From positions 62,001 to 126,000 of the forward strand of contig NZ_CP064356.1 of assembly GCF_018141545.1 (NCBI RefSeq): a stretch of DNA of 64,000 bases. The letters are read 5' to 3'. Positions 1 through 64,000 of the stretch are shown here, one piece after another. A program made the translations under genes and the position numbers. Positions within the stretch are counted from its first letter, which is position 1; each line of letters begins with the position of its first letter. The notes below the pieces were generated by a model that did not search any database, was not told the DNA's origin, and worked only from the letters and a program-made list of their open reading frames with translations. This DNA is from Miltoncostaea oceani (lineage in GTDB: Bacteria > Actinomycetota > Thermoleophilia > Miltoncostaeales > Miltoncostaeaceae).

Positions 1-283
1 GCATCGACGCGACGCTGCCGCCGATCTCGACGGTCCCCTCCTTCGGCGGGACGATGCCGGCGAGCAGCTTCAGGAGGGTGCTCTTGCCGGAGCCGTTCTC
101 GCCGACGATCGCGACGGACTCCCCGGGGGCGATGTCGAGGTCGACGTCCTTCACGACCCACCGCTCCTCATAGGCCGCGCGCCGCCGTCGCAGCAGCGTC
201 TCCTTCAGCGTCTGGTTGCGCTCGTGGAAGACGCGGAAGCTGCGCGACACCCCCCGGATGCGGATGCGCCCGGGCTCCACCAT
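1..283 (-). CDS. Polysaccharide ABC transporter ATP-binding protein (N-terminal part, cut by window edge)
   Basis: The first 94 residues of an ABC ATPase are encoded; the rest lies beyond the window edge. The Walker A motif GENGSGKST is at about residues 61-69, after a basic stretch ([12 protein letters not shown]) typical of Wzt/TagH-type exporters of O-antigen or teichoic acid. The protein would hydrolyse ATP at the inner face of the membrane to drive export of lipid-linked polysaccharide through the permease encoded just upstream. The ATG overlaps the permease stop codon (TGATG), so the two are translationally coupled. Without the C-terminus I cannot say whether it carries a carbohydrate-binding domain like Wzt. 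Confidence 0.85.
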
Positions 284-1071
284 CAGAGCTCGACCGCCAT
301 CTCGGGCTCCAGGCGCCGGAACGCCCACCAGCCGACCCCGAGCACCACCGCGGCCGCGACGACGGAGTAGACGACGTCTCCGAGGGCGGGCCACCGCCCC
401 CAGAACAGGGTGTCCTGGACCGTCAGGATGAACGGGGCGATGGGGTTGGCGTAGTGCAGGAGGTCGATCGCCCACTCGCGCCCGGCGCCGCCGGGGACGG
501 TGTCGAACGAGTAGAAGACCGGGCTGAGGAAGATCCACGGCATCGCGACGGCGCCGAGGATGTGCTCCACGTCGCGGAAGTAGACGTTCAGGGCGGCGAC
601 CAGCAGCCCGAAGCCGATCGTGAACGCCGCGAGCAGCACGATCAGGACGGGCAGCAGCACCAGCGGCAGCCGTGCCCCCTCGGTGAGCAGGACGCAGAGC
701 GGCAGCGCGACGGCGAGCATCGCGGCGGCCGTGAAGCCGTTGCCGGTGATCGCGGCGAGGGGGACGATCTGGCGGGGGAAGCTCACCTTCGTCACGAGGC
801 TGGCGTTGCCGACGAGGCTCCGTGCCGCGACCTGCGCCCCGCCCATGAAGAACGTCCACACCGTCAGCCCGACGAACAGGAACAGGGCGTAGTTCGGGAT
901 CTCGATCTTCAGCAGGAACTTGAAGACGACCGAGTACGCGCCGACCATGATCGCCGGCGTCACGAGGGCCCACGCGAGGCCGAGGACGGAGCCCTTGTAG
1001 CGCTGGCGCACCTCGCGGCGTGCGAGGTTGCGGAACAGCGGGGCGTGGCGGGTGATCTGTGCGGCCGTCAC
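283..1071 (-). CDS. ABC-2 type polysaccharide export permease (Wzm/TagG family)
   Basis: Membrane subunit of a polysaccharide exporter, 262 residues, the usual size for the family. It begins with the cytoplasmic signature found in this family ([17 protein letters not shown], about residues 12-28), followed by about six membrane segments and the conserved stretch [10 protein letters not shown]...[11 protein letters not shown]. The GTG start is chosen because it lies 7 nt after a TACACT -10 box (leaderless mRNA) and overlaps the stop of the upstream glycosyltransferase by 4 bases (GTGA). It pairs with the ATPase that follows. Together they would move a finished glycan on its lipid carrier across the cytoplasmic membrane. 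The exported substrate cannot be read from the sequence. Confidence 0.88.
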
Positions 1072-2276
1072 GTGGCCGAGTGTAGCCCCGTGGCGGGAGG
1101 TTCCCGCCCCGCCGCCTCGTGCAGCGCGGAGAGCCACCGGGCGCGCAGGCGCTCCCAGCTGCACTCGCGCTCGGTGAAGCGGCGGCCCTGGCGCCCGAGG
1201 GCGGTGGCCAGCGGGCGCGCCCGGGCGAGCAGGTCGATCATCACCGCGTACTCGTCCGGCCCGTCGTACCAGAGCCCGCCGCCGGAGCGCCGGGACTGGC
1301 CGACCAGCACCGGCGACGCCGCGTTCGCGAGGGTCGGCCGGCCGTGGCTCCACGCCTCGAGCTGGCTGAACGACAGGCTCTCGTAGGGGGAGGGGACGAT
1401 CACGACGGCGGCGCCGGCGGTGGCGTCGTGCTTGACCTCCTCCCCGACGAACCCCGTCCGGTGCAGCCACGGGTGGGCGGGGAGGTCCATCGCGCCGCCG
1501 CCCATCAGGACGAGGTCGAGCCCCTCGGGCCGGGCCCGGCGGTACCGCGCGTGGGCCTCGACGAGCGCGGGGACGCCCTTCGAGCCGTCCATCCGGCCGA
1601 CGTACAGGGCGTAGGGGCGCCCGCCGACCGTGGGGGCGAAGCGCGCCGGGTCGGCGGCGGGGGCGGGGTCGAGCCCGGCCCCCGCGATCCGCGCCCGGTC
1701 GGGGCCGACGCCGAAGCGCCGCGCCGCGAACTCCGCCTCCTCCGGCGTGCTGAACATCAGCACCCGGGCGGCGTCGAAGACCTCGTCGAACACGCGGAGG
1801 GTGGCGGGCGGCTCGTCGTGGAGCGTCGGGGCGAGCACGGCCCGGTCGCGCACCCGCGTGATGACGTCGGCGGTGGTGGCGTAGAGGTAGGTGACGAAGG
1901 CCACCGCGTCGTAGGGCTCGGCGTCGAGGTGGGCCGCGAGGCCGGGGGCGACCGGCCCCTGGGCCGCCATCCACCGGCGCCCGAGCTCGACGTCGCCGGG
2001 GGCGGCGTACGCCCGCGGCGAGAGTGCGTCGAACGCCGCGGGGTCGCGTGGCGTGGGCACCGGGAACCGCAGCACCCGGACCCCTTCCACCTCGTCCTCG
2101 CCGGGCGGGTAGTGGTCCTCCCACGTGCGGTAGTCGAGGGCGCAGGTGGTGAGGACGGTGAGGTCGACGGCGTCGTCGATCAGCCCCGCCACCCGCCGCG
2201 CGAGGGCCTCGGCCCCGCCGTTCACCTCGGCCCCGTACCGCTGCACCACGAGCGCGACGCGCAGGCGGTCGCTCAC
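1068..2276 (-). CDS. GT4-family glycosyltransferase, VVQRYG type
   Basis: A 402-residue GT-B fold retaining glycosyltransferase. The N-terminal acceptor domain has the glycine-rich loop [16 protein letters not shown] (about residues 10-25). The C-terminal donor domain has [10 protein letters not shown] and the E-x7-E motif ESLSFSQLE near residue 300, which binds the nucleotide-sugar donor. It should transfer a sugar to the growing polysaccharide repeat at the cytoplasmic face. GTG start with a GTGA overlap to the preceding gene. It is clearly paralogous to the genes at 3325-4482 and 38284-39459 (same N-terminal loop, same ESLS motif, same WSHGRPTL stretch as the latter). Donor and acceptor are unknown. 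Confidence 0.85.
1079..1084 (-). promoter_or_regulatory. -10 box TACACT for the ABC exporter, leaderless
   Basis: On the minus strand TACACT is followed by 7 nt and then the GTG start of the permease at 1071. The spacing matches other leaderless starts in this window, so the exporter pair can be transcribed apart from the upstream glycosyltransferase operon. Confidence 0.5.
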
Positions 2277-3328
2277 GCCGGGCGGCCCGGATCCAGCACG
2301 GGGGCGAGGGCGTCCCGCAACCGCCCGGCGACGACGTCGTGGTCGAGGCCCGCCAGGCGGCGCCGCGCCGCGCGCGCCAGGCCGCTCCGCGTGGCGGGCG
2401 AGCCGATCACCTCCGCCAGCGCCTCCGCGGCGAGCGGGAGGTCCCGCTCGATCACCAGGCCGGCCCCGCCGACCGTCTCGCGGATCGCCCCGGCGTCGCG
2501 CGCCACCACCGGCACGCCGCGGGCCATCGCCTCCACCAGCGGCGCGCAGAAGCCCTCGTGCTCGGACATGCAGAGGTAGGCGTGCGCCCCCGCCCACGCG
2601 TCCTCGAGGGCGTCGTCGGCGACCCAGCCGGTCAGCCGCACCCCGGTCGCGCCGACCCGCGTGGCGAGCAGCTCGAGCGCCGCCCGGTACCCGGTGAAGC
2701 CGCCGTCCCCGCCCACCAGCGTCAACCGCGCGTCCGGGGCGTGCTCGCGCTGGTACAGCGTGAAGGCGCGGATCACGTCCTCGAGGCGCTTGTTCGGGAC
2801 GACCCGGCCCACGGAGATCACCGACGGGGGCCCATCGACGGGACGCGCCGCGTCGGGGGGCGACGGCAGGTCGAGCAGCAGCGGCACGACCTCGACCCCG
2901 ACCCCGCCGGCGGCCTCCAGCTCCTGTGCGTTGAAGGTCGAGTCGGCGACGAGCGCGACGGCGCGCGGCACGATCCCCGGCAGCATCGCGCGGGCCCGGT
3001 CGCAGTCGTCCGCGAGCGCCGGGTTGTGGGGGCGCAGCAGGTGCCCGGGGGTGACGTTGTGGTAGCAGACCGCGAGCGGCCCGCCGGCCTCCAGCGCGGC
3101 CCCGACGACCGCGCTGCCGATCGACAGGTGCAGGATCAGCGACCCCCCGCCCAGGTCGCGGACGTCGGCGAGGCGGCGCACCCGGCCGGCCAGGTCGGGG
3201 TGGACGTGCTCCGCGACGATGTCGCCGGTGTGGCCCCACCGGGCCAGCAGGTCGGCCCAGGCCAGCGCCTGACCGGTCACGGCGTCACCGGGCGCGGCGG
3301 CCGCGAGGAGCTGGTGGACCCGCGTCAC
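2273..3328 (-). CDS. GT4-family glycosyltransferase
   Basis: A 351-residue GT-B enzyme. Visible family features are SVGRVVPNKRLEDVIRAF in the donor domain and the E-x7-E motif in MSEHEGFCAPLVEAMARG. The N-terminus lacks the usual GG loop (VHQLLAAAAPGDAVTGQAL). GTG start, overlapping the stop of the upstream glycosyltransferase by 4 bases, and its own stop overlaps the next start in the same way, so it is an internal member of a tightly coupled glycan-assembly operon. Sugar specificity cannot be inferred. Confidence 0.83.
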   Translation of the reverse strand: MTRVHQLLAAAAPGDAVTGQALAWADLLARWGHTGDIVAEHVHPDLAGRVRRLADVRDLGGGSLILHLSIGSAVVGAALEAGGPLAVCYHNVTPGHLLRPHNPALADDCDRARAMLPGIVPRAVALVADSTFNAQELEAAGGVGVEVVPLLLDLPSPPDAARPVDGPPSVISVGRVVPNKRLEDVIRAFTLYQREHAPDARLTLVGGDGGFTGYRAALELLATRVGATGVRLTGWVADDALEDAWAGAHAYLCMSEHEGFCAPLVEAMARGVPVVARDAGAIRETVGGAGLVIERDLPLAAEALAEVIGSPATRSGLARAARRRLAGLDHDVVAGRLRDALAPVLDPGRPA

Positions 3329-4482
3329 GCCGCGAGCCCCCCCGCGACCTCGGCGAAGCGCCGCGCGACGGCCGTCCACCCGTAGACGTCGAGCACGTAC
3401 TCGCGGCCCCGGGCGCCCATCGCCCGCGCCGCCGCCGGGTCGGCGCGCAGGCCGTCGAGGGCGTCGCGGTACTGGGCGTACGTCCCGAACGCGAGGCCGC
3501 CGCCCGAGGCGGCGCAGTGGTCGCGCATCACCTCGGAGCCGGCGGCGACGAGCGCCGGGGTCCCCTCCAGCCAGGCCTCCATCAGCACGATCGAGAGGCT
3601 CTCGAGCTGCGACGGGTTCACGAGTGCGACGGCGCCCGCGTAGGCGGCGCGCTTGTCCTCCTCCGACAGGTAGCCCAGCCGCGTGACCACGCCCTCCGCG
3701 GCGGCAGGTGGGCGGTAGCCGCCGCTGCCGATGAGCACGAGCCGCGGCGCCCCGGGGCGCTCACGGGCGTAGCGGACGGCGTGGTCGACGGCGACGTCGA
3801 CCCGCTTGCCCTCCTCCAGGCGCCCCGCGTAGAGGACGTACTCCCCGAGGCCCCGCTCCTCCCCGAAGCCGGGTCGCGCCGGGCCGGGCGGCGGGTCGAA
3901 CCCCATGCCGACGACCCCGCCGCCGCGGACGTCCGCGAGCCGGCGGGCGAGGCGCTCCTCGGCGGGGGCGTTGAAGACGCACCCGCGGGCGCGGCCGAGC
4001 ATGCGGCGCACCGTCGCGAGGTGGGCGTACGGCTCGTCGTGCAGGCACGGGAGCACCGCCGCGCGGTCGGCGTCGGCGAACGTCCCCCAGATGGTCGTGC
4101 CGAACAGGTAGGGGCAGAGGATCGCGAGGTCGTGGGGCGTCGACTCGAGCCACCGTTCCAGGTCCTCCGACCACACGCTCTGGGCGAGCCACTCGACCTC
4201 GTCGAGGTAGGTCGCCCGCCCCTCCAGCACGGCGGCGTGCAGGACGTCGTAGCGGTGGGCGGTCCGTGGGCTCACGGGGAAGCGGCGCACCGTCACCCCG
4301 TCCACCACCTCCGCCCCGGCGGGCAGCTCGTTGGCCCAGGTGCCGTGGTCCCGGGCGCAGGTGGTGGCGACCTCGACGGTCCACCCGGGCGGCGTCGCCC
4401 GGGTGGCGAGGGCGCGCACCAGCGTCTCGGCCCCGCCGACGACGTCGCGGCCGTAACGCGGCACGACCCAGACCAGGCGCAT
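3325..4482 (-). CDS. GT4-family glycosyltransferase, VVPRYG type
   Basis: A 385-residue GT-B glycosyltransferase with acceptor-domain loop VVPRYGRDVVGGAETLV, donor-domain YAGRLEEGKRVDVAVDHAV and the E-x7-E motif in QLESLSIVLMEAWLEGTP. It is a paralog of the gene at 1068-2276 with the same architecture and length. The ATG start is 9 nt after the stop of the methyltransferase gene; a GGAGG lies just ahead of that stop. It acts within the same operon on the cytoplasmic side. Donor and acceptor are unknown. Confidence 0.85.
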   Translation of the reverse strand: MRLVWVVPRYGRDVVGGAETLVRALATRATPPGWTVEVATTCARDHGTWANELPAGAEVVDGVTVRRFPVSPRTAHRYDVLHAAVLEGRATYLDEVEWLAQSVWSEDLERWLESTPHDLAILCPYLFGTTIWGTFADADRAAVLPCLHDEPYAHLATVRRMLGRARGCVFNAPAEERLARRLADVRGGGVVGMGFDPPPGPARPGFGEERGLGEYVLYAGRLEEGKRVDVAVDHAVRYARERPGAPRLVLIGSGGYRPPAAAEGVVTRLGYLSEEDKRAAYAGAVALVNPSQLESLSIVLMEAWLEGTPALVAAGSEVMRDHCAASGGGLAFGTYAQYRDALDGLRADPAAARAMGARGREYVLDVYGWTAVARRFAEVAGGLAA

Positions 4483-4491
4483 CCGGGTGCG

Positions 4492-5688
4492 CTACCTCCA
4501 CGCCAGGACGGCGTAGTCCTGGAATCCGTAGAGGAGGTCGTTGAGGCGTCCGACGACGGCGTCGAGGCGCTCGGCGACGGGGCCCTCGACGCCACCCGTC
4601 GGCAGCAGGACCTCCGGGGGCGCGGGCGACAGGCGCCGCACCTCGACCCGCGAGAAGCCCGCCATGTCGCAGAGGAACGCGAGCGTGTCGGGGTGGACGG
4701 GGGACAGGTGCGTTGGATCCCGGTGGAAGTTCACCGACCCCGCGACCAGGGACTCGGGGTTCGGCGTCTCCATCACCAGCACGCCGCCCTCGGCGAGGCG
4801 GTCGTGGGCGAGCTCGATCAGGCGGATCATCACGGCGGGCGGGAGGTGCTCGACGACGTGGCTCGCGACGACGCCGTCCACCGCCCCCGCCTCCAGTGAC
4901 TCCAGGTGGGTGAGGCCGTCGGCCTCGACGACCTCCAGGCCGAGCTCGCCGAGCCGTGCGACGAACTCGGGCTCGGTCTCGACGCCGTAGGCGGGGACGC
5001 CGTGCTCGCCCAGCAGGGTCAGGAGCTCGCCGTGCCCGCAGCCGAGGTCGACCACGCGCGTCCGTCCCTCCAGTGCGTCGAGGTACGACGCCTGCCGGGC
5101 GCGGATCTGCTCGGGGGAGCCGCCGAAGCGCGCCTTGAACGCGGGGTAGTCCATCGGGATCTCGCTGCCGCCCGGCGCGGGCGCGGCGGCGGGGCCCGCG
5201 GGCGCGGCGGGCGCGCCCGCGGCCGGCCGGGGCGTGCGCTCCGCCCGCTCCAGGCGCGCGAGGCGCACCCCGGCCTCGAGCCGCTCCAGGCCCTCGATGC
5301 GCCCCATCAGCGCCTGCAGGTCGCGCTCGGCGCGCCCGCGGGCCTCCGACTCGGCGGCGAGCGCGGCCGTCGCCCAGCGGCGCAGCTCGCGCTGCTCCCC
5401 GTCGAGGCGCTGCACGGCGACGCTCGTCTGGCGGGCGAGGTCGTCGAAGACGTGGACGAGCAGGCGCAGGATCGTCCGCTTGACCAGGGTCAACGGCCGC
5501 CCGAGGCCCCGTTTCGTCGAGTAGGCGAGCTCGGGCCGGAACACGACGGGCGCGTCGTCGGCGGGCAGCTCCAGGTCGATCCCGGTCAGGTCGTCGCCGT
5601 AGGCCCCGGCCGCGCGGCGGCGCGCGACCCGCTCCCGCAGCTCCGCCACCAGGCGGTCCACGTCGATGTCGCCGCCGGGGTCGGTCAC
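4492..5688 (-). CDS. Class I SAM methyltransferase with N-terminal helical/coiled-coil region
   Basis: A 398-residue protein. About residues 1-165 are helical and charged (LVAELRERVARRRAAG..., then a long coiled coil rich in Arg and Glu), followed by an Ala/Pro linker. The C-terminal methyltransferase domain begins near residue 200 with motif I VVDLGCGHGELLTLL, an acidic residue at the end of strand 2 (YGVETEPEF), and VVASHVVEHLPP. This layout resembles glycan-modifying methyltransferases whose coiled coil can position them at the membrane and, in O-antigen systems, cap chains. Its GTG start overlaps the FkbM gene stop by 4 bases. The first half resembles the small stand-alone protein at 37964-38284. 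Confidence 0.8.
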   Translation of the reverse strand: MTDPGGDIDVDRLVAELRERVARRRAAGAYGDDLTGIDLELPADDAPVVFRPELAYSTKRGLGRPLTLVKRTILRLLVHVFDDLARQTSVAVQRLDGEQRELRRWATAALAAESEARGRAERDLQALMGRIEGLERLEAGVRLARLERAERTPRPAAGAPAAPAGPAAAPAPGGSEIPMDYPAFKARFGGSPEQIRARQASYLDALEGRTRVVDLGCGHGELLTLLGEHGVPAYGVETEPEFVARLGELGLEVVEADGLTHLESLEAGAVDGVVASHVVEHLPPAVMIRLIELAHDRLAEGGVLVMETPNPESLVAGSVNFHRDPTHLSPVHPDTLAFLCDMAGFSRVEVRRLSPAPPEVLLPTGGVEGPVAERLDAVVGRLNDLLYGFQDYAVLAWR

Positions 5689-6590
5689 GGCGTCCTCCAG
5701 GCCCAGATCGTCCCCGACCCGGGCTCCTCGTCGCGTACGGGGCCGACGACGTAGCCGGCGCCCTCCAGCGCGGCCCGTGCCGCCGCCGCCGGGTCGCCGC
5801 CGGGGGCGCCCCAGGCGTGGAACTCCATCACGACGACGGCCGCCCCCAGGTCGGCGAGCCGGGGGTCGGCCAGGATCGGCCACTCCCCGCCCTCGATGTC
5901 CATCTTCAGCAGGTCGCAGCCGGCGAGGAGGGGCATCACGTCGCGCGTGGGAACGGTGGTCGAGCCGGCGTCGCCGGCGTCCGCCGCGCGGGAGACGGCG
6001 AAGTGCCCGGTCATGAACGGCATGGTGCCGTCGGCGGTCGACGCCCCCGCGGGCACGACCTCCCAGCGGGCGTCGGGGCTCGCCCCGGCGTTGCGCCGCA
6101 GGATGGCGAGGTTGTCCGGGTCGGGCTCGACGGAGGTCACCTCGGCGCCCGGCCAGCGCCCCAGCGCGTAGAGGGCGAAGAGGCCGATGTTGGCCCCGAG
6201 GTCGACGATCCGCGGCGGCCGCCCGAGGGCGTCCAGGGCCGCGGCTGCGGCCGGCGGCGGCACGTACGAGCCGGCGGCGTGCGTCTCGTAGAGCGTGAAG
6301 ATGTCCGGCGTCCCGCGGCGCAGGACGACACGCCGCCCGCTGCCGCGGAGGGTGTGGACGGCGACCTGGCCGCCGAGGGGGCGGGTCAGCGCCGTCCACA
6401 CGGCGCCGGGGCTTCCGCCCCGCAGCCGCGCGGCCCCGTACGCGACGGGTCGCAGGGGCAGCATCGCGAGCTCTCCGGCCACCAGGCGGCCCGGGTCGCG
6501 CACGGCGCCCGCGGCGCCCCGCAGCGCGCGCACCCGGTGGCCCACCCGCAGCCCGGCGGCCAGGTCCCTCGCGCGGCGCAGGGCGCTCAC
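5685..6590 (-). CDS. FkbM-family methyltransferase
   Basis: A 301-residue SAM-dependent methyltransferase. FkbM hallmarks are the SAM loop VDLGANIGLFALYALG (about residues 131-146), the acidic SVEPDPDN, and LLKMDIEGGEWPIL with the MDIEGxE signature. The family O-methylates sugars and related hydroxyls, so here it probably methylates a residue of the surface glycan. GTG start; both ends overlap neighbouring genes by 4 bases. Specificity is not visible. Confidence 0.85.
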   Translation of the reverse strand: MSALRRARDLAAGLRVGHRVRALRGAAGAVRDPGRLVAGELAMLPLRPVAYGAARLRGGSPGAVWTALTRPLGGQVAVHTLRGSGRRVVLRRGTPDIFTLYETHAAGSYVPPPAAAAALDALGRPPRIVDLGANIGLFALYALGRWPGAEVTSVEPDPDNLAILRRNAGASPDARWEVVPAGASTADGTMPFMTGHFAVSRAADAGDAGSTTVPTRDVMPLLAGCDLLKMDIEGGEWPILADPRLADLGAAVVVMEFHAWGAPGGDPAAAARAALEGAGYVVGPVRDEEPGSGTIWAWRTP

Positions 6591-7720
6591 CGGCCGCCGC
6601 CGAGGTGGGCGACGACGTCGGCCAGGTCGGCCCGCTCGCGCTCGCGGGAGAACCGCGTGACGGCGCGCTCGCGCGCCGCGACGCCCATGCGCCCGAGCTC
6701 CGCCGGGTCGGCGAGCAGCCCGCGCAGCACGTCGCGCAGCGCGTCGGCGTCGCCGGGGGGCACGAGCCGTCCGGTGGCGCCGTCCACGACGGTGCGGACC
6801 CCGGGCAGGTCCGACGCCACGACGGGGGTCCCGGAGGCCATCGATTCGATCAGGACGATGCCGAAGGCCTCCTCGCGGGTGACGGAGGGAAGGACGCTCA
6901 CCGCACCGGCACGGTACAGCTCGCGCAGGGTCGCGTCGGACGCCGATCCGGCGAAGACGGCGGCCACGCCGCGCTCCCGCGCGAGGTCCTCGAAGCCCGG
7001 TCGCAGGCCGCCGTCGCCGACGAGCACGAGCTGGGCCTCGCCGGCCGGGATCCCCGCCATCGCGTCGATCAGCACGGGGACGCCCTTGAACGCGTGGCCC
7101 ATGTCCATGCCCCCGACGAAGAGCACGATCGGGACGTCCGGGTCGATGCCGAGGGAGGCGAGCACGCCGGGGTCGGCGGGCCCGGGGTGGAAGCGCTCGA
7201 CGTCGATGCCGTACGGCAGCTCGACGAGGGTGTCGAGGCCGAGGCGCCCGATGCTGGCGTCGGCGGCGTAGTCGAGGCTGCTGACCATCACGCGCTCCGC
7301 GCCGCGCAGGATCCAGGGGGCGACGGTGCGGTCGTAGGCGCGCACGATCGCCCCCCGCACCCCCGCGGCCGGCACGTCCATGTGGAAGAACGCGGCGTAC
7401 GGGATGCCGCGCGCCCGCGCGGCGAGCACGGCGGCCTCGGCGCCGCCGTAGAAGGGGTAGTGCAGCATCAGCGCGTCGGCGCGCGCGACGTGCGCGGCGA
7501 TCGTCGGGACCACCGCCGAGACCCCGTGGCGGGCGAGCGCCGGCAGGCGCCGCACGACCACGCCGCCATCGTGCTCGTGGCGGGGCTCGTCGCCCTGGGT
7601 GGGGCAGAGGATCGTGACCTCGTGGCCCGCCTCCACCAGCGCGGCGGACTGCCGGGCGGCGGCGTTGCCGATCCCCCCGCGGTACGGCGGGTAGGAGCAG
7701 ACGGCGGCGGCGATCCTCAG
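6587..7720 (-). CDS. GT4-family glycosyltransferase, probable CTG start
   Basis: A GT-B glycosyltransferase of about 377 residues. Motifs are CSYPPYRGGIGNAA (acceptor loop), LPYGIDVERFHPG, VLFVGGMDMGHAFKG, and the donor motif SVTREEAFGIVLIESMASGTPVV. No ATG, GTG or TTG is available at the expected N-terminus. The best start is CTG at 7720, which overlaps the stop of the upstream gene as CTGA, the counterpart of the GTGA overlaps used by its neighbours. The same arrangement occurs at 37964. Function is transfer of an unidentified sugar in the same polysaccharide pathway. Confidence 0.8.
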   Translation of the reverse strand: MRIAAAVCSYPPYRGGIGNAAARQSAALVEAGHEVTILCPTQGDEPRHEHDGGVVVRRLPALARHGVSAVVPTIAAHVARADALMLHYPFYGGAEAAVLAARARGIPYAAFFHMDVPAAGVRGAIVRAYDRTVAPWILRGAERVMVSSLDYAADASIGRLGLDTLVELPYGIDVERFHPGPADPGVLASLGIDPDVPIVLFVGGMDMGHAFKGVPVLIDAMAGIPAGEAQLVLVGDGGLRPGFEDLARERGVAAVFAGSASDATLRELYRAGAVSVLPSVTREEAFGIVLIESMASGTPVVASDLPGVRTVVDGATGRLVPPGDADALRDVLRGLLADPAELGRMGVAARERAVTRFSRERERADLADVVAHLGGGR

Positions 7721-9234
7721 GGCGCCTCCCGCCGGGCGCGGCGGCCGGCGCCGGGGCGGACCGCCCGCAGGCCGTCGGCGATCTCGGCCCGTCGCAGGCG
7801 GGCGGTGGGCTCGCCGGCGAGGGTCCACGGGCGGGCGCCCTCCGCGGCGCGCGCCCGCGAGGCCTGGTAGATCACGCCGCCCACGGCGAGCACCGCGATC
7901 AGGCTCATCAGCAACGCGCTGACGGACCACTGGCCGGGCACGGCGGTCATCTGGGGCCACAGGTCGGCGGGCGTGAAGCGCGCGGTGGCGAGGGAGTCGA
8001 GGACCTTCGGGCGTCCCACGTTGTTGAACATGATGTCGAAGCCGAGGCGGAACGGCGCGATCATCGTGATCGCGAGGCTCACCGCGGCGAGGGCCGCCGT
8101 GACGGTCCAGGCGAGCACGCCGCGCAGGGCGCTGATCCCCGCGGCCAGCATGATCGCGAGGGCGGGGATGGCGGGCAGGGTCTCGCGTCCCGGAGGGCTG
8201 TCGCCCGCGAGGAACGGCCCCCAGAAGTACACGACGAGGAACGGCACGAACGCCACGGCGAGGGTGGCGACGATGCGCCGGCCACGGGGGAAGCGCAGCA
8301 GGAACACCAGGCCGACGCCCGCCAGGATCCAGATCGGCGACAGCGGGATCGACCCGCGGGTCTGGTCGAGGAACCAGGCGAGGGGCTGGCGGAGGAATCG
8401 GTTGAGGGAGCCGTCGAAGGCGCTCGAGATCTCCTCGGTGCTCCCCGAGATGGTGAAGTTCCAGCGGTCGCGGGTGGCGTACGAGAACACCACGGTGCCC
8501 GCGAACCCGAGCAGCGGGCCGCCCACGACGAGCGGCCAGAAGCGCCGCCGCGCGGCCGGCAGCAGCACGGCGACGGCGAGGCCGACGGCGAGCGGCAGGT
8601 ACTTCTGGTGCAGCCAGGGCAGCGCGGCCAGGGCCAGGCCGGCCACCGTCGCCGCGCGGGCGCTGCAGCCGATGCGCGGCGCGATCGCCAGGACCCCGCT
8701 GATCGCGAGCAGCGCGGGCACCTCCGTCCACACCGACGCCGCGTGCCACGCCAGCGGCACGCTCAGCCCCACGAGCAGGATCGCGAGCGCCGCGACGGGC
8801 TCGCCGAAGGTGCGGCGCAGGACGATGAACAGCAGCAGGAGGGAGGCGAGGTTCATCGCCGCGAACAGGAGGTAGACGCCGAGCACGCCGCCGACGGCGT
8901 TCGCGGGCTGCACCAGCACGACGCCGTTGGTGGGCATGAAGTTCGCGGGCGACGGGCCGCCTGCGGGATCGACCTTGAACGTCAGCGGCCCCGGGAAGGC
9001 GCGCAGGTCGGGGTCGAGGAACTGGTTGCGCAGGTCGAGGTCGCCGTCCTCCCAGACGCTCTCCCCCGTGAAGAAGTACTCGGGCTCGTCCCCGTAGAGG
9101 TGGCTCGAGTCGTAGCGCTCCAGGGCGAACGCGCCGTACCAGGCGATCAGGACCACGGCGACGGAAGCCGTGAGCAGCCGCGTCAGCCGCTGCCGGACGG
9201 CGGGGTCGTCCCACCGCGCGCGGAGGCCGCTCAC
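7717..9234 (-). CDS. Multi-pass membrane glycosyltransferase-like protein (GT39/ArnT-like)
   Basis: A 505-residue integral membrane protein with about ten hydrophobic segments. After a first membrane segment it has an extracytoplasmic loop containing SSHLYGDEPEYFFTGES. An Asp-Glu pair after the first helix is the usual acceptor/donor binding site of GT-C enzymes using polyprenyl-phosphate sugars. It probably transfers a lipid-linked sugar outside the membrane. The C-terminal tail is short, basic and soluble. GTG start with GTGA overlap to the upstream gene, which is also a large membrane protein. The family call rests on topology and the DE motif only. Confidence 0.65.
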   Translation of the reverse strand: MSGLRARWDDPAVRQRLTRLLTASVAVVLIAWYGAFALERYDSSHLYGDEPEYFFTGESVWEDGDLDLRNQFLDPDLRAFPGPLTFKVDPAGGPSPANFMPTNGVVLVQPANAVGGVLGVYLLFAAMNLASLLLLFIVLRRTFGEPVAALAILLVGLSVPLAWHAASVWTEVPALLAISGVLAIAPRIGCSARAATVAGLALAALPWLHQKYLPLAVGLAVAVLLPAARRRFWPLVVGGPLLGFAGTVVFSYATRDRWNFTISGSTEEISSAFDGSLNRFLRQPLAWFLDQTRGSIPLSPIWILAGVGLVFLLRFPRGRRIVATLAVAFVPFLVVYFWGPFLAGDSPPGRETLPAIPALAIMLAAGISALRGVLAWTVTAALAAVSLAITMIAPFRLGFDIMFNNVGRPKVLDSLATARFTPADLWPQMTAVPGQWSVSALLMSLIAVLAVGGVIYQASRARAAEGARPWTLAGEPTARLRRAEIADGLRAVRPGAGRRARREAP

Positions 9235-11381
9235 CTCGGGCCCTCCAGCACCCAGGGGGCCATCTGGACGCTCGCGACGGCGGTGTCGGGGACGGTCGTG
9301 CGCACGACGGTCGTCCCGGCGGGCAGGTCGAGGTCGACCGTGACCTCGCCCCGCGTCCGCACCGGCACCACCCGCGGAGCGGCGTCGCCGGCGGCCACGG
9401 TGAGGTCCACGGGGGCGCCGGTCGGGGCCGCCTCGAACCGCACCCGGTACGTCCCCGCCACGGGGACGCGCACGCTGACCTCGCCGGGCCCGACGAGGGT
9501 GCGCCAGTTCACGAGGCGACCCCCGCCGAACTCGAGCCGCTGGGGCGTGAACCCCTGCGCCGTGAAGTACACCTGCCCGGCCGATGGCGCGGCGTCGACG
9601 CGCCAGACCTCGGACCCGTCGGCGAACCGCTCCGCCAGGGTGAAGCCGGCGGGCATCCGCCGTGGCAGGCGCATCTGGAGTGCGTCGTAGGCCCACCGGT
9701 TCAGCACGACGTACCGCACGCCCGCGCCGGCGAGGATCGCGGGGGTCTCCCGCGGCCGTGGGTCGAGGATCGTGCGGGTGAACTCGCCGCCGGGGTCCCC
9801 GGGGCCGTGCACCGCGTTCACGATCGGGTGGTGGTGGACCGTCCAGCCGAACATGTAGTACCGCCAGACGTTGGTGTTCCCGACCTCGGGGTACTCCATC
9901 ACGGCGCCGCCGGGGTGGTCGGCGAGCCAGCGCCACGTGGCCTGCTCCTCCGCGGGCCGCTCGCCCAGCAGGGTCGGCTGCGTGGTCGGCAGGGGGAGCC
10001 CCATCCCGAGCTCGGCGCCGGAGAGGACGATGGCGCCCGCGACGAGGGCGTTGCGGCCGACGACCGACATCCGGGCGCCCAGCAGGTGCAGGCCGAGGGC
10101 GCCGAGGGCGCACAGGCCGACCATGGCGGCGATCACGAAGCGGCCGGGGGCGCGGATGAAGTCGAACACCTCGTAGAGGCCGCGTGACGGGAAGGTCACC
10201 TGGGAGCCCCACAGGTCGTAGGGACTGCGGAGGCTGACGGCGACGAGCGCGAGCACCATCGGCGCGCCGATCGCGAGGAGGGCCGCCTGGCGCGGCGGCA
10301 GCGACCGCCGCAACGCGACGCCGGTCGCGACGCCGGCGACGGCGAGGATCGCCGTCACCCAGCCGACGAACGCGAGGCGCTCGCCGCCGACCGACCCGAT
10401 CGCGTACCACTCGCCGCCGACGATGCCCGTGAGGAACGCGCTGGTGTTGGGGGGCAGCCAGAAGTCCGAGAGCTCGGCCCCGAGCAGCGCGAGGTCGGAC
10501 GGCGACCGCGCCAGGGAGCCCGTCGCCCCGCCGCTGTTGATCGCCGCGACGATGGCGAGGGGGGCGGCGACGAAGGCGACGATCGCGGCGCCGATGCCCG
10601 CGAGACGGCGGACCGCGGGCATCCAGCCGTCGCGCGTGCCGTGCAGGACGAACGCGACCGCCAGGCCGACGGCGGCCATCACGATCGCCATCGCCCCGAT
10701 GTAGGGGAACGTCAGCCAGCAGAGGGCGACGGCGACGACGACGGCCGCGCCGGTGAGCGGGCGGGGGCGCACCGCCCACGCGACGAGGGCCATCAGCACC
10801 AGCGGGAGCGCCTGGTACTGGACCAGCGTCAGGAACGCCGTCGCGGCGAACAGGTGGTACGGGAAGGCGACGAAGACGAGACCCGCCCAGGCGGCGGGGC
10901 CGCGGCCGAGGCCCGCCCAGCGCACCAGCAGGTACATCGCGGCACCCGACAGGGCGAGGCCCGCGAGCGTGACGACGTTGTAGGCCACGATCGGGCCCGC
11001 GACCTTCGTGATCAGGACCGCGGGCAGCAGGGTCCCGAGCAGCGTCAGGTTCGCCGCGGCGGACGCCGGGCGCCCGTACGGCACCGCGACGTCCTCCTGC
11101 ACGTAGTCGCGGATGACGGGGATGCCGTGCTCCGCGGCGTACCGGAAGTCGAACAGGTAGCCGAGCTGGTCGTTGCCGGGGAAGGGCGCCGTGATCAGCG
11201 TCCCGAAGTCGCGGGCGAGCGGCCAGGTGATGACGACGGCGAGCAGCCCGAAGGCGATGAGGACGACGGCGCCCTCGATCGCGACGGCGGCCACGCGCGC
11301 GCGGTCCGCGGACGTGACGACGGCGCGGGGCGACCGCGCCCTCCACCGGGAGCGGGTGGGCACGGAGGCAGGACGGCTCAC
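9231..11381 (-). CDS. Large multi-pass membrane protein, glycosyltransferase-like with C-terminal periplasmic domain
   Basis: About 716 residues. Roughly residues 30-470 contain a dozen hydrophobic helices with a first-loop acidic segment (APFPGNDQLGYLFDF), consistent with a GT-C type or YfhO-like membrane glycosyltransferase. The last 200 or so residues are beta-rich and predicted outside the membrane (from GGAVMEYPEVGNTNVW to the end). The start is set at the second GTG (11381, MSRPASVPTRS) because it lies 7 nt after a TACAGT -10 box, while the GTG at 11390 overlaps that box. It is the first gene of the minus-strand operon running to 1. Function within the glycan pathway is inferred from context. 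Confidence 0.65.
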   Translation of the reverse strand: MSRPASVPTRSRWRARSPRAVVTSADRARVAAVAIEGAVVLIAFGLLAVVITWPLARDFGTLITAPFPGNDQLGYLFDFRYAAEHGIPVIRDYVQEDVAVPYGRPASAAANLTLLGTLLPAVLITKVAGPIVAYNVVTLAGLALSGAAMYLLVRWAGLGRGPAAWAGLVFVAFPYHLFAATAFLTLVQYQALPLVLMALVAWAVRPRPLTGAAVVVAVALCWLTFPYIGAMAIVMAAVGLAVAFVLHGTRDGWMPAVRRLAGIGAAIVAFVAAPLAIVAAINSGGATGSLARSPSDLALLGAELSDFWLPPNTSAFLTGIVGGEWYAIGSVGGERLAFVGWVTAILAVAGVATGVALRRSLPPRQAALLAIGAPMVLALVAVSLRSPYDLWGSQVTFPSRGLYEVFDFIRAPGRFVIAAMVGLCALGALGLHLLGARMSVVGRNALVAGAIVLSGAELGMGLPLPTTQPTLLGERPAEEQATWRWLADHPGGAVMEYPEVGNTNVWRYYMFGWTVHHHPIVNAVHGPGDPGGEFTRTILDPRPRETPAILAGAGVRYVVLNRWAYDALQMRLPRRMPAGFTLAERFADGSEVWRVDAAPSAGQVYFTAQGFTPQRLEFGGGRLVNWRTLVGPGEVSVRVPVAGTYRVRFEAAPTGAPVDLTVAAGDAAPRVVPVRTRGEVTVDLDLPAGTTVVRTTVPDTAVASVQMAPWVLEGPR

Positions 11382-11388
11382 CGGGGCC

Positions 11389-11394
11389 ACTGTA
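11389..11394 (-). promoter_or_regulatory. -10 box TACAGT, leaderless start of the glycan operon
   Basis: TACAGT on the minus strand is followed by 7 nt and GTG at 11381. It sets the start of the membrane protein gene and is the probable promoter of the long minus-strand operon. It is divergent from the TAGCCT box at 11452. Confidence 0.55.
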
Positions 11395-11451
11395 TCCGAC
11401 GTCCCCGGCGCCCGATCGCGGCGGCCGCCGGGCCCCGGGATCGCGCTCCAC

Positions 11452-11457
11452 TAGCCT
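11452..11457 (+). promoter_or_regulatory. -10 box TAGCCT ahead of a leaderless mini-ORF
   Basis: TAGCCT is followed by 8 nt and an ATG at 11466. That ATG opens a four-residue ORF, not the flippase itself, so transcription probably starts at or next to the mini-ORF. Confidence 0.5.
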
Positions 11458-11465
11458 TCCGACCC

Positions 11466-11480
11466 ATGGTGACCCCGTGA
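11466..11480 (+). CDS. Leaderless mini-ORF (4 residues) coupled to the flippase gene
   Basis: The frame reads Met-Val-Thr-Pro and stops. Its TGA overlaps the GTG start of the flippase gene (GTGA at 11477-11480). The ATG sits 8 nt after a TAGCCT box, so ribosomes could load on a leaderless ATG and reinitiate at the flippase start. This is an inference from spacing; the peptide itself is unlikely to have a function. Confidence 0.35.
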   Translation: MVTP

Positions 11481-12757
11481 GGATGCGCCCCCGCGGAGGC
11501 CACGCCGTCGGCTCCGGGCTGCAGGTCGCGGTCGGCCTCGGGCTGTGGAACCTCGGCAACTACGCGTTCTTCCTGATCGCCGGCCGCGTCCTCGGGCCGG
11601 CCGACTACGGCCTGGTCGCGGCGATCCTCTCCGGCGTGCTCGTGATCCAGACGCCGTTCACGAGCCTGCAGACCGCGCTCGCCCGCGTCGTCAGCTCCAC
11701 GCCCCCCGCCCGCGGGGCGGCCCTGTACCGGGCGGCGCTGCGGACGGCGTTGCGCTGGACCCCGGCGGGCGCGGCGGTCGCGGCCCTCGCGGTGATCGCT
11801 GCGGGGGCCGTGCGCGACGACGTCCCGGTCGGGCCGCTGCTCGCGGCGATCGTCGTCCTGCTGCCCGTCGCCGTCTTCCCGCTGGTGCTCGGGCAGCTCC
11901 AGGGGGAGCGCCGGTTCGGGCGCTACGCCCTGACGATGGCCGCGTTCGGCCTGCCCCGGCCGGTGATGCTGCTGGCGCTCGTCGGCGGCGGTCTCGGCAT
12001 CTACGCGGCGCTGCTCGGCACCGCGGCGACGACGATCCTGGCCGCCGTCGTCGGGGTGCTCTTCACCGCCGACCGCCTGCGGGCGACGGCCGCGGGGCCG
12101 CCCGACCCGGCGCTCGTCCGCGCGATGGGCGCCTCGCTGCTGCCGCTGCTCGTCGGCGTCACGGCGGTGGCCGTGATGTCGAACCTCGACGTGATCGCCG
12201 CCAAGCTCGCCCTCGACCCGGTCGACGCCGGCCTGTTCGCGTCGGCGGCCGTCCTCGCGAAGACGGTCTTCCTGGTGCCGCAGGCGATCACGATCGTGCT
12301 GCTCCCGCGCGTCGCCCACCGCCACGCGACCGGCCTCCCCACCGAGGCCCTCCTCGCGGTCTCCCTCGGCGCGACCCTGGTCCTCGGCGGGCTCTGCACC
12401 CTCGCGGCCCTCGTCCTGGCCGACCCGATCATGACCATCACCTTCGGCGAGGAGTTCGCCGACGGCGCGTCGATCCTGCCCGAGCTGACGGGGGCGATGA
12501 CCCTGATCGGCGCGGCGCTGACCCTGCTCTACCACCAGGTCGCGCTCGGCAGCTACCGCGTCGCCTGGCTCCTGGCGGGCGCGGCGGGGGCGCTCGCGGT
12601 CGGCCTCGCGCTGGTGCACGACACCGCCGGGCACATCATCGCGGTCGACGCCGTCGTGGCGACGGCCGCGCTGCTCGCCCACGACCCCGTCTGCGGGCGC
12701 TCGGGCGACACGATCGTCGGCGGCACGCGCGCGCTGCTGCGCACCCGGGCCGCCTGA
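11477..12757 (+). CDS. Polysaccharide flippase (Wzx-like, MATE/MVF superfamily)
   Basis: A 426-residue membrane protein with about twelve to fourteen hydrophobic helices and almost no soluble domain. It begins with the fold's usual entry, LQVAVGLGLWNLGNYAFFLIAGRVLGPADYGLVAAI. The family flips undecaprenyl-linked oligosaccharide units across the cytoplasmic membrane. Start is GTG 11477 (an ATG in frame follows at 11483). It is the only plus-strand gene between two minus-strand operons, and ends 2 bp before the convergent GT2 gene. Its presence next to an ABC exporter suggests two glycan export routes at this locus. Confidence 0.82.
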   Translation: MRMRPRGGHAVGSGLQVAVGLGLWNLGNYAFFLIAGRVLGPADYGLVAAILSGVLVIQTPFTSLQTALARVVSSTPPARGAALYRAALRTALRWTPAGAAVAALAVIAAGAVRDDVPVGPLLAAIVVLLPVAVFPLVLGQLQGERRFGRYALTMAAFGLPRPVMLLALVGGGLGIYAALLGTAATTILAAVVGVLFTADRLRATAAGPPDPALVRAMGASLLPLLVGVTAVAVMSNLDVIAAKLALDPVDAGLFASAAVLAKTVFLVPQAITIVLLPRVAHRHATGLPTEALLAVSLGATLVLGGLCTLAALVLADPIMTITFGEEFADGASILPELTGAMTLIGAALTLLYHQVALGSYRVAWLLAGAAGALAVGLALVHDTAGHIIAVDAVVATAALLAHDPVCGRSGDTIVGGTRALLRTRAA

Positions 12758-12759
12758 GC

Positions 12760-13551
12760 TCAGTCCCGGCCGTCCTCCGGCGCCACCGCCGCGGCCTCCC
12801 GCGCCGCCGCCTCGTCGACGCGCCGGTGGTAGTCGCCCCGCGACAGCCAGCGCTCGAGGAAGCAGTAGAGGACGATGAACGCGTACCGCGAGCCCATCTC
12901 CTGGATCTGGAACTTCGACGTGCCGTGCGCCCGGTTCGTCCACGAGTTGGGCACGACCGCGAAGCTGTAGCCGCGCACCACGGCCTTCAGGGGGATCTCG
13001 ACCGTGAGGTTGAAGTGGTGCGACAGGAGGGGGGAGACGCCCTCGATGACCTCGCGCCGGTAGAGCTTGAACGCGTTCGTCATGTCGTCGTACCGCAGCC
13101 CGAACAGCACCCGGATGCCGGTGTTCGCGACGCGGTTCAGCAGCAGCTTCAGGCGGGGGTAGTCGTGCACCTCGCCGCCCGGCGCGAACCGCGACCCGAA
13201 GACGCAGTCCGTGCCGCGGACCTCCATGGTGCGGATGAACATGACGAGGTCCTCGGGCGAGTCCGAGGCGTCGGCCATGTAGATCGCGACGGCGTCACCG
13301 CGGAACGCCTCGAGGCCCCGCCGGACCGCCATCCCGAACCCGCCGGAGGCGTGGTTCTGCACCATCCGGACCTCGGCGATGCGCTCCGCGAGGCCGGTCA
13401 CCACGGCGGCGGTGCGGTCGCTGGAGTGGTCGTCGACGACCACGATCTCGTGGTCGATGCCAGCCGCGGCGAGGGTGTCGTGGAGGGCGGTGACCGTCGG
13501 CGTGATGCCGTCGGCCTCGTTGTGCGCGGGGATGACGACGGAGACGAGCAT
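12760..13551 (-). CDS. GT2-family glycosyltransferase (DPM1-like)
   Basis: A 263-residue GT-A enzyme: VVIPAHNEADGI at the N-terminus, VVVDDHSSDRTAAVV for nucleotide binding, and YMADASDSPEDL carrying the metal-binding acidic cluster. It resembles polyprenyl-phosphate mannose/glucose synthases but has no C-terminal membrane helices. The ATG overlaps the stop of the epimerase gene (TGATG), so it is the last gene of a three-gene operon of two epimerases and one transferase. It probably adds the sugar those epimerases make. Confidence 0.8.
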   Translation of the reverse strand: MLVSVVIPAHNEADGITPTVTALHDTLAAAGIDHEIVVVDDHSSDRTAAVVTGLAERIAEVRMVQNHASGGFGMAVRRGLEAFRGDAVAIYMADASDSPEDLVMFIRTMEVRGTDCVFGSRFAPGGEVHDYPRLKLLLNRVANTGIRVLFGLRYDDMTNAFKLYRREVIEGVSPLLSHHFNLTVEIPLKAVVRGYSFAVVPNSWTNRAHGTSKFQIQEMGSRYAFIVLYCFLERWLSRGDYHRRVDEAAAREAAAVAPEDGRD

Positions 13552-14621
13552 CAGGCGGTCGCGAAGCGCTCGGAGGCGGCGTCGATGATCTCGTCGAGCA
13601 TCTCCCGCAGCCCGTAGGAGTACTCCCACTCCGGGTGGTCCTGCTGGAAGCGGCGGACGTCGCTGATCCACCAGATGTGGTCGCCCGACCGGTTCTCGTC
13701 GCTGAGGGTGTAGTCGATGGAGCGGCCCGTCATCTCCTCGATGAGGGTGATCGCCTCCAGCACCGAGCAGTTCGAGTGGCGGGATCCGCCGATGTTGTAG
13801 ACGGCGCCCGGCCGCGGGTTGCGGTGGTAGGCCCAGAGGGCGGTGACCAGGTCGTGCGAGTGGATGTTGTCGCGGACCTGCTTTCCCTTGTAGCCGAAGA
13901 TCGTGTACGGCGTGCCGGTCACCGCGCACCGCACGAGGTAGGCGAGGAACCCGTGGAGCTGGGCGCCGGAGTGCTGGGGTCCGGTGAGGCACCCGCCGCG
14001 GAAGGCGGCGGTGTTCATCCCGAAGTAGCGGCCGTACTCCTGGGTCATGACGTCGGCGGCGACCTTGCTCGCCCCGAAGAGGCTGTGCTTCGACTGGTCG
14101 ATGCGGAGCGTCTCGTCGAACCCGTGCTCGGCGTACGGGTGGGAGGGGTCGAGCTCCCACCGCGTCTCGGTCTCCACCAGCGGCAGGTCGTTCGGGGCGT
14201 CCCCGTAGACCTTGTTGGTCGAGAGGAGCGTGAAGGTCGCCTCCGGGCAGTGCTGCCGGGTGGCCTCCAGCATGTTCACGGTGCCCGTCGCGTTGACGTG
14301 GAAGTCGGTGAGCGGCTCACGGGCGGCCCAGTCGTGGCTCGGCTGGGCGGCGCAGTGCACCACCAGCTCGATCGCCGTCCCGTAGCGCGCGAACAGATCG
14401 GCGATGGCGACGGGGTCGCGGACGTCGATGTCGGCCGTCGTGAAGCGCGGGAGCGCCTCGGTGAGGCGGTCGCGGTTCCACCGCGTCGAGGCCTCGGCGC
14501 CGAAGAAGTAGGCGCGCATGTCGTTGTCGACGCCGACGACGTCCATCCCCTGCTCGTGGAGGAAGCCGACGGCCTCGCTCCCGATCAGCCCCGCGGATCC
14601 GGTCACGATCGCTACCGACAT
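13551..14621 (-). CDS. NAD-dependent sugar epimerase, CDP-paratose 2-epimerase-like (Phe at catalytic Tyr position)
   Basis: A 356-residue extended short-chain dehydrogenase. It has the NAD loop [14 protein letters not shown], the STNKVYGD and ETETRWE stretches shared with TyvE-type epimerases, and [16 protein letters not shown]. The usual Tyr-x3-Lys is Phe-x3-Lys (LFGASK, near residue 182). This looks like a subfamily trait, not a random change, because the surrounding sequence is intact. Substrate is a nucleotide sugar, not identifiable here. A good ribosome site (AGAGGAG) lies 4 nt before the ATG, and the gene follows the second epimerase by 22 nt. Confidence 0.78.
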
Positions 14622-14625
14622 GTGT

Positions 14626-14632
14626 CTCCTCT
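14626..14632 (-). promoter_or_regulatory. Ribosome binding site AGAGGAG
   Basis: AGAGGAG, then ACAC, then the ATG at 14621. It is one of the few strong Shine-Dalgarno sequences in the window and confirms the epimerase start. Confidence 0.6.
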
Positions 14633-14643
14633 GCTCGCGTGCG

Positions 14644-15708
14644 TCAGGTGAAGACCGGCCGCAGCGAGTCCTCGTTCTCGCGTACCCAGTCGACGATCTC
14701 CGCCATCATGTCGCGCGGCGTCCACGACGGGCTCCAGCCGAGCTCCCGGGTCGCGCGGGAATGATCCGAGATGTAGACCGGGATGTCGACCGGCGAGGTC
14801 CGCGCCTCGTGGGACATCGTCACCTCCGCCCCGGACACGTCGCGGCAGATGTCGGTCAGCTCCCGCAGCGACACCGACCCGGTGCGCCCGCCGCCGGCGT
14901 TGAACACCCGCCCGCTGATGCGGTCGATGTCCGCCAGCTCGCGCCGCATGAGGTCGAAGAGGTCGTCGGGGTGGAGCAGGTCCCGCACCTGGCGGCCCTG
15001 CCCGTCGAAGCCGATGTAGCGGAGCGGCAGCCCGTAGACGTGGTTCGCCGCCCACATCGCGAACACGCCCTGCTCCGACTTGCCGAACTGCCCGGCGCCG
15101 GTGATGACGCCGCAGCGGGTGATGACCGCGGGCAGACCGTACGAGTCGGCGTACTCCTGCACGATCAGCTCCGACGCCAGCTTGCTGGACCCGTAGAACG
15201 ACCGCGCCGTGTCGGTCGGGAAGTCCTCGGAGATCCCGAGGGGCCCGGCGCCCGGCACCGCCTGGTCGGCGGCGAGCTCGTAGCGGCTGTCGGTCTCGAC
15301 GAGCGCGAGGTCGCGCAACGGGTGCATCGAGTAGACGCGGCTCGTCGAGAGGAAGAGGAACGCCCCGGCGCGGCCGCGCGACCAGTCGAGCAGGTTGATC
15401 GTGCCGAGCAGGTTCGTCTCGAGCACGTAGGCGGGCGAGCCGTCCAGGCCGGCGAGCACCGACGCCTCGGCGGAGGCGTCGACGACCACGTCGACGGGTC
15501 CCTCCACCTGGTCGAGGTCGGACCGCACCCGCACGTCGCCGTGCACGAAGCGCACGCCGCCGCCGGCGAGCCGCCCCAGGTTGGTCTCCGACCCGCGGCG
15601 TCGCAGGTTGTCGAAGGCCACGACCTCGGCGCCCGGGTTCTCGCGGGCGAACGCGAGCGCGATGCGGGATCCGACGAAGCCGGCCCCACCGGTCACGAGG
15701 ACCCTCAC
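14644..15708 (-). CDS. NAD-dependent sugar epimerase/dehydratase, CDP-paratose 2-epimerase-like
   Basis: A 354-residue extended SDR enzyme with NAD loop [14 protein letters not shown], the dinucleotide acid [16 protein letters not shown], and an intact Tyr-x3-Lys (FYGSSK). The opening [16 protein letters not shown] closely follows TyvE-like epimerases. It and its downstream neighbour are diverged relatives and are likely to act in sequence, or as a heteromer, on one nucleotide sugar. GTG start. A TATAGT box about 90 nt upstream is the probable operon promoter. Confidence 0.78.
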
Positions 15709-15777
15709 TGCCGTCCGTCCTCGGAGGGCCCATCGGGGGCCTTTGGGCGTGGGATCGGCATCGTGGGAGCGGTCCGC

Positions 15778-15807
15778 GTCCGCATGCGGACCGCGTGACT
15801 ATACCGT
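15778..15807. promoter_or_regulatory. Divergent promoters with shared bases and a 14-bp palindrome
   Basis: Back-to-back -10 boxes share two bases: TATAGT on the minus strand (15803-15798) for the epimerase operon and TACCGT on the plus strand (15802-15807), 7 nt before the GTG at 15815. A perfect 14-bp palindrome GTCCGCATGCGGAC at 15778-15791 sits where a regulator of both directions could bind. Its half-site GTCCGCA recurs at 33076-33092. Confidence 0.5.
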
Positions 15808-15814
15808 TCGGCCC

Positions 15815-17725
15815 GTGACGGCCCTCGCGACGAGCATCCGCGCCCGCCTCGCCCCGCCGGGCGGGTCGCGCGAGCCGGACGCCTGGACGCGGTGGTGGCC
15901 GCTCCTCGCCGCCGTGGTGATCGCGTTCGTCACGTGGCCCGTCGGGTCCCTCACGCCGGCGAACGGCCTCGACCCGTCGTGGCGCATCGCGCTGCACATG
16001 GCGGTCGCCCGGGGCGTGGACTTCGGCGACATCGCGTTCACCTACGGCCCGCTCGGCTTCCTGGAGGCCCCCGTCAACGCGGAGGCGCACACGCTGGTGC
16101 CGGCGCTCGCGTGGATCGGCCTGCTGCAGGTGGGCCTCGCCTACCTCGTGATCGTCTGCGCCCGGCGCACGCTCACCTGGCCCGTGGCCGTGCTGCTCGC
16201 GTTCGCCTGCTGCCGCCTGCTCGACGAGGGGCGCGAGGTGCTCCCGCTCGTCGCCTTCCTCTGGGCGGCGTACGTCGTGCAGTGGGGGGTGCCGGCCCGC
16301 CTCGGGCGGGTGCTGCTGCCGGTCAGCGGGGTCGTCTGCGGCGCGGGGATCCTGATCAAGATCAACGAGGGCGTCGTCGCCCTCGCGCTCTGCGCGGTCG
16401 CCGCGTGGTGGCTCGGTCCGGGCCGCTGGCGGGCGCTGGGGATCCTCGCCGGTTCGGCCGCCGCCGCGGTCGTGGTGCTGTGGACGGCGTTCGGCAACGG
16501 CGTCACCGGGTTGCCGGGGTGGGTCGTCGCGAGCGTCCGGATCGCCGCCGGGTACTCGGCGGGCCTCCCGTACGAGGCCCCCGGGCGCGGCTGGGAGTAC
16601 GCCCTGTTCGTCGCCCTTGTGGCGGCGATCGCCTGGTTCGCCTGGCTCTCGGGGGAGGGCCTCGGGCGGGGGCGGCGGATCGCCGTCGGGCTGCTCGGCG
16701 CGATCCTGGTGTTCTCGCTCTTCAAGCACGGCTTCGTGCGGCACGACCTCGGCCACTCCGCCTCGACGTTCACGGCGCTCATCGCCGGCGCCGCCGCCAT
16801 CCGGTGGACGCGGCCCTCCGGGCGCCTGGCGGGGGCGGCGGTGTGCGCGGCGACGGTGGTCGCCTCGCTCGCCGTGCTCGGCGCGACCGGCGTCCCGTCG
16901 GCGCTGCGGCTGCTCGACCCCCGCCCCAACATCGAGACGGCCTGGGACCACGCGGCGCTCGCCGCGAAACCCGGCGTGCGGGCCCGCCACCGGGAGGACG
17001 CCGCCGCCGACCTCCGTGCCCTCCACGCCATCCCGCAACCGGTGATCGACGCCCTGCGCGGCCACCCGGTCCACGTCGACCCGTACGAGACCTCGATCAT
17101 CTGGGCGTACGACCTCGACTGGCGGCCCGCGCCCGTCTTCCAGGACTACTCGATCTACACGAACGCCCTCGACCGCGGCAACGCGGACATGCTCGCGTCC
17201 GCGGACGCACCGGACCGGATCCTGCGGCACGGCGGCCCCCGCATCGACGGCCACTCACCGGAGGGCGAGGGCCCCGAGCAGCTGCGGTCGATGATCTGCG
17301 GCTACGTCCAGGACGTCGCGGTGCCCGGCTGGCAGGTGCTGCGACGCGTGCCGTGGCGGTGCGGCCCGGAGCGTCCGCTCGCGTCGGTCGAGGCGGTCGC
17401 GGGCGCGACGGTCGCGATCCCGCCCGCCCCCGGCCCCGACGAGATGGTCATGGCGCGGCTCGACATCCCCGTGTCGCTGCGGCAGCGGCTGCGCACCGCC
17501 CTCTACAAGCCGCACGACCTGCCGGAGGTGCTCCTCAACGAGGGGTACGCGTACCGGGTGCCGACCGACGTCGCCCGCGGCCCCCTGCTGATGCGGGCCC
17601 CGGCGAGCGTCGGCTGGCAGGACTACGCACCGGGCTTCTCCTTCGACCGGCTGCGCGTCTCCTACACGGCGTCGCCGTTGCGGATCGACTTCGTCGCGAT
17701 GCGCGTCTCGCCCGCGGCGGGCTGA
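15815..17725 (+). CDS. Large membrane protein of unknown function in the glycan locus
   Basis: A 636-residue protein. Residues about 25-390 contain ten or more hydrophobic helices with an early extracytoplasmic loop (GSLTPANGLDPSWRIALHMA), and a soluble C-terminal part of about 240 residues follows. The Asp in the first loop, and the setting, would fit a membrane glycosyltransferase of the GT-C type, but no family motif is decisive. The GTG start lies 7 nt after TACCGT, indicating a leaderless mRNA. The 3' end overlaps the convergent GT2 gene by 64 bases. Confidence 0.6.
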   Translation: MTALATSIRARLAPPGGSREPDAWTRWWPLLAAVVIAFVTWPVGSLTPANGLDPSWRIALHMAVARGVDFGDIAFTYGPLGFLEAPVNAEAHTLVPALAWIGLLQVGLAYLVIVCARRTLTWPVAVLLAFACCRLLDEGREVLPLVAFLWAAYVVQWGVPARLGRVLLPVSGVVCGAGILIKINEGVVALALCAVAAWWLGPGRWRALGILAGSAAAAVVVLWTAFGNGVTGLPGWVVASVRIAAGYSAGLPYEAPGRGWEYALFVALVAAIAWFAWLSGEGLGRGRRIAVGLLGAILVFSLFKHGFVRHDLGHSASTFTALIAGAAAIRWTRPSGRLAGAAVCAATVVASLAVLGATGVPSALRLLDPRPNIETAWDHAALAAKPGVRARHREDAAADLRALHAIPQPVIDALRGHPVHVDPYETSIIWAYDLDWRPAPVFQDYSIYTNALDRGNADMLASADAPDRILRHGGPRIDGHSPEGEGPEQLRSMICGYVQDVAVPGWQVLRRVPWRCGPERPLASVEAVAGATVAIPPAPGPDEMVMARLDIPVSLRQRLRTALYKPHDLPEVLLNEGYAYRVPTDVARGPLLMRAPASVGWQDYAPGFSFDRLRVSYTASPLRIDFVAMRVSPAAG

Positions 17726-18663
17726 TCGGGGACCTCCCCGTCGCGCCACGTGTCGGCCACGATGAAGTTGGGGCGCGCGCGGACCTCGTCGTAGACCTTG
17801 CCGACGTACTCGCCGACGATCCCGAGCGTCACGAGCTGGACGCCGCTCATCAGCAGGACGACGGTCATGAGGGACACCCAGCCGGGGGGCGACTGGTCGG
17901 CGAGCAGCCCGCCGATCACGACCCAGAGGGCGCCGATGATCGAGATGAACGCGGCGACGAACCCGAGCAGCGTGACGAGGCGCAGCGGCAGCTTCGAGAA
18001 CGACACGATCGCGTTGATCGCCCCGGACGTGCGGCGCGTGAACGAGTACTTCGTCTCGCCCGCGAACCGCGGGTTGCGCTCGACCTCGACGGCCACCTGG
18101 GTGAACCCCGAGAAGGCGCGGAGGCCCGGGAAGTAGCGGTTGATCTCGCGCATCCCGTTGACGGCGTCCGTCGCGCGGCGGCTCATGAGGCAGAAGGGGC
18201 CGGCGTCGCGCGGCAGGTCGATGCTCATCATCCGGCGGGCGGCGCGGTAGAAGCCGGAGAACAGGAGCCGCTGGACGGGCCCCTCCTTGCGGTCGCGCCG
18301 GACCGCGTAGGCGACGTCGGCGCCGTTCTCCCACTCGCGGATCAGGCGCGGCAGCGCGTCGGGGGAGTCCTGCAGGTCGGCGTCCATGACGATGACCGCG
18401 TCGCCGCGGGCGGCGCGGATGCCCGCCTCGATGGCGGCCTCGTGACCGAAGTTGCGCGAGAGGCGCATGCCGACGACCCGGCGGTCGCGCGCGACGAGCT
18501 CGCGGATGAGCCGCGTCGAGTCGTCCCACGACCCGTCGTCGACCAGCAGCAGCTCCAGGTCGTGCGGGACGTCGGCGAAGACCTGGTCGACCTGCGCGTG
18601 CAGCGCGGCGAGGGTCTCCTGCTCGTTGTAGACCGGGACGACGACCGAGATCAGGGACGGCAC
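17662..18663 (-). CDS. Polyprenyl-phosphate glycosyltransferase, GT2 family (GtrB/DPM1-like)
   Basis: A 333-residue enzyme with a GT-A domain (VVVPVYNEQETL, LLVDDGSWDDS, IVMDADLQDSPDALP) followed by two C-terminal membrane helices (about residues 233-290). This is the layout of GtrB-type enzymes that load a sugar onto undecaprenyl phosphate for use by GT-C transferases outside the membrane. That fits the several membrane glycosyltransferase-like proteins nearby. GTG start. A TAGGCT box lies 33 nt upstream and an AAAGG ribosome site precedes the start. Confidence 0.85.
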   Translation of the reverse strand: MPSLISVVVPVYNEQETLAALHAQVDQVFADVPHDLELLLVDDGSWDDSTRLIRELVARDRRVVGMRLSRNFGHEAAIEAGIRAARGDAVIVMDADLQDSPDALPRLIREWENGADVAYAVRRDRKEGPVQRLLFSGFYRAARRMMSIDLPRDAGPFCLMSRRATDAVNGMREINRYFPGLRAFSGFTQVAVEVERNPRFAGETKYSFTRRTSGAINAIVSFSKLPLRLVTLLGFVAAFISIIGALWVVIGGLLADQSPPGWVSLMTVVLLMSGVQLVTLGIVGEYVGKVYDEVRARPNFIVADTWRDGEVPDQPAAGETRIATKSIRNGDAV

Positions 18664-18696
18664 GCGGGCCTTTCTGGTCTGCTCGAGAACGGCGTC

Positions 18697-18702
18697 AGCC
18701 TA
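18697..18702 (-). promoter_or_regulatory. -10 box TAGGCT for the GtrB-like gene
   Basis: TAGGCT on the minus strand, 33 nt before the GTG at 18663. Unlike most starts here, this one would have a short leader. Confidence 0.35.
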
Positions 18703-18763
18703 GATGACGCCATCCGGGGTCGTCGCGGCCCCGGTCCGGCGCGGCGGGGCCCCCGCCGCGTCG

Positions 18764-18769
18764 TAGGGT
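18764..18769 (+). promoter_or_regulatory. -10 box TAGGGT, leaderless
   Basis: TAGGGT, 7 nt, then ATG at 18777. The spacing selects the ATG over an in-frame GTG at 18768, which overlaps the box. Confidence 0.55.
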
Positions 18770-18776
18770 GACCGGG

Positions 18777-20297
18777 ATGGCCGTGGACCCCGCCGACGTG
18801 ACGGCCCCGCCGCGGCCCCCGCGCCCGGCCCGCGCCGTCCTCGGCCGGCCCGCGGTGCTCCTCGCCGGCGTCGTCGCGCTCGGCGTGCTGCTGCGCCTCC
18901 ACCGCTTCGACGCACCGATCCTCGACGCCCACGCCTTCCGGCAGACCCAGACGGCGAGCACGGTCTGGTTGTGGAACCGCGACGGCTTCGACGCGCTCGA
19001 CTACCGGGTGCCGATGTACGGCGGAGGCCACTGGGTGCTGGAGCTGCCCGTGTACCAGGCGATGGTGTGGGTGCTGCAGGTCCCGGCGGGCGGCATCGAG
19101 CACGCGGCCCGCGTCGTGTCGATCGGCTCCTACGTCGCCGTCGCCGTCCTCATGTACCTCATCGCCGCGCGCTGGTTCGGCTCCGGCTCCGCCGCCCTGC
19201 TCGGCGTGGGGGTGTTCACGCTCCTGCCCGTCACCGTCTTCTTCTTCCGCGCGGTCCTGATCGACACGCTGCTGATCGCGACCACCCTCCTCGCCGTCCT
19301 CGCCGCGACGCACCTGGGCGAGCGGTTCACCTGGACCTGGTTCGCGGTCTTCGCCGCCGCCCTCGCCGTGTCCGTGCTCGGCAAGGCGACGCTGGTGCTC
19401 GCGATCGGCCTCGCGATGGTCGTCCCCCTCGTCCGCCTGCTGAGCGACGGCGGGGTGGGGCGGCTGCCGAAGGCGGCCGTCGTGGGGACGTGCGCGCTGA
19501 CGGGGCTGCTCTTCGCCGCCTGGGCCCGGCACGGCGACGAGCTCAACACCGCCACGGGGACGCTCTCGATCTCGGAGGCGCGCTCCTGGTACTTCGGGTC
19601 GACGTTCACCGACCCCGACCTGTACCGGGTCGTCGGCGGGCGGATCGCGGACAACCTCGGCGTCGCGGGCCTCGTGGCGCTGGCGATCGGGCTCGTCGCG
19701 ATCCCGCGGCTGCGCACCGCCCACCGCCCCGAGATCATCCTGACGCTCGCCGGTGCGGTGCTGTCGTGCGGGATCTTCGCGAACCTCAACCGGATCCACG
19801 ACTACTACCAGCTCGCCTACTACGTGCCGCTGTCGATGGTCGCGGGCCTCGGCCTGGCCGTCGCCCTGCGCGCCGCGACGTCACGGGTGGGTGCGGTGCC
19901 GGCCCGCGCGGCCGTCGCCGCGGTCCTCGTGGTGATCGGCGTGGTGTCGGCCGTCTCCCTGCGCGACGGGTACTTCGCGCCGGACGCGGTGGCCTACTCG
20001 GTGGAGGCGCAGGGCCGCGAACTGCGCGCCGAGACCCCCGACGCGCCGCTCCTGCTGATCCACCGGTTCGCCGACCCGAACGACCCGGTGCTCTGGTACC
20101 AGGCGCGCCGGATCGGCTGGCGGGTCCCCGCCGAGGACGCGGCGGGGGCGGCGCGCATCGCGGCCGCCCACCCGGAGATCGCGGCGGTCGTGTGGATCAC
20201 CGACCCCGACCCCGAGCCCCCGCACGTGGCGGCGCTGGCACGGGCCGCCGGGTTGCGCCGCGCCCACGTGAGCGCCGGCATGACCGTCTACCGCTGA
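18777..20297 (+). CDS. Membrane glycosyltransferase (GT39/ArnT-like)
   Basis: A 506-residue membrane protein with about eleven hydrophobic helices. The first extracytoplasmic loop has LHRFDAPILDAHAFRQTQTAST, an Asp-containing loop with the HxFRQxQ stretch typical of dolichyl/undecaprenyl-phosphate-sugar-using PMT-related proteins. The ends are soluble. It probably transfers a sugar from polyprenyl phosphate, such as that made by the divergently encoded GtrB-like enzyme, onto the glycan outside the cell membrane. The start is set by the leaderless promoter. It ends 7 bp from the convergent GT2 gene. Confidence 0.7.
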   Translation: MAVDPADVTAPPRPPRPARAVLGRPAVLLAGVVALGVLLRLHRFDAPILDAHAFRQTQTASTVWLWNRDGFDALDYRVPMYGGGHWVLELPVYQAMVWVLQVPAGGIEHAARVVSIGSYVAVAVLMYLIAARWFGSGSAALLGVGVFTLLPVTVFFFRAVLIDTLLIATTLLAVLAATHLGERFTWTWFAVFAAALAVSVLGKATLVLAIGLAMVVPLVRLLSDGGVGRLPKAAVVGTCALTGLLFAAWARHGDELNTATGTLSISEARSWYFGSTFTDPDLYRVVGGRIADNLGVAGLVALAIGLVAIPRLRTAHRPEIILTLAGAVLSCGIFANLNRIHDYYQLAYYVPLSMVAGLGLAVALRAATSRVGAVPARAAVAAVLVVIGVVSAVSLRDGYFAPDAVAYSVEAQGRELRAETPDAPLLLIHRFADPNDPVLWYQARRIGWRVPAEDAAGAARIAAAHPEIAAVVWITDPDPEPPHVAALARAAGLRRAHVSAGMTVYR

Positions 20298-20304
20298 GGG
20301 CCGG

Positions 20305-21168
20305 TCAGCGTCCCGCGGCGGCGCGCAGGCGCGACGCAGCGAGGGCCACCTCGCCGACGGCCCACACACCCGCCGCGAGGGCCCGGCCGCGGAGGCCGGG
20401 GCGGTGCTTGCGGATGAAGGGCGCCATGGTGCGGAAGTAGGCGGAGTCGGCCTCGGCGGGGCGGCGGCCGTCGGCGTTCGACCCGGCGCCGACGTGGACG
20501 ACGGTCGCCCCCGGCCAGTAGCGCACCCGCCAGCCGTGGGCGATGAAGCGCAGGCAGAGGTCGATGTCCTCGGCGTACATGAAGAACTGCTCGTCGAAGC
20601 CGCCGACCTCGTCGAGGGCGTGGGCCGGCATCAGCATGAAGGCCCCGGTGACGCTCTCGACGTCGCCCTCCCGGTCCTCGGGCACCCAGCCGGCGGTGTA
20701 GTGCGTGGAGCGGGGTCCGCGGAGGTGCCGGTCGAGGCCGGTGAAGTAGCAGAACGACGACCAGGGGGTGGGGAAACCGCGCTTGCAGCGCCGGTCGAGG
20801 TTGCCGTCGCGGTCGACGAGGCGCGGCGTCAGCACGCCGACGTCGGGGTGCGACCACAGCTCGTCGAGGCAGGCGCGGAGGGCGCCGGGCGGGATGACGG
20901 TGTCGGGGTTCAGCGCGAGCACGGCGCGGCCGGCGGCGCGGGCGAAGCCCATGTTGTTGGCGCGGCCGAACCCGACGTTCCGCGGGAGGTCCTCGACGTG
21001 CACCCAGGGGTGGGCGTCGGCGGCGGTGAGGGTGTCGTCGCCGGAGGCGTTGTCGTAGAGCAGCACCTCGAGGTCGACGTCCTCCCGCTGGGCGGCGAGG
21101 CTGTCGAGGCACTCGGCCAGGAGGTCGCGGCAGCGGTACGACACGATCACGATCGAGAGCTCGGGCAC
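20305..21168 (-). CDS. GT2-family glycosyltransferase, rhamnosyltransferase-like
   Basis: A 287-residue GT-A enzyme: IVIVSYRCRDLLAECLDSL, EVLLYDNASGDDT, LPRNVGFGRANNMGFA and ALNPDTVIPPGAL, then GGFDEQFFMYAEDIDLCLR. These are hallmarks of the WbbL/rhamnosyltransferase branch of GT2. It may use the product of the RmlC-like enzyme encoded across the short divergent promoter, but that link is only contextual. The GTG start is 6 nt after a TACATT box. Confidence 0.83.
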   Translation of the reverse strand: MPELSIVIVSYRCRDLLAECLDSLAAQREDVDLEVLLYDNASGDDTLTAADAHPWVHVEDLPRNVGFGRANNMGFARAAGRAVLALNPDTVIPPGALRACLDELWSHPDVGVLTPRLVDRDGNLDRRCKRGFPTPWSSFCYFTGLDRHLRGPRSTHYTAGWVPEDREGDVESVTGAFMLMPAHALDEVGGFDEQFFMYAEDIDLCLRFIAHGWRVRYWPGATVVHVGAGSNADGRRPAEADSAYFRTMAPFIRKHRPGLRGRALAAGVWAVGEVALAASRLRAAAGR

Positions 21169-21174
21169 CGCGGC

Positions 21175-21180
21175 AATGTA
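21175..21180 (-). promoter_or_regulatory. -10 box TACATT, leaderless, for the GT2 gene
   Basis: TACATT on the minus strand, 6 nt, then GTG at 21168. With the TAGCCT box at 21196 it forms a compact divergent promoter: only 41 bp separate the two start codons. Confidence 0.55.
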
Positions 21181-21195
21181 GCGGGGAAGGGCTAG

Positions 21196-21201
21196 TAGCC
21201 T
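21196..21201 (+). promoter_or_regulatory. -10 box TAGCCT, leaderless, for the epimerase gene
   Basis: TAGCCT, 8 nt, then ATG at 21210. The box and the following TCGGCCC resemble the region ahead of 15815. Confidence 0.55.
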
Positions 21202-21209
21202 TCGGCCCG

Positions 21210-21761
21210 ATGCGGGCCACACCCACCTCCCTCGAGGGCATGCTGGTCGTCGACCCGGTCGTCCACCGGGACGCCCGCGGCTTCTTCCACGAGACGTTCC
21301 GGGCCGACGAGATGGTGCGGCTCGGCATCGACGAGGCGTGGGTGCAGGACAACCACTCCCGTTCGGTGCGCGGGGTGCTGCGCGGCATGCACTTCTCCAT
21401 CGGGGAGGGTCAGGCGAAGCTGGTGCGCTGCGCGCGCGGGCGCATCCTCGACGTGGCCGTGGACATCCGGCGGGGGTCGCCGACGTACGGCCGCTGGGAG
21501 TCGGTGACCCTCGACGACGAGGATCTGCGGCTCGTCTACCTGCCGGTCGGGTTCGCCCACGGCTTCGTGGTGCTGAGCGAGGTCGCGGACGTCGTCTACC
21601 GCTGCTCGTCGTACTACGACCCGGCGGTGGAGCGCGGTTTCGCGTGGGACGACCCGGACGTCGCGATCGCGTGGCCCGACATGCCGGTGGAGGTGTCCGC
21701 CCGCGACGCGGCGGCGCCCACCCTCGCCGAGATCGCCGGGGACCTCCCCTTCGGGGTCTAG
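21210..21761 (+). CDS. rfbC: dTDP-4-dehydrorhamnose 3,5-epimerase family protein
   Basis: A 183-residue cupin enzyme of the usual RmlC length. It has VVDPVVHRDARGFFHETFRADEM, the catalytic His region RGVLRGMHFSIGEGQAKLVRCARGRILDVAVDIR, and PVGFAHGFVVLSE. RmlC-like enzymes epimerise 4-keto sugars on dTDP during rhamnose and related deoxysugar synthesis. No rmlA, rmlB or rmlD is in the window, so the pathway must be completed elsewhere or the substrate differs. First gene of a short operon with the two genes that follow. Confidence 0.88.
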   Translation: MRATPTSLEGMLVVDPVVHRDARGFFHETFRADEMVRLGIDEAWVQDNHSRSVRGVLRGMHFSIGEGQAKLVRCARGRILDVAVDIRRGSPTYGRWESVTLDDEDLRLVYLPVGFAHGFVVLSEVADVVYRCSSYYDPAVERGFAWDDPDVAIAWPDMPVEVSARDAAAPTLAEIAGDLPFGV

Positions 21762-21810
21762 TATCGCTCCCGGTCCAGCGACGAGCGCAGGAGGGAGCCC
21801 CGTCACGGAG

Positions 21811-22815
21811 GTGGTCGCAGCGGACGAGGGCGCCACGCGCGGCCCGCGGAGCATCGTCCCGCTCCTCGCCGTCGGCGTCCTGGTGAGCGTGGCCGCGATC
21901 CTCCTGGCGATCCGCGGCATCGACCTCGGCGACGTCGCCTCGGCGATCGGCGACGCCTCCCCGGCGTACCTGGCGGCGGGTGCGCTCCTGATGCTCGCGT
22001 CGTACCCGATCCTGGCGGTGCGGTGGCGGAGCATCGCCCGCGACCTCGACCCCCCGGGCACCCCGCAGATGCTGGAGCTCGTCCTGATCGGGGCGGCCGT
22101 CAACAACGCGTTGCCGGCCCGTCTCGGCGAGGTGGCGCGCTCGGTCGGCCTCGGCCGCTCGGCGCACCGCCCGGTGCTGCAGTCGTTCGGCACGGTGGTC
22201 GTCGACCGGGTCGCCGACGTCGTCTTCTTCGCCCTCGCGTTCGGACTGACCGTCGCGGCCTCCCCCACCGACGACTGGGTGCGGTGGGTGGGCATCGGCG
22301 GCGCGATCATCACGATCGCGGCGCTGGCGACGCTCGGCGTCGTGGCGCTGCTGATGAGCCGCCGTCCCGACGACGCGCCGGCGGGCCGGTGGATGCGCCA
22401 CCTGCTGACCCTCGGCGAGGGCCTGCGCTGCGTCCACACCTGGTCGGGCGCGTTCCGCGCCCTCGTCCTCACGTTCGCCGCGTGGGGCGCCTGGATGGCG
22501 GGCCTCTGGTCCATCGCGGAGTCCCTCGGCATCGGCCTCTCCGCCACGGAGGTGCTGTTCACGACGGGCCTCCTGGGTCTGGGGTCGGCGGTCCCGTCGG
22601 CGCCGGGCTTCATCGGCACCTACCACTGGATCGCGGCGTCCTCGCTCGGCCTGTTCGGCGTCGCGGGCGCGGATGCGCTCGCGTTCGCGGTCCTCCTGCA
22701 CGCCGCCTGGTTCATCCCCACCACCGTCACCGGCTCGATCCTGATGGTGCGCTGGGGGTTGAGCTACACCGCGCTGCGGCGTGTCTCCCTCTCGACTCGG
22801 GCGGTCAATGCATGA
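21811..22815 (+). CDS. Lysylphosphatidylglycerol synthase-type transmembrane protein (UPF0104/AglD family)
   Basis: A 334-residue membrane protein with about eight helices. It has the family features LVLIGAAVNNALPARLGEVARSVGLGRSA (the conserved ARxGE segment) and a later VLFTTGLLGLGSAVPSAPGFIGTYHW. Members are linked to flipping or transfer of lipid-linked groups and are frequent in polysaccharide loci. GTG start with a GGAGGGAGCC ribosome site about 15 nt upstream. Its stop overlaps the next ATG (ATGA). Confidence 0.82.
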   Translation: MVAADEGATRGPRSIVPLLAVGVLVSVAAILLAIRGIDLGDVASAIGDASPAYLAAGALLMLASYPILAVRWRSIARDLDPPGTPQMLELVLIGAAVNNALPARLGEVARSVGLGRSAHRPVLQSFGTVVVDRVADVVFFALAFGLTVAASPTDDWVRWVGIGGAIITIAALATLGVVALLMSRRPDDAPAGRWMRHLLTLGEGLRCVHTWSGAFRALVLTFAAWGAWMAGLWSIAESLGIGLSATEVLFTTGLLGLGSAVPSAPGFIGTYHWIAASSLGLFGVAGADALAFAVLLHAAWFIPTTVTGSILMVRWGLSYTALRRVSLSTRAVNA

Positions 22816-23462
22816 ACTTCCAGCGTCTCTACGAGTACCGGTTCCGCGGCATCGACCAGTCGGTGCGGACGGCCGTGTGGGACGAGATCGCCCCGTTCGT
22901 CCACGGCCTGATGGGGTCACCGCAGACGGTGCTCGACCCGGCGGCGGGCCGCTGCGAGTTCATCAACGCGGTACCGGCCGCGGAGCGCTGGGCCGTCGAC
23001 CAGGCCGACTACGCCGAGCGGGACGCGGATCCCGGTGTCCGGACGATGGTGGCGGACATCATGGAGGCCGACCTGCCGGCCGACCACTTCGACGGCGTGT
23101 GGGTGTCGAACACCCTGGAGCACCTGCTCTCCCAGGAGCAGACCGCCGCGTTCCTGGAGCGGATGCGCGTCGCGATGACCCCGGGTGGGCGCATCGCGAT
23201 CATGGGCCCGAACTTCCGGTACTGCGCGAAGGAGTACTTCGACTGCGCGGACCACACCCTGGTCTACACGCACACCTCGATCGCCGAGCACCTCTACGCG
23301 GCGGGGTTCGAGCCGGAGCGCATCGTCCCGCGGTTCCTGCCGTACTCGTTCCGCGGGCGCCTGCCGGCGAGCCCCGCGACGACGCGCCTCTACCTGCGCT
23401 CGCCCCTGGCGTGGCGCCTGCTCGGCAAGCAGTTCCTGGTCATCGGCCGGCGGACCGTCTGA
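22812..23462 (+). CDS. Class I SAM-dependent methyltransferase
   Basis: A 216-residue protein with a methyltransferase fold: the SAM loop VLDPAAGRCEFINAV is a DPAAG variant, followed by WAVDQADYAERDAD, and GVWVSNTLEHL for motif IV. The acceptor is probably a lipid-linked or nucleotide sugar, given the setting. Starts inside the stop codon of the previous gene. Its last 23 bases overlap the convergent glycosyltransferase gene. Confidence 0.75.
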   Translation: MNFQRLYEYRFRGIDQSVRTAVWDEIAPFVHGLMGSPQTVLDPAAGRCEFINAVPAAERWAVDQADYAERDADPGVRTMVADIMEADLPADHFDGVWVSNTLEHLLSQEQTAAFLERMRVAMTPGGRIAIMGPNFRYCAKEYFDCADHTLVYTHTSIAEHLYAAGFEPERIVPRFLPYSFRGRLPASPATTRLYLRSPLAWRLLGKQFLVIGRRTV

Positions 23463-24549
23463 CGGTCTCGCAGAGCCGCAGGTAGGAGTCGGCGCAGGCG
23501 TCCCACGAGTAGCGCTCCGCGGCGCGGGCCGCGGCGCGGGCGCCGAGCTCCTCCCGCCGGGCGGGGTCGTCGATGAGGGCGCCGAGCGCCCGGGCGAGGG
23601 CGGGTGCGCCCCCGTCCAGCGGGAAGCTCGCCGCGGCGTCGCCGACGACCTCGAGGTTGGGGCCGTGGTCGCTGACGACGAGGGCGGCGCCGGCGGCCAT
23701 CCCCTCGACGATGACGGGGTGGGTGCCGCCGACCTCGGTGGGGGCGCACATGACGCCGCTGCGGTGCACGAGCTCGCGGTACCCGTCGCCGAAGACGTAG
23801 CCGGCCATCCGCACGCCCGGCCCCGCGGAGGCCCGGAGACCGGCGATGTAGTCGTCGGCGTAGGGGGCGTCGCCGACGATGACGAGCGGCCAGTCGGTGC
23901 CGAGCGTGCGGTGCGCCTCGATCAGGAGGTGGGCGTTGTTCTCGGGGACGAGCCGCCCGACGAACAGCACGTACCGGCCGGGCTCGACGTCGAGGCGCGC
24001 GCACCACCCGGTGTCGCCGGGGTCGGGCATGTCGGCGCCGTAGGCGATCCACGGGATGCGCCGGCCGTGGCGGCGTTCGTAGGCGTCGGCGACGGCGGCG
24101 GAGTCGGTCACGGCGATGGTGGCGGCGCTCGGGGCGATCCGCTCGGCGGTGCGCAGGTACGCCTTCGCCGCCCCGGACCACTTGGCGCGCTCCGAGTCGA
24201 GTCCGTCGATCTGGAGGATGGAGGGGATCCCGGCGAGGCGGGCGAGGGGCACGACGGGGGCGTTGCCGGCGATGAAGTAGATCGCGACGTCGGGGCGCGC
24301 CCGGGTGGCCATGTGGGCGGTGCTGACGAGGGTGTGGGCGAGGGTGTCGAGGTGCTTGCTGCGGATGGTGGGGAGGTGCACGAGGCGGGCCCCGACGTGG
24401 GTCTCCTGCCGTGCGGTCATGTGCGGCCGGCAGTAGACGGTGACCTCGTGGCCGCGGGCGGTGAACCGCTCGGCGAGGTGCTCGACGGCGGTCTCGAAGC
24501 CGCTGTAGGCGGCGGGGATGCCGCGGGTGCCGACGAGGGCGATCCTCAC
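23440..24549 (-). CDS. GT4-family glycosyltransferase (TIGR/DUF1972-like N-terminus)
   Basis: A 369-residue GT-B enzyme. It opens with RIALVGTRGIPAAYSGFETAVEHL, the GIPAxYGGFET signature of rhamnosyltransferases in which DUF1972 precedes GT4. The donor domain has YVLFVGRLVPENNAHLLIEA and VGGTHPVIVEGMAAG. Family enzymes often transfer rhamnose or a related deoxyhexose to lipid-linked glycans. GTG start with a GTGA overlap to the upstream GT4 gene. Confidence 0.82.
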   Translation of the reverse strand: MRIALVGTRGIPAAYSGFETAVEHLAERFTARGHEVTVYCRPHMTARQETHVGARLVHLPTIRSKHLDTLAHTLVSTAHMATRARPDVAIYFIAGNAPVVPLARLAGIPSILQIDGLDSERAKWSGAAKAYLRTAERIAPSAATIAVTDSAAVADAYERRHGRRIPWIAYGADMPDPGDTGWCARLDVEPGRYVLFVGRLVPENNAHLLIEAHRTLGTDWPLVIVGDAPYADDYIAGLRASAGPGVRMAGYVFGDGYRELVHRSGVMCAPTEVGGTHPVIVEGMAAGAALVVSDHGPNLEVVGDAAASFPLDGGAPALARALGALIDDPARREELGARAAARAAERYSWDACADSYLRLCETVRRSAGR

Positions 24550-25622
24550 GTCAGCACCGACGCGACGACGTCCCAGGCGGCGGCGCCCATCGTCTGCGGC
24601 GTGAACGCGGCGGCCCGCGCGGGGCCGGCGGTGCGCAGCCGGGCGGCGACGGTGGGGTCGAGGGCGAGTCGCAGGCCGTCGGCGATGCCGCGGGCGGTGG
24701 GCTCCACGAGGATCGCGGCGCCGGCGGTGACCTCGGGCAGCGCCCCCCGGTCGCTCGCGACGACGGGGCAGCCGCTCGCCATCGCCTCGAGTGCGGGCAG
24801 GCCGAAGCCCTCGTAGAGGGAGGGGTAGGCGGTGACGGCGGCGGCGCGGTAGAGGTCGGCGAGGGTGGCGTCGTCGACGTGGCCGAGCCACGTGCCGCCG
24901 GCGTCGCGGGCGATCCTCTCCCCGCCGGGCCCGGGTTTGCCGACGAGGGCGAGGTCGGGGCCGGTGGGGCCGAGGGAGCGGACGGCGTCGCCGAGGGCGC
25001 CGAGGTTCTTCCGGGGGCCGATGTCGCCGACGGCGAGGCAGTAGCCGGCGATGCCGAAGCGGTCCCGTACGCGGGCGACGGCCCCGTCGCGGTCGGCGTC
25101 GGTGAAGACGGGGGCGGGGTGGGGGCTGACGACGCGGACCTTCCCGGCCGGGAGCTTGAGGGCCTGGGCGATGTCGTCGGCGGCGGTCTGCGACAGGGCG
25201 AGCACGGCGGCGGCCTTGCGGGCGGATCGCGGCACGAGGCCGCGCAGCACGGCGCGGGCCCGGGCCCCGAGCCACTGGGGGTCGGTCATGAAGGTGGCGT
25301 CGTGCACGGCGAGGAGGATCGGGCAGGGGTTCCAGCCGGGCGAGACGTAGGTGAACACGGCGGCGTCGGCGCCGAGGTCGGCGAGGGCGCGTGGGGCGGC
25401 GCGGGCGAGGCGGGGGACGTCGGCGGACGGGACGCCGATGGTCTGGCCGTACCGTTCGAGTGCCCGTGCGCCCTGGGGGGTGGCGACGAGGGCGGCGACG
25501 GCGTCGCCGCCGGCGGCGGTGGCGGCCATGGCGGCGAGGAGCGTGGCGGCGTACCGGCCGTTGCCGGCGTCGCCGGCGGCGCTCTGGCCGACCATGTGGC
25601 AGTCGACGGCGACGAGGCTCAT
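24546..25622 (-). CDS. GT4-family glycosyltransferase
   Basis: A 358-residue GT-B enzyme. The N-terminal loop has the short AAGDAGNGRYAATLL form common to mannosyltransferases of this group. It also has ILLAVHDATFMTDPQW, YCLAVGDIGPRKNLGAL, and the E-x7-E motif in SLYEGFGLPALEAMASGCPVVAS. The ATG overlaps the stop of the upstream gene (ATGA). It is one of three GT4 genes in a row and closely resembles the gene just upstream in motif layout. Confidence 0.83.
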   Translation of the reverse strand: MSLVAVDCHMVGQSAAGDAGNGRYAATLLAAMAATAAGGDAVAALVATPQGARALERYGQTIGVPSADVPRLARAAPRALADLGADAAVFTYVSPGWNPCPILLAVHDATFMTDPQWLGARARAVLRGLVPRSARKAAAVLALSQTAADDIAQALKLPAGKVRVVSPHPAPVFTDADRDGAVARVRDRFGIAGYCLAVGDIGPRKNLGALGDAVRSLGPTGPDLALVGKPGPGGERIARDAGGTWLGHVDDATLADLYRAAAVTAYPSLYEGFGLPALEAMASGCPVVASDRGALPEVTAGAAILVEPTARGIADGLRLALDPTVAARLRTAGPARAAAFTPQTMGAAAWDVVASVLT

Positions 25623-26755
25623 GCCGCGGCGTCCCGGTAGGCGCGGGTCAGCTCGACGGCGGTGCGCTCCCACGAGAAGGCGGCGGCGCGTTCCCGGCCG
25701 GCGGCGGCGCGGCGCTCCCGCAGGTCGGGGTCCTCCGCGAGTTCGGTGATGGCCCGCGACCACGGGCCGGGGTCGGTGACGGGGAGGTAGGTGGCGGCGT
25801 CGCCGCCGACCTCGCGGAGGGCGGGGGTGTCGGTGGCGAGGACGGGCACTCCGGCGGCCATCGCCTCGAGCACGGGCAGGCCGAAGCCCTCCTTGCGGGA
25901 GGGGACGAGCACGGCGAGGGCCCCGGCGCGGATGGCGGCGAGGCGGGCGGCGGGCAGCAGCCCGAGCCATTCGACGCGCCGGTCGGCGCCGACGCGGGCG
26001 GCGTGGCCGCGGAGGCGGGCGGCGCGGCGGGGCGACCACGGTCCCGCCATGACGAGGCGGACGCCGGGGGCGGCCCCGGCGATCGCCTCGAGCGCGAGCC
26101 CGGCGTTCTTGTGGGGTTCGATCGCCCCGGCGACGAGGACGTAGCGGCCGTCGGCGGGTGGCCCCTCGGGGGTGACGGGGTCGGGTGCCGCCCAGGGGAC
26201 GACGCGGACGCGGCCGGGGTCGACGGCGGCGAGGCGGATGGCGTCGTCGGCGGTCTCCCGTGAGGGGGTGAGCACGAGGCGGGCGCCGCGGAGGCGGCGG
26301 AGGAAGTGGCGGTAGGCGAGCGCCTCCGCCATCCGGCCGGCGCCCCCGAGGTACTCGGGCCAGTAGGCGAGAGGGATGAGGTCGTGGCAGGTCACGATCG
26401 TCCGGCCCCCGGGGATGAGGGAGGGCTGCACGGCGTGGAACGCGACGTGGCCGCCGTCCCCCCCGTCCCCGTCGCCGTCTCCGGTGCGTGTGCCGGCGAG
26501 GCGGCGGACGGCGCGTTCGCCGCGGGCGAGAGGCCAGGGGTCGGGGAGGCGGTGGAGGGGCCAGGTGGGCCAGTGGACGCGGGCGACCTCGAAACCGTCG
26601 GGTGCCTCCTGCCCGTCGCGGAGGAGGAGGCGTGGGCGGTCGTCGGCGGGGAGCCGTCGGAGGCCGTGGATCATCCCGCGCACCGCCGCTCCGATCCCCC
26701 GGGTCGAGTGGGCGCTCGCGAGTGGCGTCGCGTCGAGCAGGGCCGGTGCGGGCAT
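25619..26755 (-). CDS. GT4-family glycosyltransferase
   Basis: A 378-residue GT-B enzyme with HSTRGIGAAVRGMIHGL, TIVTCHDLIPLAYWPEYLGG, YVLVAGAIEPHKNAGLALEA, and the donor motif SRKEGFGLPVLEAMAAGVPVLAT. First gene of the three-gene minus-strand GT4 operon. Start ATG at 26755. A TAGGCT box lies 10 nt upstream, giving a leader of only a few bases. Probably a mannosyl- or related transferase; sugar not determinable. Confidence 0.83.
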   Translation of the reverse strand: MPAPALLDATPLASAHSTRGIGAAVRGMIHGLRRLPADDRPRLLLRDGQEAPDGFEVARVHWPTWPLHRLPDPWPLARGERAVRRLAGTRTGDGDGDGGDGGHVAFHAVQPSLIPGGRTIVTCHDLIPLAYWPEYLGGAGRMAEALAYRHFLRRLRGARLVLTPSRETADDAIRLAAVDPGRVRVVPWAAPDPVTPEGPPADGRYVLVAGAIEPHKNAGLALEAIAGAAPGVRLVMAGPWSPRRAARLRGHAARVGADRRVEWLGLLPAARLAAIRAGALAVLVPSRKEGFGLPVLEAMAAGVPVLATDTPALREVGGDAATYLPVTDPGPWSRAITELAEDPDLRERRAAAGRERAAAFSWERTAVELTRAYRDAAA

Positions 26756-26765
26756 CGGGCGCGAA

Positions 26766-26788
26766 AGCCTACTCCGCGGGCGTAGGCT
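26766..26788. promoter_or_regulatory. Divergent TAGGCT -10 boxes
   Basis: TAGGCT occurs on the minus strand at 26771-26766 (10 nt before ATG 26755) and on the plus strand at 26783-26788 (35 nt before ATG 26824). The two identical hexamers face outward, 11 bp apart. Confidence 0.45.
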
Positions 26789-26823
26789 CCCTGCGTCCGC
26801 GTGGCGGCTTCGAGGGGGCGCGC

Positions 26824-27510
26824 ATGGCGTTGGCTGAGGATCTCCGTCGCCGTCTGGGCGGGGTGAGGTACGCGGGGTTGTGGATGCCGCGGTCGGAGGA
26901 GCAGGCCCGCCGGTACATCCTGAACGACCCGGATCCGGAGGCGTTCGACCGTTCGGGCCGCGAGGCGGCGGAGCGCCTGGCCCCGTTCCTGTCGCCGGAG
27001 GCGGTGGCCCTGGACCTGGGGTGCGGCATCGGCCGGGTGGCGGTGCATGTCGCCCCGTCGTGCGGGTCGCTGTGGGCGGTGGACGCGTCGCCGTTGATGT
27101 TGCGGTACGCCCGCCGCCGGATGGAGGGCGTGGGGAACGTCCGGTTCGCCCGGTGCCGGGGGACGTCGATGCCGGATGTCCCGTCGGGGTCGGTGGACCT
27201 CGTCTACTCGCTGCTGGTGTTGCAGCACCTGGAGCGGGAGGACGCGTTCCTGTTGATGCAGGACGTCCGCCGTGTGCTGCGCCCGGGTGGCGTCGCGTAC
27301 CTGACGTTCCCGAACCTGTTGAGCGACACGTACCTGCAGGCGTTCCTCGGGTACGCCCGGGCGGGTCACTCGACGCGGCGGGCCCGGGCGCGGTTCTACA
27401 CGCCGCAGGAGGTCGAGCGGGTCGTCCCGGCCGCCGGTCTGCCGATCACGTCGATCGAGCCGGGGACGGAGATCGTCGTCGTGGCTCAGGTGCCCTCGGC
27501 CGCCTCCTGA
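26824..27510 (+). CDS. Class I SAM-dependent methyltransferase
   Basis: A 228-residue methyltransferase: ALDLGCGIGRVAVHVA (motif I), AVDASPLMLRYARRRM, and VDLVYSLLVLQHLEREDAFLLMQDVRRVLRPGG. This is a UbiE-like core of minimal size. It is divergent from the GT4 operon and probably modifies the same glycan. The 3' end overlaps the convergent metalloprotease-like gene by 25 bases. Confidence 0.8.
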   Translation: MALAEDLRRRLGGVRYAGLWMPRSEEQARRYILNDPDPEAFDRSGREAAERLAPFLSPEAVALDLGCGIGRVAVHVAPSCGSLWAVDASPLMLRYARRRMEGVGNVRFARCRGTSMPDVPSGSVDLVYSLLVLQHLEREDAFLLMQDVRRVLRPGGVAYLTFPNLLSDTYLQAFLGYARAGHSTRRARARFYTPQEVERVVPAAGLPITSIEPGTEIVVVAQVPSAAS

Positions 27511-29240
27511 GCGCCGGCGCGGGCGGTCGCCTGCGCGCGGAGCGTCGCCTCGTCGGTCCCCGTCGCCGCCGCGAGCCGGGTCCACCGGTCGGCGCCCCAC
27601 GTGTCGGCGGCCCGCCGCCGCCAGTCACGGGCCCGCGCCGACCCGGCGGGGGCGCCGGTCGCGCGCGCGGAGAGGCTCCGCACCCAGGCGACCTGCGCCC
27701 CGTATGCGGGCCGGTACCGTCGCACCGCCGCCCGGAGGCGCCGTTCGAGGGGTGGCGCGAGGCGGAGGCTCCGGGCGTAGGCGTCGAGCCGGTCGACGGT
27801 CACGGCCTCGGCGAGCCCCTCCTCGAGCGCGGCGCCGGACCGCGTGCCGGTCACGTCCTCCCGCGCGGCGGGCCCCGTGGCGTGGATCGTCTCGTGCAGC
27901 AACACGGCCAGTCCCGTCGTGGCGCGGTCGAGGTCGGCCCGTGAGGGCGCCGGTGCCGTCCCCCGCCGCGCCCGGGAGAGCGTCGTGAGTCCCCGGGTCG
28001 CCGCCGGTCCGAGGAGGACGTCGCCCCGCAGGGTGGCGTACCCGCGGTACCGCCCGGCGGCGGCGGTGCCGAGCAGCGCCCTCCACGCGCGGTCGGTCGG
28101 CGCGACCCTCAGACGGGCACGGAGGGGGACCCCGCGGCGGGCGTGGAAGCGCCGGACCGCGGCGTAGGCCCAGAGCACGTCGGCGGAGGGACGCCCGCCG
28201 GTCGCGGAGATGTCGGGGCGGCGCCCGACCCGCGCGTCCGCGGCCTCGGCGACGGTCGGCACCCGGATGGCGATGGGGGCGCTCTCGCCCCGGTTGCCGA
28301 CCCGGTCGACCGCGCGGACGGTCACGAGGTGCACCCCGGGCCCGGGGAGGCGCACGAGCACCCTGTCGGCCGTCGGCGCCCCGGGCGTGGTCCAGTCGAT
28401 GTCGGGGCGCCCCGCGGGACCGGCGGTCGGCCCGCCCGCCAGTCCGGTGCCGCCGCCGTCGCCGGCGGCGAGGGCGAGCTCGGCGATCGGATCCACCGCA
28501 CCCGGCGCCCGCACCACGCGGACCTGGGTGACGACGGGGGGCGTGGCGTCGGACGTGACGGTGCCGAGGGTGGGGGCGGCGACGTTCCCCGCCCGGTCAC
28601 GGGTCCGCGCCCGCACGAGGTGCCGGCCGTCGGGCAGGGACGCGAGGCTCGTGCGGGCCGTCTTGCGCCCGTCACCCGGCGCGGGTTGCTCCGCGAAGGG
28701 CACCCACACGCCCGCGGCGTCGCCGGCCGGGGAGGCGTTCACCTCCACGACCACCGGCGCGGCGGGATCCGTGCCGGACAGGGCGTCCGACTGGATCCAG
28801 TCGGCCACCACCACCCCACCCTCCGGCGTGAGGGAGATCGACGACGCCACCGGCGCCGTCCGGTCGAGCTGGAGCGTCCCCAGCGTCAACGGGGAGTTGC
28901 TCGCTCCGTCGATCACCACTCGTACTTGGAAGCGCCCCTCCAGATCCGCCACACCGAAGAGAAGGGAGTTGGTTCCAGACGTCAGGGGACCAGAGGACGT
29001 AGCTCTGGCGTTCCACGCCCCAGTGGGGAGCCCCGTCGGAGCGCTGTTGACCTCGACCACGGCGGAGGTGAACAGACCGCCTTCGAAGTTGTTCTGCACC
29101 CAGATCGAACCCGCGGAAGCATTGTTGGTCCACCCGCTCGGCGCCACGGCGCCGTCGCTCAAGGTCGGAACGGCGACCGCTCCCGGGCACAGACAGACCA
29201 GTCCGACGGCCGCCCCAAGTGCACTGCGGACGATCCTCAT
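27486..29240 (-). CDS. Secreted protein with Ig-like repeats and a C-terminal HExxH zinc-metalloprotease-like domain
   Basis: A 584-residue protein with an N-terminal signal peptide (VRSALGAAVGLVCLCPGAVA, cut near residue 23). Residues about 25-320 are beta-rich, repeating LDRTAPV...DGRHLVRARTRDRAGNVA-type units as in bacterial Ig-like repeats. Residues about 430-475 hold LLHETIHATG (HExxH) and then EEGLAEAVT, with the Glu expected of a gluzincin third zinc ligand. It is probably an exported or cell-surface protease; no known family was recognised. Last gene of the sigma-factor operon. Its 5' third is less GC-rich than its surroundings. Confidence 0.65.
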   Translation of the reverse strand: MRIVRSALGAAVGLVCLCPGAVAVPTLSDGAVAPSGWTNNASAGSIWVQNNFEGGLFTSAVVEVNSAPTGLPTGAWNARATSSGPLTSGTNSLLFGVADLEGRFQVRVVIDGASNSPLTLGTLQLDRTAPVASSISLTPEGGVVVADWIQSDALSGTDPAAPVVVEVNASPAGDAAGVWVPFAEQPAPGDGRKTARTSLASLPDGRHLVRARTRDRAGNVAAPTLGTVTSDATPPVVTQVRVVRAPGAVDPIAELALAAGDGGGTGLAGGPTAGPAGRPDIDWTTPGAPTADRVLVRLPGPGVHLVTVRAVDRVGNRGESAPIAIRVPTVAEAADARVGRRPDISATGGRPSADVLWAYAAVRRFHARRGVPLRARLRVAPTDRAWRALLGTAAAGRYRGYATLRGDVLLGPAATRGLTTLSRARRGTAPAPSRADLDRATTGLAVLLHETIHATGPAAREDVTGTRSGAALEEGLAEAVTVDRLDAYARSLRLAPPLERRLRAAVRRYRPAYGAQVAWVRSLSARATGAPAGSARARDWRRRAADTWGADRWTRLAAATGTDEATLRAQATARAGAQEAAEGT

Positions 29241-29249
29241 AGGCCGCTC

Positions 29250-29255
29250 ACGCTA
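29250..29255 (-). promoter_or_regulatory. Possible internal -10 box TAGCGT
   Basis: TAGCGT on the minus strand, 9 nt before ATG 29240. Its TAG is also the stop codon of the upstream gene, so the match may be coincidental. Confidence 0.25.
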
Positions 29256-31661
29256 CCCCGAGACCGTGACCCGGATCACGCGTGACCGGACGGGGAGCAG
29301 GGGCCACCCGACCTCGCCGGGCACCGTCACGCGCATCGGGATGGTCAGGCCGCGGACGCCGTAGGTCCAGGGGATCGCGAACGTTCCGTCCCGGCGGGTG
29401 CGCGCGTTGACGACGGGTCGCCACGTGTGGCGTATCGGGTCGAGCCATTCGAGGACGACGCCCTTGCGTGCCCCGAGCCCGAGGTCCCCGGGCGCCGGGC
29501 TCAGCCGGCCGGCGAACAGCACCGTCTGGCCGAGCCCGACGTTCGTCGCCGACGCGTCGAGCGCGATCCGCGGTCGCACCTCGACGCGCAGCCCGGTCAC
29601 GGGCCGGTCGGGCAGGAGGCGCCCCAGGGCGAGCACGCCGACCGTCAGCGGTCCGCCGGCGACCGGGCGCGCCACGAGCGTGAACCGTCCGTCCCGGCGG
29701 GTGAGCGCCCTTCCCACCAACCGGCCCCGGTGGCCCCGCGCCTGGATCTCGCTCCCCACGATCGCGCGACCGGAACGGTCGGTCAGGCGACCGCGGACCG
29801 TGATCGTCCGGCCCGCCGACACCCGTCGCGTCACGACGGTCCGTCCGTCCCGGCGTTCCGTGCGTCCACCGTCGATGGACAGGGTCAGGCGCGCGGCGCG
29901 CAGGCGCGCCACCGGGTCGGATGCCGTGCTGCCGGCGCCCCCGCCACCAGCGAGCGTGACGCTCCCGGTGCGCAGTGCGGCGTTGCCCGCGCCGTCGCCG
30001 ATCAGCAGCCGGACCGGCCGGTCACCCGCCGGCAGGGCGGAGACGTCGACCACCATGGTGCCCGCGCCGTCGGTGGCGGCCTCGGTGCCGAGCGTCCGCC
30101 ACGTCGCCCCGTCGCGCCACTGGACCGTCGCCGTCGCGACACCGGCGTGCGCGTCCTCGGCGACCCATGTCACCGACATGGGCCGGCCGGCCGCGGCAGT
30201 GAAGGCGGCGCGGGAGATCTCGGGCCGCCGGTCGTCCACGCGGATCATCGTGCGGCGCTCCGTCGCCAGCGTCGCGCCCAGCGGCCCCCCGTTGCGGGCG
30301 GTGATCCGCACGGCGTGCCGACCGGGTTCGAGGCCCGCGAGGTCGAGGGCGACGATCCGACGCCCCGCCGGACCCGGTGATGTCGCGCGGCGCTGCCACT
30401 CCCCCGACTCGCCCCCGTCGGCCGCGGTGTTCACGTCGATCTCGACGCCGACCGGCCCGAGCGCCGTCTCCAGCTCGTCCGTCGCGCCGAGGTCGAGCTC
30501 CGCCTTCGCCACCCAACCCGCCGGCACGCCGTGCAGATCCAGGCGCGGAGCCGCGCGGTCCACGACGACGTGCGACGGGCCCGGGGTGACGGACACGTTG
30601 CCCGCGACGTCGGTGGTGCGGACACGCCAGGCGTGGACGCCGTCCGGCACGTCCGTCGCGGCGGCCTGCAGCGCGTGGGGCCCCGGCCCCGCCGCCGAGG
30701 CGACCTCGCGCCACTCGCCGGACCCCGCGCCGCCCGCGGCGGTGTTGACGTCCACCGCGGTCGCGGCCACGCCGCTGAGGTTGTCCGCCGCCCTCCACGA
30801 GAACGCCAGCACGCCGGGCTGCGCCGTCAGGGCCGCGGCCAGGGCGGACGCCGCCGGCGGGGTGCGGTCGACGTGGACCGTGCCCGCGGCGGCTCCACCC
30901 GCCGTCCCGTCGCCGTCGGCCTGGACCTCGACGCGGTGGACACCGTCGGGGACGCCGTCGAGACCGACCTCGAGGCCGTGGAGGCCGACGCCGGGGGCGC
31001 CGGCCCAGCGGACCTGCCCGGCGACCACCACCCGCTGCTGGCCGACCCCGTCCGAACCGAAGTTGTCGGACGTCGCCCAGTCGACCCGCATGGCCGCCCC
31101 CGCACGGATCCAGCCGCCCGAGAGACCCCGCAGCGCCACCTCCGGGCCCGTCAGGTCGCGGACCAGGATCCGCGGGTTGTCGATGAAGTACCCCCGGGCG
31201 TGCTGGTTGCGGGTCTCGACCTGGGTCAACGCGAGGTGGACGTTGCACTGGCCGCCGGGCAGGCCGACCACGTACGGCCGCCCGCCGCGGTCGGGGGTCG
31301 GCATCGCCGCGTCGCCCTCCTCCCACAGGACGTTGCGGTTCCCCGTGACCCGCAGGGCCAGGGAGCTGGGCGCCTGGGTGCGGAGGCCACCGAAGTGCAC
31401 CGAGGCGATCTCGCTCCCCGCGACGGGGCAGCCCCAGTTCATCTCCCAGTGATTCCCGGCGTTCGCCGGTGCGAGGGCGGGCGCCTGGACCTGCCACACG
31501 GGCCCCGCGAGCACCGTCGCCGAGAACTGGGTGCTCGTCGCCCAGATCGACGACCCCGCGGGGTAGAGGTTGCCGTCCGTGGCGGCCGCGGGGGGCGCGA
31601 GGACGGCACCCGCGGCGAGGGTCGCGGCGACGGCGGCCACGATGTGCCGGCGGCGGCTCAC
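29253..31661 (-). CDS. Large secreted protein with Ig-like/bacterial-surface repeats
   Basis: An 802-residue protein with a clear signal peptide (SRRRHIVAAVAATLAAGAVL...AAATDG, cleavage near 27). It continues with an N-terminal beta domain, then repeated segments around residues 170-560 with TPPAASALAAAL..., DGVHAWRVRTTDVAGNVS and similar lines, and a C-terminal part (about 590-800) with carboxypeptidase-regulatory-like units (SAGRTITVRGRLTDRSGRAIVGSEIQ, RRDGRFTLVARP). No catalytic motif is visible, so a structural or adhesive role is likely. The GTG start overlaps the sigma-factor stop (GTGA). Confidence 0.65.
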   Translation of the reverse strand: MSRRRHIVAAVAATLAAGAVLAPPAAATDGNLYPAGSSIWATSTQFSATVLAGPVWQVQAPALAPANAGNHWEMNWGCPVAGSEIASVHFGGLRTQAPSSLALRVTGNRNVLWEEGDAAMPTPDRGGRPYVVGLPGGQCNVHLALTQVETRNQHARGYFIDNPRILVRDLTGPEVALRGLSGGWIRAGAAMRVDWATSDNFGSDGVGQQRVVVAGQVRWAGAPGVGLHGLEVGLDGVPDGVHRVEVQADGDGTAGGAAAGTVHVDRTPPAASALAAALTAQPGVLAFSWRAADNLSGVAATAVDVNTAAGGAGSGEWREVASAAGPGPHALQAAATDVPDGVHAWRVRTTDVAGNVSVTPGPSHVVVDRAAPRLDLHGVPAGWVAKAELDLGATDELETALGPVGVEIDVNTAADGGESGEWQRRATSPGPAGRRIVALDLAGLEPGRHAVRITARNGGPLGATLATERRTMIRVDDRRPEISRAAFTAAAGRPMSVTWVAEDAHAGVATATVQWRDGATWRTLGTEAATDGAGTMVVDVSALPAGDRPVRLLIGDGAGNAALRTGSVTLAGGGGAGSTASDPVARLRAARLTLSIDGGRTERRDGRTVVTRRVSAGRTITVRGRLTDRSGRAIVGSEIQARGHRGRLVGRALTRRDGRFTLVARPVAGGPLTVGVLALGRLLPDRPVTGLRVEVRPRIALDASATNVGLGQTVLFAGRLSPAPGDLGLGARKGVVLEWLDPIRHTWRPVVNARTRRDGTFAIPWTYGVRGLTIPMRVTVPGEVGWPLLPVRSRVIRVTVSG

Positions 31662-32947
31662 GGGCCGAACTCCAGCGCGATGGAGGCCGGGGCCGCCGCG
31701 GGAGCCGAGGCGGGTGCCGGCGTCGGGGCGGGCGGCGGATCCGGCGGGGCCGTGACGACCGCGGGACGCACGACCGCGGGCGCGTTCGCCCGGACCGTCC
31801 GTGCCGTCACGCTCGCACGGGCGGCGGCCTCGTCCGCCGCCGCGATGCGGGCGCGCGTCCGGCGCCGGTCGGCGTCGGCGGCGGTCGCGGCGACGCGCCG
31901 GGCCCGGGCGAGCGACGACGAGGTCTGGCTCCCGTCACCCGCCGTCTCCCGCGTGATGAGCGACCCGTCGATCGTCCGCCCCTCCGCGGTCGCGGCCGCG
32001 ACCGGTGGGGACGGGGGCGCGGCGGCGTCGACCACGAGTGGCAACCCCGCGGCCCCGGCCATCGCGACGGCCGCGGTCCCGGCGCCCACCTTGGCGAGCG
32101 CCGTGCCGGGGACCTCCATGGCCATCTGCACCATCGTCCCCGCGCGAACCGTGGCACCACCGGCGACCCTCTCCCACCAGGCGATCATCGGCGACGGGTC
32201 GGGGGCGCCGACCAGGGCCTGGCCGGCGAGCAGGCCGACCGGCACCAGCGCGGCGAGGGACTGGTCGGAGTCGCGGCGGTTGCGGAGGGTGGCGCGGCAG
32301 GGGCCGCAGTGGCGCACGTGGCGACTGACGACGCGCCGCTCCCGTGACGACGCCGCACCGGTCGCCACGCGCCCGATCATCTCGTCGAGCCGGGCGCACG
32401 CCTCGCCGCTCGCGAGCCGGACCTCCCACGCCAGGAGGTTCTGCCGGCCCTCCAGGACGGACCGCTCGACTTTCCGCAGCGAGAACCCCGTGATCTCGCG
32501 GATCCGCTCATAGCTCGCGCCGGCGGTCTGCAGCATCAGGCACACCCGCTGCGCGTCGGTCAGCCCGGCCAGGCCGTCCTGGATCGCGCGGTAGCGGTCG
32601 CGCCACTCGGCGAGCGCGTCGATCGGCACCGCCTCCTCGAGCCGGTCGCCGTAGGCGTCGGGCACGTCCGCCTCGGCCGCGGGCCCCTCCCGGCGACGGG
32701 CGCGCGCCACCGCGAGGGCCTCGTTGCGCAGGACGGTGTGCAGCCACGCCATGTACCGCCGCGGCTCGACGACCGGCGCACGCGTCAGCGCGATCTCCAT
32801 CGCCCGCTGGTAGGCGTCCTCCGCGTCGTGCAGCGAGCGGGTGTACCGGGTCGCGAACCGGATCAGGCCGGGCGCGGACGTCATCGCCATGCAGGCGGCG
32901 TGGCGGCGCTCGTCATCGGTGGGAGGGGATGGGGTTGCGTCGCTCAT
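31658..32947 (-). CDS. ECF-like RNA polymerase sigma factor with C-terminal zinc-finger/hydrophobic extension
   Basis: A 429-residue protein. About residues 25-90 form sigma region 2 (TRYTRSLHDAEDAYQRAM, MAWLHTVLRNEALAVARA). About 115-175 form region 4 (LTDAQRVCLMLQTAGASYERIREITGFSLRKVERSVLEGR). A segment with RHVRHCGPCRATL near 225 matches the H-x3-C-x2-C core of zinc-binding anti-sigma domains. It is followed by hydrophobic stretches (about 235-255 and 290-310) and an Ala/Pro-rich tail. This suggests a sigma factor with a built-in anti-sigma and membrane or surface-sensing part. It heads an operon for two exported proteins and is divergent from a thioesterase. Start ATG at 32947. Confidence 0.75.
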   Translation of the reverse strand: MSDATPSPPTDDERRHAACMAMTSAPGLIRFATRYTRSLHDAEDAYQRAMEIALTRAPVVEPRRYMAWLHTVLRNEALAVARARRREGPAAEADVPDAYGDRLEEAVPIDALAEWRDRYRAIQDGLAGLTDAQRVCLMLQTAGASYERIREITGFSLRKVERSVLEGRQNLLAWEVRLASGEACARLDEMIGRVATGAASSRERRVVSRHVRHCGPCRATLRNRRDSDQSLAALVPVGLLAGQALVGAPDPSPMIAWWERVAGGATVRAGTMVQMAMEVPGTALAKVGAGTAAVAMAGAAGLPLVVDAAAPPSPPVAAATAEGRTIDGSLITRETAGDGSQTSSSLARARRVAATAADADRRRTRARIAAADEAAARASVTARTVRANAPAVVRPAVVTAPPDPPPAPTPAPASAPAAAPASIALEFGP

Positions 32948-33046
32948 TACGTCTCGACAGAGGAAAGAGAAGAATCCACAGAATCTCCATACGCCGAACG
33001 GGGGGTCGTTCACGTGGGAGAGGACGGGGGCGAGCCGGATTCACCC

Positions 33047-33120
33047 CCTACCGACGGGCGGGCGGGGGCAGGAAAGTCCGCAATTTGCGGACGGTCGTCG
33101 GCGGGCGGCGCGTCGGTAGG
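33047..33120. promoter_or_regulatory. Symmetric divergent regulatory region with 17-bp palindrome
   Basis: A perfect palindrome GTCCGCAATTTGCGGAC lies at 33076-33092 (centre 33084). It is framed by a perfect 9-bp inverted repeat, CCTACCGAC at 33047-33055 and GTCGGTAGG at 33112-33120, whose centre (33083.5) is almost the same point. The outer repeats contain the promoter core on the plus strand (TAGGCT) and a similar TAGGGG on the minus strand. The arrangement suits one dimeric regulator acting on both genes. Confidence 0.5.
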
Positions 33121-33122
33121 CT
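33117..33122 (+). promoter_or_regulatory. -10 box TAGGCT, leaderless
   Basis: TAGGCT, 6 nt, then ATG at 33129. It overlaps the right arm of the outer inverted repeat. Confidence 0.55.
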
Positions 33123-33128
33123 GGGTCG

Positions 33129-33536
33129 ATGCCCCCCCACGTGCGCCGCGCGACGTTCCGCGTCGTCATGTCCGAGGTGGACGTGGCGCAGATCCACTTC
33201 ACGGCCGTGCACCGGTGGATGGACCGCGGTCTGTCCGAGTGGCTCGCCGAGGTCGGCCATCCCTTCACCCGGCTCCTGGAGGAGGGTCCCGGCATCCCCA
33301 TCGTCGAGGCCCGGTGCTCCTTCCTCGGGAGGATCATGCTGGACGACGTCATCGAGCAGAGCTCGGACGTCGGCGGCATCGGCCGAACGTCGTTCCGCAG
33401 CCGCCACGTCTTCACGCGCGACGGAGAAGTGGTCGCGCGCGGCGAGCTCGTGCACGTGTGCGTCGACCGGGAGACGCGCGCGACGGTCCCCGTCCCCGGG
33501 TGGCTGCGCGAGGTGGCGGACCCCGGCACGGAGTAG
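33129..33536 (+). CDS. Hotdog-fold acyl-CoA thioesterase family protein (YbgC/4HBT-like)
   Basis: A 135-residue protein matching the single hotdog domain of acyl-CoA thioesterases: FRVVMSEVDVAQIHFTAVHRWMDRGLSEWL carries the catalytic Asp loop before the central helix, then ARCSFLGRIMLDDVIEQSSDVGGIGRTSF for the beta core. It would hydrolyse acyl-CoA or aryl-CoA thioesters in the cytoplasm; the substrate is unknown. Its leaderless promoter lies in the region shared with the sigma-factor operon. Confidence 0.78.
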   Translation: MPPHVRRATFRVVMSEVDVAQIHFTAVHRWMDRGLSEWLAEVGHPFTRLLEEGPGIPIVEARCSFLGRIMLDDVIEQSSDVGGIGRTSFRSRHVFTRDGEVVARGELVHVCVDRETRATVPVPGWLREVADPGTE

Positions 33537-33623
33537 CGCGCGTTCCGGCACGGGTCCGCGTGGATCCGTCACGCGCCGTGCGCCGATCCTCCCCGTCATG
33601 CAGATGGCGAGCGAGGAGGAGCG

Positions 33624-34097
33624 ATGGAGCCGGCCAGGTACGCGTGGATCGTCCCGGAGAGGCTGGCGGTCGCCGAGCGGCCGGGCCGCTGCGGCCGCAA
33701 CCACCGCCGGGACCTGCGGGGGAGCGAGATCGCGTGGTGGCGGGAGAGGGGCGTCACCTCCGTCGTGTCGGGCATGCGCACCCGCCACGCGCTCGCCGAG
33801 TACGCCGACCTCGGCCTCACGGTGCGGTGGCACCCGTTGCGCGACCCCGAGCAGGCGCGCCGCGGACTGAACGAGCTGGCGGACGCCGTCCGGGAGCTCC
33901 TCGAGCGGGACGAGGGCGCCGTGCTCGTCCACTGCGACTGCGCGAACGAGTGGCTCGCGGCGATCGACGCGACGCTGCGGATGACCCTCGGGCTGGCGCG
34001 CGACCGCCGGTCGGCGCTCCGCGCCGCGGCCGCCGACGGGCTGCCTGTAGGCTCCCTCGCGACGTCGATCGTGGGACGACCCATGTCGGCGGCATGA
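33624..34097 (+). CDS. Dual-specificity phosphatase-like protein with degenerate active-site loop
   Basis: A 157-residue protein with the outline of a Cys-based dual-specificity phosphatase: GVTSVVSGMRTRHALAEYADLGLTVRWHPLRDP, then a helix, then AVLVHCDCANEWLAAIDATLRMTLGL where the catalytic P-loop belongs. The His-Cys is kept, but the Gly and the phosphate-binding Arg of HCxxGxxR are absent (HCDCANEW), so it is probably catalytically weak or a binding pseudo-phosphatase. The ATG has a good ribosome site (GAGGAGGAG). It precedes the second polysaccharide operon by 126 bp. Confidence 0.6.
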   Translation: MEPARYAWIVPERLAVAERPGRCGRNHRRDLRGSEIAWWRERGVTSVVSGMRTRHALAEYADLGLTVRWHPLRDPEQARRGLNELADAVRELLERDEGAVLVHCDCANEWLAAIDATLRMTLGLARDRRSALRAAAADGLPVGSLATSIVGRPMSAA

Positions 34098-34223
34098 CCG
34101 GGGTGGTCCGCGAACCGCATCCCCACGGGGGACGGTGATCGGTGGCGCCCGGGTGCATCGTCGCCGGCGGCGCGGCGGGGAGGTCCGACGGTCGCGCACC
34201 CGACCGCCGAGAGGACCGCCCGC

Positions 34224-35393
34224 ATGACCGCACGCCGACCGCGCCTCTGGCCGCTCCGCAGGACGCGCCGGTCGGACCACGTGGCGACCGGGCAGACGCC
34301 GGCGTCGTCGAACGGTGCGGCCCCCGAGGACCGTCCGCTGGTGCTGGTCGACGGGCGGATGGCGCGTCGCCGCAAGACGGGCATCGCCACCTACATCCAC
34401 GAGCTCCAGCACGTCATGGAGAACCGGCCGGCGTCCGACCTCCGGGTCGAGTGGATCTACGGGCCCCCCGGGCTGCCCCGCATGGGGCGCCTGACCTCCT
34501 GGGGCAACCTGCTCATCGACATGCTCTGGCTCCACGTCCTGCTGCCGGCCGCCGCCGCGCGGCGCCGGGCCGCGGTGCTGCACGCACCGGTGACGTGGGG
34601 GCCCTGGTGGAGTCCGTGCCCGACCGTGGTGACGATGCACGACCTCGCCTGGGAGCGGGTGCCCGAGGCCTTCCCCGAGAACTTCCGGCGCTACGCGCGC
34701 CTCTTCGCGCGACGGTCGGTGAAGAAGGCGGCCCGCGTCATCGCCGTGTCGGAGTCGACGTCACGGGACCTGCAGGAGCTGTACCGGGTGCCACCGGAGC
34801 GGATCCGCGTGGTCCCGAACGGCGTCCACCCCGACACCCGTCCCCCCGGGCCGCGGGAGCCGTTCATCCTGAGCGTCGGCATCCGGGAGCCGCGCAAGCG
34901 CATCGCGGAGCTCGTCGAGGGCCACGCGATCTACATGGCGAACGCCCCCGCCGACCCCCCACCCTGCCGGCTGGTGGTCGTGGGCGGGGAGGGCGGCGAC
35001 GAGGAGCGGATCCGGGCGGCGGCGGGTCCCGGCTGCGAGATCCGCGGCTTCGAGCGTCGCGAGGAGCTGCTGGCGCTCTACCGCCGCGCGACCCTGCTGG
35101 CCTACCCCTCGGCGTACGAGGGGTTCGGCCTGCCGGTCGTGGAGGCCATGGCCCACGGCTGCCCGGTGCTGTGCGCCCGCAACTCGTCGCTCATCGAGAT
35201 CGGGGGGCGCTCCGCGATCTTCCTCGACGACGTGACACCCGAGGGCATCGCGGCGGCGCTGACGGAGGCGCTCGCCGACCGGGAGGCCCTCGCGGCACGC
35301 GGCGAGGCGGGGCGGGCCGAGGCGGCGCGGTACTCGTGGTCGGCGTCCGCGACCGCGACGCGCGACGTCTACCGGCAGGCGCTGCGCCGATGA
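34224..35393 (+). CDS. GT4-family glycosyltransferase (mannosyltransferase-like)
   Basis: A 389-residue GT-B enzyme: DGRMARRRKTGIATYIHEL, TVVTMHDLAWERVPEAF, AVSESTSRDLQELYRVPPERIRVVPNGV, ILSVGIREPRKRIAELVE, and the E-x7-E motif in SAYEGFGLPVVEAMAHGCPVLC. First gene of the second polysaccharide operon. A TAGGCT hexamer at 34047-34052, inside the upstream gene, is a possible promoter but would give a 160-nt leader. The stop overlaps the next ATG (ATGA). Confidence 0.84.
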   Translation: MTARRPRLWPLRRTRRSDHVATGQTPASSNGAAPEDRPLVLVDGRMARRRKTGIATYIHELQHVMENRPASDLRVEWIYGPPGLPRMGRLTSWGNLLIDMLWLHVLLPAAAARRRAAVLHAPVTWGPWWSPCPTVVTMHDLAWERVPEAFPENFRRYARLFARRSVKKAARVIAVSESTSRDLQELYRVPPERIRVVPNGVHPDTRPPGPREPFILSVGIREPRKRIAELVEGHAIYMANAPADPPPCRLVVVGGEGGDEERIRAAAGPGCEIRGFERREELLALYRRATLLAYPSAYEGFGLPVVEAMAHGCPVLCARNSSLIEIGGRSAIFLDDVTPEGIAAALTEALADREALAARGEAGRAEAARYSWSASATATRDVYRQALRR

Positions 35394-36262
35394 CGACCGG
35401 CCGGCGCGGGCCGGCCTGGCTCCGCCTGATCGCCCACAGCCACCGCCTCGGGGCGCGCTGGCTGGTGCGCGGCCTGCGGGGCCGGGGGTGGACCGACGTC
35501 CGGGGCGGCGTCTACCGCATGCTCGTCCCCCTCGAGCCGTGGCGCTTCCACGAGCTCGCCCGCGTCGCGCGGGAGCCGGTGTCGGGCGACTGCCTCGACG
35601 TCTCCAGTCCCAAGCTGCTGCCGAGCCTGCTCGCCCACGAGGGCGCGGGGTCGTGGGTGGCGATCGACATCCTCCCCGACGAGATCGCGCGGTGGCGGGC
35701 GCTCGACCCCGCCCTCGACCTCCGGGTCGCCGACGCCCGCGCGCTCCCCTTCGCCGACGCGTCGTTCGACACCGTGGTGTGCGTCTCGGTGATCGAGCAC
35801 GTCGCCGGCGACGGTGACGCGACCGCGATGGCGGAGATCTGGCGTGTGCTGCGGCCCGGCGGCGTCCTCCACCTCACGACGAACGTGACGGCCCGCCCGA
35901 CGGAGGTGCGCACCGCCCGTCCCGTCTACGGCGACGCGGACCCCCAGCCGCCCGCGACGATGCCCGGCGAGGGGGTGGTCACCGACGGACCGCCCGACGG
36001 GGCGTTCTTCGAACGCCGCTACGACGACGCCGGGCTCACGCGGCGCCTGCTCGGGTTGCCGTGGACCGAGGAGGCGCGGGAATACGTCCGCGAGCGGTTG
36101 CCGGTGCACCGCCTCTTCTTCGCGGCGCGTCCCCTCTCGTTCCTCGTCGGCAACCTCCTGGCGCTCGTCTGCCCCGTGAACTTCCGCCGCATCCGCGGGT
36201 CGGCGGACGTCCCCGGGGGGACCCACGGGGTCGTCTACCTCCGGCTGCGGCGGCCCGCCTGA
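35390..36262 (+). CDS. SAM-dependent methyltransferase (ubiE-like core)
   Basis: A 290-residue protein with methyltransferase motifs VAIDILPDEIARWRALDPALDLRVADARALPFADASFDTVVCVSVIEHV and EIWRVLRPGGVLHLTTNV. The usual glycine-rich motif I is unusual (CLDVSSPKLLPSLLAHEG), so SAM binding may be altered. N-terminal region is basic and possibly membrane-associated. Coupled to the upstream GT4 gene by an ATGA overlap. Probably modifies a glycan residue; target unknown. Confidence 0.72.
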   Translation: MTTGRRGPAWLRLIAHSHRLGARWLVRGLRGRGWTDVRGGVYRMLVPLEPWRFHELARVAREPVSGDCLDVSSPKLLPSLLAHEGAGSWVAIDILPDEIARWRALDPALDLRVADARALPFADASFDTVVCVSVIEHVAGDGDATAMAEIWRVLRPGGVLHLTTNVTARPTEVRTARPVYGDADPQPPATMPGEGVVTDGPPDGAFFERRYDDAGLTRRLLGLPWTEEAREYVRERLPVHRLFFAARPLSFLVGNLLALVCPVNFRRIRGSADVPGGTHGVVYLRLRRPA

Positions 36263-36351
36263 CGACCGCGACGGCCGCCGTCACAGGCGCGGGAGGCCCG
36301 GCGCCGCCGTCCACGACGCCCCCGTGGAGCGCAGGGCTCCCCCATCGGCAG

Positions 36352-36357
36352 TACGAT
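36352..36357 (+). promoter_or_regulatory. -10 box TACGAT, leaderless, for a leader ORF
   Basis: TACGAT, 6 nt (CCGCAC), then GTG at 36364. The GTG opens a short frame leading directly into the sugar phosphotransferase gene. Confidence 0.5.
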
Positions 36358-36363
36358 CCGCAC

Positions 36364-36444
36364 GTGCGATCGGCCTCACATGACGGGTTCGGCGTGAACG
36401 CAGGGGCGACGCCCCGCGGTAGCACGGCGGCCACGTCCGCATGA
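36364..36444 (+). CDS. Leaderless 26-residue leader ORF coupled to the initiating sugar phosphotransferase
   Basis: A GTG 6 nt after TACGAT opens a 26-codon frame (VRSASHDGFGVNAGA..., no Cys, no hydrophobic run). It ends with a TGA that overlaps the ATG of the next gene as ATGA at 36441. Position and overlap indicate ribosomes loading on the leaderless GTG and reinitiating at the glycosylphosphotransferase. The peptide looks like a translation device and shows no similarity that I recognise. It could also act as a regulatory leader peptide. Confidence 0.45.
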   Translation: MRSASHDGFGVNAGATPRGSTAATSA

Positions 36445-37967
36445 CCACCCGGCCCACGCGGCCGGGCGACCCGGGTCCCGTCGCGCCGACGGAGGCCGGC
36501 GACGACCGCCGGCACATGCGCCGCGACTCGCGCTTCCTGCCGATGCTCGCGGGCCCCGCCGGCACCGCGGCGATCCGCCGGGTGTTCTCCGTGGCCGTGC
36601 TCGTCACCCTCGACGTCACCGCCTGCTTCGCCGGCATCTACGCCGCCCTCGCCCTCAAGCTCCTCGTGCAGGACCAGCCCGTCGACGCCGGCGCGATCTG
36701 GGCGGTCGAGCAGAAGGCCCTCCCGCTCGCCGCGACGACGCTCGTCCTCGTCTTCGCGAAGAACCGCCTCTACTCGCCCCGCGAGCAACGCGGGGGAGCC
36801 GCACGGATGCTGTCGTCGGTGACGCTCGCCACCGTCATCGTGCTCGTGGTCGTGCTCGTCGCCGGCTGGCGGTTCGACACCTACTACATCTTCTACGCGT
36901 CCTGGTTCCTGATCGGCGCCTTCGTCGTCGCGCTGCGCTCCAGCTACGACAGCGTCACCGCCCTCGCGCTCGACGCGCTCCACTTCGAGAGGCGCGCCCT
37001 CCTCGTCGGCGCCCCCGCCCTCGTCGCCACCATCGCCGAGAGCCTCGAACGCTCCGAGAGCCGCCAGGGCGTCCCCTACCGGGTCGTCGGCCGCCACCAG
37101 CTCACCGCCGGCCTCGGGCGCGAGGCGCTCGCCGGCCCCGCCGCCGACCTGCGCGAAGCCCTCGACCCCGCCGCCGTGGACGAGGTCATCCTCACCGGCT
37201 GGGCGGGCGAGGACGGCCCCGTCCTCGAGCTCCTCGACATCTGCCGCCGCCGTGGCCTGCCCGTCCGGCTCGCGCCGACGACCGCCGAGCTGCTGTCGCA
37301 CTCCGTGCAGGCCGTCCCCGCCCCCGGCCTGCCCCTGTTCGACCTCCGGCCACCGGTCCTCGGCGGCGCCGAGTTCCTCGCCAAGCGCGCCTTCGACCTG
37401 GTCGCCGCCTCGGTCATCGGCATCCTCGTCTCACCGGTCCTGCTGATCGCGGCCCTCGCGATCCGCCTCGACGACCGCGGCCCCGTCATCCACCGCAGCC
37501 GCCGCGTCGGGGTCGACGAGCAGGAGTTCGACTGCCTCAAGCTCCGGACGATGCGCCTCGGGGCCGAGGGCGAACAGGACGACCTGGAGCACGCGAACGA
37601 GGCCGACGGGCCGCTCTTCAAGATCCGCGACGACCCGCGGGTCACCCGCGTCGGTCGTGTCCTGCGCCGGCTCTCGATCGACGAGCTGCCCCAGCTGTGG
37701 AACGTCCTGCGCGGGGAGATGTCCCTCGTCGGCCCGCGGCCGCTGCCGCGCCGCGACTTCGAGCGCCTCGACGACCTCCACAAGAAGCGCTACCTCGTCC
37801 TGCCCGGCGTCACCGGCCTGTGGCAGGTGAGCGGGCGCAGCGACCTCTCCTTCGACGAGCTCGTCCGGCTCGACTTCTACTACATCGAGACGTGGTCGAT
37901 CTGGCTCGACCTGACGATCATGGCCCGCACCATCCCCGTGGTCCTGGGACGCCGGGGGGCCTACTGA
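36441..37967 (+). CDS. Polyprenyl glycosylphosphotransferase (initiating sugar transferase)
   Basis: A 508-residue membrane enzyme. Four or five N-terminal helices (about 45-170) and a nucleotide-binding-like domain lead to the bacterial sugar transferase domain from about residue 310: KRAFDLVAASVIGILVSPVLLIAALAIRLDDRGP, CLKLRTMR, DDPRVTRVGRVLRRLSIDELPQLWNVLRGEMSLVGPRP, PGVTGLWQVSGRS, DFYYIETWSIWLDL. It transfers a sugar-1-phosphate to undecaprenyl phosphate and so starts repeat-unit synthesis. Coupled by ATGA to the short leader ORF. The helper glycosyltransferases follow in the operon. Confidence 0.92.
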   Translation: MTTRPTRPGDPGPVAPTEAGDDRRHMRRDSRFLPMLAGPAGTAAIRRVFSVAVLVTLDVTACFAGIYAALALKLLVQDQPVDAGAIWAVEQKALPLAATTLVLVFAKNRLYSPREQRGGAARMLSSVTLATVIVLVVVLVAGWRFDTYYIFYASWFLIGAFVVALRSSYDSVTALALDALHFERRALLVGAPALVATIAESLERSESRQGVPYRVVGRHQLTAGLGREALAGPAADLREALDPAAVDEVILTGWAGEDGPVLELLDICRRRGLPVRLAPTTAELLSHSVQAVPAPGLPLFDLRPPVLGGAEFLAKRAFDLVAASVIGILVSPVLLIAALAIRLDDRGPVIHRSRRVGVDEQEFDCLKLRTMRLGAEGEQDDLEHANEADGPLFKIRDDPRVTRVGRVLRRLSIDELPQLWNVLRGEMSLVGPRPLPRRDFERLDDLHKKRYLVLPGVTGLWQVSGRSDLSFDELVRLDFYYIETWSIWLDLTIMARTIPVVLGRRGAY

Positions 37968-38284
37968 CCCCCCCGCCCCCACCCGACGACGCCGTCGCCG
38001 GCGCGGGCCCGGAACCCGACCCCGACCGCCTCCTGATCGAGCTGCGGCGCGCCGGCGGGGAACCACCCCTCGCACCCCTGCGGCTGGCCGAGCCCGCCGC
38101 GTCGGCGCGGTCCGGGCCCGCCGGGCGGGTCGTCTCCGGGGCCCGCCGCGCCGTGCTGCGCCTCATCACGCCGGCGCTCGCCGACCTCCTCGGTCAGCTC
38201 GAGCGCGACCGCCACCGCCTGCGGGCCGAGATCGCGCGCCTGGAGCGGCGGGTCGCCGACCTGGAGCGCGGCGCCGGGCACTAG
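37964..38284 (+). CDS. Small coiled-coil protein, stand-alone relative of a methyltransferase N-terminus
   Basis: About 106 residues, Pro-rich start then ARRAVLRLITPALADLLGQLERDRHRLRAEIARLERRVADLERGAG, a basic amphipathic stretch and a C-terminal coiled coil. The pattern (DRLLIELRRAG..., VxxxxRRAVLRL, LADLL...Q) resembles the N-terminal part of the methyltransferase at 4492-5688. No ATG/GTG/TTG fits. A CTG at 37964 overlaps the previous stop as CTGA, like the gene at 7720. Stop and next GTG overlap by 1 base (TAGTG). Possibly a scaffold for glycan enzymes; no function recognised. Confidence 0.5.
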   Translation: MTPPPPPDDAVAGAGPEPDPDRLLIELRRAGGEPPLAPLRLAEPAASARSGPAGRVVSGARRAVLRLITPALADLLGQLERDRHRLRAEIARLERRVADLERGAGH

Positions 38285-39459
38285 TGCGCGTCGCGTTCGT
38301 CGTCCAGCGCTACGGGGAGGAGGTCGCCGGCGGCGCCGAGGGCCTCTGCCGCTCCACCGCCCACGCACTCGCCGCCCGCGGCGAGGACATCGAGGTCTAC
38401 ACCACCACCGCCCGCGACTACCTCACGTGGGCGCCCCACTACGCGCCCGGCACCACCCGCGACGGGGACGTCGTCGTCCACCGGTTCGACGCCGACCCGC
38501 CCGACCCGGCGCGCAACGCCGCCCTCGCCCGCGAACTCGCCCTCGGCCGCGGCGACGACGCCCTCGAACGCGCCTGGGCACGCGCCCAGGGCCCCGTCGT
38601 CCCCGGGATGCTGCGCATGCTCGCCGGCGCCCGGGCCCGCCACGAGGCGCTCGCCCTCTGGACCTACCTGTACGCGACCACCCAGCTCGCGATGCCCCTC
38701 GCCCCCGAGCGCTCCGTCCTCGTCCCCCTCGCACACGACGAGCCGATGCTGCGCTTCGGCCTCACCCGCGGCCTCGTGTCCCTCGCCGCCGGGCTCGCCT
38801 TCATGACCCCCGAGGAGCGGCGCCTCGTCGACGACCTCCACGGGGTGGGGTCACGTCCCGAGGCGGTCGTCGGGGCCGGCATCGACCCCGCACCGCCCGG
38901 CGACGCGGCCGCCGCCCGCGCCGCCCTCCGCCTGCCGGCGCGCTTCGCCCTCTACCTCGGGCGCGTCGACCCGGCGAAGGGCCTCGACGCCCTCGTGCGC
39001 GCCCACGGTCGCTACCGGGCGGCGGGCGGACCGCTCGGGCTGGTCCTCGCGGGACGGCCGGCGGGTGCGATGGCGCTGCCCGACTGGGTCGTCACCACCG
39101 GCTTCGTCGACGACGCGACGCGGGCGGGCCTGCTCGCGGCGTCCGAGATCGTCGTGCTGCCCTCCCCGCACGAGAGCCTCTCCCTCGTCGCCCTCGAGGC
39201 CTGGAGCCACGGACGCCCGACGCTGGCGACCGCCCGGTCCGACGTCCTCGCCGGGCAGACGGCCCGCTCCGGGGGAGGCCTGCTCTACGTGGACGCCCCC
39301 ACCTACGCCCGCCAGCTCTCCCGCCTCGCGTCGGACCCGGACCTCCGGGCGACCCTCGGTGCCACCGGCGCCCGCTGGACCGCCGGACACACCTGGGACG
39401 CCTGCGCCCGCCGCTGGCGCGGCCTCCTCGCCCGGGTGCGCGCCCCCCTCACCCGCTAG
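38284..39459 (+). CDS. GT4-family glycosyltransferase, VVQRYG type
   Basis: A 391-residue GT-B enzyme, the closest paralog of the gene at 1068-2276: VAFVVQRYGEEVAGGAEGL, YTTTARDYLTWAPHYAPG, LYLGRVDPAKGLDALVRAHGRYRA, and [21 protein letters not shown] with the E-x7-E motif. Last gene of the second polysaccharide operon. GTG start in the stop codon of the previous gene. The gene is followed at once by the tandem palindromic repeat array. Confidence 0.84.
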   Translation: MRVAFVVQRYGEEVAGGAEGLCRSTAHALAARGEDIEVYTTTARDYLTWAPHYAPGTTRDGDVVVHRFDADPPDPARNAALARELALGRGDDALERAWARAQGPVVPGMLRMLAGARARHEALALWTYLYATTQLAMPLAPERSVLVPLAHDEPMLRFGLTRGLVSLAAGLAFMTPEERRLVDDLHGVGSRPEAVVGAGIDPAPPGDAAAARAALRLPARFALYLGRVDPAKGLDALVRAHGRYRAAGGPLGLVLAGRPAGAMALPDWVVTTGFVDDATRAGLLAASEIVVLPSPHESLSLVALEAWSHGRPTLATARSDVLAGQTARSGGGLLYVDAPTYARQLSRLASDPDLRATLGATGARWTAGHTWDACARRWRGLLARVRAPLTR

Positions 39460-39485
39460 CCCCCCGCCGGGCGGCCGAGGCCCGG

Positions 39486-39623
39486 GTCCAATTGGACCAC
39501 GCCCCCGGGTCCAAATGGGCCAGGACCCCGCGTCCAAATGAACCAGGACCCCACGTCCAAGTGGACCACGACGGCGGGTCCGAATGGACCTCGCCCCCGC
39601 GTCCACGTGGACCTCAGCCGAGG
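39486..39623. repeat. Tandem array of six 23-bp units, each with a palindromic core
   Basis: GTCC starts recur at 39486, 39509, 39532, 39555, 39578 and 39601, exactly 23 bp apart. Each unit begins with a 12-bp dyad, consensus GTCCANNTGGAC, perfect apart from the central NN pair in units 1, 4 and 6 (GTCCAATTGGAC, GTCCAAGTGGAC, GTCCACGTGGAC). Then come CC and a GC-rich spacer. GTCC, TG and CC of the core are invariant in all six while the spacer varies. The array lies between two convergent genes and its last unit contains the stop codon of the DNA glycosylase. The period is not a multiple of three. It could be a set of operator sites, a bidirectional terminator array or an expanded minisatellite. 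Confidence 0.85.
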
Positions 39624-40507
39624 CCGGTGTCCCGCTGCCAGGCGCGGAGGGTCGCCCAGGCGAGGACGAGCCCCCGGAAGTCCCCGGCGGGGGCGATGCG
39701 GGCGGCGACCTGGGTCGGCGTGGGCCGGACGCCGTCGAACCACGCCTCCCGCGCGACCCGGATGGTGGCGGAGTCGATCGACGGCCGGTCGTAGTGCCCC
39801 ATCAGCAGGATGATGGAACCCGCGGTGGAGGGGCCGATGCCGCGGAGGGCGAGCAGGCCGGCGAAGGCGCGGTCGACGTCGCCGGCCCGGGAGTCGGCCT
39901 CGATCTCGGCGAGGCGGCCGTCGATCGCGGCGCGGGCGGCGTCGGTGATGGCGGGCGCCCGGTACCCGACCCGACCCACGTCGCGGAGGTGGTCCTCCCC
40001 GGCGCGCAGCACCGCCGCCGGGTCGGGGAAGGCGCCGTCGCGGCCGAGCCCGGCGATCCGGTTGATGCAGCCGACGGCCTGACGCCACGTCGTGTTCGTC
40101 CCGCAGATCCCCTTCAGGACGTCCTCGAACAACGACGCGCCCGCCAGCATCCGCCCGCCGCCGTACGCCGCGAGGTCACCGGCCAGGCCGGGGTCGACCG
40201 CCGCGGCGGCCTCCGCGAAGCCGTCGAGGTCGGCGTCGAGCTGCAGCATCCGCCGTACGCACGCCGACGCGAGGTCCCGCGCGGCACCGTCGAGGGGGAC
40301 GGACGGCCGCACCGAAACGCCCCCGTCGCGCGGGGCGATCGCCAGGGTCACGGCGTGCCCGTCGAGGGGCTCCACCCGGTCGAGGCGGCCCTCGCCGCCG
40401 TCGTCCCAGCGGAACGGCGCGGTCTGGAACCAGCCGTGGCTCACCGCGACGGCCCGGAGGCGGAAGGGCCCCCGGGCGTCGAGCTCGAGCGGGTCGGCGG
40501 CGTCCAT
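39614..40507 (-). CDS. DNA-3-methyladenine glycosylase / HhH-GPD family protein
   Basis: A 297-residue base-excision-repair glycosylase. The HhH-GPD domain occupies about residues 115-275: SLFEDVLKGICGTNTTWRQAVGCINRI, the helix-hairpin-helix FAGLLALRGIGPSTAGSIILLMGHYDRPSIDSATI with its Gly-rich hairpin and the catalytic Asp (PSID). The N-terminal beta domain is AlkA/OGG-like. It would remove damaged bases and leave an abasic site. Start ATG 40507, 71 bp after glnA. The glnA terminator hairpin lies between; no promoter of its own is obvious. Confidence 0.8.
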   Translation of the reverse strand: MDAADPLELDARGPFRLRAVAVSHGWFQTAPFRWDDGGEGRLDRVEPLDGHAVTLAIAPRDGGVSVRPSVPLDGAARDLASACVRRMLQLDADLDGFAEAAAAVDPGLAGDLAAYGGGRMLAGASLFEDVLKGICGTNTTWRQAVGCINRIAGLGRDGAFPDPAAVLRAGEDHLRDVGRVGYRAPAITDAARAAIDGRLAEIEADSRAGDVDRAFAGLLALRGIGPSTAGSIILLMGHYDRPSIDSATIRVAREAWFDGVRPTPTQVAARIAPAGDFRGLVLAWATLRAWQRDTGLG

Positions 40508-40529
40508 CGGTGGAGGCTCCCAGAACGGA

Positions 40530-40564
40530 GACGGCCCCGTCCACCGGTGGCGGACGGGGCCGTC
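40530..40564 (-). terminator. Strong hairpin after the glutamine synthetase gene
   Basis: A perfect 13-bp stem, GACGGCCCCGTCC at 40530-40542 and its complement at 40552-40564, with a 9-nt loop. No T-tract follows in the minus direction, so it may attenuate, not fully stop, transcription into the glycosylase gene. Confidence 0.65.
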
Positions 40565-40578
40565 GGCGCCGCGCGGCG

Positions 40579-42738
40579 CTACTTGATGAAGAGCATCTCC
40601 GAGTACCGCGGGAGCGGCCACAGGTCGTCGGCGACCGTGCGCTCCAGCTGGTCGGCGATCTCCCGGACCTCGTTCATGGCCGTCATGACCGTGTCCCGCA
40701 TGTACACCGCCTCGTCCATGAGGTCGGTCGGGTGGTTCTCGTCCAGGTTGGCGGTCTGGAGGGTCTTGATCGCCTTCGTGAACGCCGTCACCAGATCGAG
40801 GGTCTCCTTCGCGAGCGCGGTCAGACCGACGCCCTTCAGGATCGTGATGTGGCGGGCCGCGGCCGGCAGCAGCATCGTCGCGGCGATGTCCGCGGCCGTC
40901 TCGGCCTCGATGTTCAGCTTGATCACGTACTGCTCGAGGGCGACCTCGTAGCGGGCGTGCAGCTCCCGCTCGTCCAGCACCGCGTAGTTGCTGAACACCG
41001 ACTGGGAGCGCTCGCTGATCAGCTGCGGCAGGGCGTCCGGCGTCGTCCGCAGGTTGAGGAGGCCGCGCTTCGCCGCCTCGTCGTGCCACTCCTGCGAGTA
41101 GCCGTCGCCGTCGAAGACCACCTTGCCGGCGGTCTTGTAGGTCGCGGCGATGACCTCGCCGAGGGCCTCCTCGAACGACTTGCCCGGCTTCTTCTTCGTG
41201 CCGGCCATCTTCGACTCGATGTCCTCGCACAGGCTGTCGATCGCCTCCGCGACGATCGTGTTGAGGACTGTGTTCGCGAGGCTTGGCGACTGGTTCGACC
41301 CGAGCGCGCGGAACTCGAACCGGTTGCCGGTGAAGGCGAACGGGCTCGTGCGGTTGCGGTCGCCGGTGTCGCGCGGCAGGTCCGGCAGCACGTGCGCGCC
41401 GAGGTTCATCACCTCGCGGGCCACGCTCACGGCGGGCTCGCCCGCGGCGATCGCCGTGAACACGTCCTCCAGCTCGCGGCCGAGGAAGATCGAGATGATC
41501 GCCGGCGGGGCCTCGTTCGCCCCGAGCCGGTGGTCCTGGCCCGCGCTCGCGATCGACGCCCGCAGCAGCCCTTGGTGCGTGTACACCGCCGAGATGACGG
41601 CGGTCGCGAAGAACAGGAACTGCAGGTTGTCGTGCGGCGTGTCGCCCGGGTCGAGGAGGTTCGCCTCGTCCGTGCTCATCGACCAGTTGTTGTGCTTGCC
41701 CGAGCCGTTCACGCCCGCGAACGGCTTCTCGTGCAGGAGGCAGACCATGCCGTAGCGGCGGGCGACGTTCTGCATCACCTGCATGCAGAGCTGCTGGTGG
41801 TCGGTCCCGACGTTGGAGTTCTCGAAGATCGGCGCGACCTCGTACTGCGCCGGCGCGACCTCGTTGTGGCGGGTCTTGATCGGCACGCCGAGCTTCGCCA
41901 GCTCCTGCTCGATCTCGAGCATGTAGGCGAGCACCCGCTCCGGGATCGACCCGAAGTAGTGGTCGTCGAGCTGCTGGCCCTTCGCCGGCTTCGCGCCGAA
42001 CAGCGTCCGGCCCGTCGCGACCAGGTCGGGGCGCTGGTAGAAGAACTGCTCGTCGATCAGGAAGTACTCCTGCTCCGGCCCGATCGTCGTGTAGACGCGC
42101 GGCGTGACGGTGTCGCCGAAGAGGCGGAGCGCCCGCAGCGCCGACTTGTTCAGCGCGCTCATCGAGCGGAGCAGCGGGATCTTCTGGTCGAGCGCCTCAC
42201 CCGTCCACGACGCGAAGGCCGTCGGGATGCAGAGGTACGCGCCGTTCGGGTTCTCCAGCACGAACGCGGGGCTCGTGGGGTCCCAGGCGGTGTAGCCGCG
42301 GGCCTCGAACGTGGCGCGGATGCCGCCGCTCGGGAAGCTCGACGCGTCGGGCTCGCCGCGGACCAGCTCCTTGCCGGTGAACTGGGCGAGGGCGGTGCCG
42401 TCGCCGACCGGGCCGAAGAAGGAGTCGTGCTTCTCGGCGGTGGACCCCGTGAGCGGCTGGAACCAGTGGGTGTAGTGCGTGGCGCCCTTCTCGAGGGCCC
42501 AGTCCTTCATCGCGAGGGCGACGGCGTCCGCGAGGCCGGGGTCGAGGGGCTCGCCACGGTCGATCGTGGCCTGGAGCTGACGGAAGATCGCCTTCGGCAG
42601 ACGCTGGCGCTGCTCGTCGGGACCGAAGACGTTCGCACCGTAGATCGAGGTGCCGGGGATGGTCAGGTCGCCGGTGCCGATCGAGCCGTTGGGGCTCCAC
42701 TGGGCGGCGACGACGTTGCTCTCTCGAACTCTCGGCAT
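40579..42738 (-). CDS. glnN: Glutamine synthetase type III (GSIII)
   Basis: A 719-residue protein, the usual length of the GSIII family, against about 450 for type I. Identifying stretches are [19 protein letters not shown], the [26 protein letters not shown] region with active-site residues, [16 protein letters not shown], and [21 protein letters not shown]. It makes glutamine from glutamate and ammonia. Start ATG 42738 with a GGAGGG ribosome site and a TATCAT -10 box 43 nt upstream. It is divergent from a PucR regulator, a likely control link. The C-terminal region is long, as usual for GSIII. Confidence 0.92.
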
Positions 42739-42743
42739 GACGC

Positions 42744-42786
42744 GGAGGGCCCTCCTTTTCCTTGGCTCGGGCAGCGCCGGATGATA
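42744..42786 (-). promoter_or_regulatory. glnN leader: palindromic ribosome site and -10 box
   Basis: TATCAT on the minus strand (42786-42781) is the likely -10 box. The ribosome site AAGGAGGG is part of a perfect 12-bp palindrome GGAGGGCCCTCC (42744-42755). The site could pair with its own copy in the leader and reduce ribosome access. Confidence 0.4.
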
Positions 42787-42920
42787 CGACGGGCCCGGGC
42801 GCGGGCGCTTTGTGACCGAGGGCCAAACGCGCCCCCCGATCTTTCGCCGTGTGGACAAACACGCGGCCCCGCCGGACGGTCCGCTTGAAACCGCGCCCGC
42901 AGCCCCCCATTGTCCAGCCG

Positions 42921-44561
42921 GTGACGACGAGAATCGCGCCCGTGACGGGCGCCGACGACAGCACCACCATCGGCGACCTGCTCGGGGTCCCGGCGCTCGA
43001 GGGCGCCCGCGTCGTCCCGTCGGGGGCGGCGGTCACCGCGCGGGTCACCGCGCTGACGCTCATCGACCCCGACGTCCCGCCCGAGGCGGGCGCCCTGATC
43101 GTCTGCCCCGGCGCCCCCCCGGCGTCCGTCCCCGCCGGCGCCGTCGGCGTCGTCTGCCGCACCGCGCCGACCACGCCCCTCGGCGTCCCGGCCCTCGTCC
43201 TGCCCGCCGACGCCACCTGGAGCGCGGTGATCGCCGCCCTCGCGGCCGCCGTCGCCGGGGGACGCAGCGTCACCGAGACCGCCCGCGCCCGCGTCGCCCT
43301 GCGCCGCCCGCTGCTCGAGGGCCGCGGCTACCCCGGCCTGGTCGAGACCGCCTCGGCGATCCTCGGCATGCCCGTCGCGGTCCTCGACGAGTACCTCGAC
43401 GTCCTCGGGGCGAGCGGCCTCGACGGCACGCAGGAGACGTTCCTCGACGAGGCGATCGTGCGGGCCCGCGGCCACGGCCCCGCGTCGATCATCGGCCCCT
43501 TCGTGGAGGAGGGGATGCCGGGGGTGCACCGGGAGCTGATCAACGCCCCGAGCGGCGTCATCGGCGTCCTCGTGGTGTGGTCGCCGTCGGCCCTCGGGGC
43601 GGTGGAGCTCGGCGTCGTCGGCGAGCTCGGCGTCGCGTCGATGCTGGAGCGGGCCCGCGAGGAGGTGCGCACCGAGACCGAGTCGCGGCTGCGCGGGGAC
43701 CTCATCGAGGAGCTGATGGCCGGCGAGATCGTCAGCCGCGAGTCGCTCGTGCGCCGGGCCCGCCACCTCGGCGCCGACCTCTCCGGGGGCGCCGTCGCCC
43801 TCATCGGAAAGCTCCAGGACCCCCACACCGAGGGCCGGGTCATCACCGACCCCCGCCTCGTGCGGCGGTTCCTGCAGCAGGCGCGCGCGGCGATGGACCT
43901 CCACTGGCCCCGCTCGCTCGTCGACTGGAACGAGGGGCGGCTGCTCGCGCTGCTGCCCCCCACGGCGACGGGGAGCGGCGACCCGCCGCGCGACGAGATC
44001 GAGGCCCAGGCGTTCACGCTCGGCAAGCGCCTGCTCGGCGCGACCCGCGAGACGGTCCCCGGCCTCGCGCTCACCCTCGCGCTGTCCCGGTACACGCCGG
44101 AGCCCGAGCGGCTCGGTGTCGCGCTCGACGAGGCCCGCCTCGCCCTCTCGATCGGCGAGCGCCTCGGCCGCGTCGGCGAGGTCGTCACGTTCGAGGAGAC
44201 CGGCACCTACAAGCTCCTCTTCCAGATCTTCGCCGACCGGCCGGAGGAGCTGATCTCCTTCTACGGCCAGACGATCGCGCCGCTCGTGCGGTACGACGAG
44301 CAGTACCAGACGGAGCTGGTGGGCACCCTCGCGACCTACCTCGGCCACGACTGCAACCTCGCGGCCACCGCCAGCACCCTCTACACCCACCGCCACACGG
44401 TGCGGTACCGCCTCGACCGCATCGCGGAGCTGTCGGGCCTCGACATCGCGAAGACCGACGACCGCGAGAAGCTGTCGCTCGGCCTGAAGGCGATGCGCCT
44501 CCTGGGCCGCCGCGTCGCCGCCACCGGCGCCGAGAAGGGCACCCGCCGCCGCGCGAGCTGA
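42921..44561 (+). CDS. PucR-family transcriptional regulator
   Basis: About 546 residues. The N-terminal part ([18 protein letters not shown]) matches the purine-catabolism-regulator-like domain. A GGDEF-like middle region follows, and the C-terminal helix-turn-helix is [41 protein letters not shown]. PucR/CdaR proteins sense metabolites and regulate nearby operons. The glnN gene is divergent, so nitrogen control is likely. Start is uncertain: GTG 42921 is used, with in-frame GTGs at 42849 and 42942 also possible. A hairpin follows the stop codon. Confidence 0.82.
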
Positions 44562-44565
44562 GCGC

Positions 44566-44586
44566 CGCGGGACGACCCGTCCCGCG
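44566..44586 (+). terminator. Hairpin after the pucR-like gene
   Basis: A perfect 9-bp stem (CGCGGGACG, loop ACC, CGTCCCGCG), 4 bp after the stop codon. There is no T-tract, which is common in very GC-rich genomes. Confidence 0.55.
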
Positions 44587-44596
44587 TCCCGTGCGC

Positions 44597-44602
44597 TACC
44601 CT
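44597..44602 (+). promoter_or_regulatory. -10 box TACCCT, leaderless
   Basis: TACCCT is 5 nt before a GTG at 44608 and 8 nt before an ATG at 44611. Either could be the first base of the mRNA's coding part. Confidence 0.5.
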
Positions 44603-44610
44603 GGATCGTG

Positions 44611-44973
44611 ATGGAGGGGGCGATCCACCGACCGACGCGCGGCGAGCCGATGCGCTGCCCCGCCTGCGGCACCCGGTTGGTGGAGCTGGAGCGCAGCGAG
44701 GTCCTGATCGACGCGTGCCCCGAGTGCCGCGGCGTGTGGATGGACCGCGGTGAGCTCGACCGGATCCTCGACCGCGAGCGTCGCGCCGCCTCGGGCGTCC
44801 GCGACGACGACGAGGACTTCTTCGCCGAGATGGAGGGGCGCCGCGGCGCCGACCGCCGTCCCGCCGGGCGCGCCACCGCCCCGCCGCCGCCGCGCGACCA
44901 CGAGGACGAGCGCACCGACAAGAAGCGCCGCCGCCGCGGCATGCTCGAGGACCTCTTCGACTTCGACTTCTAG
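44611..44973 (+). CDS. Small zinc-ribbon protein (zf-TFIIB type)
   Basis: About 120 residues. The zinc ribbon MRCPACGTRLVELERSEVLIDACPECRGVWMDRGELDRIL fits the zf-TFIIB domain, with two CxxC pairs. The rest is disordered: charged, Pro/Arg-rich, and ending with an acidic aromatic tail (MLEDLFDFDF). Function of such small proteins is not established. Start ATG 44611, or GTG one codon earlier. Its stop shares bases with the stop of the convergent pabC-like gene (CTAG). Confidence 0.7.
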   Translation: MEGAIHRPTRGEPMRCPACGTRLVELERSEVLIDACPECRGVWMDRGELDRILDRERRAASGVRDDDEDFFAEMEGRRGADRRPAGRATAPPPPRDHEDERTDKKRRRRGMLEDLFDFDF

Positions 44974-45752
44974 TGTGTCCCTGAGAGGGCGCGCGCGATC
45001 CTCCGCGCCCACGGCCCCGGCGCGCCGGACCCGACGGCCCGCCCGTCGATCGCGACGACGGCCATCGCCCCGCGCACGGCGTTGACGAGCACCACCTCCG
45101 CGGCGCCGTCGCGCCGGCGCAGGTCGAGAGCCTCCTCCCGCACGTCCAGGGACTCCATGACCACCGCCCGGGCGACGCCCGGCAGGAGACCGCGCACGGG
45201 GGCGGTCGCGAGCCCGTCGGCGTCGGCCCACACGACGCTCGCGAGGGCGGCCTCGCCGACCCGGCCGCGGTCGTCGAGCAGCAGGGCGTGGTCGGCCCCC
45301 GCCGCCTCGGCCCGGCGCTGGCTGCCCCGGTGGCGCAGGTAGGAGAGCGTCTTGTGCTCGGCGGTGGCGTCGCCCGGCAGCCACGCCCCCACGACGGTCA
45401 CGGCGGTGACCGCCGACGGCGCCGCCGGGTGGGGGTCGTCGGCGACGACCTCGACGAGCAGCGTCGGCCGGGGCGTGGCCGTCAGGCGCACCCGCGCCGG
45501 CCCGGGGCCGAACGCCGCGAGGGCGGCGTCGACGGCGGCGGCGGCCTCCGCGGCCGACGGCATCGGCGACAGGCCGAGCGCCGCCGCCGAGGCCTCCAGG
45601 CGCGCGAGGTGGCGGTCGCGCAGGGGCACGCGCCCGTCGACGGCCCGCATGGTCTCGAACAGGCCCTCGCCCCAGCGGACACCCGGATCGTCGATCGACA
45701 GGTGGGCGTCGCCCGGCGCCACCAGCCCGCCGTCGAGCCACACGACCCTCAT
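44970..45752 (-). CDS. Class IV PLP aminotransferase / aminodeoxychorismate lyase-like (PabC)
   Basis: A 260-residue PLP enzyme of the branched-chain aminotransferase fold. DDPGVRWGEGLFETMRAVDG is the start of the domain. AEHKTLSYLRHRGSQRRAEAAGADHALLLDD contains the lysine that binds PLP, and GRVGEAALASVVWADADGLATAPVRGLLPGVAR the conserved E-x5-N-like loop, with Ala-Ser-Val-Val in place of the usual Asn. PabC removes pyruvate from aminodeoxychorismate in folate synthesis; D-amino-acid or branched-chain transaminase is an alternative. No pabA or pabB gene is adjacent. Confidence 0.75.
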   Translation of the reverse strand: MRVVWLDGGLVAPGDAHLSIDDPGVRWGEGLFETMRAVDGRVPLRDRHLARLEASAAALGLSPMPSAAEAAAAVDAALAAFGPGPARVRLTATPRPTLLVEVVADDPHPAAPSAVTAVTVVGAWLPGDATAEHKTLSYLRHRGSQRRAEAAGADHALLLDDRGRVGEAALASVVWADADGLATAPVRGLLPGVARAVVMESLDVREEALDLRRRDGAAEVVLVNAVRGAMAVVAIDGRAVGSGAPGPWARRIARALSGTH

Positions 45753-45872
45753 CGGCCCGCCCGTGACCGGCGCACGCGGGCGTGTGTGAGAATGCCCCCC
45801 GCAAGAGCCACGGGGCAGGGGATCGCTCCACGCCGCACGCGGCTGACGCTAGCACCGCCCGAAGGGGGCAGC

Positions 45873-46355
45873 ATGAGACAGACCATCGCCTTCCAGGCCA
45901 CGGGGTTCGACTGCTCGCCGGTCACCGTCGAGATCGACGAGAACGGCGAGGCGCCCGACCCGGAGGCGCTGCCCGTCGCGCTCCTCGCCTTCGAGAGCGG
46001 GCCGAACGTCGTGCTCACGCTCCCCCTGGCCACCGCGGACGCCGAGAACATGATGAACGCCTTCACCCAGGCGGAGCCGTTCCGCCAGGAGATGGGCGAC
46101 GCGGCGAACTGGGAGCCGCAGCCGTCCGGCCTCCCCGAGGGCCTGTTCTGGGCGCTCCAGCCGAACGTCGTGGGCGTGTCGGTCACCCCGCCGCAGAACA
46201 CCGCCGACGGCCTCGTGCCCCACTGGACGCTCGCCTTCGACGACGAGGACGGCAGCCAGGTGCAGATCGCGGTGAGCGACCCGATGTGCGTCCAGATCGT
46301 CCGCGCGCTCGCCGACGTCGCCCAGGGCAAGATCGGGGAGCCCGAGGAAAACTAG
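45873..46355 (+). CDS. Conserved-looking small protein of unknown function
   Basis: A 160-residue soluble acidic protein without a signal peptide or membrane helix. It reads as alternating beta strands (QTIAFQATGFDCSPVTVEIDENG, NVVLTLPLATADAENMMNAF, GLFWALQPNVVGVSVTPPQ, HWTLAFDDEDGSQVQIAVSD). I do not recognise the family. An AAGGGGGC ribosome site precedes the ATG at 45873. It ends next to the operator-like palindrome ahead of the nitrite/sulfite reductase, with which it may be functionally linked or simply adjacent. Confidence 0.6.
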   Translation: MRQTIAFQATGFDCSPVTVEIDENGEAPDPEALPVALLAFESGPNVVLTLPLATADAENMMNAFTQAEPFRQEMGDAANWEPQPSGLPEGLFWALQPNVVGVSVTPPQNTADGLVPHWTLAFDDEDGSQVQIAVSDPMCVQIVRALADVAQGKIGEPEEN

Positions 46356-46356
46356 G

Positions 46357-46382
46357 GATACCCCCCGGGTATCTGTTATTTT
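46357..46382 (+). promoter_or_regulatory. Palindrome GATACCC-CCC-GGGTATC with extended -10 (operator and/or terminator)
   Basis: A perfect 7-bp inverted repeat with a CCC centre (46357-46373) is followed at once by TGTTATTTT, an extended -10 (TG, one base, TATTTT at 46377-46382), 31 nt before the reductase ATG. A TACCC/GGGTA dyad resembles operators of CsoR/DUF156-type repressors. It can also be read as a terminator with a T-rich tail for the upstream gene. Both roles are possible. Confidence 0.5.
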
Positions 46383-46412
46383 CCGCCGCTCAGCGATCCC
46401 AGGGGCGGTGGA

Positions 46413-48680
<2,268 letters not shown>

Positions 48681-48691
48681 GAGGGGACGCG

Positions 48692-49246
48692 ATGACCACC
48701 GCCACCACCACGGACCTCGTCCGCATCGGCGCCAAGCTGTACGCCGTCAACCCCGAGGTCATCGACCTGGACGACGTCATCCCGCTGTTCCACGGATGGA
48801 TCCAGCAGCGGGTGCTCGACGGCGTCCCGATCGACGTCGCCGACTACGCCCATGTGCCGGACGGCCCGGGCGTGATGCTGATCGGCCACGAGGCCGACCG
48901 CTCCCTCGACCTCGCCGGGGGCCGCCCCGGTGTGCTCTACCAGCGCAAGCGCGACGGGTCCGGCGACCTCCCGGAGCGGTTCGCCGCGTCGATCGCCGCC
49001 GCCGACCGCCTGGCGGCCGACGTCGAGGCCGACCCACTGGGCCACGGCGTCCGGTTCGACCGCGACGAGATCCTGATCGTCGTCCCGGACCGGCTGCGCG
49101 TCGACAACGACGACGCCGCGCTCGAGGAGTTGCGCGAGGCCGTCACGGCGGCGCTCGCGACGACGCGTCCCGGCCGCACGGCGGAGCTCACCCGCGTCAC
49201 GGACGATCCGGGCGGTCCCCTGCGCATCCGGGTGCGCCTGACCTGA
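48692..49246 (+). CDS. Unknown protein in operon with nitrite/sulfite reductase
   Basis: A 184-residue soluble protein: VNPEVIDLDDVIPLFHGWIQQRVLDG, then DYAHVPDGPGVMLIGHEADRSLDLAGGRPGVLYQRKRDG, then a helical end. No Cys pair or cofactor motif is visible. A GGAGGGG ribosome site lies ahead of the ATG, 11 bp after the reductase. Close linkage and good ribosome site suggest a partner in electron supply, maturation or regulation of the reductase, but no family is recognised. The bidirectional terminator follows. Confidence 0.65.
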   Translation: MTTATTTDLVRIGAKLYAVNPEVIDLDDVIPLFHGWIQQRVLDGVPIDVADYAHVPDGPGVMLIGHEADRSLDLAGGRPGVLYQRKRDGSGDLPERFAASIAAADRLAADVEADPLGHGVRFDRDEILIVVPDRLRVDNDDAALEELREAVTAALATTRPGRTAELTRVTDDPGGPLRIRVRLT

Positions 49247-49256
49247 GCGCCACGCG

Positions 49257-49286
49257 CCGGCCCGGCCCCGCGAGGGGACGGGCCGG
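49257..49286. terminator. Bidirectional terminator between convergent operons
   Basis: Stem CCGGCCCG-G-CCCC, loop GCGA, GGGG-A-CGGGCCGG: twelve paired bases with one G/A mismatch, 10 bp after one stop and 12 bp before the convergent stop. Confidence 0.7.
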
Positions 49287-49298
49287 TGTGCGCGGGAT

Positions 49299-49994
49299 CT
49301 AGGCGGCGACCGGCTGGCGGTGCCGGCTCAGGCTGCGCACCGCGCTGACCAGCTCGTTCGGGCGCTCGATGGCCACGTTGTGGCCGGCCTCCGAGACGAC
49401 CTGGAACCGCGCGTTCTGGATCCAGGCGGACAGCTCCCGCTGCACCTCGGCGGGGACGGCGCGGTCGGCGCTGCCCGCGAGGACGATGACCGGCGCGTCG
49501 ACCTGGGCGAGCGCGCCGCGCCAGTCCGGCCGGGTGCCCATCGCCTCGGCCGCGAGTGCCGCGCCCTCGGCTCCACGCCGCTCGCGCAGCGCGCGGGCCG
49601 CGCGCTGCCAGCGGTCCTGCCCCTCGAGGTCCTCGCCGCGCGGGCCGACGCCCGAGACCACGAGGCCGGCGACCAGGCCCGGGTGGCCGAGGGCCAGGGC
49701 GAGGCCGGTGGCCGCGCCGAGGCCGACGCCCACCAGGATCGCGCCGCCGCCCTCGGCCGCCACGAGGCGGGCGACGTCGGAGGCGAAGTCGTCGATGCTC
49801 CACGGCCCGGCCGGCGTCGGCGAGTCGCCGTGCCCGCGCAGGTCGGGGGCGATGATCGAGTACTCGCCCTCGACCGCCCGGAGGGCCTCGATCATGCTGT
49901 CACCGTTCTGACCGAGGTCGTGGAGCGCGACCAGCGGCGGCCCGTCGCCGCGACGGTGGACGGCGAGGTGGATGGCGGGGGGTAGAGAAGGCAT
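49299..49994 (-). CDS. Alpha/beta hydrolase
   Basis: A 231-residue hydrolase. LVALHDLGQNGDS sits at the oxyanion region, IIAPDLRGHGDSPTP follows, and VGVGLGAATGLALALG replaces the usual GxSxG nucleophile elbow: here Gly-Val-Gly-Leu-Gly, with no Ser. The later VIVLAGSADRAVP and EAGHNVAIERP carry the Asp/His positions. The lack of a nucleophile is notable, so activity is doubtful. A sigma70-like promoter lies upstream, overlapping an operator shared with the divergent CGNR gene. Confidence 0.7.
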   Translation of the reverse strand: MPSLPPAIHLAVHRRGDGPPLVALHDLGQNGDSMIEALRAVEGEYSIIAPDLRGHGDSPTPAGPWSIDDFASDVARLVAAEGGGAILVGVGLGAATGLALALGHPGLVAGLVVSGVGPRGEDLEGQDRWQRAARALRERRGAEGAALAAEAMGTRPDWRGALAQVDAPVIVLAGSADRAVPAEVQRELSAWIQNARFQVVSEAGHNVAIERPNELVSAVRSLSRHRQPVAA

Positions 49995-50037
49995 CCGAGG
50001 CGCTCCTGTCAACCACTGTGATAGATCTTTGCCGGTG

Positions 50038-50066
50038 AGAATACGCCGATTGACGATGATCGTCAA
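50038..50066 (-). promoter_or_regulatory. Sigma70-type promoter overlapping a 17-bp palindromic operator
   Basis: On the minus strand TTGACG (50066-50061), 17 nt, then TATTCT (50043-50038), a near-consensus promoter for the hydrolase. The -35 box lies within a perfect palindrome TTGACGATGATCGTCAA at 50050-50066, 3 nt before the ATG of the divergent CGNR regulator. That regulator is the natural candidate to bind it. Confidence 0.6.
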
Positions 50067-50069
50067 ACG

Positions 50070-50609
50070 ATGACGCCGCCCCGGGACTTCATCCTCCTGG
50101 CCGGGCGCCCTGCGCTCGACCTGTGCAATACCCGTCTGGGCACGGAAGATCTCCTCACCCGTCCCGACGACCTCGCACGCTGGTTCGTCGCGACCGGCGC
50201 GACGGATCACGCGCCCCCGATCTCACCGTCGGAGCTGGCCGCCGCGCGGGCCCTCCGGGACGGGTTGCGCGAGGCCCTCCTCGCGAGCGACGGCCCCGCC
50301 GTCGCGCGGATCGCGGAGGGCTGGCTCGGCGGCGCGCCCGGCCACCTGTGCGTCGAGGAGGACACGCTCCGGCCCCGCTTCACCCCGGGCGCGACGACCT
50401 CGTGCTGCCTGCTCGTCGCCGCGGTCCTCGACGCACTCGACCTGGTGCGGGACAGCCCCGGCCGGGTGCGGGAGTGCGCCGACGCCGCGTGTCCCGTGAT
50501 GTACCTCGACACGAGCCGCAACCGCAGCCGCCGGTGGTGCTCGATGGAGGGGTGCGGCGCGCGGGCGAAGGCCTCGACCTACTACCGCCGCCACCGCTCC
50601 GCCGGCTAG
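50070..50609 (+). CDS. CGNR zinc-finger (ABATE domain) regulator
   Basis: A 179-residue protein. The N-terminal ABATE-like region (FILLAGRPALDLCNTRLG...LLTRPDDLARWF) is followed by the C-terminal CGNR zinc finger: CADAACPVMYLDTSRNRSRRWCSMEGCGARAKASTYYRR. The motif here is CGARAK in place of CGNRAK, otherwise intact. This group is thought to bind DNA through the zinc finger. The gene is divergent from the hydrolase; a palindrome next to its start codon suggests autoregulation. Confidence 0.82.
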   Translation: MTPPRDFILLAGRPALDLCNTRLGTEDLLTRPDDLARWFVATGATDHAPPISPSELAAARALRDGLREALLASDGPAVARIAEGWLGGAPGHLCVEEDTLRPRFTPGATTSCCLLVAAVLDALDLVRDSPGRVRECADAACPVMYLDTSRNRSRRWCSMEGCGARAKASTYYRRHRSAG

Positions 50610-50629
50610 ACATCCCACGGCTCTAGGCG

Positions 50630-51853
50630 TCAAGCCACGAGGCGGGTTAGCTGCTCGCTGGCGGGCCAGGCAGTCTCCTCTCGGTAGGCCTGCCGTCGAT
50701 CGAGGCAGGCGTGGAGGATCCCGACCCAGCGGTTGGCGAGCTGGCGAGTGGCCTGTGAGTGGGTCTTACCGCGCGCCCGCAGGGCGTCGTAGTAGCGCCG
50801 TGCGCCCGGGCTTGCGTTCAACGAGCTGAAGGCCCATCGCTCGCAGGCATCGGCCAGGCGCCGGTTGCGGGCCACGCGGGCCAGCACCACCCGGCTGCGA
50901 CCCGATGCCTTGGTGATCGGGGCGGTGCCCGCATAGGCCTTGCGGCCTCTAGCATCGGCGTAGCGGTTCGGGTCATCCCCGAACTCGCCGAGCACCCGGG
51001 CGCCGAGCACTGAGCCGAGTCCGGCAAGACTGCGCAGGATCTCGGCGTCCGGGTGACGATCAAAATGCTCACCGAGCTCGTGCTCGAGGGCGGCGATCTG
51101 CTGATTGAGCGATACGAGCACCGCCACCCGCGCCGCGCTCGCCGCTGCGAAGGCCTCGGCCACCAGATCGGTCGTCTCGGGCTGCTCGATGCGCAATGCC
51201 TGCTGGATCTCGGCCGCCCGCCGCTCCAGGTTGCGCTCCCGGCCGCCGCGCCCAAGCGCCGCGGCGATCTTCGCCCGTGAAAGCCCTCGGGCAACCTGCG
51301 GCGTCGGGGCGATGGCGAGGATCGACAATGCATCGGCTGAGCCCAGGTCGGTACTGAACGCCGACAGGGCCCCCGGGAAGTAGTCGCGCAGGGCCGAGCG
51401 CAGGCCGCTCACCTGGCGCTGGCGAGTCCAGATCAGGCCCTGATGGGCGCGGGCCAGCACCCGGATGGCGCTCGCCTGTCCGAGTCGCCGGCGAGCGGTC
51501 GGTGGTTGTGGTGATCGGTGCGCACCAGATCGGCCAGCAGCTTGGAGTCAGCGCCGTCGGATTTCGCGCCTGAGGTTCGTGTGGCGATCGCGGTAGCGGC
51601 TGACCGCCAACGGATTGAGGCCGTAGACCCGGTAGCCGGCCCCGACCAGCGAATCGACCAGCAATCCGCGATCGACCTCGATGCCGAGCATCACCTGATC
51701 GGGTTCGGCGGCGTGATCGGCGATCAGGCCGTGCAGCTCGGCAAGGCCGGACACCCCGACCCCGAAGCGCCCGCGCCCGAGGATCGCCCCTTGCTCATCC
51801 ATCACCGCCACGTCGTTGTGGGCCTCGGCCCAGTCGACGCCCACGAAGATCAC
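50630..51853 (-). pseudogene. IS110-family transposase, broken by two compensating frameshifts
   Basis: The whole span would encode about 407 residues, the normal IS110 length. The N-terminal part shows FVGVDWAEAHNDVAV (first Asp of DEDD) and GIEVDRGLLVDSL. After RYRDRHT the frame shifts near 51571-51580 by one base and the conserved KSDGADSKLLADLVRTDHHNHRPLAGD continues in another frame. Near 51479-51481 one base is missing and the original frame resumes (VLARAHQGLIW...). The C-terminal transposase_20 domain (SLAGLGSVLGARVLGEFGDDP, YAGTAPITKASGRSR) is intact. Either a decayed gene or assembly errors. Confidence 0.8.
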
Positions 51854-51861
51854 GATGCGCC

Positions 51862-52078
51862 TCCTCTCGGAACAGACCCTCTGTGCTCCCGAGCCTGAGA
51901 GGCCCGCGGCGACCTAATGGATCAGTGCTCGTGTCGGCACGCCATCCCACCAGCCGTCTGACCCCTCGCCGACCGGCAGGGGCACGCTCTAGCCGTAGGG
52001 CTCGAAGGCCCAGGACACAGGAGTGCTCACCCACCGGCGGCTCGGAGGATCAGCCTCTCCTACGAGACCGACCCAGCG
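51862..52078 (-). ncRNA. Candidate bridge-RNA region of the IS110 element
   Basis: About 217 bp upstream of the transposase start, without a gene. IS110-group elements carry a structured bridge RNA in this end that pairs with target and donor DNA. Stems are visible here, e.g. CCTCTC (51863-51868) with GAGAGG (51897-51902), enclosing ACAGA/TCTGT (51872-51876 and 51880-51884). The RNA itself is inferred from position and structure only. Confidence 0.4.
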
Positions 52079-52081
52079 CCA

Positions 52082-52828
52082 TTAGGACCCCGGCAGCCGC
52101 CGGGCGAGGAAGCCGGTGAGCGCCGCCGCGAAGGCGTCCGGCGCCTCGAGCGCCGTGAGGTGGCCGGCGCCGGGGATCACCACCAGCTCGGCGCCCGGGA
52201 TGCCCGCGGCGAGGGTGCGGGCGAAGTCCGGCGGGGTCAGCCCGTCGTGCTCGCCGACGATCACCAGCGTGGGCGCCGCGACACCCGGCAGGTCGGCGAC
52301 CCGGTCCGCCCGCCCCGCGAGCGCCTCGAGCGCCCGGGCCACGCCCTCCGGGTCCTGGGCGTCGGCCAGCGCGCGGGCACGGGCGAGGGCGTCCGCGTCG
52401 CCGGGGGCCACCAGCTTCGGCACGAACCCGTCGAGGAAACCCGCCGTCCCCCCGGCGCGGACCTGTGCGGCGGCCGCGTGGCGTCCGTCGCGCGCCTCGG
52501 GCGTGTCGGCCTCGGCGCGGGTGTCGGCCAGCACCAGGCCGGCGACCCGGTCCGGGTGGCGCACCGCCAGCGACAACGCGACGTACCCGCCGAGCGACAG
52601 GCCGCAGACGACGGCGCGCCCCTCCGGCGCCTCCCGCCCGATCCGCTCCGCGACCTCGTCGGCGAACCCGTCGACCGTGGCGTCCGCCCGCGGCGGGGCG
52701 CCGCCGAGGCCGGGGAACTCGGGGAGCACGACGGGGCGGTCCCCCGGCAGCGCGGCGACCAGCTCGCGCCAGAACGCGGCCTCGGTGGGGAAGGGGTGCA
52801 GCAGCACCAGCGGGACGGTGGCGGGCAT
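52082..52828 (-). CDS. Alpha/beta hydrolase
   Basis: A 248-residue hydrolase with a complete set of features: LLHPFPTEAAFWREL, VVLPEFPGLGGAPP, GLSLGGYVALSLA as the G-x-S-x-G nucleophile elbow (GLSLGG, Ser near residue 94), VIVGEHDGLTPP for the acid and GAGHLTALEAPDAF for the catalytic His. Similar proteins hydrolyse esters or lactones; no specific substrate. Start ATG is 6 nt after TAGCGT. The IS110 element lies directly downstream of its stop. Confidence 0.82.
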   Translation of the reverse strand: MPATVPLVLLHPFPTEAAFWRELVAALPGDRPVVLPEFPGLGGAPPRADATVDGFADEVAERIGREAPEGRAVVCGLSLGGYVALSLAVRHPDRVAGLVLADTRAEADTPEARDGRHAAAAQVRAGGTAGFLDGFVPKLVAPGDADALARARALADAQDPEGVARALEALAGRADRVADLPGVAAPTLVIVGEHDGLTPPDFARTLAAGIPGAELVVIPGAGHLTALEAPDAFAAALTGFLARRLPGS

Positions 52829-52834
52829 GCCCCC

Positions 52835-52840
52835 ACGCTA
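52835..52840 (-). promoter_or_regulatory. -10 box TAGCGT, leaderless
   Basis: TAGCGT on the minus strand, 6 nt, then ATG at 52828. Confidence 0.55.
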
Positions 52841-52886
52841 CCTCCCCGCACGCCCGCGGGGCACGACGCCACGGGGGCGTTGACGC

Positions 52887-52892
52887 TACCGT
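52887..52892 (+). promoter_or_regulatory. -10 box TACCGT, leaderless
   Basis: TACCGT, 6 nt, then GTG at 52899. The TTGACG one base upstream of the box is too close to serve as its -35 element. Confidence 0.55.
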
Positions 52893-52898
52893 GTCCGT

Positions 52899-53816
52899 GT
52901 GAGCACCCGCACACCCGTCGCGACCGACCCGGAGCGCCGGCGGCAGGCGAGCCTCGGCGGCCTGGTGCCGACGTCGGCCGTCGCCCGCGAGGGCGACACG
53001 CTCGTCATGGCGCTCTGCGTCGAGCTGCACGCCGAGGGCGCCGTGCTGCCCCTGCTCGTCCTCTCGGACGCCCCCGGCCTGCTCGGCTGGGACCCCGCGC
53101 AGGGACTGTCGGTCACCGACGACGCCGGCCGCGTCTACGAGGTGCGCAACCTCGCCCAGCAGGCCGGCCTCGGCGCACTGCAGACCGCCGTCTGGATCGC
53201 GCCCGTGCCGCCCCCGGACGCCCGCACCCTGACCCTGGCGATCGGCGGGCTCGTCCGCACCTCCGTCGCGCGCGGCGGCGGCGGGGTGGAGCGCCCCCTC
53301 ACCGGCGCCGCGTGGACGCTCGAGATCGACCTCGTGCCCGCCCGCACCGGGGCCGACGTGCCGGCCGAGCCCGACGCCGACCCGCCGCCCGGCCGCCCCG
53401 CCCGCGTCCCGGCGCGGACCTTCGCCGGCTTCTCCGATCTGCTCCCGATCGGGCAGGCCCGCATGGCCGAGGGCGCCGCGGTGTGCCTCTGGGCGCTCGA
53501 GCGCTACACCGACCGCGCCGTGCTCACGGTGGGCACCCTCGCCGACGACCCGATGCGCGTCGCCCCGATGACCCCGGGGGCGGGTCGCGTCGAGGTCTGG
53601 GACGACCGCGGCAACCGGTACGAGGTCTCGCCGATCCACGGGGCCGCCCGCCCCGGGTGGAGCGAGACGAGCCTCGAGGTCGCCCCCGCGATCGCGCCCG
53701 GGGCGCGGGCCATCGGCGTGCGCCTCGCGGACCTGCCGGGGCACGGCGCCCCCCGCGGCGCGACCCCCCTCGCCGGGCCGTTCACCTTCGGGGTGGCCGT
53801 CCCGCCCGCCGCGTGA
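52899..53816 (+). CDS. Unknown protein with two related beta-rich halves
   Basis: A 305-residue protein, no signal peptide or membrane helix. The two halves align: VTDDAGRVYEVRN...IAPVPPPDARTLTLAIGGL (about residues 75-120) and VWDDRGNRYEVSPIHGAARPGWSE...IAPGARAIGVRLADL (about 230-285), suggesting an internal duplication. I do not recognise the family. The GTG is set by the leaderless promoter, and its stop overlaps the next gene's GTG (GTGA), linking it to the polyprenol-phosphate glycosyltransferase. Confidence 0.6.
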   Translation: MSTRTPVATDPERRRQASLGGLVPTSAVAREGDTLVMALCVELHAEGAVLPLLVLSDAPGLLGWDPAQGLSVTDDAGRVYEVRNLAQQAGLGALQTAVWIAPVPPPDARTLTLAIGGLVRTSVARGGGGVERPLTGAAWTLEIDLVPARTGADVPAEPDADPPPGRPARVPARTFAGFSDLLPIGQARMAEGAAVCLWALERYTDRAVLTVGTLADDPMRVAPMTPGAGRVEVWDDRGNRYEVSPIHGAARPGWSETSLEVAPAIAPGARAIGVRLADLPGHGAPRGATPLAGPFTFGVAVPPAA

Positions 53817-54616
53817 GGCCCGACCCGGTGGGGCCGGCGTGGGTGGTCCTGCCGACCTACGACGAGCGCGAGAACGTCGTCCCCATGCTGCGGGCGATCC
53901 TCGCGACCGCCGACGACGCCGGCCTCGACCTGCGGGTGCTGGTGGTCGACGACGGCTCGCCCGACGGCACCGCCGACCTCGCCGAGGGGGTGGCCGCCGG
54001 CGACGACCGCGTGTCCGTGCTGCGCCGCACGGCGAAGGAGGGCATCGGCCCGGCGTACCGCGCCGGCTTCCGCACCGCGCTCGACGCCGGCGCCGGCCTC
54101 GTGCTGGAGATGGACTGCGACTTCTCCCACGACCCGGCGCGCCTGCCGGACCTGATCGCCGCGACGCGCGACGCCGACCTCGTGCTCGGCTCCCGCTACG
54201 TCCCCGGCGGCGGCGTCGCCCGGTGGGGGCCGTTGCGCCGGGCGGTCAGCCGCGGCGGGTGCCTCTACGCCCAGGCCGTCCTCGGCGTCCCCGTCCGCGA
54301 CCTCACCGGCGGGTTCAAGTGCTTCCGCCGGGAGGTGCTCGAGGCGGTCCCGCTCGACGAGGTCACCGCCGCCGGGTACGGCTTCCAGATCGAGATGACC
54401 TACCGCGCCATCCGCCTCGGGTTCACGGTCGTCGAGGTGCCCATCACCTTCACCGAGCGCGAGCGGGGCGACTCGAAGATGAGCCGCTCCATCGTGTGGG
54501 AGGCCGCCGCGCTCGTGCCGCGGCTGCGGCGGCGCCTCGGCCGCACGCCCCCCGCCCCCGCGCGGCCCGCCGTCGCCCCCGACGCCGAGCCGGAGGGCGC
54601 GGCCGCCGAGGGCTGA
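53813..54616 (+). CDS. Polyprenol-phosphate mannose synthase-like GT2 glycosyltransferase
   Basis: A 267-residue enzyme of the DPM1/Ppm1 type: VVLPTYDERENVVPML, LVVDDGSPDGTADLAEGV, VLEMDCDFSHDPARLPDLI with the metal-binding Asp cluster, and TGGFKCFRREVLEAV. No C-terminal membrane helices. It would make a polyprenyl-phosphate sugar used by GT-C transferases. GTG start within the stop of the previous gene. A Pro/Ala-rich tail ends the protein, and the stop is 1 bp from that of the convergent ligase-like gene. Confidence 0.85.
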   Translation: MRPDPVGPAWVVLPTYDERENVVPMLRAILATADDAGLDLRVLVVDDGSPDGTADLAEGVAAGDDRVSVLRRTAKEGIGPAYRAGFRTALDAGAGLVLEMDCDFSHDPARLPDLIAATRDADLVLGSRYVPGGGVARWGPLRRAVSRGGCLYAQAVLGVPVRDLTGGFKCFRREVLEAVPLDEVTAAGYGFQIEMTYRAIRLGFTVVEVPITFTERERGDSKMSRSIVWEAAALVPRLRRRLGRTPPAPARPAVAPDAEPEGAAAEG

Positions 54617-54617
54617 A

Positions 54618-56546
54618 TCAGCCGGCCCGCAGCGCGGCCTCCGGGTCCCGCGGGTCGAGGCGGTGCACCTCACGCCACGCCGCCGCCGCCGTCCGGTCGC
54701 GGCCGAGGAACAGGGCGAGCGCCCGCCACGTGCCGGGGTCGTCCGGGGCGAGCTCGGTGGCCCGGCGGTAGGCGCCGAGGGCACGCGCCCGCTCGCCGTC
54801 GTCGGTGTGCGCCCGCGCGAGCAGCAGCAGGGGTCCCGGCGCGACGGGGTTCGCCGCGCGGGCCTGGTCGGCGAGCCGCACCGCCTCCGCGGTCCGGCCG
54901 GACGCCAGGGCGTCCTCGCCCGCCAGCACGCGCCCGGTCGACCACCACGGCAGGGCGGCCGAGGCGATCGCGATCAGCACCGCGGCGGCGAGGCCGGCCG
55001 CCGCGAGGGGACCGGGGCGCGCCCCGGGCACCCGCCCCGTGACCCCGCTCGTCAGCACCACGCCCGCGGCCGCGAGGGCCGGGATCGTCAGGGCCGGGAC
55101 CGCCCACGACCAGTCCACCGCGGCCTGCAGCAGGAACGCGGCCATCACGGCGAGCGGCAGGCCGATCTCGGGTGGGGCGCGCCCCCCCGCGGCCCGCAGG
55201 ACGCCCCACGCCACGGCGGCGAGCAGCGCCGCGAACAACGCCGTCCCCACCAGCCCGGTGCCGGAGAGGAACCGCACGACGACGCCGTGCGGCTCCCGGG
55301 TCATCAGCGACGGGTCGCCGGTCGCGCGCTCCTGCAGGTGCACGAGGGCGAACCCGCCGGCGCCCTGGCCGACGACGGGCGCGTCGAGGAACCCGCGCCA
55401 CGCCTCGCCCCACCACCCACGCCGCTGGTTGCCCGCCGTGCTCACCAGGCGGCCGGGGTCGTTCGCGACGGCGTCGCCCTCCTCGCCGCGGAACTCGGCG
55501 GCGCGGTCCCCCGTCCACCCCCGCGCCTCCGGCACCACCGACACCACCACCCCCGTGACGAGGACGACGACGGCGAGCGCCGCCAGCCCGATCCTCCGGG
55601 CCCGGGCCGGCTCCAGGCCGACGCGCCCCGCGGCCCGCACCAGCAGCGGGGCGAGCACGGCGGCCAGGACGAGGCCGGCGGCGATCCTCCACCCCAGGCC
55701 GAGGCCGGCGTCGGCGCGCTGGCCGACGGGCAGCCCGTCGGTCGTCAGGGCCGGGTCGGTGAGGCCGTGGACGGCCGGCAGCACCGCGCCGGCGGCGCCG
55801 GCCGCGAGGGCGGCGACGGCCCGGCCGGTCGCGGGGACGAAGGCCATCGTGACCGTCAGGGCCATCACGAGCGCCAGCACCCCGCCGCGGGAGTACGTCA
55901 GCAGCACGGTGACGATCACCAGGGTCGTGCCCGCCGCGCCGACGGAGAGGCCCCCCCGCCACGCGGGTCGCGCGCCCGCCGGCCACAGGGCGCCCGGCGC
56001 GGCGACCACCGCGATCAGCGCGAGGGCGTTCCAGTATCCGACGGGGGAGGAGAGGCGGGCGAGGTCGCTGTCCGCGCCGAGCAGCTCCGGGAGGATCCGG
56101 GTCAACAGGGCCGCGCCGACCGGCACGAGGGCCGCCGCCGACAACCCGAGCCCGAGCAGGAGGGGCGCGCGCGGCAGCAGGGCCCCGAGCCCGGCGCCGA
56201 CGACCAGCGCGCACAACACGATCGCCTGCCGGTTCGCGTCGATCCACGCGAGGGTGGGCGACGCCGCCCAGAGCATCGAGAGGGCCGCCCACGCCGCCAT
56301 CCCGGCGCAGGCGCCGAGCGCGAGGCGCACCGGGCCGGTGCGGAGCGCCACGCGGTCCCAGGCGAGGACGACCACGACGGCGGCGAGCGGCGCCCCCAGC
56401 GCCAGGGTGAGGAACGCGGCCGTCGGCCCGGAGCCGCCCAGCCCGTCGCCCGGGTCGATGCCGCCGCCGCCGAGCCCGACCAGCGCCCAGCCGGCCAGCG
56501 CGACGCCGCCGGCGACCCACGCCGCGCGGGGCGCCGGGGAGCCCAC
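54618..56546 (-). CDS. O-antigen ligase-like membrane protein with TPR-like C-terminus
   Basis: About 642 residues. Ten or more membrane helices precede a large loop with PGRLVSTAGNQRRGWWGEAWRGFLDAPVVGQGAGGFALVHLQERA, the Wzy_C-type signature with an essential Arg/Gly-rich loop. After the last helix, LASGRTAEAVRLADQARAANPVAPGPLLLLARAHTDDGERARALGAYRRATELAPDDPGTW is a TPR pair (about 545-610). Such proteins polymerise or ligate glycans outside the membrane, with TPRs for partner binding. GTG start. Confidence 0.78.
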   Translation of the reverse strand: MGSPAPRAAWVAGGVALAGWALVGLGGGGIDPGDGLGGSGPTAAFLTLALGAPLAAVVVVLAWDRVALRTGPVRLALGACAGMAAWAALSMLWAASPTLAWIDANRQAIVLCALVVGAGLGALLPRAPLLLGLGLSAAALVPVGAALLTRILPELLGADSDLARLSSPVGYWNALALIAVVAAPGALWPAGARPAWRGGLSVGAAGTTLVIVTVLLTYSRGGVLALVMALTVTMAFVPATGRAVAALAAGAAGAVLPAVHGLTDPALTTDGLPVGQRADAGLGLGWRIAAGLVLAAVLAPLLVRAAGRVGLEPARARRIGLAALAVVVLVTGVVVSVVPEARGWTGDRAAEFRGEEGDAVANDPGRLVSTAGNQRRGWWGEAWRGFLDAPVVGQGAGGFALVHLQERATGDPSLMTREPHGVVVRFLSGTGLVGTALFAALLAAVAWGVLRAAGGRAPPEIGLPLAVMAAFLLQAAVDWSWAVPALTIPALAAAGVVLTSGVTGRVPGARPGPLAAAGLAAAVLIAIASAALPWWSTGRVLAGEDALASGRTAEAVRLADQARAANPVAPGPLLLLARAHTDDGERARALGAYRRATELAPDDPGTWRALALFLGRDRTAAAAWREVHRLDPRDPEAALRAG

Positions 56547-56624
56547 CGCCGCTTGTCGCGTTTCCGGGCCGCCGCTACGATCCGCCACGCCCCGGGGCCC
56601 GTCGCCCCCCGTCCCCCTCACTGG

Positions 56625-57032
56625 GTGGCCCACCTGCTCCAACGCCCCGCTCGGGTGATCGTCATGCTCGCCCTGGTGCTCCTCGGCCCGGCGGCCGTCG
56701 CGGTCGCGGGTGGACGTGAACTCCTGGCCGACGCACAGGATGGACGCGTCGACGCGTGCTACTCGCGTGCCGAGTTCCGTGACGGCCTGCGACTCGCCCG
56801 CGCCGACCAGCGACTCTACGGATTCGCGCTCGACGCCATCAGGGAGGCGCAGAACTCCAACGTCACCGTGGACGGACGTCCCTGCGGCAGCCGCCGCACG
56901 GCCCCCGCCCGCGCCGTGGCCGTCGACGCGGGCGCCGCGCGCGGCCTGTGGGGCGCCGTCGCGGCCGTCGTCGTCGCCGGCGCCGCCGCCGCCGGCCTCG
57001 TGGCCCACCGCGCCCGGCGGGGCCGCGGCTGA
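56625..57032 (+). CDS. Small membrane protein upstream of signal peptidase I
   Basis: About 135 residues (start uncertain: GTG 56625, GTG 56655 or ATG 56664). An N-terminal hydrophobic segment (VIVMLALVLLGPAAVAVAGG), an exposed part with two Cys (DACYS and RPCGS) and a C-terminal helix (GLWGAVAAVVVAGAAAAGLVAH) ending in a basic tail. Two membrane segments flanking a short domain. No family recognised. Its stop overlaps the lepB ATG, so the two are co-translated. Confidence 0.5.
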   Translation: MAHLLQRPARVIVMLALVLLGPAAVAVAGGRELLADAQDGRVDACYSRAEFRDGLRLARADQRLYGFALDAIREAQNSNVTVDGRPCGSRRTAPARAVAVDAGAARGLWGAVAAVVVAGAAAAGLVAHRARRGRG

Positions 57033-57772
57033 TGCGCCGGTTCGTCAAGGACTTCCTGCTGCCGCTCGCCGTCGCCGTGGCGCTCGCGTTCGTGATCCAG
57101 GCGGCGGTCGCGAAGCCCTACGAGATCCCGACGGCGTCGATGACGCCGACGATCCAGGGCAACGACCGGATCATCGCCAACCGGCTGATCTACCGCTTCC
57201 GCGACATCGACCGCGGCGACATCGTCGTGTTCGACCCGCCCCCGGCCGCGACGCGGACGTGCGGCGACGCGGGCGGCGGGGACATCCCGTTCGTGAAGCG
57301 CGTCATCGGCATCGCGGGCGACCGCGTCGAGGTGCGCCGCGAGACGGTCGTCGCCGGCGACGGCCCCGTCGACGCGCGCGTGCTGGTGATCGACCCGGGC
57401 GACCCGAACGGCGCCGGCGAGCGGACGGTGCAGACCATCCGCCTCCGCCCCGGCGACACCCGGTCGGTGACCTACGTCAACGGGCGCCCCTACGTCGTGC
57501 CCGAGGCGATCACCCCGGTCGACCTGTCCGGCGACGACCTCGGCGCCTACGGGCTGCGCGGCCAGATCGACGGCTCGCCCGCCTACGACTTCGGGCCCGC
57601 CACCGTCCCCCCCGACCACATCCTCGTCCTCGGGGACAACCGCCCGGGCTCCTGCGACTCCCACCAGTGGCGCGACCGCGGTGAGAGCGCGCCGTTCGTG
57701 CCCGAGTCGAGCGTCATCGGTCAGGCCGAGGTCACCTACTGGCCTCTCAGCAACCTGACCTTCCTGGACTAG
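57032..57772 (+). CDS. lepB: Signal peptidase I
   Basis: A 246-residue type I signal peptidase. It has one N-terminal membrane anchor, catalytic Ser in IPTASMTPTIQGND (near residue 36), catalytic Lys in FVKRVIGIAGDRVEV, and the C-terminal box HILVLGDNRPGSCDSHQW. It removes signal peptides from exported proteins, such as those encoded at 27486-31661. A loop with extra residues around GDAGGG and VDARVLVIDPGDPNG lengthens the middle part. ATG overlaps the stop of the small membrane protein. A strong hairpin follows. Confidence 0.92.
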   Translation: MRRFVKDFLLPLAVAVALAFVIQAAVAKPYEIPTASMTPTIQGNDRIIANRLIYRFRDIDRGDIVVFDPPPAATRTCGDAGGGDIPFVKRVIGIAGDRVEVRRETVVAGDGPVDARVLVIDPGDPNGAGERTVQTIRLRPGDTRSVTYVNGRPYVVPEAITPVDLSGDDLGAYGLRGQIDGSPAYDFGPATVPPDHILVLGDNRPGSCDSHQWRDRGESAPFVPESSVIGQAEVTYWPLSNLTFLD

Positions 57773-57785
57773 AGGGCGGCGCACC

Positions 57786-57809
57786 CCCGGCCCCGCGGGA
57801 GGGGCCGGG
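57786..57809 (+). terminator. Terminator hairpin after lepB
   Basis: A perfect 9-bp stem CCCGGCCCC / GGGGCCGGG with a 6-nt loop, 13 bp after the stop. No T-tract follows directly. Confidence 0.65.
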
Positions 57810-57895
57810 CTTCACCGGCACGTGTCGTCCGAGCCGTGCGCTTTTGTCGACGGACTCCCCGGTACGCGCGGGAATCGGACCTGCCCCGGGGGCTT

Positions 57896-57950
57896 GCATC
57901 TTCCCGCACGTGTGGAAGGATGCCCGCCCACCACGCTGAATATGGGGTGG
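57896..57950 (+). promoter_or_regulatory. nrdR upstream region: inverted repeat and possible NrdR box
   Basis: GCATCTTCC (57896-57904) and GGAAGGATGC (57914-57923) form a near-perfect inverted repeat with one bulged base. At 57931-57950 CCACGCTGAATATGGGGTGG has the AT-rich centre and CAC...GTG ends of a NrdR box but only fair symmetry. It is placed upstream of the -10 box, as an autoregulated nrdR promoter would need. Confidence 0.3.
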
Positions 57951-57974
57951 GTGGCACACCCCCGACACCAGGGA

Positions 57975-57980
57975 TAGCGT
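57975..57980 (+). promoter_or_regulatory. -10 box TAGCGT, leaderless nrdR
   Basis: TAGCGT, 6 nt (CTTCTC), then GTG at 57987. Confidence 0.55.
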
Positions 57981-57986
57981 CTTCTC

Positions 57987-58587
57987 GTGATCTGCCCGTT
58001 CTGCGACAACCCCGAGCACCGCGTGGTCGAGTCGCGGGTGGCCGACACGAAGGACGCGATCCGGCGACGGCGCGAGTGCCTGGCCTGCGGGCAGCGCTTC
58101 ACGACCTACGAGCGGTTCGAGGAGATGCCGCTGATGGTCGTGAAGAGCTCCGGCGAGCGTCAGGCGTTCGACCGCTCCAAGCTGCTGGAGGGCCTGCAGC
58201 GCGCATGCCACAAGCGGCAGGTGTCGACGGCGTCCCTCGACCTCGCGGTCCGCGACATCGAGGCGGAGTTGCGCAACCGGCTGCGCCAGGAGGTCAGCAG
58301 CCCCCAGATCGGCGAGCTCGCCCTGCGCCGGCTCAAGGAGATCGACGCGGTGGCGTACGTCCGCTTCGCCTCCGTCTACCGCCAGTTCGCGGACGTCGAG
58401 GAGTTCGGCGACGAGCTCTCGCGCCTCGAGCGCGAACCGCCGTTGCCGCGCGGACAGTTCCCCCTCGACGACCAGCTCTTCGAGACATTCGATGCGGGCT
58501 CCACCCCGCCCGGCCGCGCTACCCTCAGGGCTCTGCCCGGCGGGCGCGACGGGGTCCCCCCGCGCACGACCGCCCAGGAGGCAAGCG

Positions 58588-58598
<11 letters not shown>
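57987..58598 (+). CDS. nrdR: Transcriptional repressor NrdR
   Basis: A 203-residue regulator of ribonucleotide reductase genes. The N-terminal zinc ribbon CPFCDNPEHRVVESRVADTKDAIRRRRECLACGQRFTTYER and the ATP-cone (MVVKSSGERQAFDRSKLLEGLQRAC...) are complete. Usual NrdR is about 150-170 residues; here a C-terminal tail of about 45 (FDAGSTPPGRATLRALPGG...) is added. The gene ends inside nrdJ's start (58588-58598 overlap, 11 bases), so part of the tail results from reading into the nrdJ leader. It senses dNTP levels and probably represses nrdJ. Confidence 0.92.
58520..58581 (+). promoter_or_regulatory. Possible internal nrdJ promoter TACCCT and ribosome site AGGAGG
   Basis: TACCCT at 58520-58525 within the nrdR tail, and AGGAGG at 58576-58581, 6 nt before the nrdJ ATG. 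nrdJ therefore starts from a real Shine-Dalgarno and not as a leaderless gene. Confidence 0.45.
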
Positions 58599-61482
<2,884 letters not shown>

Positions 61483-61511
61483 TCCGGAACCCCTCCTAGG
61501 CGGTCGCCCCG

Positions 61512-62528
61512 GTGCGCGTCGTCATCGTCGGCGCCGGGGCGGCGGGGCTCGCCCTGGCGCGCAGCCTCCGCCGCCGCGGCGTCGCGCCCGAGGTCATCGA
61601 CCGGGGCCCGCCGGGGGCGTGGGCGCCGCGGCCCTTCATGCCGCCGTACCAGGGGTTCGACGCCCTGGAGGACGCCGGCGTCCTCGCGGCGGTCCGCGCC
61701 GTCTCGTGGGACATCGCGCCCCGCGGCGACGGTATCCCCGTCGCGCTCGCGGCGCCGTTCACGGGGGTGATGGAGATCCTGGCGGAGGGCGTCCCGGTGC
61801 GTCACGGCACCGAGGTCACCGCCCTCCTGCGCGACGGCGACCGCGTCACCGGCGTCCGCGTCCAGGGGCCCGACGGCCCGGGCGACCTGCCGGCCGACCT
61901 CGTGGTCGCCTGCGACGGCGTCCGCTCGCCGCTGCGCGGCATGGCGGGGATCGAGGCCCGCCTCGAGCTCGCCGAGGGCGCCCACCTGTCCTTCATGACC
62001 GACGTGGTCATCGACCGCTCCTTCGCCCTGCACTACCAGTCCGACGGCCGGCAGGTGGGGCTGCTCGGGTGGCCGACCGGCTCCGCCGGCTGGTGGGACA
62101 TCGAACGCGTCGGCGCCGACGCCGTCCGTGCACCGGGGATCGAGGCGTTCCGGCGGGCGTTCGCCCGCCTCCACCCCGCCGCCGAGCCCGCCCTCGCGGC
62201 GCTGCACTCCGTGGACCAGCTCGCCTACCGGGAGATCACCGAGGTCCACACCGACCGGTGGTGGGTGCCGGGCCTCGTCGTGATCGGCGACGCGGCGCAC
62301 GCCGTGGGGCCGGAGGCCGGCCTCGGGGCGGGCCTCGGCCTCGGTGACGCCCACGCGCTCGCGATCGCCGTCGCCCAGCACCCCGACGACGCCGACGCGG
62401 CGTGCGCGACCTACGAGGCCTGGCGCCGCCCCGCCGTCGCCCCGTACGTCACCCTCGGCGCCGCGGGCGCGCGGATCGTCCGGGGCGGCGCGAAGCCACC
62501 CGAGGAGATCTGGCCGCCGCCCGCCTGA
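61512..62528 (+). CDS. FAD-dependent monooxygenase (PHBH fold)
   Basis: A 338-residue flavoprotein. VVIVGAGAAGLALARSLRRRG is the FAD loop (GxGxxG). DLVVACDGVRSPLRG is the DG motif and GLVVIGDAAHAVGPEAGLGAGLGLGDA the GD motif near the C-terminus. It would hydroxylate or oxidise an aromatic or polycyclic substrate with NAD(P)H and O2; no substrate is identifiable. GTG start 29 bp after nrdJ. A TAGGCG lies 9 nt upstream, a weak -10-like site. Confidence 0.8.
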   Translation: MRVVIVGAGAAGLALARSLRRRGVAPEVIDRGPPGAWAPRPFMPPYQGFDALEDAGVLAAVRAVSWDIAPRGDGIPVALAAPFTGVMEILAEGVPVRHGTEVTALLRDGDRVTGVRVQGPDGPGDLPADLVVACDGVRSPLRGMAGIEARLELAEGAHLSFMTDVVIDRSFALHYQSDGRQVGLLGWPTGSAGWWDIERVGADAVRAPGIEAFRRAFARLHPAAEPALAALHSVDQLAYREITEVHTDRWWVPGLVVIGDAAHAVGPEAGLGAGLGLGDAHALAIAVAQHPDDADAACATYEAWRRPAVAPYVTLGAAGARIVRGGAKPPEEIWPPPA

Positions 62529-62546
62529 CGGCGGGGGACCGGGGGC

Positions 62547-64000
62547 TCAGACCTGGCCGGGGTGGAAGCCGAGCCGCGCCAGCGGCTCGACCAGCTCCCA
62601 CTCCTCGTAGGAGAGGTGGGAGAGCAGCGCGTCCGTGAGGACGTCGATCGCCGCCTGGATGCGGTCGAAGTCTCCGGGGTGCGTCATGTGGTGCACCAGG
62701 GCGGCGTCGACCTCGTGGATCGCGTCGTGGATGACGAGGTGCTCGTCGGCGAGCCGGTCGATGACGGGGGCGAGCCCCGGTTCGGCGGTGACGAGGTGGG
62801 GGAAGATCGCGTCGTCCTCCAGCCCGTGGTGCGTCGCGACGACCGCGCAGTACCGCGCGCAGAACGCGCCGAGCGTCCAGTCGTTCTGGCGCAGGGCCAT
62901 CGCGTTGAGCGACGCCCGCGCGTCGCCGGCGCTCACCGCCCCCGCGCGCACCTGGGCGAGGATGTCGCGCAGCTCGGTGAGCTCGCGGCGCAGCATGTCG
63001 TGCACGTCGATCAGGTGGCGGCCCACCAGGCGCCCGCGCCGCGTGTACGTGACCTCCGGCCCCGACGGCGGGCGGTGGGGGCGGGACGCCTCGTCGAGCA
63101 CCGCCGCCGCGGCCACGCGGACGCCGTCGTCCGCCGTCGGCGTCACGCCGAGGCGCTCGTACTCCGACGCGCCCGCCGCGTCGGTCGGCGTCCCGTCCCC
63201 CTCCGCCGTGGCCGGCGCCGCGGGCGCGGCGGCCGGGGCGGGGCGGGTCCCGCCGCCCGCGGCCACCAGCTCCCGGACCGCGGGGACGACCTCCGTCGCG
63301 AAGGAGCGGATCGCCGCCGCGTCGTCCGCCATCACGATGAACGTGCCGATCCCGTCCTCGCGGGCGAGGCGCGCCAGCTCCGCCGCCGGGACGTCGGCGC
63401 CCACGTTCAGGAGCCGGCGGATGTCGGCGGGGTCGCGCCCCTCCGCCAGGGCCGCGCGGTCGATCCGTGCGTTGCCCGCCCGGAGGTCGCCCGGCTGCAG
63501 GTAGGGGAGGCTCGGGAGCCAGCCGTCGGCGACGCGGCCGACGAGTCCCAGCATCCGGGGCTTGTACGCGCCGACCCAGACGCCGATGTCGTGCGCGGGA
63601 GCGGGTCCCCGCGCGGCGCCCGCCAGGCGGTGGACGGTGCCGTCGACCCGTGCGCCGCCGGGCGCGTCGACGTCCCACAGCGCCCGGATCACGGCGATCG
63701 CCTCCTCCAGCGCCGTCACCGCCTCGCCGGGTCCGAGGCGGGTCCCGCCCATCGCGACGATCCCGTCCCAGAACGCCCCGGCCCCGAGCCCGAGCGCCAC
63801 ACGGCCGCCGGAGAGGATGTCGAGGGAGGCCGCGGCGCGGGCGACGACCGCCGGGGGCCGCAGCGGCAGGTTCAGCACGTTCGGCGCGACGTGGACGCGC
63901 TCCGTCCGCGCCGCGACCACGGACAGCAGCGTCCAGGTGTCGAGGAACCGCGCCTGGTACGGGTGGTCCTGGAACGTCACGAGATCCAGTCCCTCGCGGT
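62547..64000 (-). CDS. LLM-class flavin-dependent oxidoreductase fused to hemerythrin (5' end outside window)
   Basis: The visible 483 residues begin inside the first domain (LVTFQDHPYQARFLDTWTLLS). About 1-240 are luciferase-like: VHVAPNVLNLPLRPPAVVARAAASLDILSGGRVALGLGAG, and VWVGAYKPRMLGLVGRVADGWLPS. After an Ala/Pro-rich linker, about 330-483 is a hemerythrin domain with iron-ligand residues in IDVHDML, THHGLEDDAIFPHL, DEHLVIHDAIHEVD and LSHLSYEEWELV. An oxygen- or iron-sensing module joined to a F420 or FMN enzyme is implied. The gene's start lies beyond 64000. Confidence 0.82.
   Translation of the reverse strand, partial: REGLDLVTFQDHPYQARFLDTWTLLSVVAARTERVHVAPNVLNLPLRPPAVVARAAASLDILSGGRVALGLGAGAFWDGIVAMGGTRLGPGEAVTALEEAIAVIRALWDVDAPGGARVDGTVHRLAGAARGPAPAHDIGVWVGAYKPRMLGLVGRVADGWLPSLPYLQPGDLRAGNARIDRAALAEGRDPADIRRLLNVGADVPAAELARLAREDGIGTFIVMADDAAAIRSFATEVVPAVRELVAAGGGTRPAPAAAPAAPATAEGDGTPTDAAGASEYERLGVTPTADDGVRVAAAAVLDEASRPHRPPSGPEVTYTRRGRLVGRHLIDVHDMLRRELTELRDILAQVRAGAVSAGDARASLNAMALRQNDWTLGAFCARYCAVVATHHGLEDDAIFPHLVTAEPGLAPVIDRLADEHLVIHDAIHEVDAALVHHMTHPGDFDRIQAAIDVLTDALLSHLSYEEWELVEPLARLGFHPGQV

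Follow-up and report, generated by a model that had tools for sequence, protein, structure and literature searches.

Whether the non-coding end of an IS110 element found in Miltoncostaea oceani encodes a bridge RNA, and whether the loops of this RNA specify target and donor, is the question raised by a gene-free stretch located beside a DEDD recombinase gene. The window analyzed is a piece of 64,000 nucleotides from contig NZ_CP064356.1, and all positions below refer to it unless another contig is given. A sequence-only reading had proposed a candidate bridge RNA at 51862-52078. Judging from the sequence, we consider it almost certain that a bridge RNA, belonging to an IS110-group insertion sequence, is encoded here on the minus strand. 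The proposal is upheld by the guides, by covariation and by the way in which guides track insertion sites among relatives.

The element, its ends and its core

DNA comparison revealed one other copy only of the element in the genome, at C1:1883864-1885363. The alignment of both copies showed near identity from 50602 to about 52090 and unrelated DNA outside, the two having differing flanks and the same target. Both copies have GGGTC-CT as left flank and CT-AGCCGG as right flank, and therefore the core is CT and the target GGGTC-CT-AGCCGG. The candidate target site with its CT core is GGGTCCTAGCCGG, and as donor junction we read TGGGATGT-CT-AATGG. Three congeneric genomes lack the element at this place and have the two flanking genes side by side. 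A third DNA match, at C1:370239, was rejected as a further copy, since the similarity covers 52 bp in the region of the flanking hydrolase gene. The following features delimit the element:

50608..52085, minus strand: IS110-group element, from the two-copy comparison and the ends kept in relatives (CTAATGG / GGRTGTCT)
52084..52085, minus strand: left core dinucleotide CT, from the two-copy comparison and the family alignment
50608..50609, minus strand: right core dinucleotide CT, from the same two sources
51854..52083, minus strand: left non-coding end (LE), 230 bp, bearing the predicted bridge RNA
50610..50629, minus strand: right non-coding end (RE), 20 bp

The element measures 1,476 bp including one core, or 1,474 bp if neither CT core is counted. 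It has the layout of the IS110 group, with a long left end (230 bp), a short right end (20 bp) and the RNA upstream of the gene, together with insertion at a short core (CT at both ends). No long terminal inverted repeat is visible at the aligned element ends. The IS1111 group, in which the RNA lies in the right end downstream of the gene, was ruled out, the right end being just 20 bp long. From these sequence features the element is assigned to the IS110 family, IS110 group. The span given in the sequence-only reading was nearly exact, and the region is indeed devoid of any convincing gene from 51854 to about 52085.

The recombinase

50630..51853, minus strand: IS110 recombinase gene, interrupted (PF01548 and PF02371)

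The neighboring gene codes for a DEDD recombinase as had been claimed, both the PF01548 (DEDD) and PF02371 domains being found; in the window, however, it is interrupted. It is split in two open frames (51853-51548 and 51460-50630, minus strand) by an extra base at 51577 and a base missing near 51478, with a TGA in between. These two indels could be real or sequencing errors. The second copy has an intact recombinase of 407 amino acids. Since the gene of the window copy is interrupted, this copy would probably move only with help in trans, using the protein of the intact one.

Residues D7, E59, D99, D102 and S317-G318 are invariant among 16 aligned recombinases, and their spacing and context match the active-site residues of IS621, D11, E60, D102, D105 and S241 (Hiraizumi et al. 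2024, PMC11208158). A single-sequence search of solved structures gave no match and a profile was needed, which matched IS621 (8wt6) and ISCro4 (9t56) with E about 1e-14.

A match of Rfam family Ms_AS-4 (RF02464, 79.7 bits) was observed at 50948-51028, on the strand opposite to the recombinase gene. This family may be just conserved IS110 coding sequence.

The bridge RNA and its guides

51890..52074, minus strand: predicted bridge RNA, from covariance model, consensus fold and covariation
52012..52018, minus strand: left target guide GUGUCCU, 6/7 to the left target GGGTCCT
51989..51995, minus strand: right target guide CGGCUAG, 7/7 complementary to the right target CTAGCCG
51943..51949, minus strand: left donor guide UGGGAUG, 7/7 to the right end TGGGATG
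51914..51920, minus strand: right donor guide CCAUUAG, 7/7 complementary to the left end CTAATGG

The conserved core of the RNA is 51890-52046; its 5' end was set from the -10 box described below and its 3' end is approximate. The guides of the first loop match the insertion site and those of the second loop the element's own ends, so that the suggestion that the loops specify target and donor agrees with the sequence at 27 of 28 positions, and complementarity to the flanks, proposed as a check, is present at both in the right order and strand. One of the seven bases of the left target guide is mismatched, as is the base between the left donor guide and the core (G for T). With the four guides in the expected order on the minus strand the ordered score was 27/28, whereas 1,500 dinucleotide shuffles averaged 20.4 and never exceeded 24; among some 2,000 other segments of the window, no score of 27 was reached. 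The plus strand was rejected as the RNA strand, with a guide score of 19, at chance level.

Fold and covariation

We fetched 67 related loci and aligned 43 distinct left-end sequences, including that of the window. The consensus fold of these 43 sequences has a target loop followed by a donor loop, both internal and both capped by a hairpin. In this fold 97.7% of the cells were paired and 96 changes were double-sided; shuffles gave 92.3% and 25, and slid controls no more than 47% and 12, respectively. Changes on both sides were seen in 13 of the 31 pairs. The target loop, through its cap and the stem beneath it, contributed most of the covariation and is the part chiefly supported by it, because the stems of the donor loop are almost invariant. 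It is this covariation, and not the folding energy, that provides the evidence for a structured RNA, given that the whole 232-nt fold was unremarkable (z -1.2 on the RNA strand, and the other strand likewise).

A fit to a covariance model had also been proposed as a check, and our in-house model built from the alignment (R1) fits the bridge RNA of the window with E 4.4e-32 and 138.8 bits, the window sequence being among the 43 used to build it. It found exactly two matches in the genome at E<=1, both in the element copies. Rfam 15 gave no match in 51854-52083 at E<=1. Decayed bridge-RNA-like matches were seen in a family-level relative, and these matches were left out of the analysis.

The reading had placed its emphasis on nested hairpins:

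51859..51906, minus strand: the hairpin of the earlier reading, overlapping the recombinase ribosome-binding site and not itself a guide loop

The repeats do exist (CCTCTC at 51863-51868 and GAGAGG at 51897-51902, around ACAGA at 51872-51876 and TCTGT at 51880-51884), but the emphasis was misplaced: the hairpin is weak, with a stability slightly above shuffles (z -1.7, either strand), and it maps to the 3' edge, outside both the guide loops and the conserved two-loop core, and is unconserved in sequence or shape. It may affect translation of the recombinase.

Guides follow the insertion sites of relatives

Each left guide matched its own insertion site at 5.17 of 7 positions on average, and at 2.28 +/- 0.19 when guides and sites were re-paired (41 elements). 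The right guides gave 4.05 of 5 and 2.12 +/- 0.16, respectively (37 elements). Measured against the spread of the permuted values, the effect is about 12-15 standard deviations, and in 20,000 permutations none was as high as the observed agreement. Guide pairs were de-duplicated and the sites differ; related elements are still not fully independent. Covariation between guide and target among relatives is, at the sequence level, diagnostic of a bridge RNA.

In three of the related loci a bridge-RNA-like left end was present with no CTAATGG in the 330 bases before the gene, and their left boundary was not found. A close relative of the element was seen in one congeneric genome (eight loci, on four contigs), where it is broken at contig ends and occupies several different insertion sites; its ends show about 80% identity.

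A predicted promoter across the joined ends and the proposed mechanism

50628..50633, minus strand: -35 box TTGACG at the right end, overlapping the recombinase stop codon

When right and left ends are joined, a -10 box TCTAAT arises across them (50608-50610 plus 52081-52083), at a spacing of 17 to TTGACG. The pattern TTGAC-17/18-YCTAAT was found in 37 of 37 scorable joined ends, with about 0.2% expected by chance, and TCTAAT itself in all but one of them; a 38th joined end was incomplete and was left out of the count. We therefore speak of a predicted promoter formed by the joined right and left ends.

The element would be excised as a circle, in which the -35 (TTGAC) would come from the right end and the -10 (TCTAAT) from the core joined to the left end. 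As in IS621, the joined ends would then act as promoter for a transcript of about 180 nt, whose first internal loop would pair with the genomic target GGGTC-CT-AGCCGG and the second with the circle junction TGGGATGT-CT-AATGG, while the DEDD/serine recombinase, again by analogy with IS621, would hold target and donor and swap strands at the CT core. The element ends, target, donor, guide matches, covariation and end-split promoter are read from the DNA, and for transcription, binding and catalysis we infer from IS621 (Durrant et al. 2024; Hiraizumi et al. 2024).

The non-coding end might instead be a mere 5' leader of the recombinase mRNA, with a hairpin that hides the ribosome-binding site and controls translation. 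The hairpin does overlap this site and several relatives are also able to fold around it, but such a leader predicts neither guides that track insertion sites nor the two-loop covariation upstream, and the hairpin is conserved neither in sequence nor in shape, which makes this explanation extremely improbable. Translation control by a leader hairpin could, on the other hand, operate alongside a bridge RNA, with which it is compatible. That the bridge RNA of the window is a dead remnant, in a copy decaying as a fossil without function, is suggested by the two indels and the internal TGA of its recombinase gene. However, the two copies do not differ in their left non-coding end, the ends, cores and guides are all preserved, an intact recombinase exists elsewhere in the same genome and the indels could be sequencing errors, so we regard a fossil as unlikely.

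Insertion at stop codons and significance

The element sits at a CTAG (50606-50609, 52081-52086) common to the stop codons of two convergent genes, one coding for an ABATE/CGNR zinc-finger protein (plus strand) and the other for an alpha/beta hydrolase (minus strand). The left end supplies a TAA and, therefore, both neighboring reading frames keep their length. Four of five in-genus copies were located at coding-like gene stops, but so were 8 of 32 CTAG sites in the window, so that stop-codon targeting is no more than suggested. As a speculation, doubtful but worth stating, the guides of this subfamily might favor TAG stops (target CTAG) with the left end restoring the stop (CTAA) and sparing the neighbors, and a copy with a broken recombinase and intact bridge RNA and ends might be moved in trans as a non-autonomous element.

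The bridge RNA described here extends the bridge-RNA-guided recombinases to a divergent, GC-rich branch. The natural guide-target pairs from about 40 distinct elements are useful for guide rules beyond IS621, and the intact and interrupted copies with the same guides are a natural pair for asking about movement in trans.

Comparison with known systems

Bridge RNAs have been predicted in 85.7% of IS110-group members, and in IS621 the RNA is in the left end, the promoter lies across the joined ends and the guides include the core (Durrant et al. 2024, PMC11208160). By its sequence, the one predicted here is a further example of this recently discovered system, ordinary but well supported. Like IS621, it has the bridge RNA in a long left end upstream of the gene, a target loop followed by a donor loop, the core within the guides, a joined-end promoter and a recombinase with DEDD RuvC-like and serine Tnp domains. 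Unlike IS621, the guide sequences are different and the recombinase is distant, found by profile only (E 2e-14) and with 407 residues versus 328 in the solved chain of IS621. The right target guide has about 5 matched bases past the core, compared to the natural 4-base guide of IS621. In ISCro4 (PDB 9t56), for which the proteins alone were compared, the DEDD/serine recombinase is homologous by profile search. The actinobacterial IS110 relatives (Mycobacterium, Rhodococcus, Nocardia, Acidimicrobiia), with 54-62% protein identity, share with the element the CTAATGG / GGRTGTCT ends, the bridge-RNA fold and the split promoter; their target guides vary from element to element and, therefore, so do their target sites.
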